Assembly: GCF_914271545.1 (NCBI RefSeq)
Contig: NZ_CAJZAH010000001.1
Span: forward strand, 1,240,001-1,304,000
Reading direction: 5' to 3'
DNA: 64,000 bases
Origin: Cupriavidus respiraculi
Lineage (GTDB): Bacteria > Pseudomonadota > Gammaproteobacteria > Burkholderiales > Burkholderiaceae
The translations under genes were made by a program, and so were the position numbers. The notes beneath the pieces are model-generated. The model searched no databases. It was given only the letters and a program-made list of their open reading frames with translations, and was not told the DNA's origin. This document shows, in pieces, positions 1 through 64,000 of this stretch (positions are counted from its first letter, which is position 1; the number at the start of each line of letters is the position of its first letter).

Positions 1-178
1 CGCGATAGCCCTGTCCCCGCTCGAACTCCCCTTGCGCGATCGCTCGCAACAACAGCAACTTGGCGTAGGTCAGACCCGACGCCGACAGCGTCTGGTCCAG
101 TGCGCCCTGCCATGCCGTGACGGCATCGATCAGAGCCACGACGGTCGGTTCGACCGACTCGTTCGGTTTTGTCACCAT
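1..178 (-). CDS. MarR-like regulator, N-terminal fragment
   Basis: The gene runs off the left edge, so only the first 59 residues are visible, reading MVTKPNESVEPTVVALIDAV at the start. The stretch LDQTLSASGLTYAKLLLLRA at about residues 27-46 resembles the first helices of MarR-family winged-helix regulators, just before the DNA-binding domain. The ATG is preceded by a G-rich run that could serve as a ribosome binding site. With the DNA-binding wing missing, the family call is tentative. It faces away from the BON-domain gene, and a short inverted repeat lies about 85 bp upstream. Confidence 0.5.
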   Translation of the reverse strand, partial: MVTKPNESVEPTVVALIDAVTAWQGALDQTLSASGLTYAKLLLLRAIAQGEFERGQGYR

Positions 179-681
179 GCGCCGACACCCCCCTGTGATT
201 ATTTATGCGCTTCTCTTGCGGCCTGGGTCGTCCTTTGGCGACACCGGAAGGCCGTGAAATCCGGACGGAAATGTCCGGCTTCAAGACTTAACTTACTGGT
301 TTCTTACAACCCTAACAGAAAGGTATGTCGGGTTGCCCCCTCACTACGGGAAAACGCTGACAACGGCGCTACGGCACGTGCGCGGCAGTTCGCACCGGCG
401 GGATCTCCACGATTCACAAGTTCGCAAGCCGTACGTGACGCGCGCCTGGCGGCCGTTACAAGCGCGCGGGAAAACTTTGCACCGCGCGTAACGCCGCACA
501 TCGCGACGGCAATGCGGCGGCGCACGAAGGCCCCGGAACCGCTTGCGAGCACCGGCGTTGCGAAAGCGCCGACGTAGCCATCCGGAGGAACGTTTCTTGC
601 GCTCGTTTCGATGTCGCGCGCGCACCGGTCCAGGCTCGGTTGCGCGACGCGGTGGTTCCAATGCAATGACGGAGAGCGAAC
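179..681. other. Intergenic stretch, about 500 bp
   Basis: This is the divergent region between the partial MarR-like gene and the BON-domain gene. Open frames cross it on both strands, but their arginine-rich, low-complexity translations look like shadows of GC-rich DNA. Apart from the inverted repeat at 261-278 and a GGAG just before the BON gene start, I see no defined element. Confidence 0.5.
261..278. promoter_or_regulatory. Inverted repeat CCGGAC-N6-GTCCGG
   Basis: Perfect six-base arms are separated by six bases, about 85 bp upstream of the MarR-like start. The size fits an operator for a dimeric winged-helix protein, but arms this short arise by chance in GC-rich DNA. Confidence 0.25.
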
Positions 682-1269
682 ATGAACGATCGTGGCAATG
701 CACGCGCCAACCCCAACGGCAACGCGCCCGGCCAGCGGCGGATCGCGTCGGATGCAAACGAACGCGCCGGTTACGGCACGGAAAACTGGAGTGCAGAGCG
801 CGTCGGACGCGGCGACTTCAGCCGCGGCATGGAATGGTTTCCCGAGGACGAACGCACCGGCGAGGTACTGGAAACGTGGCGCCACCGCGGCTATGGCGGC
901 GGGCGCGGCGCACGCGCCAACGCGCACTACACCCATGGCAATCCGGGCGGAGTGGGCCACGGCTATGGCGAGGGCAGCTATGGCGTCGCGGACGCCGAGC
1001 GCGCGGGGCAGCAGGACACGCCCCGGCGCCCCCGGGTATGGCCCAAGGGCTATCAACGCTCGGACGAGCGCATCCGCGAGGAGGCGATCGATCGCCTCGG
1101 CCGCGAGCGCGACATCGAGCTCGCGCAGATCACGCTGGATGTCGCATCCGGCGTGGTGACACTGGGTGGCACGGTGCAGGACCGGCGCGCCAAGCGCAGG
1201 ATCGAAGATCTCGTGGACGAAGTCGACGGCGTGACCGAGATACGGAACGACATCCGCGTCTCTCGCTGA
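682..1269 (+). CDS. BON-domain protein
   Basis: The 195-residue protein has two parts. Residues 1-120 are hydrophilic, rich in Gly, Arg, Asn and Tyr, with no signal peptide and probably disordered. Residues 127-195 form a BON domain, with the pattern RIREEAIDRL, then ITLDVASGVVTLGGTVQDR, then IEDLVDEVDGV near the end. BON domains occur in envelope and stress proteins and are thought to bind phospholipid or ligands. Without a signal peptide this copy looks cytoplasmic. The ATG lies 7 bp after a GGAG. Close relatives with a Gly-rich head and a BON tail occur in Burkholderiales. The function is unknown. Confidence 0.8.
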   Translation: MNDRGNARANPNGNAPGQRRIASDANERAGYGTENWSAERVGRGDFSRGMEWFPEDERTGEVLETWRHRGYGGGRGARANAHYTHGNPGGVGHGYGEGSYGVADAERAGQQDTPRRPRVWPKGYQRSDERIREEAIDRLGRERDIELAQITLDVASGVVTLGGTVQDRRAKRRIEDLVDEVDGVTEIRNDIRVSR

Positions 1270-1302
1270 TGCCGGCACGCGCGAGGGGCGCGCGAGGTGC
1301 CC

Positions 1303-2154
1303 TCAGCCCGCCGGCAATCGTTCCACCAGGAAATCCACCAGCGCCTGCTGCGCCACCGGCAGCAGCCGCGCTGCACCGACCAGCGCAAGTTCGGTCGGCG
1401 CGGGCGCGGCGAAGCCGGCGCGGCCGGTCAGCACCCGATGGTCCCGCTGGACCGCGGTCGACGGCAGCAGGCTGATGCCGAGATTGGCCGAGACCGCCGC
1501 CTGGATGCTGGGCAGGCTCTGGCTGGTAAAGGCGATGCGCCAGCGCCGGCCCGACGATTCCAGCGCATGGATGGCGCGGTTGCGGTACAGGCAGCCCTGA
1601 CCGAACACGAGCAGCGGCACGGGGTCCTGCCGCAGCGCCAGTTCCTTGCCGGCTACCCAATGCAATTTTTCCGGCCAGCGCGCCAGCGCCGTCCCGCTGC
1701 CCGCGTCGCGTTTGACCAGGGCGAGGTCCAGGTCGCGCTGCGCGATCTTGCGCTGCAACTCGACGCTCAGGCCGTTTTGCGTGTCGAGCCGGATGCCCGG
1801 ATGGCGCTGCGCGAAGCCGGAGAGCAAGCCGACCAGGCGCTGCACGTCGAAGTCCTCCGGCACGCCCAGCCGGATCGCCCCCACCGCGCCGCGCGTGCGC
1901 ATCAGCGCCTCGGCCTCCTGCGCCAGGTCCACGAGCCGGCGCGCATAGCCGAGCAGCCGCTCGCCCTCCTCGGTCAAATGGACCGCCTTGCCGGCCCGCT
2001 GGCGCAGCAGCAGCGGCTGGTCCAGCTGCGCCTCCAGCTTGCGGATCTGCTGGCTGACGGTGGACTGCGTGCGGTTGACGCGTTCGCCGGCGCGCGTGAA
2101 GCCTCCGGCATCCACCACGGAGACAAAGGTCTTCAGCAGTTCGAGATCGAGCAT
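1303..2154 (-). CDS. LysR-family transcriptional regulator
   Basis: The 283-residue protein has a typical LysR layout. The N-terminal winged helix-turn-helix (about residues 3-62, LELLKTFVSVVDAGGFTRAG, then TQSTVSQQIRKLE) is followed by a two-lobed effector domain. It is transcribed away from the haloacid dehalogenase/aldolase pair across a 113 bp AT-rich gap, the classic LysR divergent arrangement, so it probably controls that pair and itself. The effector cannot be read from sequence. Confidence 0.88.
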   Translation of the reverse strand: MLDLELLKTFVSVVDAGGFTRAGERVNRTQSTVSQQIRKLEAQLDQPLLLRQRAGKAVHLTEEGERLLGYARRLVDLAQEAEALMRTRGAVGAIRLGVPEDFDVQRLVGLLSGFAQRHPGIRLDTQNGLSVELQRKIAQRDLDLALVKRDAGSGTALARWPEKLHWVAGKELALRQDPVPLLVFGQGCLYRNRAIHALESSGRRWRIAFTSQSLPSIQAAVSANLGISLLPSTAVQRDHRVLTGRAGFAAPAPTELALVGAARLLPVAQQALVDFLVERLPAG

Positions 2155-2267
2155 CGTGGCCTCAAAATCGGATTTGCAAATTTACTTCGCATCATAATTT
2201 AATTTTCCAATGGCGCGCGCGGTCCTTAGCATGGGGCATCTTCACTATCCACGATCGCGAGGCTCGC

Positions 2268-2975
2268 ATGACACCCACCACCCGCCCCGAATGGCTGACC
2301 TTCGACTGCTACGGCACGCTGATCCAATGGGACGAGGGCCTGCTCGCCTACGTCGGCGAGCTGCTCGCCCGCAAGGGCAGCCCCGACGTCGATCCCGGCA
2401 GGTTCATTGCCATCTACGACGAGCATGAGCACCGGCTCGAACAAACCCCGCCGCATCGCACGTTCCGCGACATCTCCGCGCTGTCGCTGCAATACACGCT
2501 CCAGGCGCTGGGCCTGCCCTACGAGGCCAGCGATGCCAGCGACCTGGCCGCGCATATCGCGCGCATGCCGCCCTTTCCCGAAGTCGTCGACACGCTGGCC
2601 TGGCTCAAGGCGCAAGGCTTCCGGCTTTGCATCGTGTCCAACACCGACGACGCCATCATCGCCGGCAACGTGGCGCAACTCGGCGGGCATATCGACCGGG
2701 TCGTCACCGCGGAGCAGGCGCGGGCCTACAAGCCATCGCCCCGGCTGTTCGACCACGCCCACCGGGAGCTCGGCGTACAGCGCGACGAACTGCTCCACAT
2801 CTGCGCGAGCCCGCATCTGGACCTGACCGCGGCGCGCGACATGGGCTTTCGCTGCATCTGGATCGATCGCGGCACCGTGCGCAAACCACTGCCCGACTAT
2901 GTACCGGACGCGGTGTTGCCCGACCTGGCACAAGTGCCCGCCGTATTCGATACTTGGGGCTGGACCCGGCACTGA
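2268..2975 (+). CDS. HAD-superfamily hydrolase, haloacid dehalogenase type II
   Basis: The 235-residue protein matches L-2-haloacid dehalogenase-like HAD enzymes. The nucleophile is Asp13 in FDCYGTL (motif I), SNTDD at 124-128 is motif II, Lys155 in KPSPRLF is motif III, and Asp185 in ASPHLDLTAARDMGF fits motif IV. Known members hydrolyse 2-haloacids or small phosphoesters, and the substrate here is not predictable. It lies 12 bp upstream of a class II aldolase, so the two are probably co-transcribed and act on the same small acid or sugar-derived compound. Its full length suits the family. Confidence 0.85.
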   Translation: MTPTTRPEWLTFDCYGTLIQWDEGLLAYVGELLARKGSPDVDPGRFIAIYDEHEHRLEQTPPHRTFRDISALSLQYTLQALGLPYEASDASDLAAHIARMPPFPEVVDTLAWLKAQGFRLCIVSNTDDAIIAGNVAQLGGHIDRVVTAEQARAYKPSPRLFDHAHRELGVQRDELLHICASPHLDLTAARDMGFRCIWIDRGTVRKPLPDYVPDAVLPDLAQVPAVFDTWGWTRH

Positions 2976-2987
2976 AGGAAGAAAACG

Positions 2988-3779
2988 ATGGCACATGAAC
3001 TGAGCGCGACCCGCCCGAGCCCGGGCTGGCACCGGCAGGTGTCGGTGGACGATCCGCGCGTGCGGCAGGCCCGCGTGGATCTGGCGGCCAGCCTGCGCAT
3101 GGCCGCGCGGCTGGGGCTGGCCGAGGGCATCTGCAACCATTTCTCGGCGCTGATACCCGGCGTGCCCGACGTCTTCGTGGTCAATCCCTATGGTCTCGCC
3201 TTTTGCGAGGTGACGGCCTCGAGCCTGCTGGTGTGCGACTTCGAGGGCAACGTGCTGGCCGGCGACGGCCGGCCGGAAGCCACCGCTTTCTTTATCCATG
3301 CGCGCCTGCACCTGAACAAGCCGGGCGCGGTGGCGGCCTTCCACACCCACATGCCCAACGCCACCGCGCTGGCCATGGTCGAGGGTCCCCCGCTCGCCTG
3401 GGCAGGCCAGACGGCGCTGAAGTTCCATGGTCGCGTGGCCGTGGACGAGCACTTCAACGGCCTCGCCCTCGATACGCACGAAGGGGATCGCATCGCCACC
3501 GCGATGGGGGATGCGGACATCCTGTTCCTGAAGAACCACGGCGTGATGGTCACCGCCCCGACCATCGCCGAGGCGTGGGACGACCTGTACTACCTGGAGC
3601 GCGCGGCCGAGGTGCAGGTCCGCGCGATGAGCACGGGCCGGCCGCTGCAGCCGGTGCCCGACGAGATCGCCCGCAAGACCGCGGGACAGATGCGCGAGGG
3701 CGACCCGGAGAGCGCGCGGCTGCATCTGGAAAGCGTCAAGCGGATCCTGGACCGGCACGAGCCTGACTATGCGAGCTAG
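2988..3779 (+). CDS. Class II aldolase/adducin family protein
   Basis: The 263-residue protein carries the zinc-binding histidines of class II aldolases: His119 and His121 in AFHTHMPNA and His184 in LKNHGVMV. These enzymes cleave or epimerise sugar phosphates (fuculose- or ribulose-5-phosphate type), but many homologues act on unphosphorylated or unknown substrates. It follows the HAD gene by 12 bp with GGAAG upstream of its ATG. It converges with the flavin monooxygenase gene. Specificity is undetermined. Confidence 0.85.
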   Translation: MAHELSATRPSPGWHRQVSVDDPRVRQARVDLAASLRMAARLGLAEGICNHFSALIPGVPDVFVVNPYGLAFCEVTASSLLVCDFEGNVLAGDGRPEATAFFIHARLHLNKPGAVAAFHTHMPNATALAMVEGPPLAWAGQTALKFHGRVAVDEHFNGLALDTHEGDRIATAMGDADILFLKNHGVMVTAPTIAEAWDDLYYLERAAEVQVRAMSTGRPLQPVPDEIARKTAGQMREGDPESARLHLESVKRILDRHEPDYAS

Positions 3780-3839
3780 CGCGGCGGCGCATCCGATGGC
3801 CGCGCGGATACCGGCGCGGGTGACGGCGCGGGTGCCGGG

Positions 3840-5240
3840 TCAGACCCCGGCTCGCTGCCGCCGCATGTCCCCGAACAACTGCTTCGCGTACTGCCGGAAG
3901 TCCACCTCGAGCGTATAGCGGGCGGACCCGACGAAGCGCCGTGCCACATAGTCGTTGTGCCGGCGCACCTCGCTCGCCATGACGTCGCGCTGGGGCAGCG
4001 CGGTCTCTCCCGCCAGCACGGAGGCCAGCCAGCGCGCCTGGATTTCCACCAGCGGAATGGTGGGGCCGATGGGCTGCACGAGTCCCAGCAGGTAAAGGCC
4101 GGGCCGGTCGGGCGGCAGCATCCGCCGATAGAGCGCCACCGGCTCCTCGCCGACCGCGAACACCTCGGCGTCGAGAAAGGGAAAGCTGGCCTTGTAGCCC
4201 GTGGCATGGATGATGGCATCCACCGCCTCGCGGCTGCCGTCCTCGAACACGACGTGGCCGCCGTCGAGGCGGCTGACATTGGGCTTGACGCGGATCCAGC
4301 CGTGGCCGCAGTACGGCAGCAGTTCCTGGCTGAGCGTCGCGTGCTCGCGCCAGATCTCGTGCCGCGGGCGCGGAATGCCGAAGCGCGCCTGATCGCCCGT
4401 GACCGGATAGGCCAGCCAGCGCATCAGCGTGCGCACGACGCGCGTGGGCAGATGCAGTCGCCGGCCCAGGAACGAGGACCAGCGATCGGTGGGAATGCCC
4501 ATGATGTACTTGGGCATGACCCACGCGCTGCGGCGCGTCGACAGGAACGTGGCGCGCGCGGACTTGCACACGTCCACCGCCACGTCGACCGCCGAGTTGC
4601 CGATGCCGACGATCAGCACGGACTTGCCCTGGAACGGCTCGGCCGTGCGGTAATGATGCGAGTGGATCTGTTCGCCGTCGAAGGTGCCCTCGAACCGTGG
4701 CCAGCGCGGATCCCACAGATGCCCGTTGGCGACGATCACGGCGCGGTAGCGCCCCGCCGTGCCGTCGGCCAGCGTGACGCGCCAGCTGCCGTCGCGCAGC
4801 GGCTCGACCTTGTCGACCCGACTGTTGAAGCGGATATGCGGCCGCACGCCGAAATGTCCGGCGTAGCTTTCGAGGTATTCGAGCACCTGGTAGTGCGACA
4901 GGAAGTCCGGATAGCGCGGCGGAATCGGAAAGTCGGAATAGCCCAGGTTGTTGCGGCTCGTGTCGATATGCAGGCTGCGGTAGGCGGACGACATGCCGTT
5001 GTCGTTCTCGTACCGCCACATGCCGCCGATATCCGAGCCCAGCTCGAAACAGTCGAAGGCGATGCCCTTTTCCTTGAGGGCCTTCGCCGCCGTGACGCCG
5101 GACGACCCGGCGCCGACGATGCAGACGGGAAGGCCGGCGATATCGGAGGTGACATCGGCGGTGACATCGGCGGTGGTGGCCGCGTTGGCCTGGTCGCTGG
5201 CGCGCATGGACGGCGTTGCCCCTTGTGTCGGTCGCTGCAT
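3840..5240 (-). CDS. Flavin-containing monooxygenase
   Basis: The 466-residue FAD/NADPH monooxygenase is soluble. The FAD fingerprint is GAGSSG at 43-48. The FMO signature FDGEQIHSHHYR lies at 187-198, and the NADPH-binding fold VLIVGIGNSAVDVA at about 208-221. Such enzymes oxygenate S or N atoms or perform Baeyer-Villiger-type chemistry. The chosen ATG is 16 bp after the epimerase stop. An ATG at 5207 has a better AAGGGG site and would give 455 residues, so the start is uncertain. Residues 23-35 are a tandem repeat (TADVTADVTSDIA) encoded by 12 bp units. It is probably the second gene of the TetR-controlled pair. Confidence 0.88.
   Translation of the reverse strand: MQRPTQGATPSMRASDQANAATTADVTADVTSDIAGLPVCIVGAGSSGVTAAKALKEKGIAFDCFELGSDIGGMWRYENDNGMSSAYRSLHIDTSRNNLGYSDFPIPPRYPDFLSHYQVLEYLESYAGHFGVRPHIRFNSRVDKVEPLRDGSWRVTLADGTAGRYRAVIVANGHLWDPRWPRFEGTFDGEQIHSHHYRTAEPFQGKSVLIVGIGNSAVDVAVDVCKSARATFLSTRRSAWVMPKYIMGIPTDRWSSFLGRRLHLPTRVVRTLMRWLAYPVTGDQARFGIPRPRHEIWREHATLSQELLPYCGHGWIRVKPNVSRLDGGHVVFEDGSREAVDAIIHATGYKASFPFLDAEVFAVGEEPVALYRRMLPPDRPGLYLLGLVQPIGPTIPLVEIQARWLASVLAGETALPQRDVMASEVRRHNDYVARRFVGSARYTLEVDFRQYAKQLFGDMRRQRAGV
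5140..5175. repeat. 12 bp tandem repeat, three units
   Basis: Two exact copies of ACATCGGCGGTG follow a degenerate copy. They encode the repeated T-A/S-D-V/I motif ahead of the FAD domain of the monooxygenase, in a linker where length changes in 4-residue steps would be tolerated. Confidence 0.7.
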
Positions 5241-5256
5241 GGTGGTCGCGTGCCGT

Positions 5257-6258
5257 TCAGCGGCTGTCGGCGCTGCTGTCGGCCCGTCTGTCGGCCCGTC
5301 TGTCGGCGAGATGGCGGGCGACGATCTCGTCGATGCTGGCATCGGCACGCAGGCCCAGCCCGGTCGCGCGGCAGGAAACGAACTCGCGCGGCCAGCCGTC
5401 GACGATGCGCTGCAACTCCGGGTCGGGCGCGTGGCGGATGCGCGCGGCCGCCGCCGCGCCGCCATGCCTGCCCACCGCGGCCACCATGTCCGCGACGCTG
5501 ACCGTCAGCGCCGGCAGGTTCATCGCGCCGCCGTGCGGCAGCGCGTCGCGCGGGAGGTCGTGCAACGCGATCAGCGCGCGGGCCACGGCGTGGGCCGACG
5601 CCACCGGCAGCCGCGTGTCGGCACGCAGGCCGCACACCGCATCCCGTCCGGCCAGCGGCTCGCGCACGAGGGCGGCAATGCGGTCGGACACCGTGGGCGT
5701 GGGCGAGCCGGGACGTATCAGCACGATGGGCAGCCGCAGCGCGCGGCCATCGATCCTGCCCTTGCGGGTTTCGTCGGCCAGCAGCAATTCGGCAATGGCC
5801 TTGTGGGTGCCGTAGGTGGTGTCCGGCGCGGCGCGCATGCGGTCGTCGACCACGTCGGGCAAGGCGCCGCCGAACACGGCGATCGAACTGGCGAAGACCA
5901 GCCTGGGGCGCCGTATGGCCTGGTCGATCAGGCCGCGCAGCGCTTCGACGTTGACCGCATACGCCGACGCCGCATCGCGTTCGGCATCCAGCGTCAGGCT
6001 GGCGGCAAGATGGAACACGCTGTCGGCCTGCAGCGCGGCGAGCTCCCGTACGAAGGCGGGATCGCCCAGGTCGCCGGCGAGCCCGCGCGTTGCGAACGGC
6101 GCGTGGGGCGAGGCGGGCGTGGGAGCGCGATCGGCCAGCCACAGCGTGTCGATCGGTTCGGCCTTCCCTTCGGCATTGTTCAGCCGTCCCGCCTCGTATA
6201 GCGCCTCACGCAGCGCCGAGCCGATAAAGCCCGCCGCCCCCGTTATCAGTACGCGCAT
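5257..6258 (-). CDS. NAD-dependent epimerase/dehydratase, DenD-like (D-erythronate dehydrogenase type)
   Basis: The 333-residue extended SDR starts with the TGxxGxxG motif (LITGAAGFIGSAL). Its catalytic Tyr149-x3-Lys153 lies in YGTHK. FASSIAVFG at 122-130 and LRLPIVLIRPG match the D-erythronate dehydrogenase (DenD) group of 2-keto sugar-acid enzymes, so NAD-dependent oxidation of a C4 sugar acid is the best guess. The OtnK kinase usual for the erythronate pathway is not adjacent, so the role stays open. The C-terminus (ADRRADRRADSSADSR) is encoded by a 12 bp repeat. A likely TetR operator lies 27 bp upstream. Confidence 0.75.
   Translation of the reverse strand: MRVLITGAAGFIGSALREALYEAGRLNNAEGKAEPIDTLWLADRAPTPASPHAPFATRGLAGDLGDPAFVRELAALQADSVFHLAASLTLDAERDAASAYAVNVEALRGLIDQAIRRPRLVFASSIAVFGGALPDVVDDRMRAAPDTTYGTHKAIAELLLADETRKGRIDGRALRLPIVLIRPGSPTPTVSDRIAALVREPLAGRDAVCGLRADTRLPVASAHAVARALIALHDLPRDALPHGGAMNLPALTVSVADMVAAVGRHGGAAAAARIRHAPDPELQRIVDGWPREFVSCRATGLGLRADASIDEIVARHLADRRADRRADSSADSR
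5264..5311. repeat. 12 bp tandem repeat, four units
   Basis: Two exact CTGTCGGCCCGT units are flanked by two degenerate ones. They encode the C-terminal ADRR/ADSS repeat of the DenD-like protein, immediately before its stop codon. A second, unrelated 12 bp repeat lies about 90 bp away at the start of the monooxygenase gene. Confidence 0.7.
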
Positions 6259-6284
6259 GTCTCCGTCTCCCCGAGCATCTTCGG

Positions 6285-6306
6285 AAACATACTACTCAGT
6301 AGGTTT
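6285..6306. promoter_or_regulatory. Putative TetR operator
   Basis: The imperfect palindrome AAACATACT-ACTC-AGTAGGTTT has eight of nine paired arm positions across a 4 bp centre. It ends 27 bp upstream of the DenD-like start. The 22 bp length is typical of TetR-family operators, and a TetR gene ends 66 bp further upstream. It probably controls the DenD/monooxygenase pair. Confidence 0.5.
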
Positions 6307-6346
6307 TCTTGACGCAAGACTGCGCCGCGGGGATGCGGGATTGTCC

Positions 6347-6367
6347 CTATCGGCTCGAAGCCGATAG
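6347..6367 (-). terminator. Hairpin after the TetR gene
   Basis: A perfect 9 bp stem (CTATCGGCT / AGCCGATAG) with a 3-base loop begins 5 bp past the TetR stop. No T run follows, so it may act as a transcript end stabiliser or a weak terminator. Confidence 0.4.
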
Positions 6368-6372
6368 CCCGT

Positions 6373-7044
6373 TCAGGATGCCGCCCGCTTGTGTGCCGAC
6401 GCGCTGCGCCCGCGCCGGGAAGGCGCCGGCTGGCGCGCGCGCACGCCGTCGATGAGCGTCCTGACCATCTGGTCGGCCAGCCGGGCGCGGGCATCCGCGT
6501 CCGCATCGGCTTCCGGCCGATACCAGATCAGCGACCACTGGATACCCCCCAGCAGGGTCTTGACCGCGATGGACACATCGACGTCCGCCAGCGAGCCTTC
6601 CTGCCTGGCGGCGCTGACCTGGTCCTTGAACAGCTGCTCGAAGCGATCGCGGCTGGCGATCAGTTCATCGAGCGTGGCGCGCTGCCCCGGCGTGGTCGCG
6701 CCGAAGCGATGGATCTGCACGCCCTGCGCCACCACGCTTTCGAACGTATGGTGTTCCAGCACCGCCATCGCATGGGCACGCAACATGGCGGTCAGCACCG
6801 TCATCGCATCGCCCCCGGTCTGGCGCGCCGGCTCGATGGCGGCAAACAGATGGGCCATGCCCTCGCGATGCACGTCGAAGAACAGCTCCACCTTCGACGC
6901 GTAGTGATGGTAGACGCGGCCCTTGGTCGAACCGAGGCGCCGCGCCACGTCGTCGATGCTGGTGGCGTGGAAGCCCCGTTCCATGAAGCACTGCGCCGCC
7001 TGCGTAAGGATTTCCTGCTTGCTGGGAGTCCTGCCTTCTGCCAT
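6373..7044 (-). CDS. TetR-family transcriptional regulator
   Basis: The 223-residue protein has an N-terminal TetR helix-turn-helix (about residues 9-50: ILTQAAQCFMERGFHATSI, then RLGSTKGRVYHHYASKVELF) and a helical ligand-binding domain. A longer upstream frame exists, but the ATG at 7044 (MAEGRTPSKQ) begins exactly where TetR proteins begin. The gene sits between the alpha/beta hydrolase and the DenD/monooxygenase pair, all on one strand. The 22 bp palindrome before the DenD-like gene is its likely target. The protein resembles repressors of acyl or aromatic catabolism only in general layout, so no ligand is proposed. Confidence 0.88.
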   Translation of the reverse strand: MAEGRTPSKQEILTQAAQCFMERGFHATSIDDVARRLGSTKGRVYHHYASKVELFFDVHREGMAHLFAAIEPARQTGGDAMTVLTAMLRAHAMAVLEHHTFESVVAQGVQIHRFGATTPGQRATLDELIASRDRFEQLFKDQVSAARQEGSLADVDVSIAVKTLLGGIQWSLIWYRPEADADADARARLADQMVRTLIDGVRARQPAPSRRGRSASAHKRAAS

Positions 7045-7151
7045 TTGCCGGGTCTCGGGAATTCGCTCAGACGAGACTATAGCGGGCGCAACCCGGGCAG
7101 GGCGGCGCAGGCGGCATCCGAGGCGCCGCCCTGCCTCGCCGCCCACGCCGT

Positions 7152-8042
7152 TCAGCGGGCCGGGGGTGCCAGCACTTCCAGGATCCGCCGGCCGATGTAG
7201 TCCGCGTGCGTCTCCAGCGCGAAGTGGCCGGTGTCGAGCAGTTCCACCACGGCATTGGGATTGTCGCGCCGGTAGGCCTCGGCGCCCGGGGGGATGAAAA
7301 ACGGATCGTGCTTGCCCCAGATCACCAGCGTCGGCACCTGCGTGCGGCGGAAGAATGCCTGGAAGGCGGGGTACAGCTCGAGGTTGTTGGCGTAGTCCAG
7401 GAACAGGTCGAGCTGGATGTCCTTGTTGCCGGGGCGCTCCAGCAGCGCGGCGTCCAGCGTATAGGACTCGGGCGCGACACGGCGGGGATCGTCCACGCCA
7501 TGCACGTACTGCCAGCGCGTGCCTTCGAAGTTCAGGATGGCGTCGTGGACCACCTGGCGATTGGCCGGCGAGGGATCGGCCCAGTAGGCCCGGATCGGCG
7601 CCCACGAATCGCCGAGCCCGTCCAGATAGGCGTTGCCGCTCTGCGAGACGAAGCCTGTCACACGCTCGGGATGGGCCAGCGCGAGGCGCAGCCCGGTCGG
7701 CGCCCCGTAGTCGAACACGTACATGGCATAGCGCTCGAGCCCGAGCGCATCGACAAAGTGGCCCAGCGTCCTGGCCAGCGCGTCGAAGGTATAGACATAG
7801 CCCCGTTCATCGGGGACCTCGGTGAAGCCGAATCCCGGCAGGTCGGGCGCGATCACGCGGAAGCGCGTGGCGAGCTGGGGAATCAGATGGCGGAACTGGT
7901 GGGAGGAACTGGGAAAGCCGTGCAGCAGCAGCATGACCGGCGCGGCGGGGTCGCCCGCCTCGCGGTAGAAGACACGCACGCCGTCGGCATCGGCGTAGCG
8001 GTATTGGACGGTGGCATCGAAGGGTGCGGCGGTGGTCGTCAT
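7152..8042 (-). CDS. Alpha/beta-fold hydrolase, epoxide hydrolase/haloalkane dehalogenase-like
   Basis: The 296-residue hydrolase has oxyanion motif HGFPSSS at 41-47 and nucleophile Asp111 in VFDYGAPTG. The acid Asp246 lies in GKHDPFF and the catalytic His273 in TGHFALE. An Asp nucleophile rather than Ser points to the epoxide hydrolase/haloalkane dehalogenase branch, not to esterases. I chose the ATG at 8042 because GAGAGG lies 6 bp upstream. An ATG at 8072 would add ten residues. Three GTAACC/GGTTAC inverted repeats fill the 260 bp gap to the divergent CGNR regulator, which suggests shared control. Confidence 0.85.
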   Translation of the reverse strand: MTTTAAPFDATVQYRYADADGVRVFYREAGDPAAPVMLLLHGFPSSSHQFRHLIPQLATRFRVIAPDLPGFGFTEVPDERGYVYTFDALARTLGHFVDALGLERYAMYVFDYGAPTGLRLALAHPERVTGFVSQSGNAYLDGLGDSWAPIRAYWADPSPANRQVVHDAILNFEGTRWQYVHGVDDPRRVAPESYTLDAALLERPGNKDIQLDLFLDYANNLELYPAFQAFFRRTQVPTLVIWGKHDPFFIPPGAEAYRRDNPNAVVELLDTGHFALETHADYIGRRILEVLAPPAR

Positions 8043-8064
8043 GTCGGGCCTCTCTTGGGTTTTA

Positions 8065-8095
8065 GTAACCATATATATCGACTCTTGCAGGTTAC
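8065..8095. promoter_or_regulatory. Operator-like repeat 1: GTAACC-N19-GGTTAC
   Basis: Perfect inverted six-base arms at 8065-8070 and 8090-8095 lie just upstream of the hydrolase start. The same pair recurs twice more in this gap with nearly identical spacing, which is hard to explain by chance. Confidence 0.55.
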
Positions 8096-8123
8096 ATCGT
8101 GAGCGCAGTATTGTCGCGGCAAG

Positions 8124-8153
8124 GTAACCTGTCAAGTGTTTTTTAAAGGTTAC
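8124..8153. promoter_or_regulatory. Operator-like repeat 2: GTAACC-N18-GGTTAC
   Basis: Arms lie at 8124-8129 and 8148-8153, in the middle of the divergent intergenic region. The left arm sits inside the near-palindrome AGGTAACCT. Confidence 0.55.
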
Positions 8154-8241
8154 GAATTGGTGCAAAGCGCCATTGCCGTAGACCATCATGGCCGCGAGCA
8201 ACCCGCGCCGGGCGTAGAACCGGCGCGGGTATCGATGCGAT

Positions 8242-8272
8242 GTAACTGCATAGGGATTCCTCCATCGGTTAC
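8242..8272. promoter_or_regulatory. Operator-like repeat 3: GTAAC(T)-N19-GGTTAC
   Basis: Arms lie at 8242-8247 (one mismatch) and 8267-8272, ending 30 bp upstream of the CGNR gene start. The arm spacing equals that of repeat 1 beside the hydrolase, so one protein could control both directions. Confidence 0.5.
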
Positions 8273-8302
8273 AATCACAGCAGCCCATTACGCCCTTTTC
8301 CG

Positions 8303-8911
8303 ATGACGGACGCCCTTTCCGACGAAGTCCGGCCGGCCCTGGCCGACGAGGCCCACATGGTGGCCGACCATCCCGCGCTGGACATGCTCAATACCGGCGG
8401 CGACATGCCCGACGGCCGCGCCTTCGAGCACTGGCGCGACGACGCCGACGTGGCGCGGTGGCTGTCGCGCACCGCCTGGCCCGTGGATACGAAGCGGACC
8501 GCATGGGCATCCGGGGAACTGGTGTCGGCCGCCAGGGAGTTGCGCGAGGCGGTGCGCGGTCTGGTGACCGGCCGCAAGACGGGACGCGCCGCCGACCCGG
8601 AACCGCTCAACCGCTTTCTGCGCAAGGCGATCAGCTATCCACGACTGGTCTGGCATGCGGGCGGCAATCCCGAGCTGGTACGCGAAACCGAGGCCAGCGG
8701 CGCCGCAGGGGCGCTGTTGCCGCTGGCGGAAGCGGCAGCCGAACTGCTGGCGAGGGGCGACTTCGCGCTGGTGCGCCAGTGCGAGCATCCCGAATGCGTG
8801 TACTGGTTCTACGACCGGACCAAGTCGCATCGGCGCCGCTGGTGCAGCATGGCGCTGTGCGGCAACCGGTACAAGGTGGCCCAATACCGCAAACGGCAGT
8901 CCGACGCGTAG
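8303..8911 (+). CDS. CGNR zinc-finger protein (ABATE domain)
   Basis: The 202-residue protein ends in a CGNR zinc finger. Cys160, Cys165, Cys181 and Cys186 are placed as C-x4-C-x15-C-x4-CGNR, and a basic tail YRKRQ follows. The first 150 residues match the stress-linked ABATE-type domain that accompanies such fingers. Family members are thought to be DNA-binding regulators, but few have been studied. A LysR gene starts 8 bp after the stop, so the two form an operon. It is divergent from the hydrolase, and the repeated GTAACC sites between them make it a good candidate to bind there. That link is inferred. Confidence 0.85.
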   Translation: MTDALSDEVRPALADEAHMVADHPALDMLNTGGDMPDGRAFEHWRDDADVARWLSRTAWPVDTKRTAWASGELVSAARELREAVRGLVTGRKTGRAADPEPLNRFLRKAISYPRLVWHAGGNPELVRETEASGAAGALLPLAEAAAELLARGDFALVRQCEHPECVYWFYDRTKSHRRRWCSMALCGNRYKVAQYRKRQSDA

Positions 8912-8919
8912 GCCCCACC

Positions 8920-9831
8920 ATGAAGCGGCAATTCGACGACCTCCAGCTTGGCAGCATCGAACTGTTCTGCCTCGCCGCGGAGCTGAGCAGTTTTACCGCC
9001 GCGGCGGTGGCGGCCAGCGTCACGCCGGCGGCGGTCAGCCGTTCGGTCTCGCGGCTGGAGGCGCGGCTGGGAGTCCGGCTGTTCGTGCGCACCACGCGCC
9101 AGATCCGGCTCACCGACGAAGGGCGCCTGTACTACGGCGAATGCCGCGAAGCGCTGGCGCGGCTCGTCGATGCCGAACGTCGGGTCACGGGTCAGCATGG
9201 CAGCCCGGCCGGGCTGCTGCGCGTCAGCCTGCCGACGCCCTACGCGCACTATCGCGTGCTGCCGGTGCTGCCGGAGTTTCGCGCGCGCTATCCGCAGGTG
9301 CAGGTCGAGGTGCATATCAGCAACCGGAACGTCGAGTTCGCGGACGACGTGTATGACCTGTCGGTGCGCGGCAAGGCGCCGGACGATTCCAACCTGATCG
9401 CGCGCAAGCTCGAAGACGCCGAGTTGGTGCTGCTGGCTTCCCCCGCCTATCTGGCGAGGGCCGGAACGCCTGCCACGCTGGAGGATCTGCATGCGCACGA
9501 CTGCATCCAGTTCGACCTGCCCAGCAGCGGCCGCCGCCTGCCCTGGGCGCTGCGCCAGGACGGCGAGGACATCGACGTCATCACCACGGGCAACTACGGC
9601 TGCGCCGAGGATGTGCTCGGCGGCGTGACGCTGGCCCGCGCGGGTGCGGGCATCTTTCAGACCTACCGCTTCGTGGTCGAGGCCGACCTGCGCGATGGCG
9701 CGCTGGTGGAGGTGCTGCCGGCGTGCGGCGGCGCCACGCGGCCGTTCGTGCTGCTGTACCCGCACGCACGGCACATGTCGCTGCGGGTACGGGCCTTCGT
9801 AGATTTCCTCGTGGAAAAGTTCGCCCACTGA
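8920..9831 (+). CDS. LysR-family transcriptional regulator
   Basis: The 303-residue regulator has its helix-turn-helix at about residues 10-68 (IELFCLAAELSSFTAAAVAA, then TPAAVSRSVSRLEARLGVRL) and a full effector domain. The ATG at 8920, 8 bp after the CGNR stop, was chosen over longer upstream frames because LysR homology starts there. It resembles the CrgA/AaeR-like subgroup. It converges with an SDR gene, and a strong hairpin lies between them. It is the second gene of the CGNR operon, and an SDR or hydrolase target is plausible. Confidence 0.88.
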   Translation: MKRQFDDLQLGSIELFCLAAELSSFTAAAVAASVTPAAVSRSVSRLEARLGVRLFVRTTRQIRLTDEGRLYYGECREALARLVDAERRVTGQHGSPAGLLRVSLPTPYAHYRVLPVLPEFRARYPQVQVEVHISNRNVEFADDVYDLSVRGKAPDDSNLIARKLEDAELVLLASPAYLARAGTPATLEDLHAHDCIQFDLPSSGRRLPWALRQDGEDIDVITTGNYGCAEDVLGGVTLARAGAGIFQTYRFVVEADLRDGALVEVLPACGGATRPFVLLYPHARHMSLRVRAFVDFLVEKFAH

Positions 9832-9836
9832 ACGCT

Positions 9837-9861
9837 GGCGTACCGCGTCGCGCGGTACGCC
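9837..9861. terminator. Bidirectional hairpin between convergent genes
   Basis: A perfect 10 bp stem (GGCGTACCGC / GCGGTACGCC) with a 5-base loop fills the 38 bp gap between the LysR and SDR stops. It lacks a T run on either strand. The position argues for a transcription end or an RNA-stabilising role. Confidence 0.55.
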
Positions 9862-9869
9862 CGGGCCGC

Positions 9870-10667
9870 CTACCAGTGGCCGGCGGTGGCGCCGCCGTCC
9901 ACGGGCAGCACCGCGCCGCTGGTGTGCCGCGCATCGGTCAGATACAGCACGGCGTCCACCACGTCCTGCGTCGCGCCGATGCGTCCCGACGGTTGCAGCG
10001 TCCTGAGGAAATCATGCGCCTGCGGCGTATGCATCGGGGTATCGATGATGCCGGGCGCGACCGCGTTCACCTGCACGTTGTACGCGGCCAGTTCGAGCGC
10101 CAGCGCGCGCGTGGCCTGGTTCAACCCGCCCTTGATCAATACGGGCAACAGCGCCGGCACCGACAACGTCGGCTGCATCGCGATGCTTGCCGTGATATTG
10201 ACGATATGGCCCTGGCGGTTGGCGCTCATATGGCGCGCGGCCTGCTGCGTGATGTAGAAGAAGCCCTTCAGGTTGGTGCCGACGATGTTCTCGACATCCT
10301 CCTCGCTGTAGTCGGCGACCGGCTTGGCGATAAAGATGCCCGCATTGTTGATCAGCACATCGACGTTGCCGAAGCGCTCGATGGCGCGCGCGAAGATCGC
10401 GGCCGCGATGCCGGGCTCGGCCACGTCGCCCGCGACCGCCAGGAAGTTGCCGGGATTGCCGAGCTTGTCGGCCGCCGCGTGCAGGCGTTCGAGCGAGCGG
10501 CCGTTGCCGACCACGTTGTCTCCCCGTTCCAGGTAGGCCCGCGCCAGCGCGAAGCCGATGCCGCTGGAAGCACCGGTAATGACGACGGTGCGGGGCGGGG
10601 TCCGCGAGTGCGTCGATGTGGTGGATGTGGGGGATGTGGCCGAATGGGCCTGTGCAACGGTGTTCAT
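9870..10667 (-). CDS. Short-chain dehydrogenase/reductase lacking the catalytic Tyr
   Basis: The 265-residue classical SDR has the cofactor motif TGASSGIG at 31-38 and NNAG at 107-110. Ser161 and Lys179 of the active site are present, but the position of the catalytic Tyr (175) is Pro in PALLPVLIKGG. The first 25 residues are Ser/Thr/Pro-rich and repetitive, unlike the conserved core, so a later start is possible although no better ATG is near. It may be a divergent oxidoreductase, a binding protein or a decayed enzyme. The gene stands alone and converges with LysR. Confidence 0.82.
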   Translation of the reverse strand: MNTVAQAHSATSPTSTTSTHSRTPPRTVVITGASSGIGFALARAYLERGDNVVGNGRSLERLHAAADKLGNPGNFLAVAGDVAEPGIAAAIFARAIERFGNVDVLINNAGIFIAKPVADYSEEDVENIVGTNLKGFFYITQQAARHMSANRQGHIVNITASIAMQPTLSVPALLPVLIKGGLNQATRALALELAAYNVQVNAVAPGIIDTPMHTPQAHDFLRTLQPSGRIGATQDVVDAVLYLTDARHTSGAVLPVDGGATAGHW

Positions 10668-10824
10668 GATGTGGCTCCGTCAAAGGACGTATCAGGTTGC
10701 GGCCAAGGGAGAAGCGGTGCGTCCTCCGCTGGCCTTGGTCGCCACTATAGGAACCCGATCCTCCCCGATAAATCGCGTGGACGGAACATGACTTGATACA
10801 CGGCGGAATGAACGCGCGCTGTGT

Positions 10825-10867
10825 GGCGATACGGGCGATACGGGCGATACGGGCGATACGGGGCGAT
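10825..10867. repeat. 9 bp tandem repeat GGGCGATAC
   Basis: About four and a half units of GGGCGATAC lie in the 206 bp gap between the SDR promoter side and the histidine kinase stop codon. Three units are exact, with degenerate ones at both ends. Such an array could vary in number between strains. Confidence 0.75.
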
Positions 10868-10873
10868 GCCTGG

Positions 10874-12265
10874 CTATGCCGACGGCAGCGCCGACGGCAG
10901 CGTCAGGCGAAACGTCGTACCGTGCCCCGGCGCGCTGTTGACCGTCACCTGACCGCCCAAGGCCCACGTCAGCGTACGAACGATGGACAGGCCCATGCCC
11001 AGGCCGGCATGGACGCGGGTGCTGGATGCATCGAGCCGGGTGAACGGCTCGAACAGCTTGTCGTGATCGGCCGGATCAATGCCGGGGCCGGTGTCGCTGA
11101 CGGCGATCTCCACGGCCGGCATGTCGGGGCTGCCGCCGCGCCGCAGGCTCACCGTGACGGTGCCCGCATCGGTATGGCGCAGCGCGTTGGCCAGCAGGTT
11201 GCCCACGATCTGTCGCACCCGGCGCGGGTCGGACACCATCCGGTGCGTCTCCATGTCGTGCGTGCATGCGATCGCCACGGGCCTGCCTGCCGCCTGCCGC
11301 CCGGCGTCCTCCACCAGCTCGCGCAGCAACGCGGCGATGTCGAACTCCGCGATTCGCAATTCCAGCTTGCCCGCTTCGAGCAGGGCGTAGTCGGTCAGGT
11401 CGTCGATCAGTTGCAGCAAGTCCTGCGCGGCGCCTCGGATGCGTGAGATCGCCAGCCTGTCCGCTGCGCGGTGCCGATGGGAGAGCAGCACATCGACGGC
11501 GCCGGCCATCGCGTGCAACGGCAGGCGGAGTTCGTGGCTGACCATCGCCAGCAGGGTATTGCGCGCCTGGATGGTCGCGCGCGCTTGCACGGCATCGCGC
11601 CGCTCCGCCAGCAGCGCCGCACGCTGCCGCTCGATGGCGCGCCGGCGTCGGTGCAGCCCCAGCACCAGGTGCGCCAGCGCGGCGCCGCAGAGCAGCACGA
11701 CGACGGCGCTGGCCCGCAACAGCCGGTCGCGCTTGTGCAGGACATCCTGGAAGGCGCGCTCGCGCTGCTGCGTCTCCAGGAGGCGAACGTTGTTGAGCAG
11801 TCCGTGCAGCGGGAACCAGTACTGCTGCGCGGTCCGCAGCATGTCCTCCGCGGCGTAGGGATCGTGCGGCAGGCTCGCCATGCCGGCATCGAGCCGGCTC
11901 ATCATGGCGCGCAGCTGCCGCATGGCATCGTCGTACTGAGGAAGTCCGGCCCCGGAAGCCGGCACGGCGGGCGGTGTCAGGATGGCGAAGGCGGCGTGCA
12001 GGTTGGCATGCCGGTGGACCAGTTCATCGGCACGGGCATCGCGCCCGGTCGTGTACAGCAGCAATTGCCGTTCGAACTGCAGATACGCCAGCTGATATCG
12101 CGCCACCGTCCACACGTAGCCTTCGCCCGTTCCGGCGGCGGTGGCCGGACTGGCCGGCGGCAACAGCACCGTGCAGAAGACGTAGACCCACAGCGCGGCC
12201 GCCGTCAGCGCCGCCGCGGCCAGCATCAGCGTCGGCTTGTTGCCCCAGCGTCCTCGTCCAGTCAT
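10874..12265 (-). CDS. Membrane histidine kinase, orphan
   Basis: The 463-residue kinase has a first membrane segment at about 12-36 and an external helical sensor region at 45-180. A second membrane segment spans 185-204. A dimerisation domain with phospho-acceptor His244 (MVSHELRLPLHAM) follows, and a HATPase domain with NLLANALRH, DTGPGID and GLGMGLSIV completes it. An ATG at 12265 was preferred over a frame 52 residues longer because the earlier part is Arg/Ala-rich and non-conserved. No response regulator gene lies nearby, so its partner is elsewhere. The sensor domain is not a family I recognise. Confidence 0.87.
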   Translation of the reverse strand: MTGRGRWGNKPTLMLAAAALTAAALWVYVFCTVLLPPASPATAAGTGEGYVWTVARYQLAYLQFERQLLLYTTGRDARADELVHRHANLHAAFAILTPPAVPASGAGLPQYDDAMRQLRAMMSRLDAGMASLPHDPYAAEDMLRTAQQYWFPLHGLLNNVRLLETQQRERAFQDVLHKRDRLLRASAVVVLLCGAALAHLVLGLHRRRRAIERQRAALLAERRDAVQARATIQARNTLLAMVSHELRLPLHAMAGAVDVLLSHRHRAADRLAISRIRGAAQDLLQLIDDLTDYALLEAGKLELRIAEFDIAALLRELVEDAGRQAAGRPVAIACTHDMETHRMVSDPRRVRQIVGNLLANALRHTDAGTVTVSLRRGGSPDMPAVEIAVSDTGPGIDPADHDKLFEPFTRLDASSTRVHAGLGMGLSIVRTLTWALGGQVTVNSAPGHGTTFRLTLPSALPSA

Positions 12266-12531
12266 CGCTTGCCCGCCCACATCTGCGCGGGCGGCGGCAG
12301 CGCTCGCCGCCCTGCCCTGTGTCCGCCCGCTGGTTGCCTGGGGGAACAGTGGCCACCGCCGCATGCGTGCGCGGCCTGGCGTTGCGTGACCACCGGTTGT
12401 CACGGCGGATGGTCGGGGCAAGCCCTATCGGTTCATTGCGGAAAACCACCACGGTTGCCGGTTCCTGGCGCGATGCGGGCGTCGGCCGATGGCATGTCAT
12501 GACTGACATGGGACTGGTACCGCGCGCGGGC

Positions 12532-13569
12532 TCAGGCGCTCGCGCGTTGAACGATGGTGAAGCCGACGTCGAAGATGCGAGTCTCGAGCGGTTGGCCCAG
12601 CGCACGGCTGACGATGCAATGCGCCGCCAGTTCGCCGATGCGCGGACCATCGACGCGCACCGTGGTCAGCGCCGGATCCAGCTGCGCGGAAAAATTCAGG
12701 TCGCCGAAGCCGACCACCGCCAGCCTGCCCGGCACATCGATGCCCTGCGCGCGCGCCTCGATCAATACGCCAAGCGCGAGCGCGTCGGAGCTGCAGAAGA
12801 TCGCGTCGGTATCGGGATGTTCCGCGAGCAGCGCCCGCAGCGTTTCCCGCCCATCGCCGAGCATGGCCGGCGCGGTGACGAAGCGCGCTACGGGCTGCCC
12901 CACGCCGAGCGCGCGGGCCGACTTGGCGAACGAAGACCAGCGGCGCTTGGACCGTACGTCGTCCGCGCCGATCAGCGCGAGTTTCTTGCGGCCCCTGCCG
13001 ACCAGGAAGCGGCTGACCTCGCGCCCCACCGCCTCGTGCGAGAAGCCGACCAGCACATCGAGCGGCTCGGGCGTCAGGTCCCACGTCTCGACGATGGGGA
13101 TGCCCGAGGCGAGCAGCCTGCGCCGGCCCTCGTCGGTGTGCACCACGCCGGTCAGCACGATGCCGTCAGGCCGGCGCGAGATGATGTCGGTGATCAGCTG
13201 GTCCTCGCCCGCCGAGCTGTAGCCGCTCTGGCCGACCATCAGCTGATAGCCGCGGCGCGCGAGGCCGGCGGTCAGTGCGCCGATGGTGTCGAGGAAGATA
13301 GGCCCGGTGAGGGTGGGCAGCACGGCCGCGATCAGCCGGCTGCGGCTGGAGCGCAGCGCCTTGGCGGCGCTGTTGGGCACGTAGCCCGTGCTCTCGATTG
13401 CCGCGCGCACCTTGGCCACGGTCGCGGCGGAGAGGTTCTCCGGCGCATTGAGTACGCGCGACACCGTCATGGCCGACACGCCGGCGAGCTGGGCAACGTC
13501 CTTCAGGGTAACGCGGATATGCGGGCCCTGGATGTCGGCGGGAGGGGGGACGGAGCGGGTGCGGGCCAT
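12532..13569 (-). CDS. LacI-family transcriptional regulator (GntR/GudR-like)
   Basis: The 345-residue LacI protein has its DNA-binding domain at about 20-68 (VTLKDVAQLAGVSAMTVSRV at 20-39) and a periplasmic-binding-protein-like effector domain. The ATG at 13569 (MARTRSVPPP) fits the family length. It is the last gene of a glucarate dehydratase-Bug-LacI set on one strand, so it probably responds to glucarate or a breakdown product. Its likely operator is the TTAACGTTAA palindrome before the dehydratase. It is preceded by a GC-rich hairpin that may separate its expression from that of the Bug gene. Confidence 0.88.
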   Translation of the reverse strand: MARTRSVPPPADIQGPHIRVTLKDVAQLAGVSAMTVSRVLNAPENLSAATVAKVRAAIESTGYVPNSAAKALRSSRSRLIAAVLPTLTGPIFLDTIGALTAGLARRGYQLMVGQSGYSSAGEDQLITDIISRRPDGIVLTGVVHTDEGRRRLLASGIPIVETWDLTPEPLDVLVGFSHEAVGREVSRFLVGRGRKKLALIGADDVRSKRRWSSFAKSARALGVGQPVARFVTAPAMLGDGRETLRALLAEHPDTDAIFCSSDALALGVLIEARAQGIDVPGRLAVVGFGDLNFSAQLDPALTTVRVDGPRIGELAAHCIVSRALGQPLETRIFDVGFTIVQRASA

Positions 13570-13624
13570 GCGGCATTGTACTTGAGCGCATGTCCGCGAC
13601 TGGCCGCCGGCAAGGATGGCGAAC

Positions 13625-13654
13625 GGCCCCCTCGCCCGTTGGGACAAGGGGGCC
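13625..13654 (-). other. Intra-operon hairpin
   Basis: Perfect 8 bp arms (GGCCCCCT / AGGGGGCC) span a 14-base loop, between the Bug stop and the LacI start. There is no T run. It may stabilise the upstream transcript or attenuate reading into the regulator gene. Confidence 0.35.
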
Positions 13655-13683
13655 GCGACGGTCCGGCCAGCGCTCGCGCCGGG

Positions 13684-14703
13684 TCATTCCAGCGTGATGC
13701 CGCCCTTCTCGATCACTTCCTTCCACCGCTTCAGTTCCTGCTGCTCGAAGGCCGCGAACTGCTCCGGCGTGTTGGCCACCACCTCGAAGCCTTGCTCGCT
13801 CAGCTTCTTCTGCATGCCCTCTTCCTTCAGCGAGCTGACCAGGGCGCCGTGCAAGCGCGTTTTCACGTCGGCGGGCAAACCCTTGGGCGCCGCCGCGGCT
13901 TGCCAAGAATACACTTCCACGTCCTTCACGCCGCCTTCGGCCATCGTCGGCACGTCGGGCAGTACCGGCGAGCGCTTGCCCGACGTTACGGCCAGCGCCT
14001 TGAGCTTGCCCGTGCGGATGTGCTGGAGCACCGCGTTGACGTTCTGGAACGATACGTCGACCTGACCGGCCAGCAGATCCGAGATCGCCGGCGCGCCGCC
14101 CTTGTACGGCACGTGCAGCCCTTCGGCGCCGGTCTTCTGCCAGAACAGCGCGGCGGTCAGGTGGTCGGACGAGCCGGCGCCCGAGTTTGCGAAGGTGACC
14201 TTGCCGGGGTTCTTCTTCATATGAGCCACGACTTCCTGCAGGTTGCCGGCCGGGAATTTCGGATTGGCGACCAGCACGTTGGGCGCGCGCACGGCCACGG
14301 TCAGCAGGTCGAAGTCCTTCGCCGGATCGTAGGCCAGGTTCTTCTGCAGGAACGGATTGACGGCGTAGACGCCGATCGAGGCAACCATCATCGTGTAGCC
14401 GTCGGCGGGGGCGCGCTTGACATAGGTCGCGCCGATCGCGCCGGTGGCGCCCGGACGGTTCTCCACGACGAAGGGCTGGCCGAGCTTCTCGTTGAGCGGC
14501 TGCGCCAGCATGCGCGCGATGGTGTCGGTGGAGCCGCCCGGCGGGAACGGCACCACGACGGCCACCGCCTTCTGCGGCCATGCGGTGGAAGCGAAGGCCG
14601 TCCCGGCCACGGCGGCACCGGCCGCGACGCCGATGGCAATCGCGGCGCAGCGGCGGGCCAGCGCGGCAAGGCCCATGCGAGGGGAGTTGGAAGATTGGCT
14701 CAT
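13684..14703 (-). CDS. Bug-family (TctC-like) tripartite tricarboxylate receptor
   Basis: The 339-residue periplasmic binding protein has a signal peptide over about residues 1-38, ending AGTAFAS. Mature Bug motifs follow: YPQK-like WPQKAVAVVVPFPPGGSTDT near residue 42, then VVENRPGATGAIG and HVPYKGGAPAISDLLAGQ. Bug proteins bind small carboxylates for TctAB permeases, which are not encoded nearby. Its place between glucarate dehydratase and a LacI regulator suggests it binds glucarate, galactarate or a related sugar acid. The ATG at 14703 has AAGGAG 7 bp upstream and is better than a longer frame starting at 14751. Confidence 0.9.
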   Translation of the reverse strand: MSQSSNSPRMGLAALARRCAAIAIGVAAGAAVAGTAFASTAWPQKAVAVVVPFPPGGSTDTIARMLAQPLNEKLGQPFVVENRPGATGAIGATYVKRAPADGYTMMVASIGVYAVNPFLQKNLAYDPAKDFDLLTVAVRAPNVLVANPKFPAGNLQEVVAHMKKNPGKVTFANSGAGSSDHLTAALFWQKTGAEGLHVPYKGGAPAISDLLAGQVDVSFQNVNAVLQHIRTGKLKALAVTSGKRSPVLPDVPTMAEGGVKDVEVYSWQAAAAPKGLPADVKTRLHGALVSSLKEEGMQKKLSEQGFEVVANTPEQFAAFEQQELKRWKEVIEKGGITLE

Positions 14704-14770
14704 GTTGTCTCCTTGTATGACCAGATGTCCTGTCGCGCCGCCCCGGTGCATGCCGGGTGCGGCAGCGCGT

Positions 14771-16111
14771 TCAGCGCACCATGCAGGGCAGCTTGTTGTT
14801 GAATTTCCAGTTGGGGATCAGGAACTGCATCGCCATCGCGTCGTCGCGCGCTCCGAGGCCCTTCTCCTGATACAGGCGGTTGGCACGCGCCAGCGCCTCC
14901 ATGTCCAGCTCCACGCCGAGGCCGGGCGCCTTCGGCACCTGCACCATGCCGCCCTCGATCTTCAGCGGATTGCGCGTCAGGTGTTCGCCGTCCTGCCAGA
15001 TCCAGTGCGTGTCGATGGCCGTGACCCGGCCCGGCGCGGCGGCGGCCACGTGCGTGAACATCGCCAGCGAAATATCGAAGTGATTGTTGGAATGCGAGCC
15101 CCAGGTCAGGCCCCACTCGGCGCACATCTGCGCCACGCGCACCGAGCCCTGCATCGTCCAGAAGTGCGGGTCGGCCAGCGGAATGTCCACCGAGTGCAGA
15201 CGCACCGCGTGCCCCATCTGGCGCCAGTCGGTGGCAATCATGTTGGTCGCGGTCGGCAGGCCCGTGGCGGTGCGGAACTCCGCCATGATCTCCCGGCCCG
15301 AATAGCCCTCCTCCGCGCCGCACGGATCTTCCGCGTAGGCGAGGATGCCGTGCTTGTCGCGGCACAGGCGGATCGCATCGGCCAGCAGCCAGCCGCCGTT
15401 CGGATCCAGCGTGACGCGCGCCTTGGGAAAGCGCTCGTGCAGCGCGATGATCGCTTCCATCTCCTCCTCGCCGCGCAACACGCCACCCTTGAGCTTGAAG
15501 TCATTGAAACCGTAGCGTTCGTAGGCCGCCTCGGCCAGCCGCACGACGCCGTCGGCGTCCATGGCCACTTCGTTGCGCACGCGGAACCACGCGTTGTCGG
15601 CGCCCGGCTCGGTGCGATAGTCCAGCGTCGTGCGCTTGCGGTCGCCCACGTAGAACAGGTAGCCGAGCATTTCCACGGCATCGCGTTGCTGGCCTTCGCC
15701 CAGCAGCGCGGCGACGGGCACGTTCAGGTGCTTGCCCAGCAGGTCGAGCAGCGCCGCTTCGAGCGCGGTCACTGCGTGCACCGTGATGCGCAGGTCGAAC
15801 GTCTGGTTGCCGCGGCCGCCGGCGTCGCGGCTGGCGAAGCGGGTGCGCACGTCGTTGAGCACGGCCTGGTAGTGCCCGATCGACTGGCCCACCACGTTGG
15901 TGCGGGCATCGAGCAGCGTCTGGCGGATGCTCTCCCCGCCCGGCACTTCACCGACGCCGACGTTGCCGGCGCTGTCCTTGAGGATCACGATGTTGCGCGT
16001 GAAGTACGGGCCATGCGCGCCCGACAGGTTCATCAGCATGCTGTCGTGGCCTGCCACGGGCACGACTTCCATTTCCGTCACAACGGGACAATCCAACTTT
16101 GCTTGCAGCAC
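14771..16111 (-). CDS. gudD: Glucarate dehydratase
   Basis: The 446-residue enolase-superfamily enzyme dehydrates D-glucarate to 5-keto-4-deoxyglucarate. It closely follows E. coli GudD in length and sequence. [13 protein letters not shown] near the start binds substrate, FKLKGG supplies the catalytic Lys, LDPNGGW and AEDPCGAE hold metal ligands, [13 protein letters not shown] follows, and [12 protein letters not shown] supplies the catalytic His. The start is taken as GTG at 16111, because GGAGGG lies 4 bp upstream and the length then equals that of GudD. An ATG upstream (16168) would translate through the operator. It heads the gudD-Bug-LacI operon. Confidence 0.93.
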
Positions 16112-16145
16112 GACACCCTCCGGTAAATCCGCGATACAAGTTAGT

Positions 16146-16155
16146 TTAACGTTAA
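16146..16155. promoter_or_regulatory. LacI-type operator TTAACGTTAA
   Basis: A perfect 10 bp palindrome with a central CG step, the hallmark of LacI-family operators, lies 34 bp upstream of the gudD GTG. The LacI gene at the end of this operon is the obvious binder. Confidence 0.5.
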
Positions 16156-16258
16156 CATAGAGGGCCATGGTAGCACGGGAAAACACCGAGCCGGCAAGCA
16201 GGGGCGTGCGGTGCCGCCGGTGTTGAGGTAACGTTGCCCTTTTGTCCGGGAGCCCGCC

Positions 16259-17137
16259 TTGTCCACCCTGACCATGCTTCGGGACGCGCATTTGCAGCGC
16301 GTCATCGCGTGGGCCGAGCATGAGGACAATATCCTCGCCCTGATCCTGACCGGCTCGCTTGCGCGCAACGATGGCACCGCGGACGCGCTCTCGGATATCG
16401 ACATCGAGCTGATTGCGCGCCATCCGGCCCGGCTCGCCGCCGACGAGCGCTGGCTGGGCGAAATTGGCGAGCTCATCACCGTCTTGCGGCTGAACGCGGA
16501 CGACGGCCAGGAATGGCCGACGCGGCTTGCCATCTACTCACCCGGCGTCAAAGTCGATTTCACGTTGGCCGGCGCCGGGCGGGTGTCGGCAATGAGCAAG
16601 GCGCGGAAGCTGGACCCGCTCTACCGGCGTGGATACAGGGTGCTGCTCGACAAGGCCGGCCTGGCCACCAACCTGCCCGTCTCGCCCTTTGCACCCCCGA
16701 GGCTGGCTCTGCCTTCACAGCAAGCGTTCAGCGACGCCGTCGAGGAATTCTGGTTCGAGGCATCGCACGTCCCCAAATATCTCGTGAGGTCCGAGTTGTG
16801 GCCGGCCAGGCTGCGGGACTGGGCCATGAAAGAGCTGCTTCTGCGCATGCTGGAATGGCACGCGCTCGCCAAGGGCGACCCCGCGCCCGACGTATGGCAC
16901 AACGGCCTGCGCATGGACACCTGGCTGGATAGCGGTGTGCGCGCCCAACTCCACGAATGCTTTGGACGGCTCGACCCCGTCGAAGCCCGGCGGGCGTTCG
17001 ACGCAACCATCGGGCTCTACAGCCGCGTGGCCAAGGAGACGGCCGGCCTCGCCAGGCTGCGATATCCCCAGCCCGTCGAAGACGGCATCCGCAGCGCAAA
17101 CGCGCTGGTGTTCGGCCTCGAGAACCGCGGCCGCTGA
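16259..17137 (+). CDS. Aminoglycoside 6-adenylyltransferase-like nucleotidyltransferase
   Basis: The 292-residue protein resembles ANT(6)/AadE streptomycin adenylyltransferases. [24 protein letters not shown] near residue 28-51 is the nucleotidyltransferase GS-x-D-x-D signature, and KVDFTLAG supplies the third acidic residue. The C-terminal half has the family's helical domain, including [19 protein letters not shown] and [11 protein letters not shown]. The TTG at 16259 follows GGGAG and is a reasonable start. An ATG 15 bp on has no site. ANT(6) enzymes adenylate streptomycin, but chromosomal relatives in soil bacteria may act on other substrates, so resistance is not established. It is divergent from gudD. 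Confidence 0.8.
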
Positions 17138-17142
17138 CCGGC

Positions 17143-17994
17143 TCACTGGTCGACCATCGCCTCGAACAGCCGCGCGTACTGGGACTGCCTCGGCCACAGG
17201 AAGCCGAGCTGGCGCACGGGACAGTCGCCCACCAGCGGCAGCCGCGCCACGCCTGGCGGCACCGCGGCCGCCTGGTAGCAATCCGGCACCAGCGATACGC
17301 CCAGCCCCATGCTGACGAGCAATAGAATGCCGTCCGGCGAATCGAGCTCGAAGCGCTCCTGCGGATGCAGGCCGCGCTCCTGCAGATACTGCTCGGCAAG
17401 CAGGCCGCCCCAGGTGCGGCGGTCGTAGCGGATCATCGGCTGCTGCGCCAGCACCGTGTCCGGGTCCTGTCCGGCCAGATGCGCCGGGGCCAGCAGCACC
17501 AGCGGCTCGGTGCGCAGCGTGTGCCAGACATAGGCCTTGGGGAGCTTGAATGGCGGCTCCACCAGCAGCGCGGCATCCACCTTGCCTGTCACCACCTGGT
17601 GGTACAGCTCGTGCGAGGTGCCGATCTCCATGGTCGCGTCCAGCCGCGGATGGCGCAGCGCGATATAGCGCAGCAGCGTCGGCATCACGTTGGTCAGCGC
17701 GGTGCGGATGGTGCCGATGCGCAGGCCGCCGGGAAAGCCTTCGGTCGAGACCGCCATCTCCAGCTCGCGCACGTCGCGTTGGAAGCGGCGCGCACGGGAC
17801 AGCAGCCGCGCGCCGGCCTCCGTGAGCCGCACGAAGCGGCCCGAGCGCGTGACCAGCGGCGCGCCGAGCTCGCGCTCCAGCGCGCGCAGCCGCTGCGACA
17901 GCGCGGTGGGCGTGATGTTGATGCGCCGGGCGGCCTCGGCCATGGAGCCGCATTCCGCGACCATGACGAACGTATCGATAAATCGGGTTTCCAT
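17143..17994 (-). CDS. LysR-family transcriptional regulator
   Basis: The 283-residue LysR protein has its helix-turn-helix at about 4-62 (FIDTFVMVAECGSMAEAARR, then TPTALSQRLRALERELG) and an effector-binding domain. It is divergent from the SDR-RraA-Bug-oxidase operon across 114 bp and most likely controls it. A GAATC-N11-GATTC repeat begins 12 bp upstream of its ATG, the usual place for an autoregulatory LysR site. Confidence 0.9.
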   Translation of the reverse strand: METRFIDTFVMVAECGSMAEAARRINITPTALSQRLRALERELGAPLVTRSGRFVRLTEAGARLLSRARRFQRDVRELEMAVSTEGFPGGLRIGTIRTALTNVMPTLLRYIALRHPRLDATMEIGTSHELYHQVVTGKVDAALLVEPPFKLPKAYVWHTLRTEPLVLLAPAHLAGQDPDTVLAQQPMIRYDRRTWGGLLAEQYLQERGLHPQERFELDSPDGILLLVSMGLGVSLVPDCYQAAAVPPGVARLPLVGDCPVRQLGFLWPRQSQYARLFEAMVDQ

Positions 17995-18006
17995 GGCATC
18001 GATTGG

Positions 18007-18027
18007 GAATCAACAAAAAGTGGATTC
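18007..18027. promoter_or_regulatory. LysR-type inverted repeat GAATC-N11-GATTC
   Basis: Perfect five-base arms 11 bp apart lie in the LysR-SDR divergent gap, close to the LysR start. The spacing and location match LysR recognition sites. Confidence 0.45.
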
Positions 18028-18108
18028 TGAACGCGAGAAAACGCAATTGTCTTGGAGTTTGCGGGTGCCCACAATAGCCGGACAAACCAATAAGGAGGAG
18101 ACAGACCC

Positions 18109-18894
18109 ATGGATCTCGGCATCGACGGCAAGGCCGCGCTGGTACTGGGCGCGGGCGGGGGACTGGGCGGCGCCATCGCCCGCACGCTGGCCCGCGAAGG
18201 CGCCCGCGTCGCGGTGGCGGACATCGACGCCCAGTCGCTGGCGCCCGTGGTGGCCGATATCGAAGCGGCCGGTGGCAAGGCCCTTGCGCTGCAATGGGAC
18301 CTGGCCGATCTCGGTGTCGTCGAGGCCCGCGTAGCCGCAATCGAAGCAGCGCTGGGTCCGGTGGACATCCTCGTCAACAACACGGGCGGCCCGCCGCCGA
18401 CGCCGGTTTCGGGCCAGGACGCCGCGGTCTGGCAGCGCTGGTTCCAGGCCATGGTGCTGTCGGTGGTCACCATCACCGACCGGGTCCTGCCCGGCATGCG
18501 CGAGCGCGGCTTCGGCCGCGTGATCACCAGCACGTCGTCGGGCGTCGTCGCGCCGATCCCGAACCTGGGGCTGTCGAACGCGCTGCGCACCTCGCTGGTG
18601 GGCTGGTCCAAGACCCTGGCCGGCGAGGTGGGCCGACACGGCATCACCAGCAATATCGTGCTGCCGGGCCGCATCGCCACGCCGCGCATCCGGTTCCTCG
18701 ACGAGCAAAAGGCCGGGCGCGAGAGCCGCGCCGTGGAGGAGGTCCGCGCGCAGAGCATGGCTTCCATTCCCCTCGGCCGCTATGGCGAGCCGCAGGAATA
18801 CGCCGACGTGGTCGCGTTCCTCGCGAGCGCGCGCGCCGCCTATGTCACCGGCTCGGTCATCCGCGTCGATGGCGGCCTGATTCCCAGCATCTGA
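18109..18894 (+). CDS. SDR-family protein lacking the YxxxK motif
   Basis: The 261-residue SDR has cofactor motif GAGGGLG at 14-20 and ends with the usual VDGGLIPSI. The catalytic YxxxK is replaced by SNALR at 156-160, although the Ser cluster STSSG at 141-145 is kept. This SNALR branch is a known variant among 3-oxoacyl-ACP-reductase-like SDRs, and its chemistry is unclear. It starts after GGAGGAGA and leads the operon with RraA-like, Bug and alpha-hydroxy-acid oxidase genes. It may act in oxidation of a hydroxy acid or keto acid. Confidence 0.85.
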
Positions 18895-18919
18895 ACCCAA
18901 CCACCCTGCGAGGCTAGCC

Positions 18920-19645
18920 ATGTCCGTTGAATCCCTGCCGCTGGACGCGCGCACGATCGAAGTGCTGTCGAAAGTCACCACCGCCACGCTGACCACGGTG
19001 CTGCTCAAGAAGGGCCTGCGCAATGTGTGGATGCGCGGCGCCATGCCGCTGCACGCGGACAGCCCCCGGCTGGTCGGGCGCGCGTTCACGCTGCGCTTCG
19101 TGCCGGCGCGCGAGGACCTTGCCACCCCGGCATCGTGGTCCTCGCCGATTTCCACGCGCGCCGCCATCGAGGACATGCCGGCCGGCTGCATCGCGGTCGT
19201 AGATGCGATGGGCGTGAAGGACGCCGGCATCTTCGGCGACATCCTGTGCGCACGCATGGGCAAGCGCGGCGTGTCCGCGCTGGTGACCGACGGCGTGGTG
19301 CGCGATGTGGACGGCGTGCGCGGCACGGGGCTGCCCGTGTGGTGCAGTGGCGCGGCGGCGCCCCCGTCGGTGGCCGGACTGACCTTCGTCGCATGGCAGC
19401 AGCCGATCGGCTGCGGCGGCGTGGCCGTGTTCCCGAACGACGTCGTGGTGCTCGACAACGACGGCGCCGTGCTGATTCCGGCCGACCTGGTCGAGGCGGT
19501 CGTGAGCGAAGCGGAGGAGCAGGAGCGCCTGGAGGGCTGGATCATGCAGCAGGTCGAGGCCGGCGAGAAGCTGCCGGGCCTGTATCCGCCCAACGAGGAA
19601 AACAAGACTCGCTACCAGGCCTGGCGCGCGCAGCAGAAAGACTGA
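18920..19645 (+). CDS. RraA-family protein (HMG/CHA aldolase-like)
   Basis: The 241-residue RraA-fold protein has the phosphate/substrate loop GVKDAGIFGDILCARMGKRG and the conserved Arg-Asp in VTDGVVRDVDGV, the pair used by 4-hydroxy-4-methyl-2-oxoglutarate aldolase and oxaloacetate decarboxylase. The original RraA is an RNase E inhibitor, but in a catabolic operon a metal-dependent aldolase or decarboxylase role is more likely. It follows the SDR by 25 bp. The tail to residue 241 is longer than E. coli RraA, as in the aldolase-like group. Confidence 0.85.
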   Translation: MSVESLPLDARTIEVLSKVTTATLTTVLLKKGLRNVWMRGAMPLHADSPRLVGRAFTLRFVPAREDLATPASWSSPISTRAAIEDMPAGCIAVVDAMGVKDAGIFGDILCARMGKRGVSALVTDGVVRDVDGVRGTGLPVWCSGAAAPPSVAGLTFVAWQQPIGCGGVAVFPNDVVVLDNDGAVLIPADLVEAVVSEAEEQERLEGWIMQQVEAGEKLPGLYPPNEENKTRYQAWRAQQKD

Positions 19646-19768
19646 CGCCTGCCGTAGCAAGCCGGCCGCGCTCGCGCCGGCACAAGGACAACGCCCGCAT
19701 CCGGCGCGCGTTGCGGGAACGGTCGTGCCCGACACGTCCGTCATCACAACAACACCAGGGGACAACAC

Positions 19769-20764
19769 ATGACACAAGCCCACGCGGCATCGCGCCGTCG
19801 ATTCGTATCCACATCGCTGTACGCGGCCATGGCGCTGGCCATGGGCGGCGCGCACGCGGCAACCGACTACCCCACCAAGCCGGCCACGCTGCTGGTCGGC
19901 TTCTCCGCGGGCGGGGCCGTCGACCAGGTCGCACGGCTGGTCGGCCAGGGGCTGGCCAAGGACCTCGGCCAGTCGTTCGTCGTGGAAAACCGCGCGGGCG
20001 CGACGGGCACCATCGCCGCCGACCTCGTGGCGCGCGCCAAGCCCGATGGCTACACGCTGCTGCTGGGCACGCAGTCGACGATGGTGGTCGCCCCGGGGAT
20101 GTATCCGAAACTGCGGTTCGACCCGGTCAAGGACTTCGCACCGGTATCGCTGATCGCTTCGGTGCCGCTGGTGCTGGTGGTGCATCCGTCGCTGCCGCTG
20201 CATACCGTGCAGGACGTCATCAAGTACGCGCGCGAGAAGAACGGCACGCTGAACTATGCGTCCTCCGGCCCCGGCGGCCCGCAGCACGTCGCCGCGGAAC
20301 TGTTCGCGACGATGGCGGGCGTGCAGATGGTCCATGTGCCCTACAAGGGCGAAGCCAATGCCATCGCCGACGTGCTGGGCAACCAGGTGCCGCTGATGTT
20401 CAGCAACCTGCCGACGCTGCTGCCGCACATCCGCAGCGGCAAGCTGCGCGCGATCGCGGTCTCGAGCCTGGAGCGCGCGCCGAGCGCGCCGAGCATTCCG
20501 ACGGTCTCGGAAGCCGGCCTCAAGGGCTTCGAGGCACTGACGTGGTTCGGCCTCTACGCGCCGGCCGGCACGCCCACCGACGTTGTGCAGAAGCTGGAGC
20601 ACGGTGTGAAGCTGGCCATGGCAAACCCCGACACGCGCGCCAGGATGGCTGCGCAGGGCATGAAGGTGGAGGCGTCCGACAGCGCCACGTTCAGGCAGTA
20701 CATGGCATCGGAGAGCGTCAAGTGGGGCGATCTGGTGCGCAAGTCCGGCATCAAGCCGGAGTAG
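19769..20764 (+). CDS. Bug-family (TctC-like) receptor
   Basis: The 331-residue periplasmic binding protein has a signal peptide with RRRF before the hydrophobic core LYAAMALAMGGAHA, cleaved near residue 30. Bug motifs are YPTKPATLLVGFSAGGAVDQ, VVENRAGATGTIAADLV and VHVPYKGEANAIADVLG. The double-Arg start hints at Tat rather than Sec export. It is third in the SDR-RraA-Bug-oxidase operon, so it probably imports the substrate with an unlinked TctAB. The gap before it is about 120 bp without an obvious hairpin. Confidence 0.9.
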   Translation: MTQAHAASRRRFVSTSLYAAMALAMGGAHAATDYPTKPATLLVGFSAGGAVDQVARLVGQGLAKDLGQSFVVENRAGATGTIAADLVARAKPDGYTLLLGTQSTMVVAPGMYPKLRFDPVKDFAPVSLIASVPLVLVVHPSLPLHTVQDVIKYAREKNGTLNYASSGPGGPQHVAAELFATMAGVQMVHVPYKGEANAIADVLGNQVPLMFSNLPTLLPHIRSGKLRAIAVSSLERAPSAPSIPTVSEAGLKGFEALTWFGLYAPAGTPTDVVQKLEHGVKLAMANPDTRARMAAQGMKVEASDSATFRQYMASESVKWGDLVRKSGIKPE

Positions 20765-20805
20765 CCCGACGCCGCCTCCACTGCCTTCGCCACGACGAGA
20801 ACCCC

Positions 20806-21987
20806 ATGCTGTGCCTGGATGATTTCGAGGCGGCCGCGCGCCGCCGCCTGCCCGCGCCGGTGTTCGGCTACATTGCCGGCGCCGCGGAGCGCTACCGCTC
20901 GTTCCAGGGCAATCGCGACGCCTTCGACGACGTGGGCCTCGTTACGCGCGTGCTCGTCGACATTTCCCGCCGCTCCACCGAGACCACGCTGTTTGGCCGC
21001 ACCTACGCGTCGCCCTTCGGCATCGCGCCGATGGGCCTGGCGGCGCTGTCCGCCTATCGCGGCGACATCGTGCTCGCGCAGGCCGCGGCGGCGGAGAACG
21101 TGCCGATGGTGATGAGCGGATCGTCGCTGATCCGGCTCGAAGAGGTGGTGCGGGTCAACGCCGACGCGTGGTTCCAGGCGTATCTGCCAGGCGACCAGCC
21201 CAACATCGTCGCGCTGATCGAGCGCGTGCGCGCGGCGGGCTACGGCACGCTGGTGATCACGGTCGATACCCCGGTGCCGCCCAACCGCGAGAACTTCGCG
21301 CGCGCCGGCTTCTCGGCCCCGCTGCGGCCCAGCGCGAAGCTCGCGTGGGAAGGCATCACGCATCCACGCTGGCTGTTTGGCACGTTCCTGAAGACCGTGT
21401 TGCGTCATGGCGTGCCGCATTTCGAGAACAACTACGCCACACGCGGCGCGCCGATCCTGTCGCCCAACGTGCAGCGCGACTTCTCGGATCGCGGCCATCT
21501 GGACTGGCGCCACTTCGCGCTGATCCGCAGGCTGTGGCCCGGCACCCTCGTGATCAAAGGCATCCTCGACGCCCGCGACGCCCGCATCGCGGTGGACGCG
21601 GGCGCGGACGGCATCATCGTCTCCAACCACGGCGGGCGGCAGCTGGACGGGGCGGTGGCGCCGCTGCGCGTGCTGCCCGGCATCGTACGGGCCTGCCCCG
21701 GCGTTCCGGTGATGCTGGATAGCGGCGTGCGGCGCGGCAGCGACGCCATCAAGGCGCTGGCGCTCGGTGCGCGCTTCGTGTTCGTGGGCCGCCCGTTCTG
21801 CTACGCGGCCGCCGTACAGGGGTTGTCCGGCGTGCGCAAGGCCATCGAGCTGATGAAGCAGGAAATCTCGCGCAACATGGCGATGCTGGGGGCGACCAGC
21901 GTGGACGCCATCGACGAGAGCTTTCTGTGGCCTTCGCCGCAAGGCATGGCAGCCGGCCCGGCGGCGGCGAGGGTAGCCGGGGCCTGA
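20806..21987 (+). CDS. FMN-dependent alpha-hydroxy acid oxidase/dehydrogenase
   Basis: The 393-residue enzyme belongs to the lactate dehydrogenase (LldD)/glycolate oxidase/mandelate dehydrogenase family. The active-site residues are in place: Tyr22, Asp153 in TVDTP, Lys251 in VIKGIL, His275 and Arg278 in SNHGGRQLDG. It oxidises a 2-hydroxy acid to a 2-keto acid with FMN. It starts 41 bp after the Bug stop and is the last gene of the operon, so the operon probably takes up a hydroxy acid, oxidises it and cleaves the product with the RraA-like enzyme. No membrane segment is obvious, so the electron acceptor is unknown. Confidence 0.9.
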   Translation: MLCLDDFEAAARRRLPAPVFGYIAGAAERYRSFQGNRDAFDDVGLVTRVLVDISRRSTETTLFGRTYASPFGIAPMGLAALSAYRGDIVLAQAAAAENVPMVMSGSSLIRLEEVVRVNADAWFQAYLPGDQPNIVALIERVRAAGYGTLVITVDTPVPPNRENFARAGFSAPLRPSAKLAWEGITHPRWLFGTFLKTVLRHGVPHFENNYATRGAPILSPNVQRDFSDRGHLDWRHFALIRRLWPGTLVIKGILDARDARIAVDAGADGIIVSNHGGRQLDGAVAPLRVLPGIVRACPGVPVMLDSGVRRGSDAIKALALGARFVFVGRPFCYAAAVQGLSGVRKAIELMKQEISRNMAMLGATSVDAIDESFLWPSPQGMAAGPAAARVAGA

Positions 21988-22056
21988 CCGGGAGGCGCCC
22001 GGGCAGCGACAACCTGCCGCATCCGGCAGGCGCACGCACCCGAGGAGTTTCGTCTA

Positions 22057-22080
22057 AACTTTCAGAAATTACTGAAAGTT
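22057..22080. promoter_or_regulatory. Inverted repeat AACTTTCAG-N6-CTGAAAGTT
   Basis: A perfect 9+9 bp inverted repeat lies 18 bp upstream of the GbsR/MarR ATG. The AT-rich arms stand out from the GC-rich surroundings. It is the likely autoregulatory operator of the GbsR-cydAB operon. Confidence 0.6.
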
Positions 22081-22098
22081 AGAAAAGCGCCCTCACCC

Positions 22099-22695
22099 AT
22101 GCAGCTATCCCCCCTAGTCCAGCGCTTTGTCCTTCACTTCGGCGAAATGGGCAACCGCTGGGGCATCAATCGCACCGTGGGGCAGATCTATGCCCTTCTC
22201 TTCACCTCTCCCGACCCGCTCAACGCCGACGAGATCGCGGAGGCACTTGGCTTCTCGCGCTCCAATGTCAGCATCGGGCTGAAGGAGCTGGACTCCTGGA
22301 ACCTCGTTCGGCTGTCGCACCTCCCGGGCGACCGCCGCGACTACTACTCCGCGCCGGACGACGTGTGGACCATTTTCCGCACACTGGCCGAGCAGCGGCG
22401 GCGCCGCGAGATCGATCCCACGCTGTCGATGCTGCGGGAGGTGCAGCTCGAAAGTGCCTCGACGGCCGCCGACCGTCATGCGCAGGCGCGCATGAAGGAG
22501 ATGTACGATCTGATTTCCCTGGTGACCGGATGGTTTGGCGATATCCAGAAGCTGGACGTAGCCACCCTGGAGAAGCTCATGCGGCTCGGCGCCCGGGTAA
22601 CTAAGCTGGTGGAAGTGAAGGACAGGATATCCGGCGCCCTCGGCAGCGACGCAAAGCGCCCGAAGCGCAAGTCCACCCGCACCGGCAAGGAGTGA
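22099..22695 (+). CDS. GbsR/MarR-family transcriptional regulator
   Basis: The 198-residue winged-helix protein resembles GbsR: RFVLHFGEMGNRWGINRTVG near the start, then DEIAEALGFSRSNVSIGLKE (about residues 43-62) as the recognition helix region. A coiled-coil-like helical tail and a basic end follow. Its stop lies 5 bp before the cytochrome bd start, so it is transcribed with cydAB and probably regulates them. The signal is unknown, with osmotic, redox or lipid stress as candidates from related proteins. Confidence 0.85.
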   Translation: MQLSPLVQRFVLHFGEMGNRWGINRTVGQIYALLFTSPDPLNADEIAEALGFSRSNVSIGLKELDSWNLVRLSHLPGDRRDYYSAPDDVWTIFRTLAEQRRRREIDPTLSMLREVQLESASTAADRHAQARMKEMYDLISLVTGWFGDIQKLDVATLEKLMRLGARVTKLVEVKDRISGALGSDAKRPKRKSTRTGKE

Positions 22696-22700
22696 CGCCC

Positions 22701-24076
22701 ATGTTTTCCACGCTGGACCCCATCCTGCTCGCGCGTATCCAGTTCGCGGCCAATATCACCTTCCACATCCTGTTTCCCACCATCAGCATCGCGCTGACCT
22801 GGGTGCTGCTGTTCTTCAAGCTGCGCTTCAACAAGACGGGCGACGACCGCTGGATGGCCGCCTATCGCTTCTGGGTCAAGATCTTCGCGCTCACCTTCGC
22901 GCTCGGCGTGGTCAGCGGCATCACCATGAGCTTCCAGTTCGGCACCAACTGGCCCGGCTACATGGAGCGCGTGGGCAATGTGGCCGGGCCCCTGCTGGCC
23001 TACGAGGTACTGACCGCCTTTTTCCTGGAGGCAACGTTCCTCGGCATCATGCTGTTCGGCATGCGCCGCGTGAGCAACCGCACCCATACCATCGCGACGC
23101 TGCTGGTGGCCGGCGGCACGACGCTGTCCGCCTTCTGGATCCTGGCGCTGAACTCTTGGATGCAGACCCCGCCGGCTTCGAGATGATCGATGGCCGCGCC
23201 CATGTCACGAGCTGGCTGGAAGTCATCTTCAATCCCTCCTTCCCCTATCGCCTGGTGCACATGCTGATTGCGTCGGGGCTGACGGTGTCGTTCCTGCTGG
23301 CCGGCATCTCGGCCTATCGCTGGCTGCGGCGCGACCGTGCGCCGGAGGTGCTGTCGTCGCTGCGCACCGGCGTGTTCGTCGCCGCCGCGCTGATCCCGCT
23401 GCAGATCGTCGTCGGCGACCTGCATGGCCTGAACACGCTGCACCACCAGCCCGCCAAGATCGCCGCGATGGAAGGCATCTGGACCACTGGCAAGGGCGTG
23501 CCGGCGGTGCTGTTCGGCTGGCCCAATGCGCTGACCAAGAGCAACGACTTCGAGATCGCGGTGCCAGGGCTGGCCTCGTTCTACCTGACCCATGCATGGG
23601 AGGGCGAGGTCAAGGGCATCGACGCCTTCCCCGAGCACCCGCCGGTGCTGCCCATCTTCATCGCGTTCCGCGTCATGGTCGGCATGGGCCTGCTGATGCT
23701 GGCCGTTTCGTGGCTGGGCGCATGGCAGCTGCGCAAGCGCGGCGAACCGGCGCGGTGGCTGGCGCGTGTGCTGGTGGCGATGACGTTCTCGGGCTGGATC
23801 GCGCTGGTCGCGGGCTGGTATGTGACCGAGATCGGGCGCCAGCCGTACCTGGTGTACGGGGTGCTGACCACGGCCGAAGCCGCCTCCGACGTGCCGGCCA
23901 CCATGATCGGCGCGACGCTGGCGATGTATCTCGCGCTGTATGCGGTGCTGATCGCCGCCTATGTCTCGGTGGTGTTCTACCTGGCGCGCAAGGCGGGCAG
24001 CGATCCCGCGCCGGACCGCCCCGAGATCGAGACTCCCCAACCCGTGGTGCCTGGCGATATCCGGAGCGCAGAATGA
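22701..24076 (+). pseudogene. cydA: Cytochrome bd ubiquinol oxidase subunit I, frameshifted (CIO type)
   Basis: This is subunit I of a bd quinol oxidase, read in two frames. The first frame (22701-23191, ATG behind AAGGAG) runs to ALNSWMQTP. The second continues with AGFEMIDGRAHVTSWLEV, exactly as in intact homologues. A single missing C in the C4 run at 23167-23170 explains the break. Heme ligands are retained: His in ITFHILFP, His in RLVHMLIASG, Met in FRVMVGMG. The Q-loop is short, as in cyanide-insensitive CioA. The downstream gene and frame are intact, so either a sequencing error in the C run or a very recent mutation is likely. About 458 residues if repaired. Confidence 0.85.
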
Positions 24077-25095
24077 CCGACCTCACCCAACCCGCGGGCT
24101 GGATGCCGCTGGTCTTCCTCGCCCTGATGGGCATCTCCATGCTGGTCTACGTGATCCTGGATGGCTACGACCTCGGCGTGGGCGTGCTGCTGCGCCGCGC
24201 CGACGACGCCGACAAGGACACCATGATCGCGTCGATCGGCCCGTTCTGGGATGCCAACGAGACGTGGCTGGTGCTCGGCGTGGGGCTGCTGCTGACGGCC
24301 TTTCCCATCGCCCACGGCGTCATCCTGACGCACCTCTATCTGCCGGTGGCGCTGATGCTGGTGGGGCTGATCGTGCGGGGCGTGGCGTTCGACTTCCGCG
24401 TCAAGGCGCGCGCGCACCACAAGCCGTGGTGGAACCGCGCCTTCTACGGCGGCTCGCTGCTGGCCAGCTTTTCGCAGGGGCTGATGCTCGGGCTGTATGT
24501 CACCGGCTTCCAGTACGAATGGTTCGACATCGCCTTCGCCGTGGTGGTGGGCCTGTGCCTGGTGTCCGGATACTGCCTGCTGGGGGCGGGCTGGCTGATC
24601 ATGAAGACGGTCGGGCCGCTGCAGTTGCGCGCCATGCATTGGGCACGGCGCACGCTGTGGCTCACCGGCGTCGGCATCGCGGCGATCTCGCTGGTAACGC
24701 CCTGGGTCAGCGAGCGCATCTTCGACAAGTGGTTCTCGCTGCCGAACATCATCCTGCTCGCGCCGATCCCGCTCGTCACGCTGGCGCTGTTCGTCATCAT
24801 CGACCGGCTGCTGCGGCGCATGCCGGCCATGCATGCGGTGGGCAACGACCACTGGGCGTGGGTGCCCTTCGTCGGCACCGCGGTGATCTTCCTGCTGGCA
24901 TTCATCGGCCTGGCGTACAGCCTGTTTCCCTACCTGGTGGTGGACCGCATCGATATCTGGCAGGCGGCGAGCGCGCCCGAGTCCCTGATGGTGATCCTGA
25001 TCGGTGCGGTGATCGTGCTGCCCACCATCCTTGGCTATACGATCTATGCCTACCGGGTCTTCTGGGGCAAGGCCACGGACCTCCAATACTATTGA
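24073..25095 (+). CDS. cydB: Cytochrome bd oxidase subunit II (CIO type)
   Basis: The 340-residue polytopic membrane protein begins ATGA-overlapping with the subunit I stop. The first helix holds YVILDGYDLGVGVLLR, the CydB hallmark, followed by FWDANETWLVLGVGLLLTAF and LYLPVALMLVGLIVRGVAFDFR. About eight membrane helices are visible. It pairs with subunit I to reduce O2 to water with quinol electrons, and it depends on a functional subunit I, which is frameshifted here. There is no cydX-like short gene downstream. Confidence 0.93.
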   Translation: MTDLTQPAGWMPLVFLALMGISMLVYVILDGYDLGVGVLLRRADDADKDTMIASIGPFWDANETWLVLGVGLLLTAFPIAHGVILTHLYLPVALMLVGLIVRGVAFDFRVKARAHHKPWWNRAFYGGSLLASFSQGLMLGLYVTGFQYEWFDIAFAVVVGLCLVSGYCLLGAGWLIMKTVGPLQLRAMHWARRTLWLTGVGIAAISLVTPWVSERIFDKWFSLPNIILLAPIPLVTLALFVIIDRLLRRMPAMHAVGNDHWAWVPFVGTAVIFLLAFIGLAYSLFPYLVVDRIDIWQAASAPESLMVILIGAVIVLPTILGYTIYAYRVFWGKATDLQYY

Positions 25096-25109
25096 GCGAC
25101 CGGGACACG

Positions 25110-26066
25110 ATGGGCGGCGGCCACGACACCACGCAAGGGCGGCAGGACAGGCAGCAGAGGCAGGAGCGGCCCGTGGGCCGCTGGACCGCGAAGGTCCGCA
25201 CCCACGCGGGCGCGCAGGTGCGCGCGATCACGCGGAGCAATTCCGGCCTGACGCTGGACTACGACAATCCACCCGGAGACCCGGGCCTGTTCGGGCCGGA
25301 GGCGGTCTGCTGGCGGGTGCACGGCGACTTCCCGGCGATGCTGGCCGGCGGCGTCAGCGCGCTGCTGCTGCAGGCCATGCATCCGCTCGCGCTGGCCGGC
25401 GTGTGGGACCACTCCACCTTCCGCTCCGACATGCAGGGGCGGCTCGGCCGCACTGCGCAATTCATCGCGGGCACCACCTATGGCAACCGGGCCGACGCGC
25501 TGAAGCTGATCGAACGGGTGCGGCGCATCCATACCGGCGTGCACGGCATCGCCCCCGATGGCCGGCCCTACGCGGCCAGCGATCCGGCGCTGCTCACCTG
25601 GGTCCATGTGGCGGAAGTCTCCAGCTTTCTCGCGGGCTACCTGCGTTATGTCGGACCGCTGAGCCGGGCCGAGCAGGACCGCTACTACGGCGAAGTGGCG
25701 ACGGTGGCGGAAATGCTCGGGGCCAGCGACGTGCCGCGGACCCGCGCGGACATCGACGCCTATCTGGAAGCGATGCGGCCGCAGCTGGTGGTCAGCGACC
25801 GTACCCGGGAAGTGGTGCGGCTGGTGTTGGCGATGCCGGTGCCCAGCCCCCTGCTGGTGCCCGCCGTGCGCATCATGGCGGACGCCGGTATCGCACTGCT
25901 GCCGCCGTGGGCCCGGCGCGAACTGCGCGTCCATGGCGCGGCGTCGCTGCGGCGGCCGGCCGCGCTGGCCGCCATGCGCCTGCTGGCCCCGGGCCTGCGG
26001 TGGGCGCTCGGTGGCGGACTGGCGGCGCGCGCACGGCGGCGGGTGGCCAATCCGGCGAAGGCCTGA
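25110..26066 (+). CDS. Oxygenase MpaB family protein (DUF2236)
   Basis: The 318-residue protein matches DUF2236/MpaB: GDFPAMLAGGVSALLLQAMH, then HPLALAGVWDHS, TTYGNRADALKLIERVRRIH and HVAEVSSFLAGYLRYVG. The family includes latex clearing protein and fungal MpaB, heme or metal oxygenases acting on polyisoprene or farnesyl chains, and most bacterial members are uncharacterised. It follows cydB by 14 bp and may be cotranscribed. The basic N-terminus has no signal peptide. The stop is 3 bp from the convergent MFS gene. Confidence 0.8.
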   Translation: MGGGHDTTQGRQDRQQRQERPVGRWTAKVRTHAGAQVRAITRSNSGLTLDYDNPPGDPGLFGPEAVCWRVHGDFPAMLAGGVSALLLQAMHPLALAGVWDHSTFRSDMQGRLGRTAQFIAGTTYGNRADALKLIERVRRIHTGVHGIAPDGRPYAASDPALLTWVHVAEVSSFLAGYLRYVGPLSRAEQDRYYGEVATVAEMLGASDVPRTRADIDAYLEAMRPQLVVSDRTREVVRLVLAMPVPSPLLVPAVRIMADAGIALLPPWARRELRVHGAASLRRPAALAAMRLLAPGLRWALGGGLAARARRRVANPAKA

Positions 26067-26069
26067 CCG

Positions 26070-27689
26070 CTATTCGACGCTGGCGGCGACCGGCTTGGCG
26101 CTGCCGCGCAGCGTCGCCTCCGTCAGCCGCGCGACCAGGAAGGGCGCCACCAGCGATACTGCCGCGCTGAGCAGGAACAGCGTGCGGAAGGCGCGCTCCG
26201 CGGTCGCGCGCACCAGCGCGGCATCCGCGCCCGCGCCCAGGTCCAGCACCCGCCGGAACATGCTCATCAGCACATCCTCGCCCGCCTGCAGGCCGTCGGT
26301 CGCCATGCCGCTGTAGCGCAGCAGCGCGATCAGCACCGTGGTGAGCACCGCCACGCCGACGGCGCCGCCCAGCATGCGCGAAAACGCGGTCAGCGCGGTG
26401 GCCACGCCCACCTGGCTGGGCGGCACGGCATTCTGCGTCGCCACCAGCCCGCTGGGCAGTTGCAGGCCGATCGCGAGGCCCAGCACGACCATGACGATCG
26501 CCGTCAGCGGCACGGCGCCGGGGCTGACGAAGGCGAGCGCCGCGATGGCCAGCGGCGCGACCGTCGCGCCGGTCATCTGCAGCGGCTTGTAGCGGCCCGT
26601 GAGCGTCATCAGCCGGCCGGCGACGAATGCGCCGAAGGGAATCGCCAGCGTCAGCGGCACCAGCCGCAGCGCGGCCTCGTCGGCCTGCGCGCCACCGACG
26701 ACCTGGAATCGCAGCGGCAGCAGCACGGACATCGCGATCAGTTGGAAGAAGCACAGGAACAGCGTGATGCAGCAGATCGCCACCGTCGGCACGCGCAGCA
26801 TCGCCAGCGGGATCACCGGATCGGCGGCGCGGCGCTCCTGCCAGACGAAGCAGGCCAGGCCCACCAGTCCCGCCAGCAGCAGCCCGAGCGTGTCGGCGCG
26901 CCACAGTTCATGCCCCTGCCCCAGCCGGGTGAGAAACACGAGCACCCCCGTGAGACCGCCGCCGAACAGCAGCGCGCCGAGATAGTCGATGCGCTGGCGC
27001 CGGCCGCCGGCCGGCAGGTGGCGCAGCGCGCGCCGGACCACGATCAACGCGAGCAACGCCAGCGGCAGGTTGATCCAGAAGATCCAGCGCCACGACAGGT
27101 AATGGGCCAGATAGCCGCCGATCACCGGACCGGCCATACTTGCCACCGCCCACACCCCGCTCACATAGCCCTGGTAGCGGCCCCGGTCGCGCAGCGGCAC
27201 CACGTCGGCGATGGCGGCCTGCGAGACCGAGATCAGGCCGCCGCCGCCGAGGCCCTGAAGGATGCGCGCCACGATCAGTTGCGGCATGGTCTGGGCCAGC
27301 GCGCACGCGATCGAGGCAAGCAGGAACAGCACGATGGCGAACGACAGCACGGAGCGGCGGCCCAGCACGTCGGAAAGCTTTCCGTAGATCGGCGTGGCCA
27401 CCGTCGAGGCGATCAGGTAGGCGGACACGACCCACGCCATCAGTTCGAATCCATTGAGCCGCAGCGCGATCTCGGGCAGCACCACCGCCACGATCGATTG
27501 CTCCAATGCCCCGAGCAGGATCGCCAGCATCAGGCCGAAGATTACCTGCATCACCGGCACATCCGGCGGCGGCTGCACCGGCTCGGCGGCCGTGCGCTGC
27601 GCCGCCCCGGGGGCGCCGGACGCGCCTGCGGCGGCCGACAGGGAATGCGGAGGAACTGGGCGTGAGGCGGAGGCGGTCATGAGACGCAT
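26070..27689 (-). CDS. MFS transporter, DHA2 (14-TM) drug:proton antiporter
   Basis: The 539-residue inner-membrane transporter has about 14 helices. LLGALEQSIVAVVLPEIA is the DHA2 motif D1, the loop 2-3 motif A appears as GKLSDVLGRRSV, and motif C appears as GPVIGGYLA. A 40-residue cytoplasmic Ala/Pro-rich head precedes the first helix. Relatives export drugs, dyes and acids by proton antiport. ATG codons at 27689 and 27680 are both possible and neither has a clear ribosome binding site. A CGGTAT/ATACCG repeat upstream suggests regulated expression. No regulator gene is adjacent. Confidence 0.87.
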   Translation of the reverse strand: MRLMTASASRPVPPHSLSAAAGASGAPGAAQRTAAEPVQPPPDVPVMQVIFGLMLAILLGALEQSIVAVVLPEIALRLNGFELMAWVVSAYLIASTVATPIYGKLSDVLGRRSVLSFAIVLFLLASIACALAQTMPQLIVARILQGLGGGGLISVSQAAIADVVPLRDRGRYQGYVSGVWAVASMAGPVIGGYLAHYLSWRWIFWINLPLALLALIVVRRALRHLPAGGRRQRIDYLGALLFGGGLTGVLVFLTRLGQGHELWRADTLGLLLAGLVGLACFVWQERRAADPVIPLAMLRVPTVAICCITLFLCFFQLIAMSVLLPLRFQVVGGAQADEAALRLVPLTLAIPFGAFVAGRLMTLTGRYKPLQMTGATVAPLAIAALAFVSPGAVPLTAIVMVVLGLAIGLQLPSGLVATQNAVPPSQVGVATALTAFSRMLGGAVGVAVLTTVLIALLRYSGMATDGLQAGEDVLMSMFRRVLDLGAGADAALVRATAERAFRTLFLLSAAVSLVAPFLVARLTEATLRGSAKPVAASVE

Positions 27690-27742
27690 CTGGACGGGGG
27701 AAGGCGGCGGGGGCGCGAAGCGCCTGGCGGGCGGCGACGGCG

Positions 27743-27767
27743 ATACCGGACTCGTCCGATTCGGTAT
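27743..27767. promoter_or_regulatory. Inverted repeat ATACCG-N13-CGGTAT
   Basis: Perfect six-base arms lie 54 bp upstream of the MFS transporter start. The spacing is wide for TetR but possible for a LysR- or MarR-like dimer. Confidence 0.35.
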
Positions 27768-27819
27768 ACAAAGGCGCTATTGTAGGCGCCGCTGCCCGAT
27801 CATGCTGGCCAAGTGTGCC

Positions 27820-27850
27820 GCAACGTGCCTCCCAGAAGTCGCAACGTGCC
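27820..27850. repeat. Direct repeat GCAACGTGCC, 21 bp period
   Basis: Exact 10 bp copies lie at 27820-27829 and 27841-27850, two helical turns apart. Spacing like this often marks tandem activator binding. Confidence 0.4.
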
Positions 27851-27863
27851 GCCAAAGATACTT

Positions 27864-27888
27864 TTGCAGCACTTTTTGTGCGATGCAA
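27864..27888. other. Hairpin TTGCA-GCAC-T5-GTGC-GA-TGCAA
   Basis: A nearly perfect 9 bp stem with a two-base bulge lies 53 bp upstream of a short frame with a strong ribosome binding site. It could be an operator or a leader RNA hairpin. Confidence 0.4.
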
Positions 27889-27941
27889 GTGAGAAATAAA
27901 GGGGAAAACCTAATGTATTTGAGTGATGACAAGGAGGCAAA

Positions 27942-28139
27942 ATGTCATCTAATGGTGGCGTGTCAGGAAGAACGGCCCAGCGCCGTCGCCCGCCACGGAA
28001 GGTAGAAAAAGCGCGGATGCAAAAAAAAGAAGCCCACGCGCGGGGTGCTCGTAGGCTTTCCAGGACTTCCAGGAGCCGTAAGGCTCAGTGCGAATATAAC
28101 GTCGCGCAGATGAGATGTAAATCGGCTTTCCATCGGTAG
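27942..28139 (+). CDS. Possible small basic protein
   Basis: The frame encodes 65 residues, starting MSSNGGVSGRTAQRRRPPRK, rich in Arg and Lys with no domain I recognise. Its main support is an AAGGAGG at ideal distance before the ATG. A 30-residue frame (27913-28005) with AAGGGG overlaps it and might couple its translation. Against it, the frame crosses the minus-strand terminator at 28021-28058, and basic short frames arise by chance in GC-rich DNA. If real, it could be a nucleic-acid-binding peptide. Confidence 0.25.
   Translation: MSSNGGVSGRTAQRRRPPRKVEKARMQKKEAHARGARRLSRTSRSRKAQCEYNVAQMRCKSAFHR
28021..28058 (-). terminator. Intrinsic terminator with eight T
   Basis: The stem pairs AAGCC and ACG with CGT and GGCTT around one mismatch, and an 8-base T run follows on the minus strand. 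It is the strongest intrinsic terminator in the 27.7-28.5 kb stretch. Confidence 0.65.
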
Positions 28140-28154
28140 AAATCCTGATGGAAA
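28021..28154 (-). ncRNA. Possible structured RNA ending in a terminator
   Basis: Read on the minus strand, three hairpins follow each other. They are TTTCCATC-N12-GATGGAAA (28154-28127), GAGCC-TTAC-GGCTC (28086-28073), and a GC-rich stem AAGCC.ACG/CGT.GGCTT (28058-28030) followed by eight T (28028-28021), a classic intrinsic terminator. No convincing minus-strand gene ends here. An 89-residue frame (28354-28085) has a plausible tail but an Arg-rich head. A small RNA or the 3' end of an untranslated transcript is the best reading. The 5' end and promoter are not defined. Confidence 0.4.
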
Positions 28155-28495
28155 ATCTCCGCGTTCCCGCTAATTGTTACGCTGTCGTCGCTTACTGAGG
28201 TGTCGGCACGTATCGCACACCGCGGGACGCCACGGCAGGCCCCTCGCCCAACCCGCCGCCCAGTCTGCTCGCGTCGTCGCGCCGAGCAGCAAACGACGGC
28301 GCGGCGCCGATCCACGGCCGGACGTGAAACGCTCCTCCGGACGCGGATGGTCATCCCCTCTTCGCTTTGACGGCAGCCGCCGACCGTCTCACGACCCCGC
28401 GGCCGTGCTCGCCGTGAGCCGTTCCACGCACCGCTTTCGGTTTTCTGAAGCCGACACCTATTTTTATTGCTTTATCCCGGCCAAAATCGGTCGAT

Positions 28496-28513
28496 AGAAC
28501 TCTGCAGAGTTCT
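28496..28513. promoter_or_regulatory. Perfect 18 bp palindrome before the Hfq-like gene
   Basis: AGAACTCTGCAGAGTTCT is fully self-complementary and ends 3 bp before the GGAG ribosome binding site of the Hfq-like gene. As DNA it could bind a dimeric regulator. As RNA it would form a 7 bp stem with a UGCA loop beside the start codon. Confidence 0.6.
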
Positions 28514-28525
28514 TCCGGAGTCGTC

Positions 28526-28972
28526 GTGAAGCATCAGGAAACCAGAAGTAAGCGTCCCGGACGGAAACTTCAACAGCAGCAACTGGCCATTCACAGCGCC
28601 AGCCGGCTTCCCGTTGTCATCCATCTGTCCAACGGGACCCGCTTGCGCGGCATCGTCGTGGGCTCGGACGAGTACATGGTGCTCCTGGCCATGCATGACG
28701 GCGACACCAACCCCCAACTGATCTACAAGCATTCCATCTCGGCGGTGACGCAGGTTCCCGCGGATGTTTCGCTGCCGGCCGACGAGATGCCGGACTCGCC
28801 GGACTTCGTGCCGATCTTCGTGCCGCGCACGCGGACGCGGCGCAAGCGGCCGCCGGCCAGACGTCGCGAGGTCGAATGTGCCGACACGCCGGCGCCCGAC
28901 GCGGAAGCGCCGGCCGCGGACAGCGCGCAGGCCGCCCCGCTGCTGGCGCTGCAAGGCACCGTCACGGTGTAG
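28526..28972 (+). CDS. Hfq-like Sm-fold protein with extended tails
   Basis: The 148-residue protein has an Hfq-type Sm core at about residues 20-76. LAIHSASRLPVVIHLSNGTR matches the Hfq Sm1 region, and PQLIYKHSISAV matches the Sm2 signature YKHAIS. A short basic head and a long Arg-rich then acidic tail are unlike the 80-100-residue housekeeping Hfq, so this is a second, divergent Hfq-like protein. The start is GTG behind CCGGAG. Its neighbours are flagellar genes, so it might act on flagellar mRNAs. RNA binding is inferred from the fold only. Confidence 0.65.
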   Translation: MKHQETRSKRPGRKLQQQQLAIHSASRLPVVIHLSNGTRLRGIVVGSDEYMVLLAMHDGDTNPQLIYKHSISAVTQVPADVSLPADEMPDSPDFVPIFVPRTRTRRKRPPARRREVECADTPAPDAEAPAADSAQAAPLLALQGTVTV

Positions 28973-29031
28973 GGAATCGTGGAAGGCCGCCCGGAACCGG
29001 GCAGCAGGCGGCGGCGCCGGCCCCGGCGCGA

Positions 29032-29325
29032 TCAGGCCGCGGCGGGATCGAGGTCCGCGCGTTCCACCGCATAGAGCCAGGCGAGCAACTCGGCGACGGC
29101 GACGTACAGTTGCGGCGGAATCTGGGAATCGAGATCGACCTGCATCAGCAGGTTCACCAGGGCCGGCGAATCATGCACGTAGACGCCAGCTTCCCTGGCG
29201 CGGGAAATGATCGAGTCCGCGACCACGCCGTAGCCCTTGGCCACCACGCGCGGCGCCCCGTCTCCCTCCTCGTAGCGCAGTGCCACCGCGCCGGCGCGCG
29301 GGTCCTTGTCCGCGGGCGCGCTCAT
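29032..29325 (-). CDS. FlhB-like C-terminal-domain protein
   Basis: The 97-residue protein corresponds to the cytoplasmic C-terminal domain of FlhB/YscU export switches: GAVALRYEEGDGAPRVVAKG, then EAGVYVHDSPALVNLLMQVD and PQLYVAVAELLAWLYAVE. The self-cleaving NPTH motif of FlhB is replaced by DPRAG, so it cannot autocleave in the usual way. It lacks all membrane segments. Such FhlB proteins can partly substitute for the FlhB tail in export. The start overlaps the stop of the fliK-like gene by ATGA, so the two act together. Confidence 0.85.
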   Translation of the reverse strand: MSAPADKDPRAGAVALRYEEGDGAPRVVAKGYGVVADSIISRAREAGVYVHDSPALVNLLMQVDLDSQIPPQLYVAVAELLAWLYAVERADLDPAAA

Positions 29326-30653
29326 GGCCGCCCCCGCTTGTCATCGGGCAGGCCCGGGCTGACCGTCAGCCGCATCAGCACCAGACCGTTGGCCGACAGG
29401 TTGCCGGAGAACGCCGAACGCGAGTCGTTCAGGCGCGACGCGGTCTCGCCGCGCACCGTCGACACGGTGGCTTCGAGCCCGGTGCCGTTCAGCGTGAGCC
29501 GCGCCTCGACGCGCCCAAGCCGTGGCAGGTCGATGACGAGCTTCGTCGACCACGGTTGTTCGTCCGCGGCGCCGCCGGTGTCCCCCTGACGGCGCGACAC
29601 TTCCCATTCCATCGGCACGTCGGGCCACGCTTCGCCGCTCCAGCGGAATTGCTGCGTGGCGAGCAGTTCGAGCTGCTGGCGCACGAGACCCTCGGTCGCG
29701 GGATGAATCGGGTTGGCGGCCGGCGCCTCGGTGCGGGCGTTGCCGGCGGGCGCCTCGCCGCCGGACGACGATGGCGGGGTTACGTCGAACACGACCTCGG
29801 CACGGCGCGCGTGGGCGCCCTGTGCCACGGACTCGTAGGCGACCGCGGCATTGGCGGTCTGCCTGGCAAGCAGTTCGGTGGGCGAGCGCGCCGGCAACGG
29901 ATCGAGCTGGCGCGCTCCCTTTTTGGCCACCGGCGTATCGGCGGCCGGCCGCTCTCCCGGGCGGGCGGCGCCCTCTTCGGCCTTGGCCTGCCCAGGTTCG
30001 CCGGCAGCGGGGCCCGGCAGCATAGGCAGGGTCGCGGAGGGGGACGATCCGCTCGGCGCGGGCAGCAGCAACACAGGCGCGGCGGGCGCTCCAGGGGCGC
30101 CGTGCGGCTGCCCGCCCATGGGGCCACCGGCCTGGCCCGGCGCCGGAGCGTGCGGTGCCGGCGGGCTTGCCAGCCGTGCCTGCGGCTCGCCTCTGACCTC
30201 GGCCAGCGGGCGCGCGCCTTGCACCCAGTCGGCCAGATGGCTTTCGTAGAACAGACCGCTTTGCTGCAACAGTTGCGGCAGCGCCTGGCGCAGCGCCGTG
30301 GCGAGCTGCGCGGGCGTTCCACTGGGGGCCGAGCGCAGCACGGGCGCACCGGGCGGTGCGGCCATGCCCTCGCCGTCCAGCACATGCAGGATGGCGCGGG
30401 CGGCAAAGCTGAGCGTTTCGCGCGTCGAAGTGGTCTGGCCATGCGCGGCGCCGCTCCCGCCGCCCCGCTCGGTGGCCGCCGTGCCGACACCCGCTCGAAT
30501 CAGCGTGTTGTCGCCAGGCGCGACGCCGCCGTCCGCCGTGGGAAGCACGGGCAGCAGCGCGGCCAGTCGCGAGACCGGCGGCGCCGAACGGTTCAGGGCC
30601 TCGCCGCCACGCATCAGCGTGGACGGATCGGGCGTAACGGGAATGCCTGCCAT
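29322..30653 (-). CDS. FliK-like hook-length control protein, second copy
   Basis: The 443-residue protein has a Pro/Ala/Gly-rich low-complexity body. The folded C-terminal region (about residues 310-435) has LVIDLPRLGRVEARLTLNGT, then VRGETASRLNDSRSAFSGNL and GLVLMRLTVSP, as in FliK C-terminal domains. FliK measures hook length and switches FlhB specificity. The main fliK is at the end of the fliE operon, so this copy paired with an FlhB-like gene may be a filament-stage or accessory switch. The gene lies in the flaG-fliDST strand, 45 bp after fliT. Confidence 0.78.
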   Translation of the reverse strand: MAGIPVTPDPSTLMRGGEALNRSAPPVSRLAALLPVLPTADGGVAPGDNTLIRAGVGTAATERGGGSGAAHGQTTSTRETLSFAARAILHVLDGEGMAAPPGAPVLRSAPSGTPAQLATALRQALPQLLQQSGLFYESHLADWVQGARPLAEVRGEPQARLASPPAPHAPAPGQAGGPMGGQPHGAPGAPAAPVLLLPAPSGSSPSATLPMLPGPAAGEPGQAKAEEGAARPGERPAADTPVAKKGARQLDPLPARSPTELLARQTANAAVAYESVAQGAHARRAEVVFDVTPPSSSGGEAPAGNARTEAPAANPIHPATEGLVRQQLELLATQQFRWSGEAWPDVPMEWEVSRRQGDTGGAADEQPWSTKLVIDLPRLGRVEARLTLNGTGLEATVSTVRGETASRLNDSRSAFSGNLSANGLVLMRLTVSPGLPDDKRGRP

Positions 30654-30698
30654 AGTGGGTAGCGGACCGCCGCTAGCGACGGTCCGGCACGGGCGGCG

Positions 30699-31034
30699 TC
30701 AGAAAGGGACGCGGTAGGTGTGGCCGAGGTCGAGCCGGCGACGGGCGGTGCCGAGCAGATCCGAGAGCCGTTCCCATTCGGGAACGAGTATCTTGCGGAT
30801 CGCGGCATCGTACGACAGGATGCGTTCGAGCTTGCGGTGGCGCACCGCGCGCTCCTCCTCGGACAGCGCGCGCGGCAGATCCTGCGCGGTACGCAACACT
30901 TCGACCTGCTGGCTGTAGACCTGCTGCAAGCCGTTCATCGCGTCCCAGTTCTGCGCCTCGCACGCTTCGAGCATTTCCCTGCAGATGCGCTCGAGCTCTT
31001 CGTAGCAACGCAGCAGCGGACTGGCGGTTCCCAT
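30699..31034 (-). CDS. fliT: Flagellar FliT-family chaperone
   Basis: The 111-residue helical protein has the size and place of FliT, right after fliS. FliT binds the filament cap protein FliD and, in enterics, the regulator FlhDC. The visible helices LRCYEELERICREMLEACEA and LSEEERAVRHRKLERILSYD fit the four-helix fold. The start at 31034 lies 1 bp after the fliS stop, so translation is coupled. Sequence conservation in this family is low, so the call rests largely on context. Confidence 0.8.
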   Translation of the reverse strand: MGTASPLLRCYEELERICREMLEACEAQNWDAMNGLQQVYSQQVEVLRTAQDLPRALSEEERAVRHRKLERILSYDAAIRKILVPEWERLSDLLGTARRRLDLGHTYRVPF

Positions 31035-31035
31035 G

Positions 31036-31473
31036 TCAGGCCCCCATTGCCGCACGTTGTACATCGGCCTGTGCCTGTCCGGCGTCGTTCGCCTGGCCCG
31101 CCTCGCTCCATGCGGAGGCGAGGCCTTCGAGCAGCCCGTCGACTTCGTCGAGCAGCGCCACGTCGTTGCGGATATTGGCGAGCATCAGGCGGCGCGCCAT
31201 GTATTCATAGAGCTGTTCGAGATTGGCCGCGATCTCGCCGCCCGCCTCGTGATCCAGCACGGCGCGCAGGCCGTTCTCGACGATGTCGATCGCCTTGGAA
31301 ATCGCGTCGCCCTTCGCGGCGACATGGCCCGTCGACATCAGGAATTTCGCGCGCGCGATGGCGCTGCGGGCGCCATCGAACAACATCACGATGAGCTGAT
31401 GCGGACTGGCGCTCATCACGCCGGTGTGGACGCCCAACGTGGCATATGCGTTCGCGGCATTGCGGGCATACAT
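31036..31473 (-). CDS. fliS: Flagellin export chaperone FliS
   Basis: The 145-residue protein matches FliS: YARNAANAYATLGVHTGVMS near the N-terminus, ASPHQLIVMLFDGARSAIAR, then NLEQLYEYMARRLMLANI. FliS binds the flagellin C-terminus in the cytoplasm and delivers it to the export gate. The C-terminal Ala/Gln-rich tail is longer than in enterics. It sits in the order fliD, fliS, fliT, 67 bp after fliD. Confidence 0.95.
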   Translation of the reverse strand: MYARNAANAYATLGVHTGVMSASPHQLIVMLFDGARSAIARAKFLMSTGHVAAKGDAISKAIDIVENGLRAVLDHEAGGEIAANLEQLYEYMARRLMLANIRNDVALLDEVDGLLEGLASAWSEAGQANDAGQAQADVQRAAMGA

Positions 31474-31540
31474 GGTGTGCTTTCCTTGGAATATTCGGTT
31501 TCAGCCGGCGCGGACGCCGGCTGGGCCATGCCGGGTACGC

Positions 31541-32974
31541 TTACTTGTTGTTCCCGTTCATGGCGTTGAACTGCTGGGTCAGATAATTGCTGGTGTTGTT
31601 CATCTGCGAGACCAGCGTGTCGAGCGCGGCGAACTGGGCGCGATAGCGCGCGATGGTCGCTTCGATGCGTTCCTCGGTGGTCTCGTAGAGATCGTCCAGG
31701 TCGTCGAGCTGCGTCTTGGCGCCTTCGGTCGCCACGGTCAGCGAGCCGCCGGTACGGGTGTAGCTGGTGATCTTGTCCGACAGCGCGCGGCCCACGCCGC
31801 CGGTGGTGCCGTCGCCGGCGAACAGCTGCTGCATGCCGGCCAGGTTGTTCTCCACCGCGGCCGTGAACTTCTCTTCGTCCACCTTCATGGTGCCGTCGAG
31901 CTGGAACTCGATGCCCACGTCGCCCAGCATCTTGTACGGCGACGTGCCGCCCTGCGGCGTATTCATGATCGTGCGCAACTGCACCTGGATATTGCGCAGC
32001 GTGCCGTCGCCGGTCAGCGCGGCATTCGTTTCCTCGTCCACGTCGAACGCGGTCAGGTCCGCGATCGTCGATTGCAGCTTGTTGTACGCGCTGACGAATT
32101 CGTCGGCGGCGTTCTTCATCGCAGCGGTATCGCGCGTGACCTTCAGCGTGCTGGTGCCCAGCGACACGGTGGTGAGCGTCACGCCCTGGATGGCTTCCTT
32201 GAACGTGTTGCTGGTGCTGGTGACCACCATGCCGTTGATGGTGGCCTTGGCATTCGTGCCGCGCAGCGTCTCGGTCGTGCCGCTGGGCTGCGTGGCGGCT
32301 TCCGGATCGTAGCCGATGGCGTTGGCCACCGTGCCGGTGCCGGTGATGCGCATGGTCGAGGCTTCGCCGGTCTCCTTCGAGGTCAGCACCAGGCGGTAAG
32401 GCGTGCCGCTGCCATCGTTGACGATACTGGCCGTGACGCCCATGTCCGCCTTGTTGATGGCGTCGCGCATGCCCTGCAGCGTGTTGTTGGTGCTGTCGAT
32501 GGTGATCGACTTGGTCTTGCTGGCGACCGGGGTGAATTCCGGATCGATGTAGGTGCCGGAGGTTTCGTCGTAGCCGGTGGTGGTGCCGAACTCGAACGTC
32601 AGCGTGCCGGTGCCGACGGCGGTGTCGGTCTTGGCAAAGCCCTTGGAGGCCAGCGATTGCGCCTGCGCCAGGCGGTTGACCGTAACCGTGTAGTCGCCGT
32701 TCACAGCCTTGGCCGTGGCGGACACGCCGATGATGCCCGACGTGCCGAGCGAGGTCTTGGCCGCGCTCCAGGTGTCGTTGCTCATCATCGCCTTGGCGGC
32801 CTTCTGGTAGGCCTCCAGCGCGCTCTTGAAGCTGCCGTAGCCGGAGATCTTCGCTTCCGTATAGGCCTGGCGCGACTCGATCACCTTCAGCTTGCTGTTT
32901 TCCGCCGCTTCGAGGTCGTCGAGCAGGTCGCTCAGGGGGAGGCCGGAGCCGATACCGATGGAGGAGACCGCCAT
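31541..32974 (-). CDS. fliD: Flagellar filament cap protein FliD
   Basis: The 477-residue FliD (HAP2) forms the pentameric cap that folds flagellin into the filament. The N-terminal GIGSGLPLSDLLDDLEAAEN and the C-terminal MNNTSNYLTQQFNAMNGNNK are typical coiled D0 ends. The central part is Thr/Ala-rich with beta-strand character. Length suits the family. It follows flaG by 57 bp and precedes fliS by 67 bp. Confidence 0.95.
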   Translation of the reverse strand: MAVSSIGIGSGLPLSDLLDDLEAAENSKLKVIESRQAYTEAKISGYGSFKSALEAYQKAAKAMMSNDTWSAAKTSLGTSGIIGVSATAKAVNGDYTVTVNRLAQAQSLASKGFAKTDTAVGTGTLTFEFGTTTGYDETSGTYIDPEFTPVASKTKSITIDSTNNTLQGMRDAINKADMGVTASIVNDGSGTPYRLVLTSKETGEASTMRITGTGTVANAIGYDPEAATQPSGTTETLRGTNAKATINGMVVTSTSNTFKEAIQGVTLTTVSLGTSTLKVTRDTAAMKNAADEFVSAYNKLQSTIADLTAFDVDEETNAALTGDGTLRNIQVQLRTIMNTPQGGTSPYKMLGDVGIEFQLDGTMKVDEEKFTAAVENNLAGMQQLFAGDGTTGGVGRALSDKITSYTRTGGSLTVATEGAKTQLDDLDDLYETTEERIEATIARYRAQFAALDTLVSQMNNTSNYLTQQFNAMNGNNK

Positions 32975-33031
32975 GTTGTTGTTCCTTGCTAGCTAAGTTT
33001 CACTGTTTCGATTGCCGAACCGCGCCGCGGC

Positions 33032-33397
33032 TCACGCCTTCTGGCTGACCAGCAGCCCCTGCAACTTGTTCATGGCGCGCGAGACGCGCAGGAATTCTTC
33101 CGACGGGATCTGGCGGATGACATCGCCGGTGTCGCGGTCGACCACGGTGGTCACCACATGCCGGCTTTCCTTGTCGATGTCGATCCGCAGGCTGACCCAG
33201 GTGCCCTTGAGCAGGTCGTTCAGCTCGGCCACCTGACCGGCCAGCTCCGCCGGCGGCTGCTCGTCCGCCGGCTTGCCGGCGGCGGCCTGCGCGCCCACGG
33301 GTGCCCCGCTGGCGGAGACCGGTGCGCGCGGTGCGGACGGGGCAGTGCCCAGTGGCCCGGCGGGCGCGTTTACCAAGGCAGTGGCGGAAGCTTCCAT
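33032..33397 (-). CDS. flaG: FlaG-family flagellar protein
   Basis: The 121-residue protein has a disordered Ala/Pro/Gly-rich N-terminus and the conserved FlaG core at about 50-115 (LRIDIDKESRHVVTTVVDRD, then GDVIRQIPSEEFLRV). FlaG affects filament length in several bacteria. It lies between fliC and fliD, the usual place. A fliC terminator about 200 bp upstream separates it from fliC, so it likely starts the flaG-fliD-fliS-fliT unit, but I did not find a clear promoter. Confidence 0.9.
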   Translation of the reverse strand: MEASATALVNAPAGPLGTAPSAPRAPVSASGAPVGAQAAAGKPADEQPPAELAGQVAELNDLLKGTWVSLRIDIDKESRHVVTTVVDRDTGDVIRQIPSEEFLRVSRAMNKLQGLLVSQKA

Positions 33398-33599
33398 GAT
33401 CGGGTCCGTCGAAGGCTGGTTCGTCGATAGTTGTGCTGCTGACCGGTTGCTGCGGCGTGAAGCCGGATCTGCGGCTTCGCGGAACGCTGAGGAAGAGGCC
33501 AGGCCGTTCGCACGGCGTGCCTGAACACTTCCTCAGAATTCCGGGCCCTGGGCAAATGGCGACCCGCCGATGGCGGCCCACTTGCCGAGGGCTCCGGCG

Positions 33600-33635
33600 A
33601 AAAACCGGACCAGCCGGTGAGGCTGGCCCGGTTTT
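33600..33635 (-). terminator. fliC terminator
   Basis: On the minus strand a long stem (AACCGGGCCAGCC / GGCTGGTCCGGTT with one mismatch) ends in five T, about 50 bp past the flagellin stop. It should end most fliC transcripts and isolate them from flaG. Confidence 0.8.
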
Positions 33636-33685
33636 CCCGGCCCGGAGATGTTCTTCCGGGATACTGCGTGTTACTGAACCTGCGA

Positions 33686-35200
33686 TTAACGCAGCAGCGA
33701 CAGCACGTTTTGCGTGGTCTGGTTCGCTTGAGCCAGCACCGAGGTACCAGCTTGCTGCAGGATCTGCGCACGGGTCATGTTCGACACTTCCACTGCGTAG
33801 TCAGCGTCTTCGATACGCGAACGGGCGGCGGACAGGTTGGTGACCGTGTTGTTCAGGTTGTTGATGGTCGATTCGAAGCGGTTCTGGATTGCACCCAGGT
33901 CGCTACGCAGCGAGTCAACGGTTGCCAGAGCGGAGTCCAGCTTCGACAGCGGGTCGGCGGTCAGCTCGTCGCCCAGCGTCACAGCGCCGGTCGAGGCGTT
34001 GACGGTGGCTTCGAAGAACACTTCGGCGCCGTCGTCGTTCTGGCCCTTCACGACATACTTCGTGCCATCTGCCAGCGGGGTCTTCAGGGCGTGCAGGGCC
34101 GGGCTGCTGCCAACCTTGGTCGCGTCCAGACCGCTCAGGTCCACGGTCACTGCGGAACCCGGGACACCCACTTCGGTCAGCGCGCTGCCAACCGTAGCAG
34201 CCGTCGTAGCAGCCGACGAGTCGTACGAAACCGTACCAGCCGATGCGTCGACCGTCGCGGTGATGAACGTCGAACCACCGTCCAGCGACACGTAGTACGA
34301 ACCAGCCGAATCCAGGTGCAGCGTCGCGGTAGCGGCGGCGTTCGCGTCGGTACGGCCAACGATGTCGTCGGCAGCCACGATCATGCCACCACCAACGTGC
34401 ACGTCCTGACCGGCAGCGGCGGATGCCGTGGCGGCCACCGACGTCGTCGAGTCGAACTCGAGCGCGTTGGTCGTCGAGTTGTACGTAGCAGCGTAGAACG
34501 TCGAGCCGCTGTCGTTCGACACGTACAGGGTGTCCGGATCTGCGTCGTCGACGTAGATTTCCCAGGCGGAGCTGCTGGCGGTGTCGGTGAACTCGAGGTC
34601 GGTCACAGCGATCGTGCCGGCGGTCAGTTCGGTCGTTGCGGTCGTGGCCACGTTGGCCTTCTGCAGCGACTTGCTGATGTCGTAGGAACCCAGGCCCAGC
34701 GTGTCGGCCGTGATTTCCTTCAGGTTGATCGAGATGGTCTCGCTGTCCTTCGAACCAACTTGGATCGTCAGGGTGTTGTCCTTGGCGAGAACCTTCACGC
34801 CGTTGAACTGGGTCTGGCCCGACACGCGGTCGATTTCGTCCAGACGCTGGGTGATTTCAGCCTGGATCGAGGTCAGATCCGAATCCGAGTTCGTGCCGTT
34901 GGCAGCCTGGGTCGACAGTTCGCGGATACGTTGCAGGTTGTTGTTGATTTCGTTCAGCGCGCCTTCGGTCGTCTGAGCGATCGAGATACCGTCGTTGGCG
35001 TTACGCGAAGCTTGCGTCAGGCCCTTGATGTTGGCGGTGAAGCGGTTGGCAATTGCCTGGCCAGCAGCATCGTCCTTGGCGCTGTTGATGCGCAGGCCCG
35101 ACGACAGACGCTGGATCGCAGTGTTGAGGCTCGACTGCGAGGTGTTCAGGTTGTTCTGAGTCATCAGAGACAACGTGTTGGTATTGATTACTTGCGCCAT
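33686..35200 (-). CDS. fliC: Flagellin
   Basis: The 504-residue flagellin has conserved D0/D1 ends: [40 protein letters not shown] and, near the C-terminus, [20 protein letters not shown] and [19 protein letters not shown] central 250-residue variable region is Ser/Thr/Ala/Asp-rich and probably surface exposed. A sigma-28 promoter lies 99 bp upstream and a strong terminator downstream, so it is transcribed alone. Many Ser/Thr in the centre make it a good candidate substrate for the adjacent glycosylation operon. That link is inferred from neighbourhood. Confidence 0.97.
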
Positions 35201-35298
35201 GGCGGCTCCTTGTGATCTGAAAGAATTAAGGCTTTCCGGCTATCGCCGTAACGCTGGCTGCCCACCGAGCAGTGTGTAATGCGCCACCGTTGTTGAGG

Positions 35299-35325
35299 TT
35301 ATCGTCGGTGCCCCAGAAACCTTTA
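35299..35325 (-). promoter_or_regulatory. Sigma-28 (FliA) promoter of fliC
   Basis: On the minus strand the -35 region TAAAGGTTT and the -10 region CCGACGATAA lie 8 bp apart, matching the TAAAGTTT...GCCGATAA FliA consensus as used in betaproteobacteria. The element is about 99 bp upstream of the fliC ATG, leaving a long untranslated leader. Confidence 0.7.
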
Positions 35326-35825
35326 GCGTCGATTTGACATCACGCGGCTTCGCCTAATCCTTTTCAGTCTGTGCGCCATCCGGGAAGCCGGTCTGCCGTT
35401 CCGCCCGCAGGCGGCTCACGACCCGGAATCCCTTGCCAGTGGCCGGTTTCCGGCCAATCCGCCGGTCCCGCTGGAAGGCGTGGACCGCTGTTGCAAGTAA
35501 TTTTTAAATCACGTTTAAAACCGCCGAAAGACCCGCCTAGACCCTGGCGACGTCATGGACTTTGACGATTTTTTGGCTCTGTTCCGCCTTTTGGCGGCCC
35601 CTCGCGGGGGCGCCGGGCGTCCATTCCGGACGTCAACGGGACCGGATGGTGCGACGTACACGCCATCGGACATTGCCAGGTGCCAGAGTACCCGCTGGCC
35701 GAGGATTCTTTAGAGGGATGTCAGGGGGAAAAGCGGCGCTTTTCGGGGTATTGGCGGAAGGGTGGTTGGCGCCGCTATATATATATAGGGGGCCGGCGGG
35801 GCATGGACGACGGTCGGGAGAAACG
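35326..35825. other. Non-coding stretch between fliC and glycosylation operon
   Basis: About 500 bp carries no convincing gene. It has AT-rich patches (TAATTTTTAAATCACGTTTA near 35499 and a TATATATATATA run near 35775), a small GGCGG/CCGCC hairpin near 35585, and no clear promoter for a plus-strand gene. Part of it could bind flagellar regulators. Confidence 0.4.
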
Positions 35826-35850
35826 AAAAAAGCCGCGGCGCGGCTTTTTT
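35826..35850 (-). terminator. Terminator of the glycosylation operon
   Basis: AAAAAAGCCGC and GCGGCTTTTTT pair perfectly around GGC, giving an intrinsic terminator usable in both directions. It lies 62 bp past the stop of the last gene of the minus-strand operon. Confidence 0.85.
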
Positions 35851-35911
35851 GGTTCTGGTCCAGGAATGGAGTCGCGGTCGGGGCCGTCACCCTCCACCGG
35901 TCAACATCCCC

Positions 35912-36787
35912 TCAAAACCCCTTCCAGTAATCCACGAACCCCCGCTTGTAGATGAAATACCGGCACTGCAGCTCGGCATTGATCCGCTCGATCACACTCT
36001 CCAGCTCGCCCAGCTTTGGATTGTCCTGCTTGAACAGGAACCAGCTCTTGGCCTGCGGGGCGTAGACCGACGCGCCATAGCCCCACTGCGCCATCAGCAC
36101 CGCCATGCTGGCATTGGTGTGGAACGCCGTATGGACGACCGGGTCGAGGTAGAACCAGTTCGGGTCCGCCGGCACCCGTTCGCAGACGACCGAATGCATC
36201 ATCAGCACACCGTCGTCGGCCACCAGGGCGTCGACGTCGTCCAGGTCCTTGCGCTCCAGCACGTGCTCGAACATCGCGCTGTTGATCACGAGGCCGTACT
36301 TGCCCAGCGCGGTTTCCTCCACGTATTCGAGCGTGTCGTCGCCCCCGGTCACGTAGCGGTCGAAGATCCTGATCTTCGCGCCGAAATACTTGCGGGCAAA
36401 CTTGCTGAGCGTGCCGTAGCCGGCCGCATAGTCCAGCGCATCGTCCAGATCGAGCACGCCGTTCCGGGCAAGCATCAGCATCGCCAGCGCCTGGTCGGCG
36501 TAGGGGGGCTGGTTGATGCCTTCGTTGCCTGCCTCCACGCTGTGATGGAAGGCGGCGTTCAGTGCGACCCAGTGCTCGGGCGACAGTGCCTTGTGCGTGG
36601 TCGAGGCGACGAAGCCGCACTCGCTGCAACGCGCGTAGTCCACCTCCAGCGAGGGGAACGGCGCGCCCGGCGGCAACGTGGCGTAGCGCTTCGAGAAATA
36701 GGGCTGGCTTGCCGATCCGCAGATCATGCAGGCATGGTCGGCGGCCGGCGACACGGCAGGCGACGCGAACAGGGATTGCTGGCTCAT
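35912..36787 (-). CDS. Zinc-ribbon class I SAM methyltransferase
   Basis: The 291-residue protein starts with a zinc-binding pair CMICG and CSECG (Cys about 20/23 and 54/57), as in sugar C-methyltransferases. A Rossmann SAM domain follows, with motif I ALDYAAGYGTLSKFARKYFG and INSAMFEHVLER as a mid motif. It is the last gene of the minus-strand glycosylation operon, so methylation of an activated sugar or sugar substituent is likely. It starts 65 bp after the acyltransferase gene. Confidence 0.82.
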   Translation of the reverse strand: MSQQSLFASPAVSPAADHACMICGSASQPYFSKRYATLPPGAPFPSLEVDYARCSECGFVASTTHKALSPEHWVALNAAFHHSVEAGNEGINQPPYADQALAMLMLARNGVLDLDDALDYAAGYGTLSKFARKYFGAKIRIFDRYVTGGDDTLEYVEETALGKYGLVINSAMFEHVLERKDLDDVDALVADDGVLMMHSVVCERVPADPNWFYLDPVVHTAFHTNASMAVLMAQWGYGASVYAPQAKSWFLFKQDNPKLGELESVIERINAELQCRYFIYKRGFVDYWKGF

Positions 36788-36852
36788 GGAGAAATGGCGG
36801 GGGCGCTGGATGGGGCGTCGCCCCGTGACAAGGTTGACTGGCTCGACGCGGG

Positions 36853-37479
36853 CTACTTCTCGAACGCGCGCATCCGCCTGGCGGGGTTGCCCATGACGGT
36901 GGCGTCGTCAGGCACCTCGGAGAACACCACGGAGCCCGAGGCCACGGTGGCACGGGCGCCGACCTTCACGCCCTGCAGGATCGTGGAGCCGGATCCGATC
37001 AGCGTGCCCTCGCCGATCTCGCTGAAGCCGCCCAGCTGGGAGCCCGGATTGATCTGCACGCAGCGCCCGACCGTGGCGTCGTGCCCCACGCCGCAACAGA
37101 AGTTCAGGTAGCTGAGGGCGCCGAGCGTGACATTGGGCGACACCACGCACTGGGGAGACACGATGACCCCCTCCTCCAGCCGCGCCCGCTCCGACACCAC
37201 GCTGGACGCATGGACCAGCGACGGAAAGACGAAGCCCAACGGCTTGAGCCGGTGATGAATCGCGCGCCGCACCGCCGGATCGCCGATGGCGATCACCACG
37301 CTGGCGGTGCCGACGAGCCCGGGCGTGACCTCGCCCTTGAACAGCGTGCCGGGCAGGCCGAACTGGCCGTGCTCGTCATGATTGGTGCTGGCATAGCCCA
37401 CGATGCGCACCGCGTCCGCGAAGGCGGAGGTGAACTCGCGCGCCAGTCCGCCGGTGCCGATCACAAGGATGTCAATCAT
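36853..37479 (-). CDS. NeuD-like sugar O/N-acyltransferase
   Basis: The 208-residue protein has an N-terminal Rossmann-like head (IDILVIGTGGLAREF) and a left-handed beta-helix with hexapeptide repeats (VIVSPQCVVSPNVTLGA, then VQINPGSQLGGFSEIGEGTL). This is the NeuD/PglD/PerB architecture that acetylates UDP-4-amino sugars or sialic acids. The acceptor probably comes from the DegT aminotransferase of the same operon. The start at 37479, 1 bp after the ligase stop, was preferred over one ten residues upstream. Confidence 0.82.
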   Translation of the reverse strand: MIDILVIGTGGLAREFTSAFADAVRIVGYASTNHDEHGQFGLPGTLFKGEVTPGLVGTASVVIAIGDPAVRRAIHHRLKPLGFVFPSLVHASSVVSERARLEEGVIVSPQCVVSPNVTLGALSYLNFCCGVGHDATVGRCVQINPGSQLGGFSEIGEGTLIGSGSTILQGVKVGARATVASGSVVFSEVPDDATVMGNPARRMRAFEK

Positions 37480-37480
37480 C

Positions 37481-38773
37481 TCAAGCCCTCTTGAAACGGT
37501 GGCCGACACTGACGCTTTCCAGCCGGATGCGCTTGGGCACCATGTGCGCCTGCAGCTTGTCCTTGAGGAAGGCGGCCAGTGCGTCCTTCTCCAGCGCGCC
37601 GTCGGCCGGCTGCACCGTCAGTTCGACGTGCTGGCCGGTGATCGGGTTCTGCCGCGCGTACGCCTTGACCAGCGATACGCCGGGGTAGTCCAGCGCAACC
37701 CGCTCCACCTCGGAGGCCATGAACTTGAGCCCGCCGACGTTGATCACCTCGCTGGTGCGGCCCACCACCTTGTAGTAGCCGTCCTTGACCTCGACGATGT
37801 CCTTGGTGTCGTACCAGCCGTCCGCGTCGAACGGCGATGGCGCATTGAGGTAGCCGAGCATGCGCGAGCGCGAGCGGATCTGGAGCACGTCGTCGACCAC
37901 GCGGGTCTCGACGCCCTCGCCGCCCACCTTCATGAACAGGCTGTCCCGGGCTTCGGACTTGACGCGGACGATGCCGAGCTCGGACATGCCGAAGGTCTGG
38001 CGGAAATCGACCTGCGGCAGCAGCGCGCACAGCGCGTCCAGCGTCGGCTGGTCCATCCGTTCGGTGCCGTAGGTGATCAGCTTCAGGCAGGGCGGCACCA
38101 TGTCGGGCACCGCGCCGCTCATCAGCATCATGCGCAGGAACGTCGGCGTGGTCGGCAGCACCTCCACGTCGAAGGCGCGGCAGGTTTCCAGCACCGAATG
38201 CACGGTGCGGGCCTGCGGTGCCACCACCACGCCCTTGTTGAACAACGTGTGCAGCAGCGTGTTGATGCCGCCGATATGGTCGAACAGCAGGAAATTGATC
38301 GTGCGGCTGGTCGGGCGCGGTGTCTCGAAGCGCTTCAGGAACAGCGTGAGGTCATGCAGGATCGCCTTGGGCCGCCCCGTCGTGCCGGTCGAGAACAGGA
38401 TCAGGCCGGCATGCTGGTCGCGCCGCAGCGCGTCGATCAGCGCATGGCTGTCCTGGTGCGCGCGCCGGCGGACCGCGTCGCCGTCGATGATCACGTCGAC
38501 CTGCGCCTGCTCGAAGAAGTAGTCGTGCTGTTGCGCGGTTTCCACCGTCAGGGGCACCACGATAGCGCCAAGGTCGATCAGTCGCAGCAGCGTCAGGATC
38601 GACGACGGATTGAAGTCCCCGATGATGGCGACCACGTCGCCGGGCTTCACCTGCGACAGGTCCACCGGGTTTTCCGCGGCGATCTGGGAAAACTTCAGTT
38701 CATTGCCGTTGTGGATCAGGAAAGCGTAATCGACGTCCTTCCAGATCTCGCTCAGCTTCGCGATCAGCTTCAT
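37481..38773 (-). CDS. ANL-superfamily adenylating enzyme
   Basis: The 430-residue protein is an acyl/aryl-AMP ligase of short length. The ATP-binding P-loop LILFSTGTTGRPKAI, the A5-like YGTERM, and YDTKDIVEVKDGYYKVVGR (A7/A8 region) are present. The usual A10 catalytic Lys (GK) is replaced, since the C-terminus reads VSVGHRFKRA. With an ACP gene nearby it may load an acyl group onto the ACP for transfer to an amino sugar. It overlaps the SDR gene by one base and ends 1 bp before the acyltransferase. Confidence 0.82.
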   Translation of the reverse strand: MKLIAKLSEIWKDVDYAFLIHNGNELKFSQIAAENPVDLSQVKPGDVVAIIGDFNPSSILTLLRLIDLGAIVVPLTVETAQQHDYFFEQAQVDVIIDGDAVRRRAHQDSHALIDALRRDQHAGLILFSTGTTGRPKAILHDLTLFLKRFETPRPTSRTINFLLFDHIGGINTLLHTLFNKGVVVAPQARTVHSVLETCRAFDVEVLPTTPTFLRMMLMSGAVPDMVPPCLKLITYGTERMDQPTLDALCALLPQVDFRQTFGMSELGIVRVKSEARDSLFMKVGGEGVETRVVDDVLQIRSRSRMLGYLNAPSPFDADGWYDTKDIVEVKDGYYKVVGRTSEVINVGGLKFMASEVERVALDYPGVSLVKAYARQNPITGQHVELTVQPADGALEKDALAAFLKDKLQAHMVPKRIRLESVSVGHRFKRA

Positions 38774-39450
38774 CAGGCGCCACCCACATGGAAGACTTGC
38801 CCGGACAGCGAGCGGCTGCGCGCGTCGAGCAACAGCTCGACCAGGTCGCTGACCGCGTCCGGGGTGAATTGTTTGGGAATGATCTGCCGCGACACGATGC
38901 CCTCGATCTGCGCGGACGTGATGCCCTTGAGCAGCGCGGTGTCGATGGGGCCCGGCGCGATGCAGTTGACGTTCACGCCGAAGTCCGCCATCTCGCGGGC
39001 GAACGCCCGCGTAAAGCCCTCCACGCCCGCCTTCGACGCCGCGTAGATCGATTCGCCCTTCAGCCCCAGCGCCACCGCGATGGTCGAGAAGTTGATGATC
39101 GAACCGGCCCTGTTGCGCAGCATCAGCGGCGCGAACAACTGGCAGCAGTAGATGGTGCCCAGCAGATTGGTATGGACGATGTTGCGCGATACCTCGGGCG
39201 GCGTGGTGACCGCCAGGTTCATCGAGGCGATGCCGGCCGCGTTGACCAGGCCGGCCACCTTGGCCCCATCCGCCTTCAGCGTCTTGATCACCGCCTTGAC
39301 GTCGTCATACGACGACACGTCGCAGCGCATCGCCGGGAACGGCACGCCCTCGACATTGCGTGCCAGCCCGAGCACCGGCACGCCGGTGGCGATCAAGCGC
39401 TCGCAAATGGCGCGGCCCAGGCCCTTGCTGGCCCCGGTGACGACGATCAT
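38773..39450 (-). CDS. SDR reductase, ketoacyl-ACP reductase-like
   Basis: The 225-residue classical SDR has TGASKGLG at about 5-12, LVNAAGIASMN, and the full catalytic Ser/Tyr/Lys set (NFSTIAVAL, then IYAASKAG). It resembles FabG. With an ACP and an adenylating enzyme in one operon it probably reduces an acyl-ACP substituent or an NDP-sugar keto group. The start at 39450 overlaps the ACP stop (ATGA), and its stop overlaps the ligase start, so translation is coupled. Confidence 0.87.
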   Translation of the reverse strand: MIVVTGASKGLGRAICERLIATGVPVLGLARNVEGVPFPAMRCDVSSYDDVKAVIKTLKADGAKVAGLVNAAGIASMNLAVTTPPEVSRNIVHTNLLGTIYCCQLFAPLMLRNRAGSIINFSTIAVALGLKGESIYAASKAGVEGFTRAFAREMADFGVNVNCIAPGPIDTALLKGITSAQIEGIVSRQIIPKQFTPDAVSDLVELLLDARSRSLSGQVFHVGGA

Positions 39451-39734
39451 TGCTGCGCTTCCCGCTGGCGGGCGAACTCTTCCGCCAGCGTGCCGGCGGT
39501 GCGGAACATGCTGCGCGACTTCGACATGGCGGCGGCCGAGGTCCAGTCGAACTCGAAGCCGAGGTCCGCGGCCTTGTCTTCCAGCGCCAGGCACAGCTCG
39601 ACCAGCTTCATCGAGTCGAGCAGGCTGCCGTCGCCGATCAGCGGCGTACCGTCGGAGACCGCCAGGGTCTTGTCTTCGGCCAGCTCGCCGATCAGGGCGA
39701 AGATCTCTGGCTTGAGGGTGGCGACGTCGGACAT
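39447..39734 (-). CDS. Acyl carrier protein-like protein
   Basis: The 95-residue small acidic protein has the phosphopantetheine site at Ser41 in SLLDSMKLVELCLALED, the DSL/DSM motif of ACPs, with helix II character after it. It is longer than the 78-residue fatty acid AcpP and has a basic tail, typical of dedicated carrier proteins. It precedes the SDR and ligase and follows the aminotransferase by 66 bp, so it likely carries the acyl group of a modified amino sugar. Confidence 0.82.
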   Translation of the reverse strand: MSDVATLKPEIFALIGELAEDKTLAVSDGTPLIGDGSLLDSMKLVELCLALEDKAADLGFEFDWTSAAAMSKSRSMFRTAGTLAEEFARQREAQQ

Positions 39735-39800
39735 GGGTGTATCAGTGGTGAAGATAGTGAACTGGACAGCCCCGGCCCCGGGCGGGCGGGGGCCGATGCA

Positions 39801-40985
39801 TCAGGCCGCGACGCCGCTCATATAGGCGGGCGGCGCGTCCACGACCGGGGCGAACGGGAAGCCGGTGCGCGCCGGCATCGGATAGTCGGCGATCAGGTCC
39901 GCCACGCGCTCGACGTCGGCATCGGCCAGCGCCGGATAGATCGGCAGGCACAGCACGCGGTCGGCGGCATCGGCGGCCACCGGCAGGTTGCTGCGCGAGG
40001 CCGACGGCAGCCCGCGATAGACCGGGAAATCCGAGATCAGCGGATAGAAGTAGCGCCGCGCATAGATGTCGTGCTCGCGGAACTTCTGGTACAGCGCATC
40101 GCGGGTCAGCGGATAGGCGTCCGACACCAGGATGGGGAAGTACGAGTAGTTGGCGGTCGTGCCCGGCATCGGCGGCAGGCAGTGGATGCCCGGAATATCG
40201 CCCAGCAGCACCCGGTAGCGGGCGTCGATCTCCTTGCGGCGCGCCAGCGCCTGGTCGATATGCTGCAGCTGGAGCATCCCGAACGCCGCGTTGATCTCGC
40301 TCATCTTCCCGTTGATGCCGGGTGCGACCACGGTGACCTCGTCGACGAAGCCGAAGTTCTTCAGATGGTCGATGCGCTGCTTGGTCTTGGCATCCGGGCA
40401 GATGATCGCCCCACCCTCGAAGGTGTTGAACACCTTGGTCGCGTGAAAGCTGAGCACCGACAGGTCGCCATGGCGCAGGATGCTGCCGGCGGCCGTGTGC
40501 ACGCCAAAGGCATGCGCCGCGTCATAGATCACGCGCAGGTTGTAGTTGTCCGCGAGCTTCTGGATCGCATCCACGTCGCACGGGCGGCCATAGCAGTGCA
40601 CCGGCATGATGGCGGTGGTCTGCGGGGTGATGGCCGCCTCGATGCGGGCCGGGTCCAGGTTCAGCGTCTTCGGGCACACGTCGGCGAACACCGGCGTGAT
40701 GCCGTTCCAGTGCAGCGAGTGCGCGGTAGCGGCGAACGAGTACGGCGTCGTGATGACCTCGCCGGAGATGCGCAGCGCCTGCAGCGCCGTCACCAGCGCC
40801 AGCGTGCCGTTGGCGAACAGCGCGAGGTGCTCGACCCCGAGGTATTCGCACAGCGCCTTCTCCAGCTGCTGGTGGTAAGGGCCGCCATTGGTCAGGATCC
40901 GGTTCTCCCAGATCGACTCCAGGTAGGGAATGAATTCTTCCAGCGGCGGCAGGTAAGGCTGCGTGACGTAGACAGGATTTTTCAT
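39801..40985 (-). CDS. DegT/DnrJ/EryC1/StrS aminotransferase
   Basis: The 394-residue PLP-dependent sugar aminotransferase has the catalytic Lys in LSFHATKVFNTFEGGAI. VEHLALFANGTLALVTALQA is the family's early motif, and YSYFPILVSDAYPLTRD lies in the C-terminal half. It converts a keto sugar to an amino sugar, as VioA does for dTDP-4-amino-4,6-dideoxyglucose. The start at 40985 overlaps the stop of the giant transferase (ATGA). No keto sugar-forming dehydratase is in the operon, so dTDP-4-keto-6-deoxyglucose from the rhamnose pathway is a plausible source. Confidence 0.88.
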   Translation of the reverse strand: MKNPVYVTQPYLPPLEEFIPYLESIWENRILTNGGPYHQQLEKALCEYLGVEHLALFANGTLALVTALQALRISGEVITTPYSFAATAHSLHWNGITPVFADVCPKTLNLDPARIEAAITPQTTAIMPVHCYGRPCDVDAIQKLADNYNLRVIYDAAHAFGVHTAAGSILRHGDLSVLSFHATKVFNTFEGGAIICPDAKTKQRIDHLKNFGFVDEVTVVAPGINGKMSEINAAFGMLQLQHIDQALARRKEIDARYRVLLGDIPGIHCLPPMPGTTANYSYFPILVSDAYPLTRDALYQKFREHDIYARRYFYPLISDFPVYRGLPSASRSNLPVAADAADRVLCLPIYPALADADVERVADLIADYPMPARTGFPFAPVVDAPPAYMSGVAA

Positions 40986-43900
40986 GGCTCGATCGTGAAG
41001 CTGGTTGCCGGCTCGCTGGCGCACCAGGAGGCCCACATCTTGCGCATGGCCTTCTCGAGGCCGCGCGCCACAAAGTCGGGACGAAGCAGGGACGACGTTT
41101 CGATGCGCTGGCGCATGCCGGCGCGATGGGCGGCCAGTCCCGGGATATCGTTGGCCCAGCGCACGGCCTTTTCGACCAGTTCGTCGGCCGATTCGGAGAC
41201 CCAGTCGCTCAGGCCCACCTGGTGCAGCACGCCGGAGGTCTGGCGCGACACGCGCGTCTCGCCGCTCAGCGCGAGGATCGGCACGCCCATCCACAGCGAG
41301 TGGCACGTGGTGGTGCCGCCCGTGTAGGGGAAGGTATCGAGCGCGATGTCCACCTCGTTATGCATCGCGAGGTAGGTCTTCATCGCGACGTTCGGCCGCG
41401 TGCGGATACGGTCTGCGGAGACGCCGAACCTGGCGAAGCGCTCCTTGATGCGGACGGACAGGTCCGCATCCATATTGCCCATGAAGATCCTCGAGTCCGG
41501 CACGCTGGTGAGCACACGCCCCCACAGCGCGAGCACGTCGTCGCTGATCTTGGTGTAGCGATTGAAGCTGCCAAACGTGACATAGCCATTCTTCATCGCC
41601 GGCGATGGGCCGACCGGCGCGCTGTCGGGCGACGGACGGAACGTGAATGCGGCGGGCAGGTACACGAGCTTTTCGGTGAACTGCGCGTCCAGCACGCCCG
41701 GTGCCGCGGCATGGCTGTCGGTGATGAAGTAATCCATCTCCGCCAGGCCGGTGGTTCCCGGATAGCCGATCCAGCTCACCTGCACGGGCGCGGGGCGCAT
41801 GGCGAACGCGGTCAGTCGATTGCCGTCGGTATGGCCGGACAGATCGAACAGGATGTCGATGCGATCCTGGACGATCAGGTCGCGCAGCTGCGCCTCCGTC
41901 ATCGAGCGCACGCGCCGCCACGATTTCGTCAACGGCTTGACGCGCTCCGACGTCCTGTCGTCCTGATCGCCGGTGTGATAGGCATAGATCTGGTATTGCT
42001 CGCGGTCGAGCTCCTCCCAGATCGGCTCCAGGAAGTTCATCACGGCGTGCTGGCGCAGGTCGCCCGAAACAAAGCCCACACGCAACGGGCGCGCCGGATC
42101 GCGGTCGTTGGCATGGCGCTTCTGCACCTGCCCACGCGCACGTTTCGCCGCCATCTCGCCGAAACTGCGGTGCTCGCGGAACAGGTCCTTCGCGCTGTAG
42201 CACGACCGGTGCGACATCAGGAACAGCATATTGCTCTGCACCGCGTGCAGCTGCGGATTCAGTTCGAGCGCGCGGCGATAGCTGGCCTCGGCCATATTCA
42301 AGTCGCCGCTCTCGCTGTACACGATGCCCAGCATGTTGTGGGTGCGATCGAACCTAGGATCCAACTTCAGCGACGCCTGCAGGCATCCCAGCGCCGCGTC
42401 GAATTTGCGCGCCCAGCGCAGGGCCAGCGCCAGCCGGTTGTACTTGACGGGATCGGTCGGCTTGAGCAGGACCGCCCGGTTGGCGATCTGTTCGGCAGAC
42501 ACGTACCGACGGTGTTCGACCAGCATGTCGCTGAACTCGGTCTGTGCGTCCGGATCCAGCGCCTTGAGCGATATGGCGCGCCCCATGGCGACCAATGCGT
42601 CGTCGGCACGGCCCTGCTGCTTGAGCAGCCGGGCCAGGCTATGCCAGCCGTCGGCGGACGCCGGATGGTTCTGCAACAGCGCGCGCAGCTCGGTCTCCGC
42701 CTCCGGCAGTTTGGCGGCATCCCACAGGGTCTGGATGCGCACGAAATCGTTGCGCAGCGCGCGCGACAGCGCCTTTGCCTGCGCGGTCTGTTGCACCCCG
42801 GCGGTGGCGGCATCGCGCAGCACGTGGGTGAAGTGGGCTTCCATCCGGTGCCACCAGACGACATCGCGCCAGTCGTTTCGCGTGCTCAGCGCCTGGTAGT
42901 GGTCGGCCCACGCCTGAGCGGAACCGGTCAGCAGGCCCTGGTCGCGCAGGCGCTCCATCAGGCCCGGAATGTCGAGCGGGTTCTCCCGTTCCGGCTCCTC
43001 GGCAGCGGCCGCGCTCTCGCGGCACAGATGGGCTGGCGCCGCGGCGTCATCGCCGCGCAGGAATTGCGCTTCGTCGGCGCTCAGCGCGAGCTGGACGGGC
43101 GCGTGCCACAGCGACCACGTGCCTAGTTGTCCGCCGTCCGGCTGCGCGTCCAGCGCGGCGCGCAGATGCGGCAGCAGACGCAGCGAGGCGGCCGTGTCAA
43201 CATCGTAGGGCGTGGCCTCGGCGGCCATGCGCAGAATGCCGGCGCGCAGCATGGTCTCCAGGGCCTTGCGCACCGACTGGCGCAATACATCCTTGTCTTC
43301 CCATGCCTGGTCGGGCATCGCCGCTGCCAGGTCGGCGACGCTGCAGCTCGCAGGCCACGACGCGGTCAGCGCGGCCATGACGGCGGCCACGCGGGTATCG
43401 CCGGTCACGATGCTGCGTCCAGCCTGGTTGCTGTACCGGCGGCGATCGATGGGCACGCCCGGCTCGGCGCGGTGCATGCGGAACACCCCGGCGAAGCGCA
43501 GAGCGTCCAGGCGGCTCAGGTCGGGGGCCGACAGGCACTGGCCCGCGCGTTCCTGATGCACCAGCATGCTCTGACGGAACTGGCGGCCCACCGCGAAATC
43601 GAGGAATTGCTGGCGCACCGCCGCGGTCTGGCCCAGTCCCTTCAGGCTGCTGAACAGCGCCACCTTGGCGCCGAAGGTCTGGGGAATTTCCTGCTCGGGC
43701 TCCGCGTCGCCGATATGCACCAGCCCATGCTGGACTACCGTATTGGCAAACTCGATGAAGTAGCCCGCGGAAGGCGCGCCGTCCTGCAGGAACTCCGTCG
43801 CGAGCTCGTCGTCGGACAGGCCCTTGGCGTAGTCGAGCATCGGCGCCAGCGGCGAGGCGAGGCGCGGGTTGTCGGCCAGGCATTCGCTGAACATGGTCAG

Positions 43901-44473
43901 CATGGTGCGCGCCTCGGCAATGCTCTCGGCGATGCCGGACGCGGCATGGCCGGCGAACTGCATGGCATCGCGCAGTACGTCCTTGCCCTTCCATCCGGGC
44001 AGCGTGTGATAGCTGACGAATGCCACGCCCAGCGGCGACAGCAGCTGCTTGCACAGCGCCAGCAGCGCGTGGCCCAGCTCGTCCGGTACCGTGCCGTAGG
44101 TCTGGTGCAGCACGATGTAGTCGAACTGCCCCAGGTCCGCGACGAGATCGACCTCGCCCATGACATGGAAGCGCACGTTTGCCGCACCGAGCCGGGCCGC
44201 GTTTGCCCGGGCCGTTTCCACATCGTCGGGGTTGGCGTCCACGCCGACCACGTGCGCGCCGGGATAGCCCAGCGCGAACGGGAACAGGTTATCGCCGACA
44301 CCGCATCCCAGCTCCAGCACCCGCGCCTGCGCCAGCGGCACGGTCTCGATGCCGTAGAGATGGGCCGCCGCCCGCAACTGGATGGGGGAGCTGGCAAAGA
44401 CGGTGCGAGGCGCGGCTTGCGCCTGCTCTTGCGGCGCCGCTTTTTCGCCGATGACGGTGTCGGATAGGTTCAC
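40982..44473 (-). CDS. Methyltransferase-TPR-OGT fusion (GT41 glycosyltransferase)
   Basis: The 1163-residue cytoplasmic protein has three parts. Residues about 35-300 are a SAM methyltransferase (motif I ELGCGVG at 54-60) with the PKMT-type regulatory region (FFLQDGAPSAGYFIEFAN-like at about 235), continuing to about 480. Residues 590-770 are TPR repeats. Residues 800-1150 are an O-GlcNAc transferase domain of the SPINDLY/GT41 type: PLRVGFVSGDLRQHAVMNFL, FGSFNRYTKISDDVL, and TFPYTGGTTTCHSLWMGVPI. Such enzymes glycosylate Ser/Thr of proteins in the cytoplasm. The GTG at 44473 is the best start, but upstream ATG codons are open. First gene of the operon. Confidence 0.85.
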   Translation of the reverse strand: MNLSDTVIGEKAAPQEQAQAAPRTVFASSPIQLRAAAHLYGIETVPLAQARVLELGCGVGDNLFPFALGYPGAHVVGVDANPDDVETARANAARLGAANVRFHVMGEVDLVADLGQFDYIVLHQTYGTVPDELGHALLALCKQLLSPLGVAFVSYHTLPGWKGKDVLRDAMQFAGHAASGIAESIAEARTMLTMFSECLADNPRLASPLAPMLDYAKGLSDDELATEFLQDGAPSAGYFIEFANTVVQHGLVHIGDAEPEQEIPQTFGAKVALFSSLKGLGQTAAVRQQFLDFAVGRQFRQSMLVHQERAGQCLSAPDLSRLDALRFAGVFRMHRAEPGVPIDRRRYSNQAGRSIVTGDTRVAAVMAALTASWPASCSVADLAAAMPDQAWEDKDVLRQSVRKALETMLRAGILRMAAEATPYDVDTAASLRLLPHLRAALDAQPDGGQLGTWSLWHAPVQLALSADEAQFLRGDDAAAPAHLCRESAAAAEEPERENPLDIPGLMERLRDQGLLTGSAQAWADHYQALSTRNDWRDVVWWHRMEAHFTHVLRDAATAGVQQTAQAKALSRALRNDFVRIQTLWDAAKLPEAETELRALLQNHPASADGWHSLARLLKQQGRADDALVAMGRAISLKALDPDAQTEFSDMLVEHRRYVSAEQIANRAVLLKPTDPVKYNRLALALRWARKFDAALGCLQASLKLDPRFDRTHNMLGIVYSESGDLNMAEASYRRALELNPQLHAVQSNMLFLMSHRSCYSAKDLFREHRSFGEMAAKRARGQVQKRHANDRDPARPLRVGFVSGDLRQHAVMNFLEPIWEELDREQYQIYAYHTGDQDDRTSERVKPLTKSWRRVRSMTEAQLRDLIVQDRIDILFDLSGHTDGNRLTAFAMRPAPVQVSWIGYPGTTGLAEMDYFITDSHAAAPGVLDAQFTEKLVYLPAAFTFRPSPDSAPVGPSPAMKNGYVTFGSFNRYTKISDDVLALWGRVLTSVPDSRIFMGNMDADLSVRIKERFARFGVSADRIRTRPNVAMKTYLAMHNEVDIALDTFPYTGGTTTCHSLWMGVPILALSGETRVSRQTSGVLHQVGLSDWVSESADELVEKAVRWANDIPGLAAHRAGMRQRIETSSLLRPDFVARGLEKAMRKMWASWCASEPATSFTIEP

Positions 44474-44815
44474 AGAGGGATTTCCCGGCGTGCGTACGGA
44501 TGAATCGGAAGATGGCGCTGAGCGTATCAAGCCACCCTCCCGGCCAATCCCAAGAACAGAACCGGAATGAGCGGGCATTTCGCGCCCTGCCGCGAGCCGC
44601 CGCCCCTGCGCGTGCGCGAGCGGCGTGCCGCAATCGGCGGAAATAGCCGGTTTTTCGTCGGGAGTTCCCCTGATCGTCCGCAGCCCGAGCCGATATGCTT
44701 CGTCGGGCCGAATCGGGAAGGGGCAAGGTGTGCCGCCGCCGCGCATGCCGACCCGCCGATCGCAGACCGACCAACCTTGACCGGCCAGGCAACGCCGGCC
44801 GCAAGCTACCGAACC
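44474..44815. promoter_or_regulatory. Divergent flagellar control region
   Basis: This 342 bp gap separates the glycosyltransferase operon from fliE. It contains AATCGGCGGAAATAGCC at 44632-44648, which looks like a FlhDC half-box. Read the other way, a GAAA-N14-GCCGATTG element (44656-44631) resembles a sigma-28 promoter pointing at the transferase gene. Either reading gives flagellar control of the region. No other clear element was found. Confidence 0.35.
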
Positions 44816-45136
44816 ATGAGCACAATCGCACCCATCGAAGGCATGATCCAGCAGCTGCGCGGCATCGCGCAGGGCGCCACCGGCGCACCGGCCGGCGCCG
44901 CCGAGGCATCCTCCGGCGGCTTCGCCGGCGAACTGCAGCGCACGATGCAACGCATCAACGCCAACCAGGAAAAGGCCAACGGTTTGGCCGAGGCGTTCGA
45001 ACTGGGCAAGCCCGGCGTGGCGCTGAACGACGTGATGATCGAGCTGCAAAAGGCCGGCATCTCGTTCCAGACCGGCGTGCAGGTCCGCAACCGCCTGGTC
45101 CAGGCCTACCAGGAAGTGATGAGCATGGCGGTGTAA
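44816..45136 (+). CDS. fliE: Flagellar hook-basal body protein FliE
   Basis: The 106-residue protein links the MS ring to the rod. The conserved C-terminal half (MQRINANQEKANGLAEAFEL, then VALNDVMIELQKAGISFQTG and VRNRLVQAYQEVMSM) identifies it, and the N-terminal half is Ala/Gly-rich. The ATG at 44816 (MSTIAPIEGM) is the family start. It is the first gene of fliEFGHIJK and is separated from fliF by 435 bp that holds a separate promoter. Confidence 0.95.
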   Translation: MSTIAPIEGMIQQLRGIAQGATGAPAGAAEASSGGFAGELQRTMQRINANQEKANGLAEAFELGKPGVALNDVMIELQKAGISFQTGVQVRNRLVQAYQEVMSMAV

Positions 45137-45571
45137 GGGTCGGGCAAGGACTCTCCCCGCACTTGCGCATCGCCGACGACGGCCCTCCGCTCGCACCGAG
45201 CCGGGGGCCGTTTTCACGCCCGCAGAGAGAGGCGAATCCCGGCCACCCGCGAGGCCGGCAGCCGCCGCCACGGAAATTTCGCCCCATCCGGGGAACTCCC
45301 CCTAAAAACTCGCCCTATTCGGCCGATTGTCGCGGGCGCGACTGCACGATCATCTCTACCGTGCCGGACTTGGCCGACGAGCGCCCGCTTTTCGCGGTGC
45401 GGCTACGGCGGTCCAGCCCCCCACTCGATCAACTTTCGCAGGAGTACGCGTGTCTTGTCTGCAGCGTAACGTGAGCCATGCCGGCATCGGCGGGAGCGCC
45501 CCGGGCGCGTCTTGCGGCCCGATGGCCCGGACGGCCCGGACGGCCTCGGCGTCCAACCAGGAGTCGCGTCG
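45137..45571. other. Intergenic region between fliE and fliF
   Basis: About 435 bp carries a likely sigma-28 promoter (45303-45329) and an AGGAG site before fliF. Frames across it look like chance. The gap is unusually long for this gene order. Confidence 0.6.
45303..45329 (+). promoter_or_regulatory. Sigma-28 (FliA) promoter before fliF
   Basis: TAAA-N15-GCCGATTG closely matches the FliA consensus TAAA-N15-GCCGATAA. It is 243 bp upstream of the fliF ATG. Placing basal-body genes under FliA would be unusual, so it could boost a late level of fliF. Confidence 0.55.
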
Positions 45572-47293
45572 ATGAACGCCGCCGTGGCCAGCCTGACGAA
45601 CACGTCAGCGGTTTTTGAACGGATCAAGGCCAATCCGAAGCTGCCCCTGATGCTGGGCGGCGCGGCACTGGCCGCCGCCATCGTGGTCGGCGTGCTGTGG
45701 TCCCGCGCGCCTGACTACAAGGTGCTGTACAGCAACCTGTCGGAGAAGGACGGCGGCGCCGTCATCGCCTCGCTGCAGCAGATGAACGTGCCGTACAAGT
45801 TCGCCGAAGGCGGCGGTGCGGTCATGGTGCCGGCCGACAAGGTGCACGAGCTGCGCCTGCGGCTCGCGTCCCAGGGTCTGCCCAAGAGCGGCACGACCGG
45901 CATGGAGCTGATGGACAACCAGAAGTTCGGCATCAGCCAGTTCGCAGAGCAGGTCAACTACCAGCGCGGCCTGGAGGGCGAACTCGCCCGTTCGATCGAA
46001 TCCATCGCCGCGGTGGAATCGGCGCGCGTGCATCTGGCCATTCCGAAGCCCACCCTGTTCGTGCGCGAGCGCCAGAAGCCCACCGCGTCGATCGTGCTGC
46101 AGCTCTATCCGGGCCGCGCCATCGACGAGGGCCAGGTCGCCGCGATCAGCCACATGGTGTCGTCCAGCGTTCCCGAACTGACGCCCAAGGCCATCTCCAT
46201 CGTCGACCAGCACGGCAACCTGCTGTCGGGCAACGGCACCAACGAGCGCATGCTCGACGCGACCCAGCTCAAGTACGTGCAGGCGCTGGAGCGCACCTAT
46301 GTGCAACGCGTGGAAGCCATCCTCGCGCCGATCCTTGGCCAGGGCAACGTGAAGGCCCAGGTCACCGCCGACGTCGACTTCAATATCGTCGAGCACACCG
46401 ACGAGTCGTACAAGCCGAACCAGGACCCGACCCGCGCCGCGATCCGCAGCCAGCAGTCGAGCGAGTCGAACCAGCAAGGCGGCTCGCCCGTCGGCGGCGT
46501 GCCCGGCGCGCTGTCGAACCAGCCGCCGCTGCAGGCCACTGCGCCGGTCGCGACCCAGCAGCCGCCGCGTCCCGGCCAGCCGCCCGCGCAGCCCGGCCAG
46601 CAGCCCGGCCAGCAAGGCGCGCAGGCGCAGAACGCCCAGGCTCAGGCACAGGCCGCCGCACCGGCCGCGCCCACCGGCCCGAGCAGCAGCCGCCGCGACT
46701 CGACCACGAACTACGAGCTGGACCGCACGGTGCGCCACGTACAGCAGGCGCCCGGCGGCATCCGCCGCCTGTCGGTTGCCGTTGTGGTCAATCACCGCAC
46801 GGTGGTCGGCGCCAACGGCAAGCGCGTCACCGAGGCCATTCCGGCCGCCCAGCTGGCGCAGATCGAGAACCTCGCCAAGGAAGCCGTGGGCTTCAAGGGC
46901 GACCGCGGCGACTCGCTGAATGTGGTCAACAGCCCGTTCACCTCGGATGTCGTGGAAAAGCCGGAACTGCCGGTGTGGAAGCAGCCTGAAATGATCGAAC
47001 TGGCCAAGACGGTCGCCGGTTACCTGGCACTGGCACTGCTGGCGATGTTCGTGTGGTTCAAGGTGGCGCGCCCGATCGTGCGCAAGTACACCGCGCCGCC
47101 GCTGCCGCCGCCCGCCGAAGAACAAGCGTCCGAAGCCATCATGCTGCCGGTGGAAGATCCGGCCGATCCGGAAGTGGTACGACTTGCAGCCAAATACGAA
47201 AGCGATCTCGCCCTGGTGCGCGACGCCGCGCAACGCGACCCGCGCCTGGTCGCCAGTGTGATCAAGAACTGGATGAGCAGCGATGAACGATGA
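45572..47293 (+). CDS. fliF: Flagellar MS-ring protein FliF
   Basis: The 573-residue protein forms the MS ring in the inner membrane. The first membrane helix is at about residues 25-44 ([20 protein letters not shown]). Ring-building motifs follow ([40 protein letters not shown]), and the second helix is at about 475-495. A Gln/Pro/Ala-rich loop of about 60 residues sits in the periplasmic region. The C-terminal tail binds FliG. ATG at 45572 is preceded by AGGAG. It overlaps fliG by 11 bp. Confidence 0.95.
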
Positions 47294-48275
47294 GGGATTG
47301 CAGAAGAGCGCCATCCTGATGATGTCGCTCGGTGAGGATTCCGCGGCCGAGGTGTTCAAGCACCTGGCGCCGCGCGAGGTCCAGAGCCTGGGTACCGCCA
47401 TGGCGCAGTTGAGCCAGGTGACCCGCGAGCAGATGGCGGAAGTGCTGGCCGAATTCCGCGCCGAGACCGAACAGTTCCTGGCGCTGAACGTGGATTCGAG
47501 CTCGTTCATCAAGAGCGTGCTGAACAAGGCGCTGGGCGAGGAACGTGCGCTGTCGGTGATCGAGGACATCCTCGAATCGCGCGACCCGGGTGCGGGCATC
47601 GATTCGCTGAACTGGATGGATGCCACCTCGGTGGCCGAGTTGATCCGCGACGAGCATCCGCAGATCATCGCGACCATCCTGATCCACCTGGACCGCCAGA
47701 AGTCGTCCGAAGTGCTGGCGCTGTTCACGGACCGCCTGCGCAACGACGTGATCCTGCGTATCGCGACCTTCGGCGGCGTCCAGCCGGGCGCCCTGCAGGA
47801 GCTGACCGACGTGCTGACCAAGCTGCTGGCGGGCCAGAGCCTGAAGCGCAGCCGCATGGGCGGCGTGCGCACGGCCGCGGAGATCATCAACCTGATGAGC
47901 ACCACGCAGGAAGAAGCGGTCATCGCCGGCGTGCGCCAGCACGATACGGACCTCGCGCAGAAGATCATCGACGAGATGTTCCTGTTCGAGAACCTGATGG
48001 AAGTGGACGACCGCGGCATCCAGCGCGTGCTCAAGGAAATCGCCACCGAGTCGCTCATCGTCGCGCTCAAGGGCGCGCCGGCGGAGCTGCGCGACAAGTT
48101 CATCCGCAACATGTCGACCCGTGCGGGCGAGATGCTGCGCGAGGACCTGGAAGGCCTGGGCCCGGTGCGTGTGTCGCAGGTCGAAGCCGAGCAGAAGAAC
48201 ATCCTGCAGGTGGTAAGGCGCCTGGCCGATGCCGGCGAGATCCAGATCGGAGCAGGCGACGATGCCTACGTCTAA
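47283..48275 (+). CDS. fliG: Flagellar motor switch protein FliG
   Basis: The 330-residue rotor protein transmits torque from the stator. The middle domain has the EHPQ motif in [14 protein letters not shown]. The C-terminal domain holds the charged torque helix [20 protein letters not shown] and ends [19 protein letters not shown]. Length is standard. It overlaps fliF by 11 bp and fliH by 14 bp, so the rotor and export genes are translated as a coupled set. Confidence 0.96.
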
Positions 48276-49101
48276 TCCCTACGCGAGCGGCGGCGATTTC
48301 CGGGCGGATGCGTTCGGGGAGCGCCACGCCGAAGCGCGCGCGCCCGAACAGCGCGCCCAGCGCTTCACCGGTTTCGACGAGCTGAACGCGCCCTCGGCGC
48401 CGCCGGCCGGCGCCATCGCCTCCTCGCGCCAGCAGCCCAATGGCTGGCAGCGCTGGAAGATGGTGTCGCTCGATCCGCGCGACAAGCTGCCGCCGGCGCC
48501 GGCCTTCGTGCCGAGCGAACCGGCACCGCCGCCGATCGACTTCGCGGCCATCGAGGCGATGCGCGAAGGCGCCCGCAAGGAAGGCTACGCGCAGGGCTAT
48601 ACGCAGGGACAGACACAGGGCTATGGCGACGGCCATCGCGAAGGCTATGCGCGCGGACTGGAAACGGCCCGCAGCGAGGCCGCGCGGCTGCACGACCTCG
48701 CTGCAACGTTCAGCACGGCGCTGCGCCGGGTGGACGAGGAAGTGGCGCAGAGCCTGATCGCGCTGGCGCTCGACGTGGCGCGCCAGCTGGTGCGCCAGAC
48801 CGTCGCGGCGGAGCCCGCGGTGCTGCTGCCGGCGGTGCGCGAGCTGCTGGCGGCCGAACCCGCGCTGGCGGGCTCGCCCTGCCTGCTCGTCCATCCGGAC
48901 GACGTCACGCTGGTGCATACGCACCTGCAGGGCGAGCTGGAAGCCGCGGGCTGGGTAGTGCGCGGCGATGCCGCCATCGCGCGCGGCGGCTGCATCGCCA
49001 GCGCGGCGAGCGGCGAGATCGATGCCACGCTGACCACGCGCTGGAATCGGGTCGTCAAGGCGATGGGCCGCGACGAACCGTGGGAGCCGCCGCATGACTG
49101 A
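48262..49101 (+). CDS. fliH: Flagellar export regulator FliH
   Basis: The 279-residue protein binds the FliI ATPase and links it to the export gate. A Pro/Ala-rich head is followed by Gly-spaced repeats ([20 protein letters not shown]), the GxxxG-type helix typical of FliH. A C-terminal FliI-binding domain follows ([20 protein letters not shown], then [11 protein letters not shown]). I used the ATG at 48262, behind GGAG, rather than the upstream ATG at 48229 inside fliG. It overlaps fliI by 8 bp. Confidence 0.9.
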
Positions 49102-50557
49102 CATGACGACCGACGCGCGGCCCGAAGCGGCGGCGCCCGCCACCGACAGCGGCCTGCACGGCCAGCGCTGGCGCGATGCGCTGCGCGTGGCGGCCACCAA
49201 CGTTGGCCATATCGACAGCAAGCGCAGCGCCGGCCGGCTCACGCGTGCCGCCGGCCTGGTGCTCGAGGCCGTGGGCGTGCGCATGCCCGTGGGCAGCGAC
49301 TGCCTGATCGAAGTGCCGGGCCACGGCAAGGACGACGGCCCGCGCCTGGCCGAGGCCGAAGTGGTGGGCTTCGGTGCCGACCGCCTGTACCTGATGCCGC
49401 AGTCCGACGTGGCGGGGCTGCTGCCCGGCGCGCGCGTCTATCCGCTCGAGCCGAGCCCCATGCCGACCGGCGACAACAGCCCGCGCGAACCGGGCTCCAA
49501 GCGCCTGCCGGTCGGAGAGGGCCTGCTCGGCCGCGTGCTCGATGCCGCCGGCCGCCCGCTCGACGGCCTCGGCCCGCTCAATGCCGCCCGCGAGGTGCCG
49601 CTGGCCGGCGCCCAGATCAATCCGCTCACGCGCGCGCCCATCGAAACGGTGCTGGACGTGGGCGTGCGCGCGATCAACGGCATGCTCACCGTCGGCCGCG
49701 GCCAGCGCATGGGCTTGTTCGCGGGCTCGGGCGTCGGCAAGAGCGTCCTGCTGGGCATGATGGCGCGCTACACCAGCGCGGAAGTGATCGTGGTCGGCCT
49801 GATCGGCGAGCGCGGCCGCGAAGTGAAGGACTTCATCGAGAACATCCTCGGCGAGGAAGGCCGCGCCCGTTCCGTGGTGGTGGCCGCCCCCGCCGATACT
49901 TCGCCGCTGCTGCGCATGCAGGGCGCGGCGTATGCGACCCGGCTGGCCGAGTACTTCCGCGACCAGGGCCGCCATGTGCTGCTGATCATGGATTCGCTGA
50001 CCCGCTACGCGATGGCGCAGCGCGAGATCGCGCTGGCCATCGGCGAGCCGCCGGCCACCAAGGGCTATCCGCCCTCGGTCTTCGCCAAGCTGCCGACGCT
50101 GGTCGAGCGCACCGGCAATGGCCCGGAAGGCGGCGGCTCCATTACCGCCTTCTATACCGTGCTGACCGAAGGCGATGACCAGCAGGACCCGATCGCCGAT
50201 TCGGCGCGCGCCATTCTGGACGGGCATATCGTGCTCTCGCGCAGCCTGGCCGAATCGGGCCACTACCCGGCCATCGACGTGGAAGCGTCGATCAGCCGGG
50301 CGATGACCGCGCTGATCGAGCCCAACCAGTTCGCCTCGGTGCGCCGCTTCAAGCAGCTGATGTCGCGCTACCAGCGCAACCGCGATCTGATCAGCGTGGG
50401 CGCCTATGTGCCCGGCGCCGATCCGGAGCTGGATCTGGCCATCCGGATGCATCCGCGCATGGAAGCGTTCCTGCAGCAGGATATCCACGAGCGCGCCGGC
50501 TACGACGCGTCGATCGAGCAGTTGCACAGCCTCTTCGACAGGAGCCAACATGGCTAA
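49094..50557 (+). CDS. fliI: Flagellum-specific export ATPase FliI
   Basis: The 487-residue F1-beta-like ATPase unfolds and releases export substrates at the flagellar gate. Walker A is GSGVGKS at 211-217, Walker B is LLIMDSLTR at about 297-305, and the ATPase signature [15 protein letters not shown] follows. The N-terminal 45 residues extend the usual start, as in other Burkholderiaceae. It acts with FliH and FliJ, encoded on either side with short overlaps. Confidence 0.95.
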
Positions 50558-51002
50558 GCCGTCCACCCTGAACACGCTGGTCGACCTGGCGCAGGACCAG
50601 ACCGATATCGCCGCGCGCGAGCTTGGCAAGCTGCAAGCCCTGCGCACGCAGGCGGAGCAGCAGCTCACCGCGCTCACGCAGTACCGCGAGGAATACCGCC
50701 AGCGCATGCAGGCGCTGATGCGCGACGGCATGACGTCCAGCCGCTGGCACGACTTCTCGCAGTTCCTCGACTCGCTCGATCTCGCCATCCGCCAGCAGGG
50801 CGAGGCGCTGGCCCGCGCCGAGGCGCAGTTGCTGGCCGGCCGCGCCAACTGGCAGCAGCAAAAGCGCAAGCTGAACTCCTTCGACACGCTGGTCACGCGC
50901 GCCGAAGCGCGCGAGCAGAAGGTCGCCGACCGCCGCGACCAGCGCAACATGGACGAATTCGCCGCACGCGCCGCGCGCCTGCAGCTGGTCGCCAAACACT
51001 GA
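50550..51002 (+). CDS. fliJ: Flagellar export chaperone FliJ
   Basis: The 150-residue protein forms a long two-helix coiled coil ([59 protein letters not shown]). FliJ sits in the FliI ring and activates the export gate. The ATG at 50550 follows AGGAG and overlaps fliI by 8 bp. Length and position are standard. Confidence 0.93.
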
Positions 51003-51025
51003 GTGGGCGCGAGCCCAGCCATACG

Positions 51026-52528
51026 ATGATCGATATCTCGCAGATTGTGAACAGCGCCGCCAATGCGGCGACGCAGGCCAGCCGGCCCGCCAGCCAGAAC
51101 GCCGACGCGGCGTTCGGCAGCGCACTGGGCCGCGCCCGCGAGGCCGCGGGCAAGAGCGACAAGGCCAACAACGCCGAGAGCGCCCGCCCCGCCGCTCAGG
51201 CCGGCAAGACGGAAAAGCCGCAACAGGCCGACAAGGGCAATCAATCCGATAAGGCCGATAAGGCCGACAAGGCCGACGGCGCCGCCGGCAAGGCCGCCGA
51301 CGCCGACACGCCCCGCGCCGACCAGAACGCCCGGCCCGACGACAAGGCCGTGGCCGGAAAGCCGGCCGGCGATGCCGGCAAGGACGACGCGGAGACGGAA
51401 ACCGAGCAGGCCGCGATCGACCCGAACGCATCGGCCGCCGCCGCCGCGCTGGCCGCGCTGCTGGGCGTGCCCGTGCCCACCCCGGCGCCGGCCGCCACGG
51501 TGCCGACCGGCGCGGCCGGCACCGCCGCCCTGCCGGGCACGGGCGCCGATGCCGCCATCGGCCTGCCGGCCGCGGCGTTGCCGAACGCTGCCACCACCGC
51601 GGGCACGACCCCCGAGGGCGATGCCGCCGCCGGCTCGACCTTCGCGACCGACACCCTGAACACCATCGCGTCGCAACGCGCCGCGATGGCCGCCACGGCC
51701 GCCCAGGGCGATGGGGCGCCGGACGCCACCACTGCCACCGGCACGGCCCCGCAGGGCACCGATCTGGCCGCCGCCCTCAAGGCGGCCATGAGCGCCAGCG
51801 CCGGCAGCCAGGGCGGCGCCCAGTCCGGCACCGGCCAGCAGCAATCCGGCCTGCCGCAGCAGCAGGATGCGCCGCAGGCGGCCGCCGCCGACGCGGCCCG
51901 CGCTCTGCCGGCCGCACCGATCGTGCCGGCCGCGCAGGCCGCCACCGACACCGCCGCACCGGACGCCCTCGCCGTCGACACCGCGGCGCAGGCTCCGGTC
52001 GCCTCGGATCTGGCCGCCACGACGCTGGGCACCGCGTCGGCCGGCACCGGTACCCTGTCGCGGGCCGCGGCCCCGACCGTTGCCCCGCCCGTGGGCGACC
52101 ACGAGTGGCCCCAGGCCCTGAGCCAGCAGATGGTGCGCCTCTCCACGCAGGGCAATCACACGGCCGAGCTGCAGCTGAACCCGCCCGATCTCGGTCCGCT
52201 GAAGGTCGTGCTCAATGTGGTGAACGACCAGGCGCAGGCCAGCTTCGTCTCGCCGCATGCCTCGGTGCGCGCGGCCGTGGAAGCGGCCCTGCCGCAACTG
52301 CGCTCAGCGATGGCCGAAAGCGGCATCCAGCTCGGCCAGACGTCGGTCGGCGGCGAACAATACGCCGGCCAGCCGGGCAACGGCCAGCAACAGCAGCAGC
52401 CGCAGCCGGGCCAGCGCGGCCAGGGCTTCTCGCAGTTCGGCCTGGAATCGCCGCAGGCGCCCGCACCGGCCCGCACCGCACCGCAGCCGCGCCAGCTGGC
52501 GCGGGGTGAAGTGGATACCTTCGCCTGA
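51026..52528 (+). CDS. fliK: Flagellar hook-length control protein FliK
   Basis: The 500-residue protein acts as the hook-length ruler. Its first 330 residues are Ala/Asp/Lys/Pro-rich and repetitive, including DKADKADKADG coded by 9 bp repeats near 51247. The C-terminal substrate-switch domain (about 350-440) has LSQQMVRLSTQGNHTAELQL and NPPDLGPLKVVLNVVNDQAQ, then VRAAVEAALPQLRSAMAESG. It starts 23 bp after fliJ and ends the fliE-fliK run. A second fliK-like gene lies at 29322-30653. Confidence 0.92.
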   Translation: MIDISQIVNSAANAATQASRPASQNADAAFGSALGRAREAAGKSDKANNAESARPAAQAGKTEKPQQADKGNQSDKADKADKADGAAGKAADADTPRADQNARPDDKAVAGKPAGDAGKDDAETETEQAAIDPNASAAAAALAALLGVPVPTPAPAATVPTGAAGTAALPGTGADAAIGLPAAALPNAATTAGTTPEGDAAAGSTFATDTLNTIASQRAAMAATAAQGDGAPDATTATGTAPQGTDLAAALKAAMSASAGSQGGAQSGTGQQQSGLPQQQDAPQAAAADAARALPAAPIVPAAQAATDTAAPDALAVDTAAQAPVASDLAATTLGTASAGTGTLSRAAAPTVAPPVGDHEWPQALSQQMVRLSTQGNHTAELQLNPPDLGPLKVVLNVVNDQAQASFVSPHASVRAAVEAALPQLRSAMAESGIQLGQTSVGGEQYAGQPGNGQQQQQPQPGQRGQGFSQFGLESPQAPAPARTAPQPRQLARGEVDTFA

Positions 52529-52546
52529 GCCTTATCGACCCGGTAA

Positions 52547-52577
52547 GCTCCCCTCTCCCGCCAGCGGGAGAGGGAGC
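52547..52577. repeat. GC-rich hairpin after fliK
   Basis: GCTCCCCTCTCCCGC and GCGGGAGAGGGAGC pair with one bulge around a 2-base loop. Similar CTCTCCCGC...GCGGGAGAG elements recur between genes in Burkholderiales. There is no T run, so it is probably a repeat-type hairpin that also marks the operon end. Confidence 0.55.
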
Positions 52578-52602
52578 AAGGCGCGGCCACGCGTCTCTTC
52601 GG

Positions 52603-52617
52603 AATTCAATCGCAAGA
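52603..52617 (+). promoter_or_regulatory. Possible Ada box
   Basis: AATTCAATCGCAAGA resembles the methylated-Ada target AATTAAAGCGCAAGA of the E. coli ada promoter, as I remember it. It lies 83 bp upstream of the ada ATG, and a TATCAT -10-like element follows at 52647-52652. The match is by eye and the E. coli sequence was not checked. Confidence 0.4.
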
Positions 52618-52699
52618 CCCGGAGTGCCCCGGCGCGCGATCGTCCCTATCATGCAATCAACACCCGACCTCATGCCGCATGCGGCACGGAACGATTGCC

Positions 52700-53782
52700 A
52701 TGAACACCATCGCTGAACCGCACACCAGCCCCGCCGACGCGCTGACCGACGACCCCCGCTGGCGCGCCGTGATCGAACGCGACGCCAACGCCGACGGCAC
52801 CTTCTTCTACTCGGTGCGCACCACCGGCGTCTATTGCCGGCCTTCCTGCGGCGCCCGCCGGCCGCTGCGCGAGAACGTGGGCTTCCATGCCACCGCGGCC
52901 GATGCGGAGCGCGCCGGCTTCCGCCCGTGCAAGCGGTGCAAGCCCGGCCAGCCCACGCTGGCGCAACGCCACGCCGCCATGGTGGTGGCCGCGTGCCGCC
53001 AGATCGAGAGCGCCGACGAGCCGCCCTCGCTGGCCACGCTGGCCGCCGCGGCCGGCACCAGCCCGCACCACTTCCACCGCATCTTCCGGCAGATCACCGG
53101 CGTCACCCCGGCGGACTATGTCAGCGCCCATCGCGGCCAGCGGGTGCGCGAACGCCTCGCACGGGGTGCGTCGGTGACCGAGGCCATCTACGACGCGGGC
53201 TTCCAGTCCAACGGCCGCTTCTACGCGGAGGCCGCCCGCACGCTCGGGATGAAACCGTCGACGTACCGTGCGGGCGGCCGCGACACCGACATCCGCTTCG
53301 CCATCGGCCAGTGCTCGCTCGGCGCGGTGCTGGTCGCCAGCACCGCGCAGGGCATCTGCGCGATCTCGCTGGGCGAGGATCCGGATCCGCTGCTGCGCGA
53401 GTTGCAGGACCGCTTTCCCGCGGCCGAGCTGATCGGCGGCGATGCCGATTACGAGCGCGTGGTGGCGCGCGTCGTGGCGATGATCGAAGCGCCGGGACAG
53501 CACGAGGCCCTGCCGCTCGACGTGCGCGGCACGGTATTCCAGCAGCGGGTCTGGCAGGCGCTGCGGGAGATTCCCGCAGGGGAAACGGCGAGCTACGCCG
53601 AGATCGCGCAGCGCATCGGCGCGCCGGCCGCGGTGCGCGCGGTCGCCCAGGCATGCGGGGCCAATACCATCGCGGTGGCGATTCCGTGCCATCGCGTGGT
53701 GAGGCAGGATGGCGCGCTGTCGGGCTACCGCTGGGGCGTAGAACGGAAGCGCCAACTCCTGGCGCGGGAGGCCGGGCAATGA
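52700..53782 (+). CDS. ada: Bifunctional Ada: methyl-DNA repair and transcription activator
   Basis: The 360-residue Ada protein has the N-terminal zinc domain with Cys ligands in TTGVYCRPSCGARRP and FRPCKRC, where methyl phosphotriesters are repaired. The AraC-like helix-turn-helix (about 105-200) follows, with SPHHFHRIFRQITGVTPADY. The C-terminal O6-alkylguanine transferase carries IPCHRVV with the acceptor Cys. Once methylated, Ada activates its own operon, which includes the next two genes. The start at 52700 is preferred to 52679. The stop overlaps the next ATG. Confidence 0.95.
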   Translation: MNTIAEPHTSPADALTDDPRWRAVIERDANADGTFFYSVRTTGVYCRPSCGARRPLRENVGFHATAADAERAGFRPCKRCKPGQPTLAQRHAAMVVAACRQIESADEPPSLATLAAAAGTSPHHFHRIFRQITGVTPADYVSAHRGQRVRERLARGASVTEAIYDAGFQSNGRFYAEAARTLGMKPSTYRAGGRDTDIRFAIGQCSLGAVLVASTAQGICAISLGEDPDPLLRELQDRFPAAELIGGDADYERVVARVVAMIEAPGQHEALPLDVRGTVFQQRVWQALREIPAGETASYAEIAQRIGAPAAVRAVAQACGANTIAVAIPCHRVVRQDGALSGYRWGVERKRQLLAREAGQ

Positions 53783-54525
53783 GCGAAGCCGCTGCCCGGA
53801 TCGTGCAGCGCCAGCGCGCGGAAGAGGACCCGCGCGTGCGGGCACTGGACTGGGACGAGATCGCCGCGCGCCTGGACAGCCACGGCTACGCGGTGCTCCC
53901 GCGCCTGCTGGCGCCGGCGGAATGCCGCGCACTGGCCGGTCTCTATGACGACGCGTCGCTGTTCCGTAGCCGCGTGGTGATGGCCCGTCACGGCTTTGGC
54001 CGCGGCGAATACCAGTACTTCGCCTATCCGCTGCCGCCGCTGATCGCGCAGTGGCGCACGGCGCTCTACCCGCCGCTGCGCCAGATCGCCAACCGCTGGC
54101 ATCGCGCGATGGGCATCGAGGTGCAGTTTCCCGCCACGCACGCCGACTTCCTCGCGCGCTGCCACCGGCATGGCCAGCACCGGCCCACCCCGCTGCTGCT
54201 GCGCTATGCCCCGGGCGACTACAACTGCCTGCACCAGGATCTGTACGGCGAGCACGTATTCCCGCTGCAGACGGCGATCCTGCTGTCCGCGCCGGGCGAG
54301 GACTTCACAGGCGGCGAGTTCGTGCTGACGGAGCAACGGCCCCGCATGCAGTCGCGGCCCAGCGTGGTGCCGCTGGGCCAGGGCGATGCGGTGGTCTTTG
54401 CCGTGCATCACCGGCCGGTGCAGGGCACCCGCGGGGTCTATCGAGTCAACCTGCGCCACGGCGTCAGCGAGGTTCGCAGCGGGCAGCGGTTCACGGCGGG
54501 TATCATCTTCCACGACGCGCAATAG
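53779..54525 (+). CDS. 2-oxoglutarate/Fe(II) oxygenase (prolyl hydroxylase-like)
   Basis: The 248-residue protein is a double-stranded beta-helix dioxygenase. His and Asp of the iron site are in NCLHQDLYGEHVFPL, the distal His is in YRVNLRHGVSEV, and the 2OG-binding Arg is in GQRFTAGIIFHDA. GGEFVLTEQRPRMQSRP is a family motif. It resembles a poorly characterised group often found next to ada and alkB. It overlaps the ada stop (ATGA) and is followed by alkB, so it probably helps deal with alkylation damage. The substrate is unknown, and AlkB-like DNA repair is not shown. Confidence 0.82.
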   Translation: MSEAAARIVQRQRAEEDPRVRALDWDEIAARLDSHGYAVLPRLLAPAECRALAGLYDDASLFRSRVVMARHGFGRGEYQYFAYPLPPLIAQWRTALYPPLRQIANRWHRAMGIEVQFPATHADFLARCHRHGQHRPTPLLLRYAPGDYNCLHQDLYGEHVFPLQTAILLSAPGEDFTGGEFVLTEQRPRMQSRPSVVPLGQGDAVVFAVHHRPVQGTRGVYRVNLRHGVSEVRSGQRFTAGIIFHDAQ

Positions 54526-54566
54526 GCGCGCCCGCTCCCAGCCATTGCCGCCCCGCGGCACCCATC

Positions 54567-55226
54567 ATGACGTTCGACCTGTTCGACAACCTCGCCGAAG
54601 CGGCGCCGGAACCCGCCATCGAGCCGCTGGGCGACGGCGCCATGGTGCTGCGCGCGTTCGCCCGGGCCCGCGAGGAGGCGCTGGCGCGAGCCATCGCTGC
54701 GATCGCCGAGGCCGCGCCGTTCCGCCATCTGATCACGCCCGGTGGGTTCCGCATGTCGGTTGCCATGACCAACTGCGGCAAGGTGGGCTGGGTTTCCGAT
54801 CGCACCGGCTATCGCTACGATCCCGTCGATCCGCAAACGCAGCGGCCGTGGCCCGCCATGCCGCCCGTCTTCGCCGAACTGGCCCGCGATGCCGCGGCGC
54901 GGGCCGGCTACCCCGGCTTCGCGCCCGACGCCTGCCTGATCAACCGCTACGCGCCCGGCTCGCGGCTGTCGCTGCATCAGGACCGCGACGAACTGGACCT
55001 GGACGCGCCCATCGTCTCTGTCTCGCTGGGCCTGCCCGCGGTGTTCCTGTTCGGCGGGCTGCGCCGCGCCGACCGGCCTGCTCGCGTGCGCGTGGCCCAT
55101 GGCGACGTGGTGGTATGGGGCGGACCCTCGCGCCTGGCCTACCATGGCGTGGCCCCGCTGGCCGACGGCGATCATCCCGCCTTCGGGCGCGCGCGCCTGA
55201 ACCTGACGTTCCGCAAGGCGCGCTAG
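54567..55226 (+). CDS. alkB: AlkB DNA/RNA demethylase
   Basis: The 219-residue 2OG-Fe(II) dioxygenase closely matches E. coli AlkB throughout: PFRHLITPGGFRMSVAMTNC, then GYRYDPVDPQTQRPWPAMPP. The iron site HQDRDELD and distal His in YHGVAPL follow, and LNLTFRKA carries the 2OG Arg at the end. It repairs 1-methyladenine and 3-methylcytosine. The ATG at 54567 gives the E. coli-like length. It is the third gene of the ada operon, 41 bp after the oxygenase, and converges with osmC. Confidence 0.95.
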   Translation: MTFDLFDNLAEAAPEPAIEPLGDGAMVLRAFARAREEALARAIAAIAEAAPFRHLITPGGFRMSVAMTNCGKVGWVSDRTGYRYDPVDPQTQRPWPAMPPVFAELARDAAARAGYPGFAPDACLINRYAPGSRLSLHQDRDELDLDAPIVSVSLGLPAVFLFGGLRRADRPARVRVAHGDVVVWGGPSRLAYHGVAPLADGDHPAFGRARLNLTFRKAR

Positions 55227-55247
55227 GTTCGCCGCGCACGCGGCCGC

Positions 55248-55667
55248 CTACTGTTGGCCCGCCCCCGCCGCTTCCCGCGTGGTGCCGATCGGCGTGCCCG
55301 CCTGAAGGGTCTTGGTGACCGGCGTCTTGCCGGCGATGTCCAGCAGCCGCTCCCATTGCTCGTCGCTCAGCGGCGCCGATGTGGCGAGCACGCGGTCGAT
55401 GCGCGCGTTGCCGTCCCGGTCCTTCAGCAGCGTCAGATCCACGCGCAGATCGCCCAGGTCCCAGCCCTTGCGCTCGGCGTACATGCGCAGGGTGATCGCC
55501 GTGCAGGCTCCGAGGCCCGCGAGCACCAGGTCGTACGGCGCGGCGCCCGCGTCCTGTCCGCCCGCATGCGCGGGCTCGTCGGCGATCAACCGGTGCGCAC
55601 CGGTGGTGACCTCGTGGCGATAGTTGGGGCCGGCGGCCCGGACACTGGCTTGCGAGACAGCTTTCAT
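55248..55667 (-). CDS. OsmC-family protein
   Basis: The 139-residue protein has the OsmC fold: YRHEVTTGAHRLIADEP, then GAAPYDLVLAGLGACTAITL with one of the redox Cys, and a basic-loop DLTLLKDRDG. The second Cys of peroxidase-active OsmC/Ohr is not evident, so thiol peroxidase activity is uncertain. The GGAG site supports the ATG at 55667. It follows the DUF3626 gene by 40 bp and may be cotranscribed. Confidence 0.82.
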   Translation of the reverse strand: MKAVSQASVRAAGPNYRHEVTTGAHRLIADEPAHAGGQDAGAAPYDLVLAGLGACTAITLRMYAERKGWDLGDLRVDLTLLKDRDGNARIDRVLATSAPLSDEQWERLLDIAGKTPVTKTLQAGTPIGTTREAAGAGQQ

Positions 55668-55707
55668 GGCGATGCGCTCCTGTCGGTGATCTGCATGGTG
55701 AGAAGAA

Positions 55708-56604
55708 TCAGGCATTATCGCCGCCCGCTGCCGCCTGCTGGCCGAGGTCGCCGAAGCGGGCGACGTAGTGCCACACCTTCTTGAGGCATTGCGGATCATG
55801 CTCGCCGGTGCTCGCCGCGTCCCCGATGATGGCCGGCGTCAGCCAGCCCTCGCGCGCGATCGCAAGGGCCAGGGAGACGGGCTCCGGTCCGCGGTAATCC
55901 GGATAGCGCGAGAGCGCGTCCACATGCAGCCGGAAGCCGGCATGCCACTCCACCGAGCAAGGCAGCGCGCGCGCCAGCGCCTCCACCTGCGTGCCCCGGT
56001 AGCAGGGATCGAGCACCAGTGCCTCGACATCGCGCGCCAGCACCAGCGGCCCGTGCACATGCGCCTCGATATAGTCGTCCAGCGCATCGCGGCAGTCGGC
56101 CTGCGCGTGCGCGACCAGCCCCATGCGCGCGGCCACGCCGAAATGCACGGGGTCGAACACGCTGTCCGGATAGCAGAAGGTCGTGCGGGCCAGCACCTCG
56201 GCACGCAAGCGCAGATGGGCTGAGCCGAAGCGGGGCGAGCCGCCGGTAGCGCGGCGCCGATGGTCAAGCGCCCCGTACTTCGGGCGCTCGGCGGCGGGCG
56301 CGTCATCGTAGGCCGCGCCGAAGATGCGGCTTTCCCAGCGCCAGCGGTCGCCGCCCGGATGGGCGGTGAGGCCCCCATTGCTGGTGCCCGTCTCGAATTG
56401 GGAGCGGTACACGCCATCGCGCGCGAGCGCCTCCAGGATGGGCATGCCGCGCTCGGCGCGGTCGGGGTGAAAGTTCAGCGTGACGCGCAGCGAGGCGTCG
56501 ATGGGCGCGCCGTCGCTGCGGGCGGCGACATGCGCCAGCGCGCGGTCTTGCGGTGAGCCGGGCGCGGGAGACCACGGGGCGGAAGCGGGACAGGCAACGG
56601 ACAT
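55708..56604 (-). CDS. DUF3626 domain-containing protein
   Basis: The 298-residue protein matches DUF3626, with SLRVTLNFHPDRAERGMPIL, YRSQFETGTSNGGLTAHPGG and AHLRLRAEVLARTTFCYPDS. The family's function is unknown to me. The conserved GGDRWRWESRIFG region and repeated Asp/His positions suggest a hydrolytic or ligand-binding site. The start at 56604 is the first ATG with family-like sequence. A longer frame upstream is Arg-rich and unlikely. It lies between the AraC and OsmC genes. Confidence 0.72.
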   Translation of the reverse strand: MSVACPASAPWSPAPGSPQDRALAHVAARSDGAPIDASLRVTLNFHPDRAERGMPILEALARDGVYRSQFETGTSNGGLTAHPGGDRWRWESRIFGAAYDDAPAAERPKYGALDHRRRATGGSPRFGSAHLRLRAEVLARTTFCYPDSVFDPVHFGVAARMGLVAHAQADCRDALDDYIEAHVHGPLVLARDVEALVLDPCYRGTQVEALARALPCSVEWHAGFRLHVDALSRYPDYRGPEPVSLALAIAREGWLTPAIIGDAASTGEHDPQCLKKVWHYVARFGDLGQQAAAGGDNA

Positions 56605-56659
56605 GGCGTTGGCCGGGCGAACACGATAAACCCCGTAATCTACACCCGCCCCGAAGCGG

Positions 56660-57631
56660 TCAGCCCATCCGGGCCCGCGATGCCTGCGTGCGGCGCCACG
56701 CCGCCGGCGGCGCGCCGAATTCGCGCCGGAACGCGCGGCTGAAGGCCGTATCGGTCTGGTACCCCACGTCCTCCGCAATGCGCGCGAGCGGCGCATCGCT
56801 GCCACACAGCAGATTGGCGGCCAGCATCATGCGCCACTGCGTGAGGTACTGCATCGGCGAGCAGCCCACCAGATGCTGGAAGCGCTCGGCCAGCACCGAA
56901 CGCGACGTTCCGGCCTCTCGCGCCAGTTCCTCCAGCGTCCACGCATGCGCGGGACGCCTGTGCAGCGCGTTGAGCGCCGCGCCCACCACGCGATCGCCCA
57001 CGCCCGCCAGCCAGCCGACGCGCTCGTCCCCATGCTCGTTCATGTAGAGCCGCAGCACTTCGATGAACAGCGCCTCGGCAAGCCGCGCCAGCACGCCGGC
57101 GCGGCCGGGCGCCGGGGCACGCGCCTCGCTCAGGGCGTAGCGCACGGTGGCCTCCAGCCAGTCGCCCGCATGCGAACCGCGCACGTTGACCCGCATCAGC
57201 GGCGGCAGAGCGGCAAGCAACATGCGCGCAAGCCGCGCATCGCAGGCGAGATAGCCGCACACCAGCCGCGTGCAAGCGGCGCCCTCGCCATGGCCGGCCC
57301 GGCGCGCCGGGCGCGACAGCTGCGCCTGCAGCGGCGCGCACATCGCCGGCGGCAGGCCGGGCTGCGAGCACATCCGGTGCGCTTGACCCTGAGGAAATAC
57401 GACGGCGTCGCCGGCCGTCAGCGATACCGGCGCGGTGCCGTCCATCTCCACCCAGCAGTCGCCCTCGGTCACCAGATGGAAGATCACCACGCTGTTGGCG
57501 CCCGGTTCCAGCAGCGGCGCGACGGCGTCGGCATGCGCGGAGTGGTAGCACCACGGCGCACGGAAGCGGGCCTCGACGAACAGGGCGCCGAGCAGCCGCA
57601 CCAGGCGCAGGGTCTCGGACAGCGCGTCCAT
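56660..57631 (-). CDS. AraC-family regulator with cupin sensor domain
   Basis: The 323-residue protein has an N-terminal cupin-like domain (AHADAVAPLLEPGANSVVIF, VSLTAGDAVVFPQGQAHRM) and a C-terminal double helix-turn-helix of AraC type (WTLEELAREAGTSRSVLAER, then PLARIAEDVGYQTDTAFSRA). The start is ATG at 57631 (MDALSETLRL). It faces the SAM methyltransferase across 308 bp and may regulate it. Confidence 0.88.
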   Translation of the reverse strand: MDALSETLRLVRLLGALFVEARFRAPWCYHSAHADAVAPLLEPGANSVVIFHLVTEGDCWVEMDGTAPVSLTAGDAVVFPQGQAHRMCSQPGLPPAMCAPLQAQLSRPARRAGHGEGAACTRLVCGYLACDARLARMLLAALPPLMRVNVRGSHAGDWLEATVRYALSEARAPAPGRAGVLARLAEALFIEVLRLYMNEHGDERVGWLAGVGDRVVGAALNALHRRPAHAWTLEELAREAGTSRSVLAERFQHLVGCSPMQYLTQWRMMLAANLLCGSDAPLARIAEDVGYQTDTAFSRAFRREFGAPPAAWRRTQASRARMG

Positions 57632-57939
57632 CACCGTCGCCCCGCACCGGCTGGGCGCGCGGCCCCGGGCACTGCCTCGCCGTTGCGCTTGCTGACCATG
57701 GCAGCACCCTCCCTGCCGTTCGATGTTCTGGATTGTGGTGCGCGCCGCGCGCGAAGCCAAGGAATCGTTGGGCGGTCTTGCCGGACGCTCGGGCAGGCAG
57801 TGGCGACGCGTGGACAGGACGGCGCGGCGCCAACGCGGCAAAGTGCGCCACGGGCAAGCCATTCGATCCCATCCGAACGAAGCGACCCGCGCACCGCGGC
57901 GGCAACGGACCGCGGACCGACGATACAAGGAGCAAGAAC
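57632..57939. other. Divergent intergenic region, about 308 bp
   Basis: This gap lies between the AraC gene and the SAM methyltransferase. A good ribosome binding site (ACAAGGAG) precedes the methyltransferase. I see no clear promoter or operator beyond the GC-rich GCGCGCCGCGCGC near 57745, and frames across the gap look like chance. Confidence 0.5.
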
Positions 57940-58767
57940 ATGGACGCACCCAACACCACTCAGGCCCCGGACTTCGCCGCGGTCAAGACGCGCCAGCAGG
58001 CCGCATGGGCCAGCGGCAACTACGCGGTGATCGGGGTCACACTGCAACTGGTCGGCGAGTCGCTCGCCGAAGCCTGCGACCTGCGCTGGGACGAGAAAGT
58101 GCTGGACGTGGCCGCCGGTAACGGCAACGTCACGCTCGCGGCCGCGCGGCGGGGCTGCAAGGTGATCTCGACCGACTATGTGCCGGCGCTGCTGGAGCGC
58201 GGCGCCAAACGGGCGGACGCCGAGGGGCTGCAGGTGGAATTCCGCGAGGCCGACGCGGAAGCGCTGCCCTTCGACGATGCCAGTTTCGACGCGGTGGTTT
58301 CCACCTTCGGCGTCATGTTCACGCCGAACCAGCAGCAGGCGGCGTCGGAGATGGCGCGCGTATGCCGCCCCGGCGGACGGATCGGCATGGCGAACTGGAC
58401 GCCCGAGGGCTTTATCGGCCAGATGTTCAAGACGCTGGGCAAGCACATGCCGCCACCGGCCGGCGTGCAGCCGCCATCGCGCTGGGGCGTCGAGGACAAT
58501 CTGCGCACCATGTTCGGGGAGCAGGCGGCGGAGATCACCGCCAACAAGCGGTTCTTCAATTTCCGCTATCGCTCGCCGGCGCACTTCATCGAGGTCTTCC
58601 GCACCTGGTACGGGCCCGTGCACAAGGCGTTCGCCGCGCTGCCGCCGGAAGCCGGCGCCGCGCTGGAGCGCGACCTGTCGGCGCTGATGGAAAGCCTGAA
58701 CAAGGGCGGGCCGAACTCGCTGGTGATCCCGGGCGAGTATCTGGAGGTCGTCATCAAGCGCCGTTAG
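57940..58767 (+). CDS. Class I SAM-dependent methyltransferase
   Basis: The 275-residue protein has SAM motif I VLDVAAGNGNVTLAAARRG (about 44-62), motif post-I VISTDYVPAL, and motif II ASFDAVVSTFGVMF. It resembles the UbiE/COQ5-like small-molecule methyltransferases, but its substrate is unknown. ACAAGGAG precedes the ATG. It converges with PhoX, and a strong bidirectional terminator lies between them. The AraC gene faces it. Confidence 0.85.
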   Translation: MDAPNTTQAPDFAAVKTRQQAAWASGNYAVIGVTLQLVGESLAEACDLRWDEKVLDVAAGNGNVTLAAARRGCKVISTDYVPALLERGAKRADAEGLQVEFREADAEALPFDDASFDAVVSTFGVMFTPNQQQAASEMARVCRPGGRIGMANWTPEGFIGQMFKTLGKHMPPPAGVQPPSRWGVEDNLRTMFGEQAAEITANKRFFNFRYRSPAHFIEVFRTWYGPVHKAFAALPPEAGAALERDLSALMESLNKGGPNSLVIPGEYLEVVIKRR

Positions 58768-58779
58768 CCGACGCAGGAA

Positions 58780-58815
58780 GCAAAAAACCGCGGCCCTGGG
58801 GCCGCGGTTTTTTGC
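58780..58815. terminator. Bidirectional intrinsic terminator
   Basis: A long perfect stem (GCAAAAAACCGCGGCCC with GGGCCGCGGTTTTTTGC) carries A and T runs on either side, so it can end transcription on both strands. It sits between the methyltransferase and PhoX stops. Confidence 0.9.
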
Positions 58816-58862
58816 TTGTCTGCCGGTTCCGCGAGAGCGGGACCGGCATGGTGGCTACAGCA

Positions 58863-60740
58863 TCAGGCGCCGATCGGCTTGCCGTCCTTGTGGCGCACGA
58901 CGATCGTCGAGGAGCGAGCCGGCAGCGAGGCGCTGGGCCACTGCTTGGTCGGATGCTGGATGTTGATGAAGAACGTCGTCAGGTCCGGCGTGTAGGCGAT
59001 GCCGGTGATTTCGCAACCCTCCGGGCCAACCAGGAAGCGCTTGCACTCGCGGGTGACCTGGTCGACGAAGTGCATCGAGTTCGCACCGAAGACGCTGGTG
59101 GTGCTCGAACCCGTGCCGGCGTCGGTCTGCACCCACAGGCGGCCCTGCGAATCGACGCGGATGCCGTCCGGGCTGGAGAACGTGTCGCCCTTGATATCGC
59201 CCTTCAGGTTGGCGGCCGAGAGCGACGGGTCGCCCGCGAGCAGCAGGATTTCCCACTGGAACGTCGTGGCCAGCGGCGAATTGCCCGTTTCCTTCCAGCG
59301 GATGATGTGGCCATGCGGGTTGTTCGCACGCGGGTTGGCGGCATCGACCACCTGACGGCCGCCGTTGTTCGTCAGCGTGCAGTACACGGTCTTGTCCAGG
59401 CCCACCGTGATCCACTCCGGACGATCCATCAGCGTGCCACCGGCCACGCGGGCGGCCGACTTGGTGTTGATCAGCACGTCGGCTTGCGTCGCGAAGTTGA
59501 CGGTCACCGGGGTCTGCGGACCTTGCGAGACATTGCCCGGATCGGTCGCGCCGACCAGCAGGCCGTTCTTGCCCTGCGTCAGTTCCACCCACTCGCCCGT
59601 GCCGTTTGCGTTGAACTTGGCAACGTACAGCGTGCCGTTGTCCAGCAGGTTCATGTTCGCGGCGCGGTTGTTCGGATCGAACGCGGCGTTCGGGATGAAC
59701 TTGTAGATGCAGCCCGGCGTGCCGTCATCGCCCATGTAGAACGCGACGCGGTTGTTGGCGTCCGTCATGAACGCGGTGTTCTCGTGGTCGAAACGGCCCA
59801 TCGCGGTGCGCTTGGTCGGCGCGCCCAGTTCGTTGAGCGGATCGATTTCCACCACCCAGCCGTAGCCTTCGTCGGCATTGGTGGGATCGAGGTAGTTGTT
59901 CTGCGTTTCTTCGCAGGTCAGGTACGTGCCCCACGGCGTGGCGCCGCTGGAGCAGTTGTTCAGCGTGCCGACCACGGTGGAGCCCACCACGCTGGCGGCG
60001 GGGCCCGACACGCGGTACAGCGTGTTGCCGGTGTAGCGCTTGTTATAGCGCGAGTTCTTCTTGACCTGCCACTTGTTGTTGGCGAATTCGACTTCGATGA
60101 CCGACACGCCGACGTGCGACAGCGCCAGGCGCTTTTGCTCCGGCGTGGCGGTGGCGCCGTCGTAGCTGTAGCCCGACGGGAACAGCAGCGCCGAATCCAG
60201 ATTCTCGTGGTTGATCGCCAGCAGGCCGCCCTTCTGCGGGTCGACACCGGGGATCGCGAAGAAGTGCATGCCGTCGTGCTGGCCACCGGCCTGGCGCTCG
60301 GTATCGGCCGACGATTGCAGCGTGCCGGTGTAGCCCACCGAACCTGCTTCGACGGGGTCGCCGGCCGAGAACAGGACTTCGTACGAGTAGTTCTCCGGCA
60401 GCGTGACCGTGTCGGCCGTCACCTTGTCGGCGACAGGCGTGAAACGCACGCTGTAGTCCAGCGGCTCGGCCGGGGTCGGGCCAGGAACCGGTGCGGGAGC
60501 GGGCGCTGCGCCCGGGCCCGGTGCCGGAGCCGGTGCGGGGCCGTCGTCATCACCACCACAGGCTGCGAGCAGGCTGCTGCCACCGAACACGGACAGCAGC
60601 GACATGCTCAGGCCACCGCGAAGGATCTTGCGGCGCTCAGGGTTGGCGGCAACGATGTCTTCGAGCATCTGGCCGGGAACGGTGACAACGCCTTGAGCTT
60701 CGCGGTACGGGGCGCGAGCCTTATCAGTGAGATACGACAT
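58863..60740 (-). CDS. PhoX-family alkaline phosphatase (DUF839), Tat-exported
   Basis: The 625-residue secreted enzyme has a twin-arginine signal (ERRKILRGG) and hydrophobic core, then a LLAAC lipobox, so it may be a Tat-exported lipoprotein. A 35-residue Pro/Ala/Gly linker follows. The DUF839 beta-propeller has LTCEETQNNYLDP, GRFDHENTAFM and SSPDGIRVDSQGRLWVQTDA. PhoX enzymes hydrolyse phosphomonoesters with a Ca-Fe centre and serve phosphate scavenging. ATG at 60740 is preceded by AGGAGG. The Pho box upstream supports phosphate control. Confidence 0.88.
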   Translation of the reverse strand: MSYLTDKARAPYREAQGVVTVPGQMLEDIVAANPERRKILRGGLSMSLLSVFGGSSLLAACGGDDDGPAPAPAPGPGAAPAPAPVPGPTPAEPLDYSVRFTPVADKVTADTVTLPENYSYEVLFSAGDPVEAGSVGYTGTLQSSADTERQAGGQHDGMHFFAIPGVDPQKGGLLAINHENLDSALLFPSGYSYDGATATPEQKRLALSHVGVSVIEVEFANNKWQVKKNSRYNKRYTGNTLYRVSGPAASVVGSTVVGTLNNCSSGATPWGTYLTCEETQNNYLDPTNADEGYGWVVEIDPLNELGAPTKRTAMGRFDHENTAFMTDANNRVAFYMGDDGTPGCIYKFIPNAAFDPNNRAANMNLLDNGTLYVAKFNANGTGEWVELTQGKNGLLVGATDPGNVSQGPQTPVTVNFATQADVLINTKSAARVAGGTLMDRPEWITVGLDKTVYCTLTNNGGRQVVDAANPRANNPHGHIIRWKETGNSPLATTFQWEILLLAGDPSLSAANLKGDIKGDTFSSPDGIRVDSQGRLWVQTDAGTGSSTTSVFGANSMHFVDQVTRECKRFLVGPEGCEITGIAYTPDLTTFFINIQHPTKQWPSASLPARSSTIVVRHKDGKPIGA

Positions 60741-60825
60741 GAATAGGGACCTCCTTCGTTTATGGGGCCCGCCGCATGGAAGGTGTGCGGTGGGTTTTGA
60801 TCGGGCCCGATAGTAGAGAGGTTCT

Positions 60826-60843
60826 GTGACCGTACCGTTACAC
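60826..60843 (-). promoter_or_regulatory. Putative Pho box of the PhoX gene
   Basis: On the minus strand the sequence reads GTGTAAC-GGTA-CGGTCAC, two 7-base direct repeats 4 bp apart, matching the CTGTCAT-type Pho box with a few differences. It lies 86 bp upstream of the PhoX start. Confidence 0.45.
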
Positions 60844-60996
60844 CTTGTATCTTTCAGCAGGCATTGGCATGCGGCAAACCGGCAATGGCGGCTCGCCAAA
60901 CCTGGACGGGAAAGCGGCTCGGAGAACGGCTGCGCCGCAGCGCTCGACGACGCGGGTAGCAGGGGCCGGATGAAGGCGCCCGCCGCGGGGGCGGCA

Positions 60997-61016
60997 TACT
61001 GTATATTCATACAGTT
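60997..61016 (+). promoter_or_regulatory. LexA (SOS) box of the helicase gene
   Basis: TACTGT-ATATTCAT-ACAGTT contains CTGT-N8-ACAG, the core of the LexA consensus, with A/T-rich centre and TA before CTGT. It ends 33 bp upstream of the helicase ATG, so damage induction is likely. Confidence 0.75.
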
Positions 61017-61049
61017 TTTCGCTTTACCTGCCTTGCCAGCCCCGTCCCC

Positions 61050-63356
61050 ATGGTTCCCGCTTCCACCCCGCCGCAAACCTGCGCCGACAGCACGCCGCGC
61101 TACACCGTTGCCGTGCGCGCGCTCTGCGAGTTCACGGCGCGCGCCGGCAGCCTGGACCTGCGCTTCACGCCCTCGCCCACCGCGCAGGAGGGCATGGCCG
61201 GCCACGGCGTGGTGACGGCGCGGCGACCTGCCGGCTACCGGACCGAGATCAGCCTGTCCGGCCAGTTCGGGACACTGGTGGTGCGCGGACGCGCGGACGG
61301 CTACGATCCGGCGCGCAATCTGCTGGAAGAAATCAAGACGGTGCGCGGCGAGGCGGTCGAGGTGCCGGAGAACCACCGCGCGCTGCATCTCGCGCAGGCC
61401 AGGGTGTACGGCTGGCTGCTGTGCCAGCAACTGGATCTGGCCGAACTGGACATCGCGGTGGTGTATTTCGACATCGTCAGCCAGCGCGAGCAATCCCGTG
61501 TCGAACGCTACGATGCCGCCGCGCTGCGTGCGTTCTTCGAAGACCAGTGCCGGCGCTTTCTGCAATGGGCGGAGCGCGAGGTCGCGCATCGCACCGCGCG
61601 CGACGGCGCGCTCGCGGCCCTGACCTTTCCGCATGCGGGCTTCCGCACGGGGCAACGCGAACTGGCCGAGACCGTCTACAAGGCCAACGTCGCCGGCCGC
61701 TGCCTGATGGCGCAGGCCCCCACGGGGATCGGCAAGACCATCGGCACGCTGTTTCCCGCGCTCAAGGCCGTTCCCGGCCAGCGCATCGACAAGCTGTTCT
61801 TCCTGTCGGCGCGCTCGACCGGCCGCGCGCTCGCGCTGGACGCCATCGCCGTACTGCGCCGGCAGACGCCCGCGCCGCCGCTGCGCGTGCTCGAACTGAT
61901 CGCGCGCGACAAGGCATGCGAGCATCCCGACCTGGCCTGCCACGGCGAGTCGTGCCCGCTGGCGCGCGGCTTCTACGATCGCCTGGCGGCCGCGCGGGCC
62001 GCGGCGTGCGAGCTGGCCACGCTGGACCGCGACAGCGTGCGCAACGTGGCGCTGGCGCACGGCATCTGCCCCTACTACCTCGGCCAGGAACTGGCGCGCT
62101 GGAGCGACGTGGTGGTGGCCGACTACAACTACTACTTCGACCGCAGCGCGATGCTGTATGCGCTGACCGCGGCCAACGAATGGCGCGTCAGCGTGCTGGT
62201 GGACGAAGCCCACAATCTCGTCGAACGCGCGCGTGGGATGTATTCCGCGGAACTGGACCAGGACACGTTCCGCGGCGTCAGGCGCCACGCGCCGGCCTCG
62301 CTGCGTACCGCGATGGACCGCGTCCATCGGCAATGGAATGCGCTGGCGAAGGCGCAGTCCGACGACTACTGTGCCTATCCCACCGTACCCGCTGCGTTCG
62401 TGACGGCGCTGGAGCAGGCGGGTGCAGCCCTGCTCGACCACCTCGGAGAACACCCGGCCGAGCACGACGCCGCGTTGCAGCGCTTCTACTTCGACAGCCT
62501 GCACTTCTGCCGGCTGGCCGAGCAGATGACGGAGCATTCGCTGTTCGACATCACGCGCCGCGCCGCACGCGGCGCCGCGCGCGCAAGCACGACCGTCTGC
62601 GTCCGCAACGTCGTGCCCGCGCCGTTCCTGCGGCCGCGCTTCGCGGCCTCGCATTCGACCACGCTGTTCTCGGCCACGCTGAACCCGCGCGAGTACTACA
62701 CCGACATGTTGGGGGTGCCCGAACGCACCGCATGGGTCGAGGTGGCCTCGCCGTTCGAAGCGGACCAGCTGTCGGTCCGCATCGCGCGCCATGTCTCCAC
62801 GCGATTCGCCCACCGCGCCCGCTCGATGCCCGATATCGTCGCGCTGATGGGCCGGCAGTACGAAGCCACGCCCGGCAACTATCTCGCCTTCTTCAGCAGC
62901 CACGACTATCTGCAGGAGGCCGCGGCGCTGTTCGTGCAACGCTATCCGGACATTCCATGCTGGACCCAGGTGCGCGCGATGAGCGAGGCCGAGCAGCAGC
63001 AGTTCCTGCAGGCATTCCAGCCGGGTGGCCGTGGCATTGGCTTCGCGGTACTGGGCGGCTCCTTCGCCGAAGGCGTGGACCTGCCGGGCGACCGCCTGAT
63101 CGGCGCCTTCGTCGCCACGCTGGGACTACCCCAGTTCAATGCGGTCAACGAGCAGTTTCGCGAGCGCATGGAGCGGCTGTTTCGCCAGGGCTACGAATAC
63201 ACCTACCTGTATCCGGGCCTGCGCAAGGTGGTGCAGGCCGCCGGGCGCGTGATCCGCACCCGGCAGGACCGGGGCGTGGTCCACCTGATCGACGACCGCT
63301 TCGCACGCGCCGAGGTGCGCCCGCTGCTGCCGCGATGGTGGCAGGTGCAGGCATGA
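61050..63356 (+). CDS. DinG/XPD-type DNA helicase with N-terminal nuclease-like domain
   Basis: The 768-residue protein is a Fe-S superfamily 2 helicase. The N-terminal 190 residues look like a PD-(D/E)XK nuclease domain (Asp83 in GRADGYD, Glu94-x-Lys96 in LLEEIKT). Walker A APTGIGKT lies at 223-230. Cys residues in DKACEHPDLACHGESCPL and HGICPYY can bind a 4Fe-4S cluster. VDEAHNLVERA is the DEAH box, and GGSFAEGVDLPG and QAAGRVIRTRQDRG are later helicase motifs. It probably unwinds damaged or D-loop DNA, 5' to 3' like DinG. A LexA box lies just upstream. Confidence 0.88.
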   Translation: MVPASTPPQTCADSTPRYTVAVRALCEFTARAGSLDLRFTPSPTAQEGMAGHGVVTARRPAGYRTEISLSGQFGTLVVRGRADGYDPARNLLEEIKTVRGEAVEVPENHRALHLAQARVYGWLLCQQLDLAELDIAVVYFDIVSQREQSRVERYDAAALRAFFEDQCRRFLQWAEREVAHRTARDGALAALTFPHAGFRTGQRELAETVYKANVAGRCLMAQAPTGIGKTIGTLFPALKAVPGQRIDKLFFLSARSTGRALALDAIAVLRRQTPAPPLRVLELIARDKACEHPDLACHGESCPLARGFYDRLAAARAAACELATLDRDSVRNVALAHGICPYYLGQELARWSDVVVADYNYYFDRSAMLYALTAANEWRVSVLVDEAHNLVERARGMYSAELDQDTFRGVRRHAPASLRTAMDRVHRQWNALAKAQSDDYCAYPTVPAAFVTALEQAGAALLDHLGEHPAEHDAALQRFYFDSLHFCRLAEQMTEHSLFDITRRAARGAARASTTVCVRNVVPAPFLRPRFAASHSTTLFSATLNPREYYTDMLGVPERTAWVEVASPFEADQLSVRIARHVSTRFAHRARSMPDIVALMGRQYEATPGNYLAFFSSHDYLQEAAALFVQRYPDIPCWTQVRAMSEAEQQQFLQAFQPGGRGIGFAVLGGSFAEGVDLPGDRLIGAFVATLGLPQFNAVNEQFRERMERLFRQGYEYTYLYPGLRKVVQAAGRVIRTRQDRGVVHLIDDRFARAEVRPLLPRWWQVQA

Positions 63357-63437
63357 GCCGGACCGCCGGCGACCCCGCGCGCCGGCGGCCCTCTCGATGC
63401 ACGCGCTACGTTGCCGGTGTCCGGCACGTTGGCAACG

Positions 63438-64000
63438 TCAGGAGTTCTGGATGCCGCGCTGCTGGATGAAGTCGCCCCATACCTTCGCGTCCGACACCGC
63501 GCGCTGCTTGATGGCACCGGCCGAACCGGACAGCGGCTCCAGATAGAGCCCCGCCAGCTTGTTCCTGACCTGCGCATCGTTGAGGAAGGCCTGCACCGAG
63601 GCGTTCAGGCGAGCGACGATCTTCGGATCCATGTCGGCCGGCCCGAGCAGCGCATACCAGCCCGGCATTACCGGCACATCGAGCCCCGCTTCCCTGACGG
63701 TCGGCACATTGGGAAGCTGCTGCGCGCGCTTCTGACCGACGATCGCCACGGGCACCACGTTGCCGCCGCCGATCTGCGGCAACGCCGCACCCAGCACGCT
63801 CACCATCGCATCCACCTCGCCGCCGATCACGCCGGTCAGTGCCGGGCCCGAGCCCTTGTAGGCCACGTGCGTCAGCTTGATGCCCGCCTTGTCGGCCAGC
63901 ATTTCCATCGCCAGGTGCGTGGAATTGCCGACGCCCGCGCTGCCATAGCTCAGCCCGCCCGGCTTGGTCTTCGCCTTCTCGATGAAGCCGGCCATGGACG
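63438..64000 (-). CDS. Bug-family (TctC-like) receptor, N-terminus beyond the window
   Basis: Only the C-terminal 187 residues are present. Bug motifs are GGLSYGSAGVGNSTHLAMEM, THVAYKGSGPALTGVIGGEV and LPNVPTVREAGLDVPVMPGW. The protein should bind a small carboxylate in the periplasm, with an unlinked permease. The first visible Met at 63995 is internal: homologues have about 135 more residues before it, including the signal peptide. It is the third Bug gene in this window. Confidence 0.85.
   Translation of the reverse strand, partial: SMAGFIEKAKTKPGGLSYGSAGVGNSTHLAMEMLADKAGIKLTHVAYKGSGPALTGVIGGEVDAMVSVLGAALPQIGGGNVVPVAIVGQKRAQQLPNVPTVREAGLDVPVMPGWYALLGPADMDPKIVARLNASVQAFLNDAQVRNKLAGLYLEPLSGSAGAIKQRAVSDAKVWGDFIQQRGIQNS

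Follow-up and report, generated by a model that had tools for sequence, protein, structure and literature searches.

Seven genes lying between fliC and fliE in Cupriavidus respiraculi appear to form an operon of mixed ancestry for O-glycosylation of flagellin, in which an older pair of glycosyltransferase and aminotransferase genes stands together with a recruited acyl-supply module. We infer this from sequence, as we do the catalytic steps, the identity of the acyl group and the acceptor. That flagellin is glycosylated with a sugar bearing a hydroxyacyl amide, whichever the hydroxyacyl may be, seems to us rather probable.

Read along the minus strand from 44473 to 35912 of the window (the whole stretch of 64,000 nucleotides that was analysed), the open reading frames run in the order GT41 fusion, DegT, ACP, SDR, ANL, NeuD-like and methyltransferase, with fliC on one side and fliE on the other (Table 1). 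All reading frames and spacings of the close-packed, one-strand set described in an earlier, sequence-only reading were recovered: GT41/DegT and ACP/SDR overlap by 4 bp and SDR/ANL by 1 bp, while DegT/ACP are separated by 66 bp, ANL/NeuD by 1 bp and NeuD/methyltransferase by 65 bp. The family labels of that reading for the GT41 fusion, DegT, SDR, ANL and NeuD were also matched by Pfam- and TIGRFAM-type models.

Table 1. Features of the island and its flanks (positions in the window)
Feature	Position	Strand	Details
fliC flagellin, presumed acceptor	33686..35200	-	504 aa
Methyltransferase with N-terminal Cys4 site	35912..36787	-	291 aa; from fold
NeuD/PglD/VioB-type left-handed beta-helix N-acyltransferase	36853..37479	-	208 aa; TIGR03570
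Short ANL enzyme	37481..38773	-	430 aa; AMP-binding E=1.7e-19
SDR reductase (FabG/TmlS-like)	38773..39450	-	225 aa; adh_short E=3.4e-43
Acyl carrier protein	39447..39734	-	95 aa; phosphopantetheine Ser41
DegT-family aminotransferase	39801..40985	-	394 aa; DegT_DnrJ_EryC1 E=1.8e-100
Methyltransferase + MethyTransf_Reg + TPR + GT41 fusion	40982..44473	-	1163 aa, GTG start; domain matches
Copy of genus fliE-fliF promoter box, GT41 fusion/fliE gap	44628..44662	+	9.4 bits ungapped, fourth in window; weak
fliE start	44816	+	
Same promoter box, top window match, upstream of fliF	45298..45332	-	29.9 bits (matrix scan)
fliF start	45572	+	

No sigma-70 promoters were found within the island (mean of 1.3 in shuffles). 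The promoter box shared by the genus at fliE-fliF is presumably FlhDC-box-like, judging by the consensus of that box. Its copy in the gap beside the GT41 fusion reaches 17.9 bits, second in the window, when one base is skipped in the matrix scan, but the claim of an island promoter is weak because the ungapped match ranks below three others. With up to two mismatches, the box pattern matched the fliF-side copy alone, and 24 of 100 shuffles also gave one match.

The GT41 gene combines Glyco_transf_41 with TPR, Methyltransf_31/25 and MethyTransf_Reg domains and is the only one in the genome matched by PF13844. GT41 is a family of cytosolic protein-modifying enzymes, and the fusion (SPINDLY/OGT-type) is the predicted flagellin glycosyltransferase; full-length relatives were found in G042 (59%), G550 (47%) and G589 (35%). 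For the DegT protein, the best model was DesI (TIGR04427; 305 bits, below the cut-off of 650) and the best PDB match was 2po3 (243 bits, the next reaching 163), an entry that reads '4-dehydrase' and that we take to be DesI. The protein is predicted to be a DesI/VioA-like C4 aminotransferase of dTDP-4-keto-6-deoxyglucose, a compound that could be supplied by the rmlBDAC genes present in the genome.

The DegT protein is 67-84% identical to eight relatives, seven of which are adjoined by a GT41 gene. At the same fliE flank of the genus relative G042, the GT41 fusion and DegT (85%) occur alone, and eight of the ten genus stretches chosen for GT41 matches carry a GT41 gene, fliC and fliE together. 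Seven Burkholderiales stretches, drawn from 11 other genomes with a match, were also compared: the GT41 gene is adjoined by a DegT of 67-77% in five, and flagellar genes are present in five (fliC in four, fliE/fliF in one). On these comparisons, GT41 and DegT are an older flagellin core in Burkholderiales. The flagellar locus holds glycan genes that include both a protein glycosyltransferase and sugar genes (GT41, DegT and NeuD); with GT41-DegT pairs beside fliC or fliE in relatives and rmlBDAC in the genome, the earlier proposal of a flagellin glycosylation island is favoured. The large Ser/Thr-rich flagellin centre put forward with it holds in absolute terms but is not distinctive, as Ser and Thr make up 25% of the FliC centre against 21% at both ends, and 24% and 28% in two relatives.

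Neither the ACP nor the last methyltransferase had a family match at default thresholds (none in Pfam for the ACP by itself) or a match in PHROGs. The ACP label is nevertheless borne out by three agreeing observations: Ser41 is invariant in 48 of 48 rows (the window and 47 extracted sequences), the profile matches carrier proteins in PDB, and the structure model is ACP-like with Ser41 at the start of helix II. The SDR scores best with FabG-type models and is 29% identical to the SDR of the thiomarinol plasmid pTML1. In the ANL, a C-terminal Arg-Phe-Lys and several core-motif residues are invariant in 13 of 13 rows. A tree of 20 family rows and 15 background ANLs (of 18 background loci, three yielded no usable row) placed the ANL family and the pTML1 ANL on one side and the background on the other (100/100), with a warning from the tool that long branches meet there. 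An ordinary fatty-acid CoA ligase was rejected on this full support, and the short ANL is predicted to be an acyl-ACP ligase of the pTML1-ANL clade. The pTML1 ANL is deep-branching and about 33% identical to that of the window, so its substrate is not transferable by homology.

The three genes tend to stand together. Among 79 loci from named genomes, 69 have an SDR immediately upstream of the ANL, nine have one at another place within 5 kb and one has none, and an ACP lies upstream in 59; an SDR or ACP was seen in none of 29 control ANL loci, whose flanks extended only 1.5 kb from the match. By record titles, the 79 loci span Pseudomonadota, Verrucomicrobia, Prochlorococcus and others. A NeuD homologue follows the ANL directly in seven of them, and a polysaccharide cluster (locus L045 of G322) contains a 67% relative of the ANL. 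Judged from gene neighbourhoods, ACP-SDR-ANL is one transferable module. Flagellar genes occur near it in only two of the 79 loci (the flanks reached at most 10 kb and many were shortened by contig edges), and fliC in one of 11 trio loci collected earlier, as a fragment at a contig end; the trio by itself is therefore no pointer to flagellin. Comparing gene order across related genomes, as had been suggested, gave a split outcome: GT41-DegT at fliC/fliE recurs, but ACP-SDR-ANL is mostly found away from flagellar genes.

A second flagellin locus, on one contig of a Methylomonas-labelled MAG, carries the trio with a DegT (27%) and a GT41 (30%). Flagellin islands appear to have taken up the trio on two or more occasions, in the window and in this MAG, and G379 perhaps represents a third case. 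The full seven-gene set was absent from all other loci examined. The ANL is not a conserved trait of the genus: the 59 other genus genomes have no orthologue, their best matches aligning with only a portion of it, at about 27-32% identity.

The NeuD-like protein scores above the cut-off of TIGR03570 (162.7 against 160.8 bits), and its PDB matches are a pilin glycosylation protein, a perosamine N-acetyltransferase and VioB. For the last gene, the methyltransferase label given earlier agrees with the fold found, and C20, C23, C54 and C57 are invariant in four of four rows. A Foldseek comparison with sugar C-methyltransferases, a class that includes MtmC, gave TM-scores of only about 0.46-0.55 by query length and 11-15% identity. 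The sequence profile matched no sugar C-methyltransferase in PDB (E up to 10), so the link to these enzymes comes from the fold. The protein resembles KijD1 and TcaB9 in its N-terminal Cys4 site and methyltransferase core but lacks their C-terminal third domain: the matches stop near residue 281-285 of the roughly 405 in those enzymes, and the end of the protein aligns with about residue 281 of TcaB9. On this model, a C-methyl branch on the sugar is possible.

In the proposed pathway, RmlA and RmlB, encoded elsewhere in the genome, would produce dTDP-4-keto-6-deoxyglucose, and DegT would aminate C4 to yield a dTDP-4-amino-4,6-dideoxyhexose, probably of gluco configuration (viosamine). The ANL would load a carboxylic acid or the carboxylate of an acyl-CoA onto Ser41 of the ACP, and reduction by the SDR would give a hydroxyacyl-ACP, most likely as in the mupirocin and thiomarinol cassettes (3-hydroxypropionyl- and 4-hydroxybutyryl-ACP). 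The NeuD-like enzyme could then pass the hydroxyacyl group to the 4-amino group of the sugar, the sugar could be methylated by the last methyltransferase, by the corresponding half of the fusion or by both, and the GT41 half would attach it to Ser/Thr of FliC. A hydroxyacyl amide on the dTDP-derived aminosugar is predicted because the ANL groups with that of the thiomarinol plasmid, whose pathway starts from hydroxyacyl-ACP. Computed monosaccharide increments are 217.095 Da with 3-hydroxypropionyl and 231.111 Da with hydroxybutyryl, plus 14.016 Da per methyl (245.126 Da for hydroxybutyryl with one methyl); 3-hydroxypropionyl with one methyl has the same mass as unmethylated hydroxybutyryl. In its most specific form, the proposal has FliC carrying a C-methyl-branched 4-amino-4,6-dideoxyhexose with an N-omega-hydroxyacyl group, either 3-hydroxypropionyl or 4-hydroxybutyryl, which ANL-SDR-ACP would derive from malonyl- or succinyl-CoA with no ketosynthase. 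We regard this form as unlikely; the literature search brought up no report of such a flagellin sugar.

Within flagellin glycosylation, and sharing its aminosugar, acyl-transfer, methylation and GT41 steps, the trio might instead make 3-hydroxybutyryl in the ordinary way, with the ANL loading acetoacetate or 3-hydroxybutyrate, the SDR working simply as a FabG and the modified viosamine of P. syringae as the outcome. If flagellin is indeed the target, we give this version a considerable chance, somewhat short of even. The FabG-type scores of the SDR fit it, P. syringae glycans bear N-(3-hydroxybutyryl)viosamine according to two reports (PMC3927599, PMC3958885), and 13 of the 79 trio loci also have a KAS III, so the trio may do ordinary ketoacyl chemistry in some pathways; yet the seven genes here include no KAS III (VioS), and the clustering of the ANL with that of the thiomarinol plasmid speaks against it. 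It is quite improbable that the GT41 fusion and DegT suffice and that ACP-SDR-ANL-NeuD-methyltransferase is a hitch-hiking cassette, silent or modifying something else: G042 does carry the pair without the rest, and the ANL is confined to one of 60 genus genomes, but the one-strand genes overlap or lie no more than 66 bp apart, and NeuD is the enzyme expected for a free 4-amino group. Decoration of LPS or capsule, with fliC an accidental neighbour, is very unlikely, since the seven genes include nothing resembling a flippase, polymerase or lipid-linked initial transferase and the glycosyltransferase is a GT41 with relatives at fliC or fliE, even though the ANL has its relative in G322 and the last methyltransferase has two homologues whose neighbouring genes, read by eye, are of polysaccharide type.

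The hydroxyacyl-amide reading draws on a homology that the sequence-only reading had missed. On sequence grounds, the trio is homologous to the hydroxyacyl starter cassette of thiomarinol and, by the literature, of mupirocin. On pTML1 the order is ileS-ANL-SDR-ACP followed by a polyketide synthase of 750 aa, in agreement with the mupQ/mupS/macpD cassette plus MmpF (745 aa) given in the published account (PMC10098928; see also PMC4685789); from this order the pTML1 ANL is probably TmlQ. As in those cassettes, ANL, SDR and ACP are adjacent in the window and the ANL, judged from that of pTML1, belongs to the same clade, but the order is reversed (ACP-SDR-ANL) and the predicted acceptor is a sugar amine. 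The KS-AT-like ketosynthase MmpF/TmpF is absent, which makes the trio cassette-like and not a member of the mupirocin/thiomarinol pathway. In a search of largely open-access literature, no title or abstract connected a cassette of MupQ/TmlQ type with the sugars of flagellin or O-antigen. Two fields are thereby joined, as a starter module studied in mupirocin and thiomarinol assembly seems to serve widely as a mobile source of acyl groups; in that case, one three-gene signature would make it possible to predict the N-acyl groups on many O-antigens and flagellins that are as yet uncharacterised.

With the viosamine island of P. syringae and the island of P. aeruginosa PAK, as described (PMC3927599), the window shares a predicted VioA-type aminotransferase, an ACP, reductase, VioB-type acyltransferase, methyltransferase and large transferase (VioT, 1,173 aa). 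Those islands use the KAS III VioS, whereas here the ANL takes its place, so that the acyl group is predicted to be made without the Pseudomonas ketosynthase; the earlier idea that ANL plus ACP supply it is plausible as a stand-in for VioS. The further idea of a different make-up stands against Pseudomonas, but as a kind this make-up had been seen before. The enterobacterial flagellin islands described by De Maayer & Cowan 2016 (PMC4875605) have GT41-methyltransferase fusions, DegT, NeuD, AdoMet methyltransferases, Acp, a CoA ligase (CaiC) and FabG, a likeness in flagellar-locus placing and in the kinds of gene described. The window ANL family was found in four of 295 genomes sampled in the order that includes Yersinia and Aeromonas (E up to 1e-25), two of them already reached by earlier searches, so the enterobacterial CaiC may be another ANL. 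Set beside those islands, ours belongs to the genus Cupriavidus and occupies the fliC-fliE site; the kind of island was already known, and what is new is its make-up and ancestry.

Seven genes lie on the minus strand between fliC and fliE, at the positions claimed for them in the sequence-only reading. From 44473 down to 35912, the ORFs read in the window encode the GT41 fusion (methyltransferase, MethyTransf_Reg, TPR and GT41), a DegT aminotransferase, an ACP-like protein, an SDR, an ANL enzyme, a NeuD-like protein and a methyltransferase. At four of the six joints the genes overlap or have 1 bp between them, and the remaining two gaps measure 65 and 66 bp. The window belongs to a genome of 5.59 Mb in 18 contigs. 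Family scans directly bore out five of the labels first proposed; at default thresholds they matched neither the ACP nor the last methyltransferase, which were therefore checked by other means.

Features in and around the island, in window positions
Feature	Position	Strand	Detail
ACP-like protein		minus	95 aa
ANL enzyme		minus	430 aa
Last methyltransferase		minus	291 aa
fliC	35200-33686	minus	504 aa; after the island
fliE	start 44816	plus	
fliF	start 45572	plus	
Promoter-box copy, fliF side	45298-45332		first in window, 29.9 bits (matrix)
Promoter-box copy, GT41 side			fourth in window, 9.4 bits ungapped; 17.9, second, with one base skipped
Promoter-box match	28145-28179	minus	17.5 bits, second best ungapped
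Promoter-box match	35722-35756	minus	10.3 bits, third best ungapped; about 520 bp upstream of fliC

A profile built from 45 same-position rows picked out carrier proteins in PDB; its 33 matches at E up to 0.1 were led by 2lki (no name listed, 0.00018) and 9ls6 (acyl carrier protein, 0.00041). Ser41 is conserved in every one of 48 rows (the window plus 47 of the extracted sequences) and sits where helix II begins in the structural model (mean pLDDT 80.9). Foldseek searches with this model returned mostly carrier proteins in the top rows, with a best E of 0.027 and none under 0.001; MacpD of the mupirocin pathway (6tg5) ranked 18th (E 0.17). Pfam PP-binding was reached at E up to 0.1 by only 7 of the 45 ACP-position members, the window's ACP not among them.

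RmlB is encoded in the genome (510 bits against a cut-off of 365), followed by rmlD, rmlA and rmlC as read from the ORFs. The DegT step is likely to be the C4 amination of dTDP-4-keto-6-deoxyglucose, because the nearest NCBIfam model is DesI (305 bits, under its cut-off of 650) and the nearest PDB entry is 2po3 (243 bits; next 163), presumably also DesI.

The ACP, SDR and ANL genes form a trio of a type known from antibiotic synthesis. According to two accounts, mupQ, mupS and macpD adjoin the 745-aa MmpF and turn malonyl-CoA into a 3-hydroxypropionate starter (PMC10098928), the thiomarinol starter being 4-hydroxybutyrate (PMC10098928; PMC4685789). The thiomarinol producer's plasmid, pTML1, carries in order the genes for IleS, ANL, SDR, ACP and a 750-aa polyketide synthase. 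Given this order and the published mup cassette, we therefore take the pTML1 genes to be TmlQ, TmlS and TacpD. In an unrooted tree (20 family rows out of 92), the window's ANL and 18 relatives group with the pTML1 ANL against 15 ordinary ANLs (100/100), at a split where, as the tool warned, long branches meet. As judged from sequence, the trio's predicted module type is well supported, but use of the same substrate as the pTML1 cassette is not, because the two ANLs are only about 33% identical. Whereas a ketosynthase takes the hydroxyacyl-ACP in pTML1, in the island the NeuD-like protein alone is a candidate for accepting it. This protein scores over its family's cut-off and resembles an acetyltransferase of pilin glycosylation as well as PerB-type enzymes and VioB. 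Since it is the only candidate and is sugar-acetyltransferase-like, it would N-acylate the 4-amino sugar with the hydroxyacyl group.

We found no ANL orthologue in the 59 other genomes of the genus. Of 369 genomes drawn class-wide, eight (the window's own among them) match at 1e-30, and 17 plasmid records match at E up to 1e-20. A set from named genomes comprised 79 loci, drawn from the best 80 of 561 confirmed matches. Among these best-match loci, 69 have an SDR directly upstream of the ANL, nine have one at another place within 5 kb and one has none; an ACP match lies upstream in 59, and in four of the other 20 the ANL is no more than 1 kb from where the contig ends. Of the 79, 7 have a NeuD homologue directly downstream. 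None of 29 control ANL loci has an SDR or an ACP, though their flanks were shorter. At 1e-5, the same best-match loci include KAS III in 13, DegT in 25 and a ketosynthase in two, and neither the GT41 fusion nor the last methyltransferase in any; L153 has a TPR-only match to the fusion at 5e-5. In a second layout of the module, present in six MAGs labelled Acidobacteria, Gemmatimonadetes, Gemmatimonadota and Gammaproteobacteria (L149, L150, L151, L154, L156 and L157), the SDR match begins about 3.3-3.4 kb past the ANL start rather than directly upstream. In Yersinia rohdei (L142, 10001-11292), the trio's ANL, which lies downstream of a large polyketide synthase, is divided between two frames and so looks broken in that assembly. 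On a Rhizobium sp. T1470 plasmid (L043, 9294-13690), an SDR-ANL pair of this family has as neighbours a weak NeuD match and a gene annotated as a CmlS-type FADH2 halogenase; these suggest a small, unknown pathway for a halogenated acyl group.

Flagellar genes occur near the trio in 2 of the 79 best-match loci (flanks of at most 10 kb, often cut): L144 from Massilia, with flhB, and L118 from a Methylomonas-labelled MAG. In the latter, a single contig holds fliC and the trio together with DegT (27%) and a GT41 gene (30%), which would be a second flagellin use of the trio. Among the 11 loci from class genomes (7) and plasmids (4), L051 of G379 is the one with a fliC N-terminus, at the contig end and about 3.3 kb from the ANL. 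On this low-GC contig (2-5767), the fliC end is followed within 6 kb by three genes of the trio's families (ANL, SDR and ACP-like), perhaps a third flagellin island using the module. The trio's hosts also include Prochlorococcus-labelled genomes, which are not known to have flagella, so non-flagellated genomes contain the trio. The operon's presence in flagella-less genomes had been named as evidence against a flagellin role; they hold the trio alone, and the whole operon was seen in no other locus examined.

GT41 matches at 1e-20 were identified in 33 of the 60 genomes of the genus, full-length only in the window and G042 (59%). The latter encodes the GT41 fusion and DegT (85%) beside fliE without acyl genes; then come, in order, FlhB-like, FliK, FliT-like, FliS, FliD and FliC ORFs, the two "-like" labels having been assigned by eye. 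Since 8 of 10 genus stretches (all picked for GT41 matches) contain a GT41 gene together with both fliC and fliE, the fliC-fliE region looks like a variable glycosylation site within the genus. Across an order-wide draw of 349 genomes, the fusion was matched in 12 at 1e-120, nearly full-length in three (own genome, G550 and G589). Seven stretches from the other 11 genomes were inspected: flagellar genes are present in five, and in five a DegT of 67-77% adjoins the GT41 gene. Because of these neighbourhoods and match lengths, GT41 and DegT are the predicted core, with the methyltransferase half of the fusion a predicted optional part. In C. metallidurans (G030; L079, 7692-17282), a GT41-DegT pair (DegT 77%) stands at the head of another kind of glycan-type cluster with, by eye, several methyltransferase, PhyH-like and ATP-grasp-like ORFs; no fliC, fliE or fliF was matched in this 20-kb stretch.

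In the window, fliE and fliF are co-oriented, and they are divergent in all six genus stretches, and in L182, that have both. Window segment 44631-45332 thus holds fliE inverted relative to six other Cupriavidus stretches, with inverted promoter-box copies on either side. On either side of fliE lie the arms of an inverted repeat of 44 nt (73% matched), which overlaps the genus fliE-fliF promoter box; the matrix for this box was built from six genus copies. It is as if fliE had been flipped by recombination between the inverted copies. If the box, a putative FlhDC site, does bind FlhDC, the island might have a flagellar class-II control region in common with the flagellar genes.

The P. syringae island reaches 3-hydroxybutyryl through KAS III, a reductase and an ACP (PMC3927599); the window's island has the ANL in place of KAS III. 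Enterobacterial flagellin islands, as described by De Maayer and Cowan (PMC4875605), have GT41 enzymes bearing methyltransferase domains and, in varied mixes, genes for DegT, NeuD, Acp, CoA ligase and FabG. The island's kind is therefore already known, and the different make-up claimed for it in the sequence-only reading stands against Pseudomonas only and falls against these enterobacterial islands. New here are the identity of the acyl module and its occurrence outside flagella, the core-plus-cassette history inside one genus, and a last gene that is C-methyltransferase-like.
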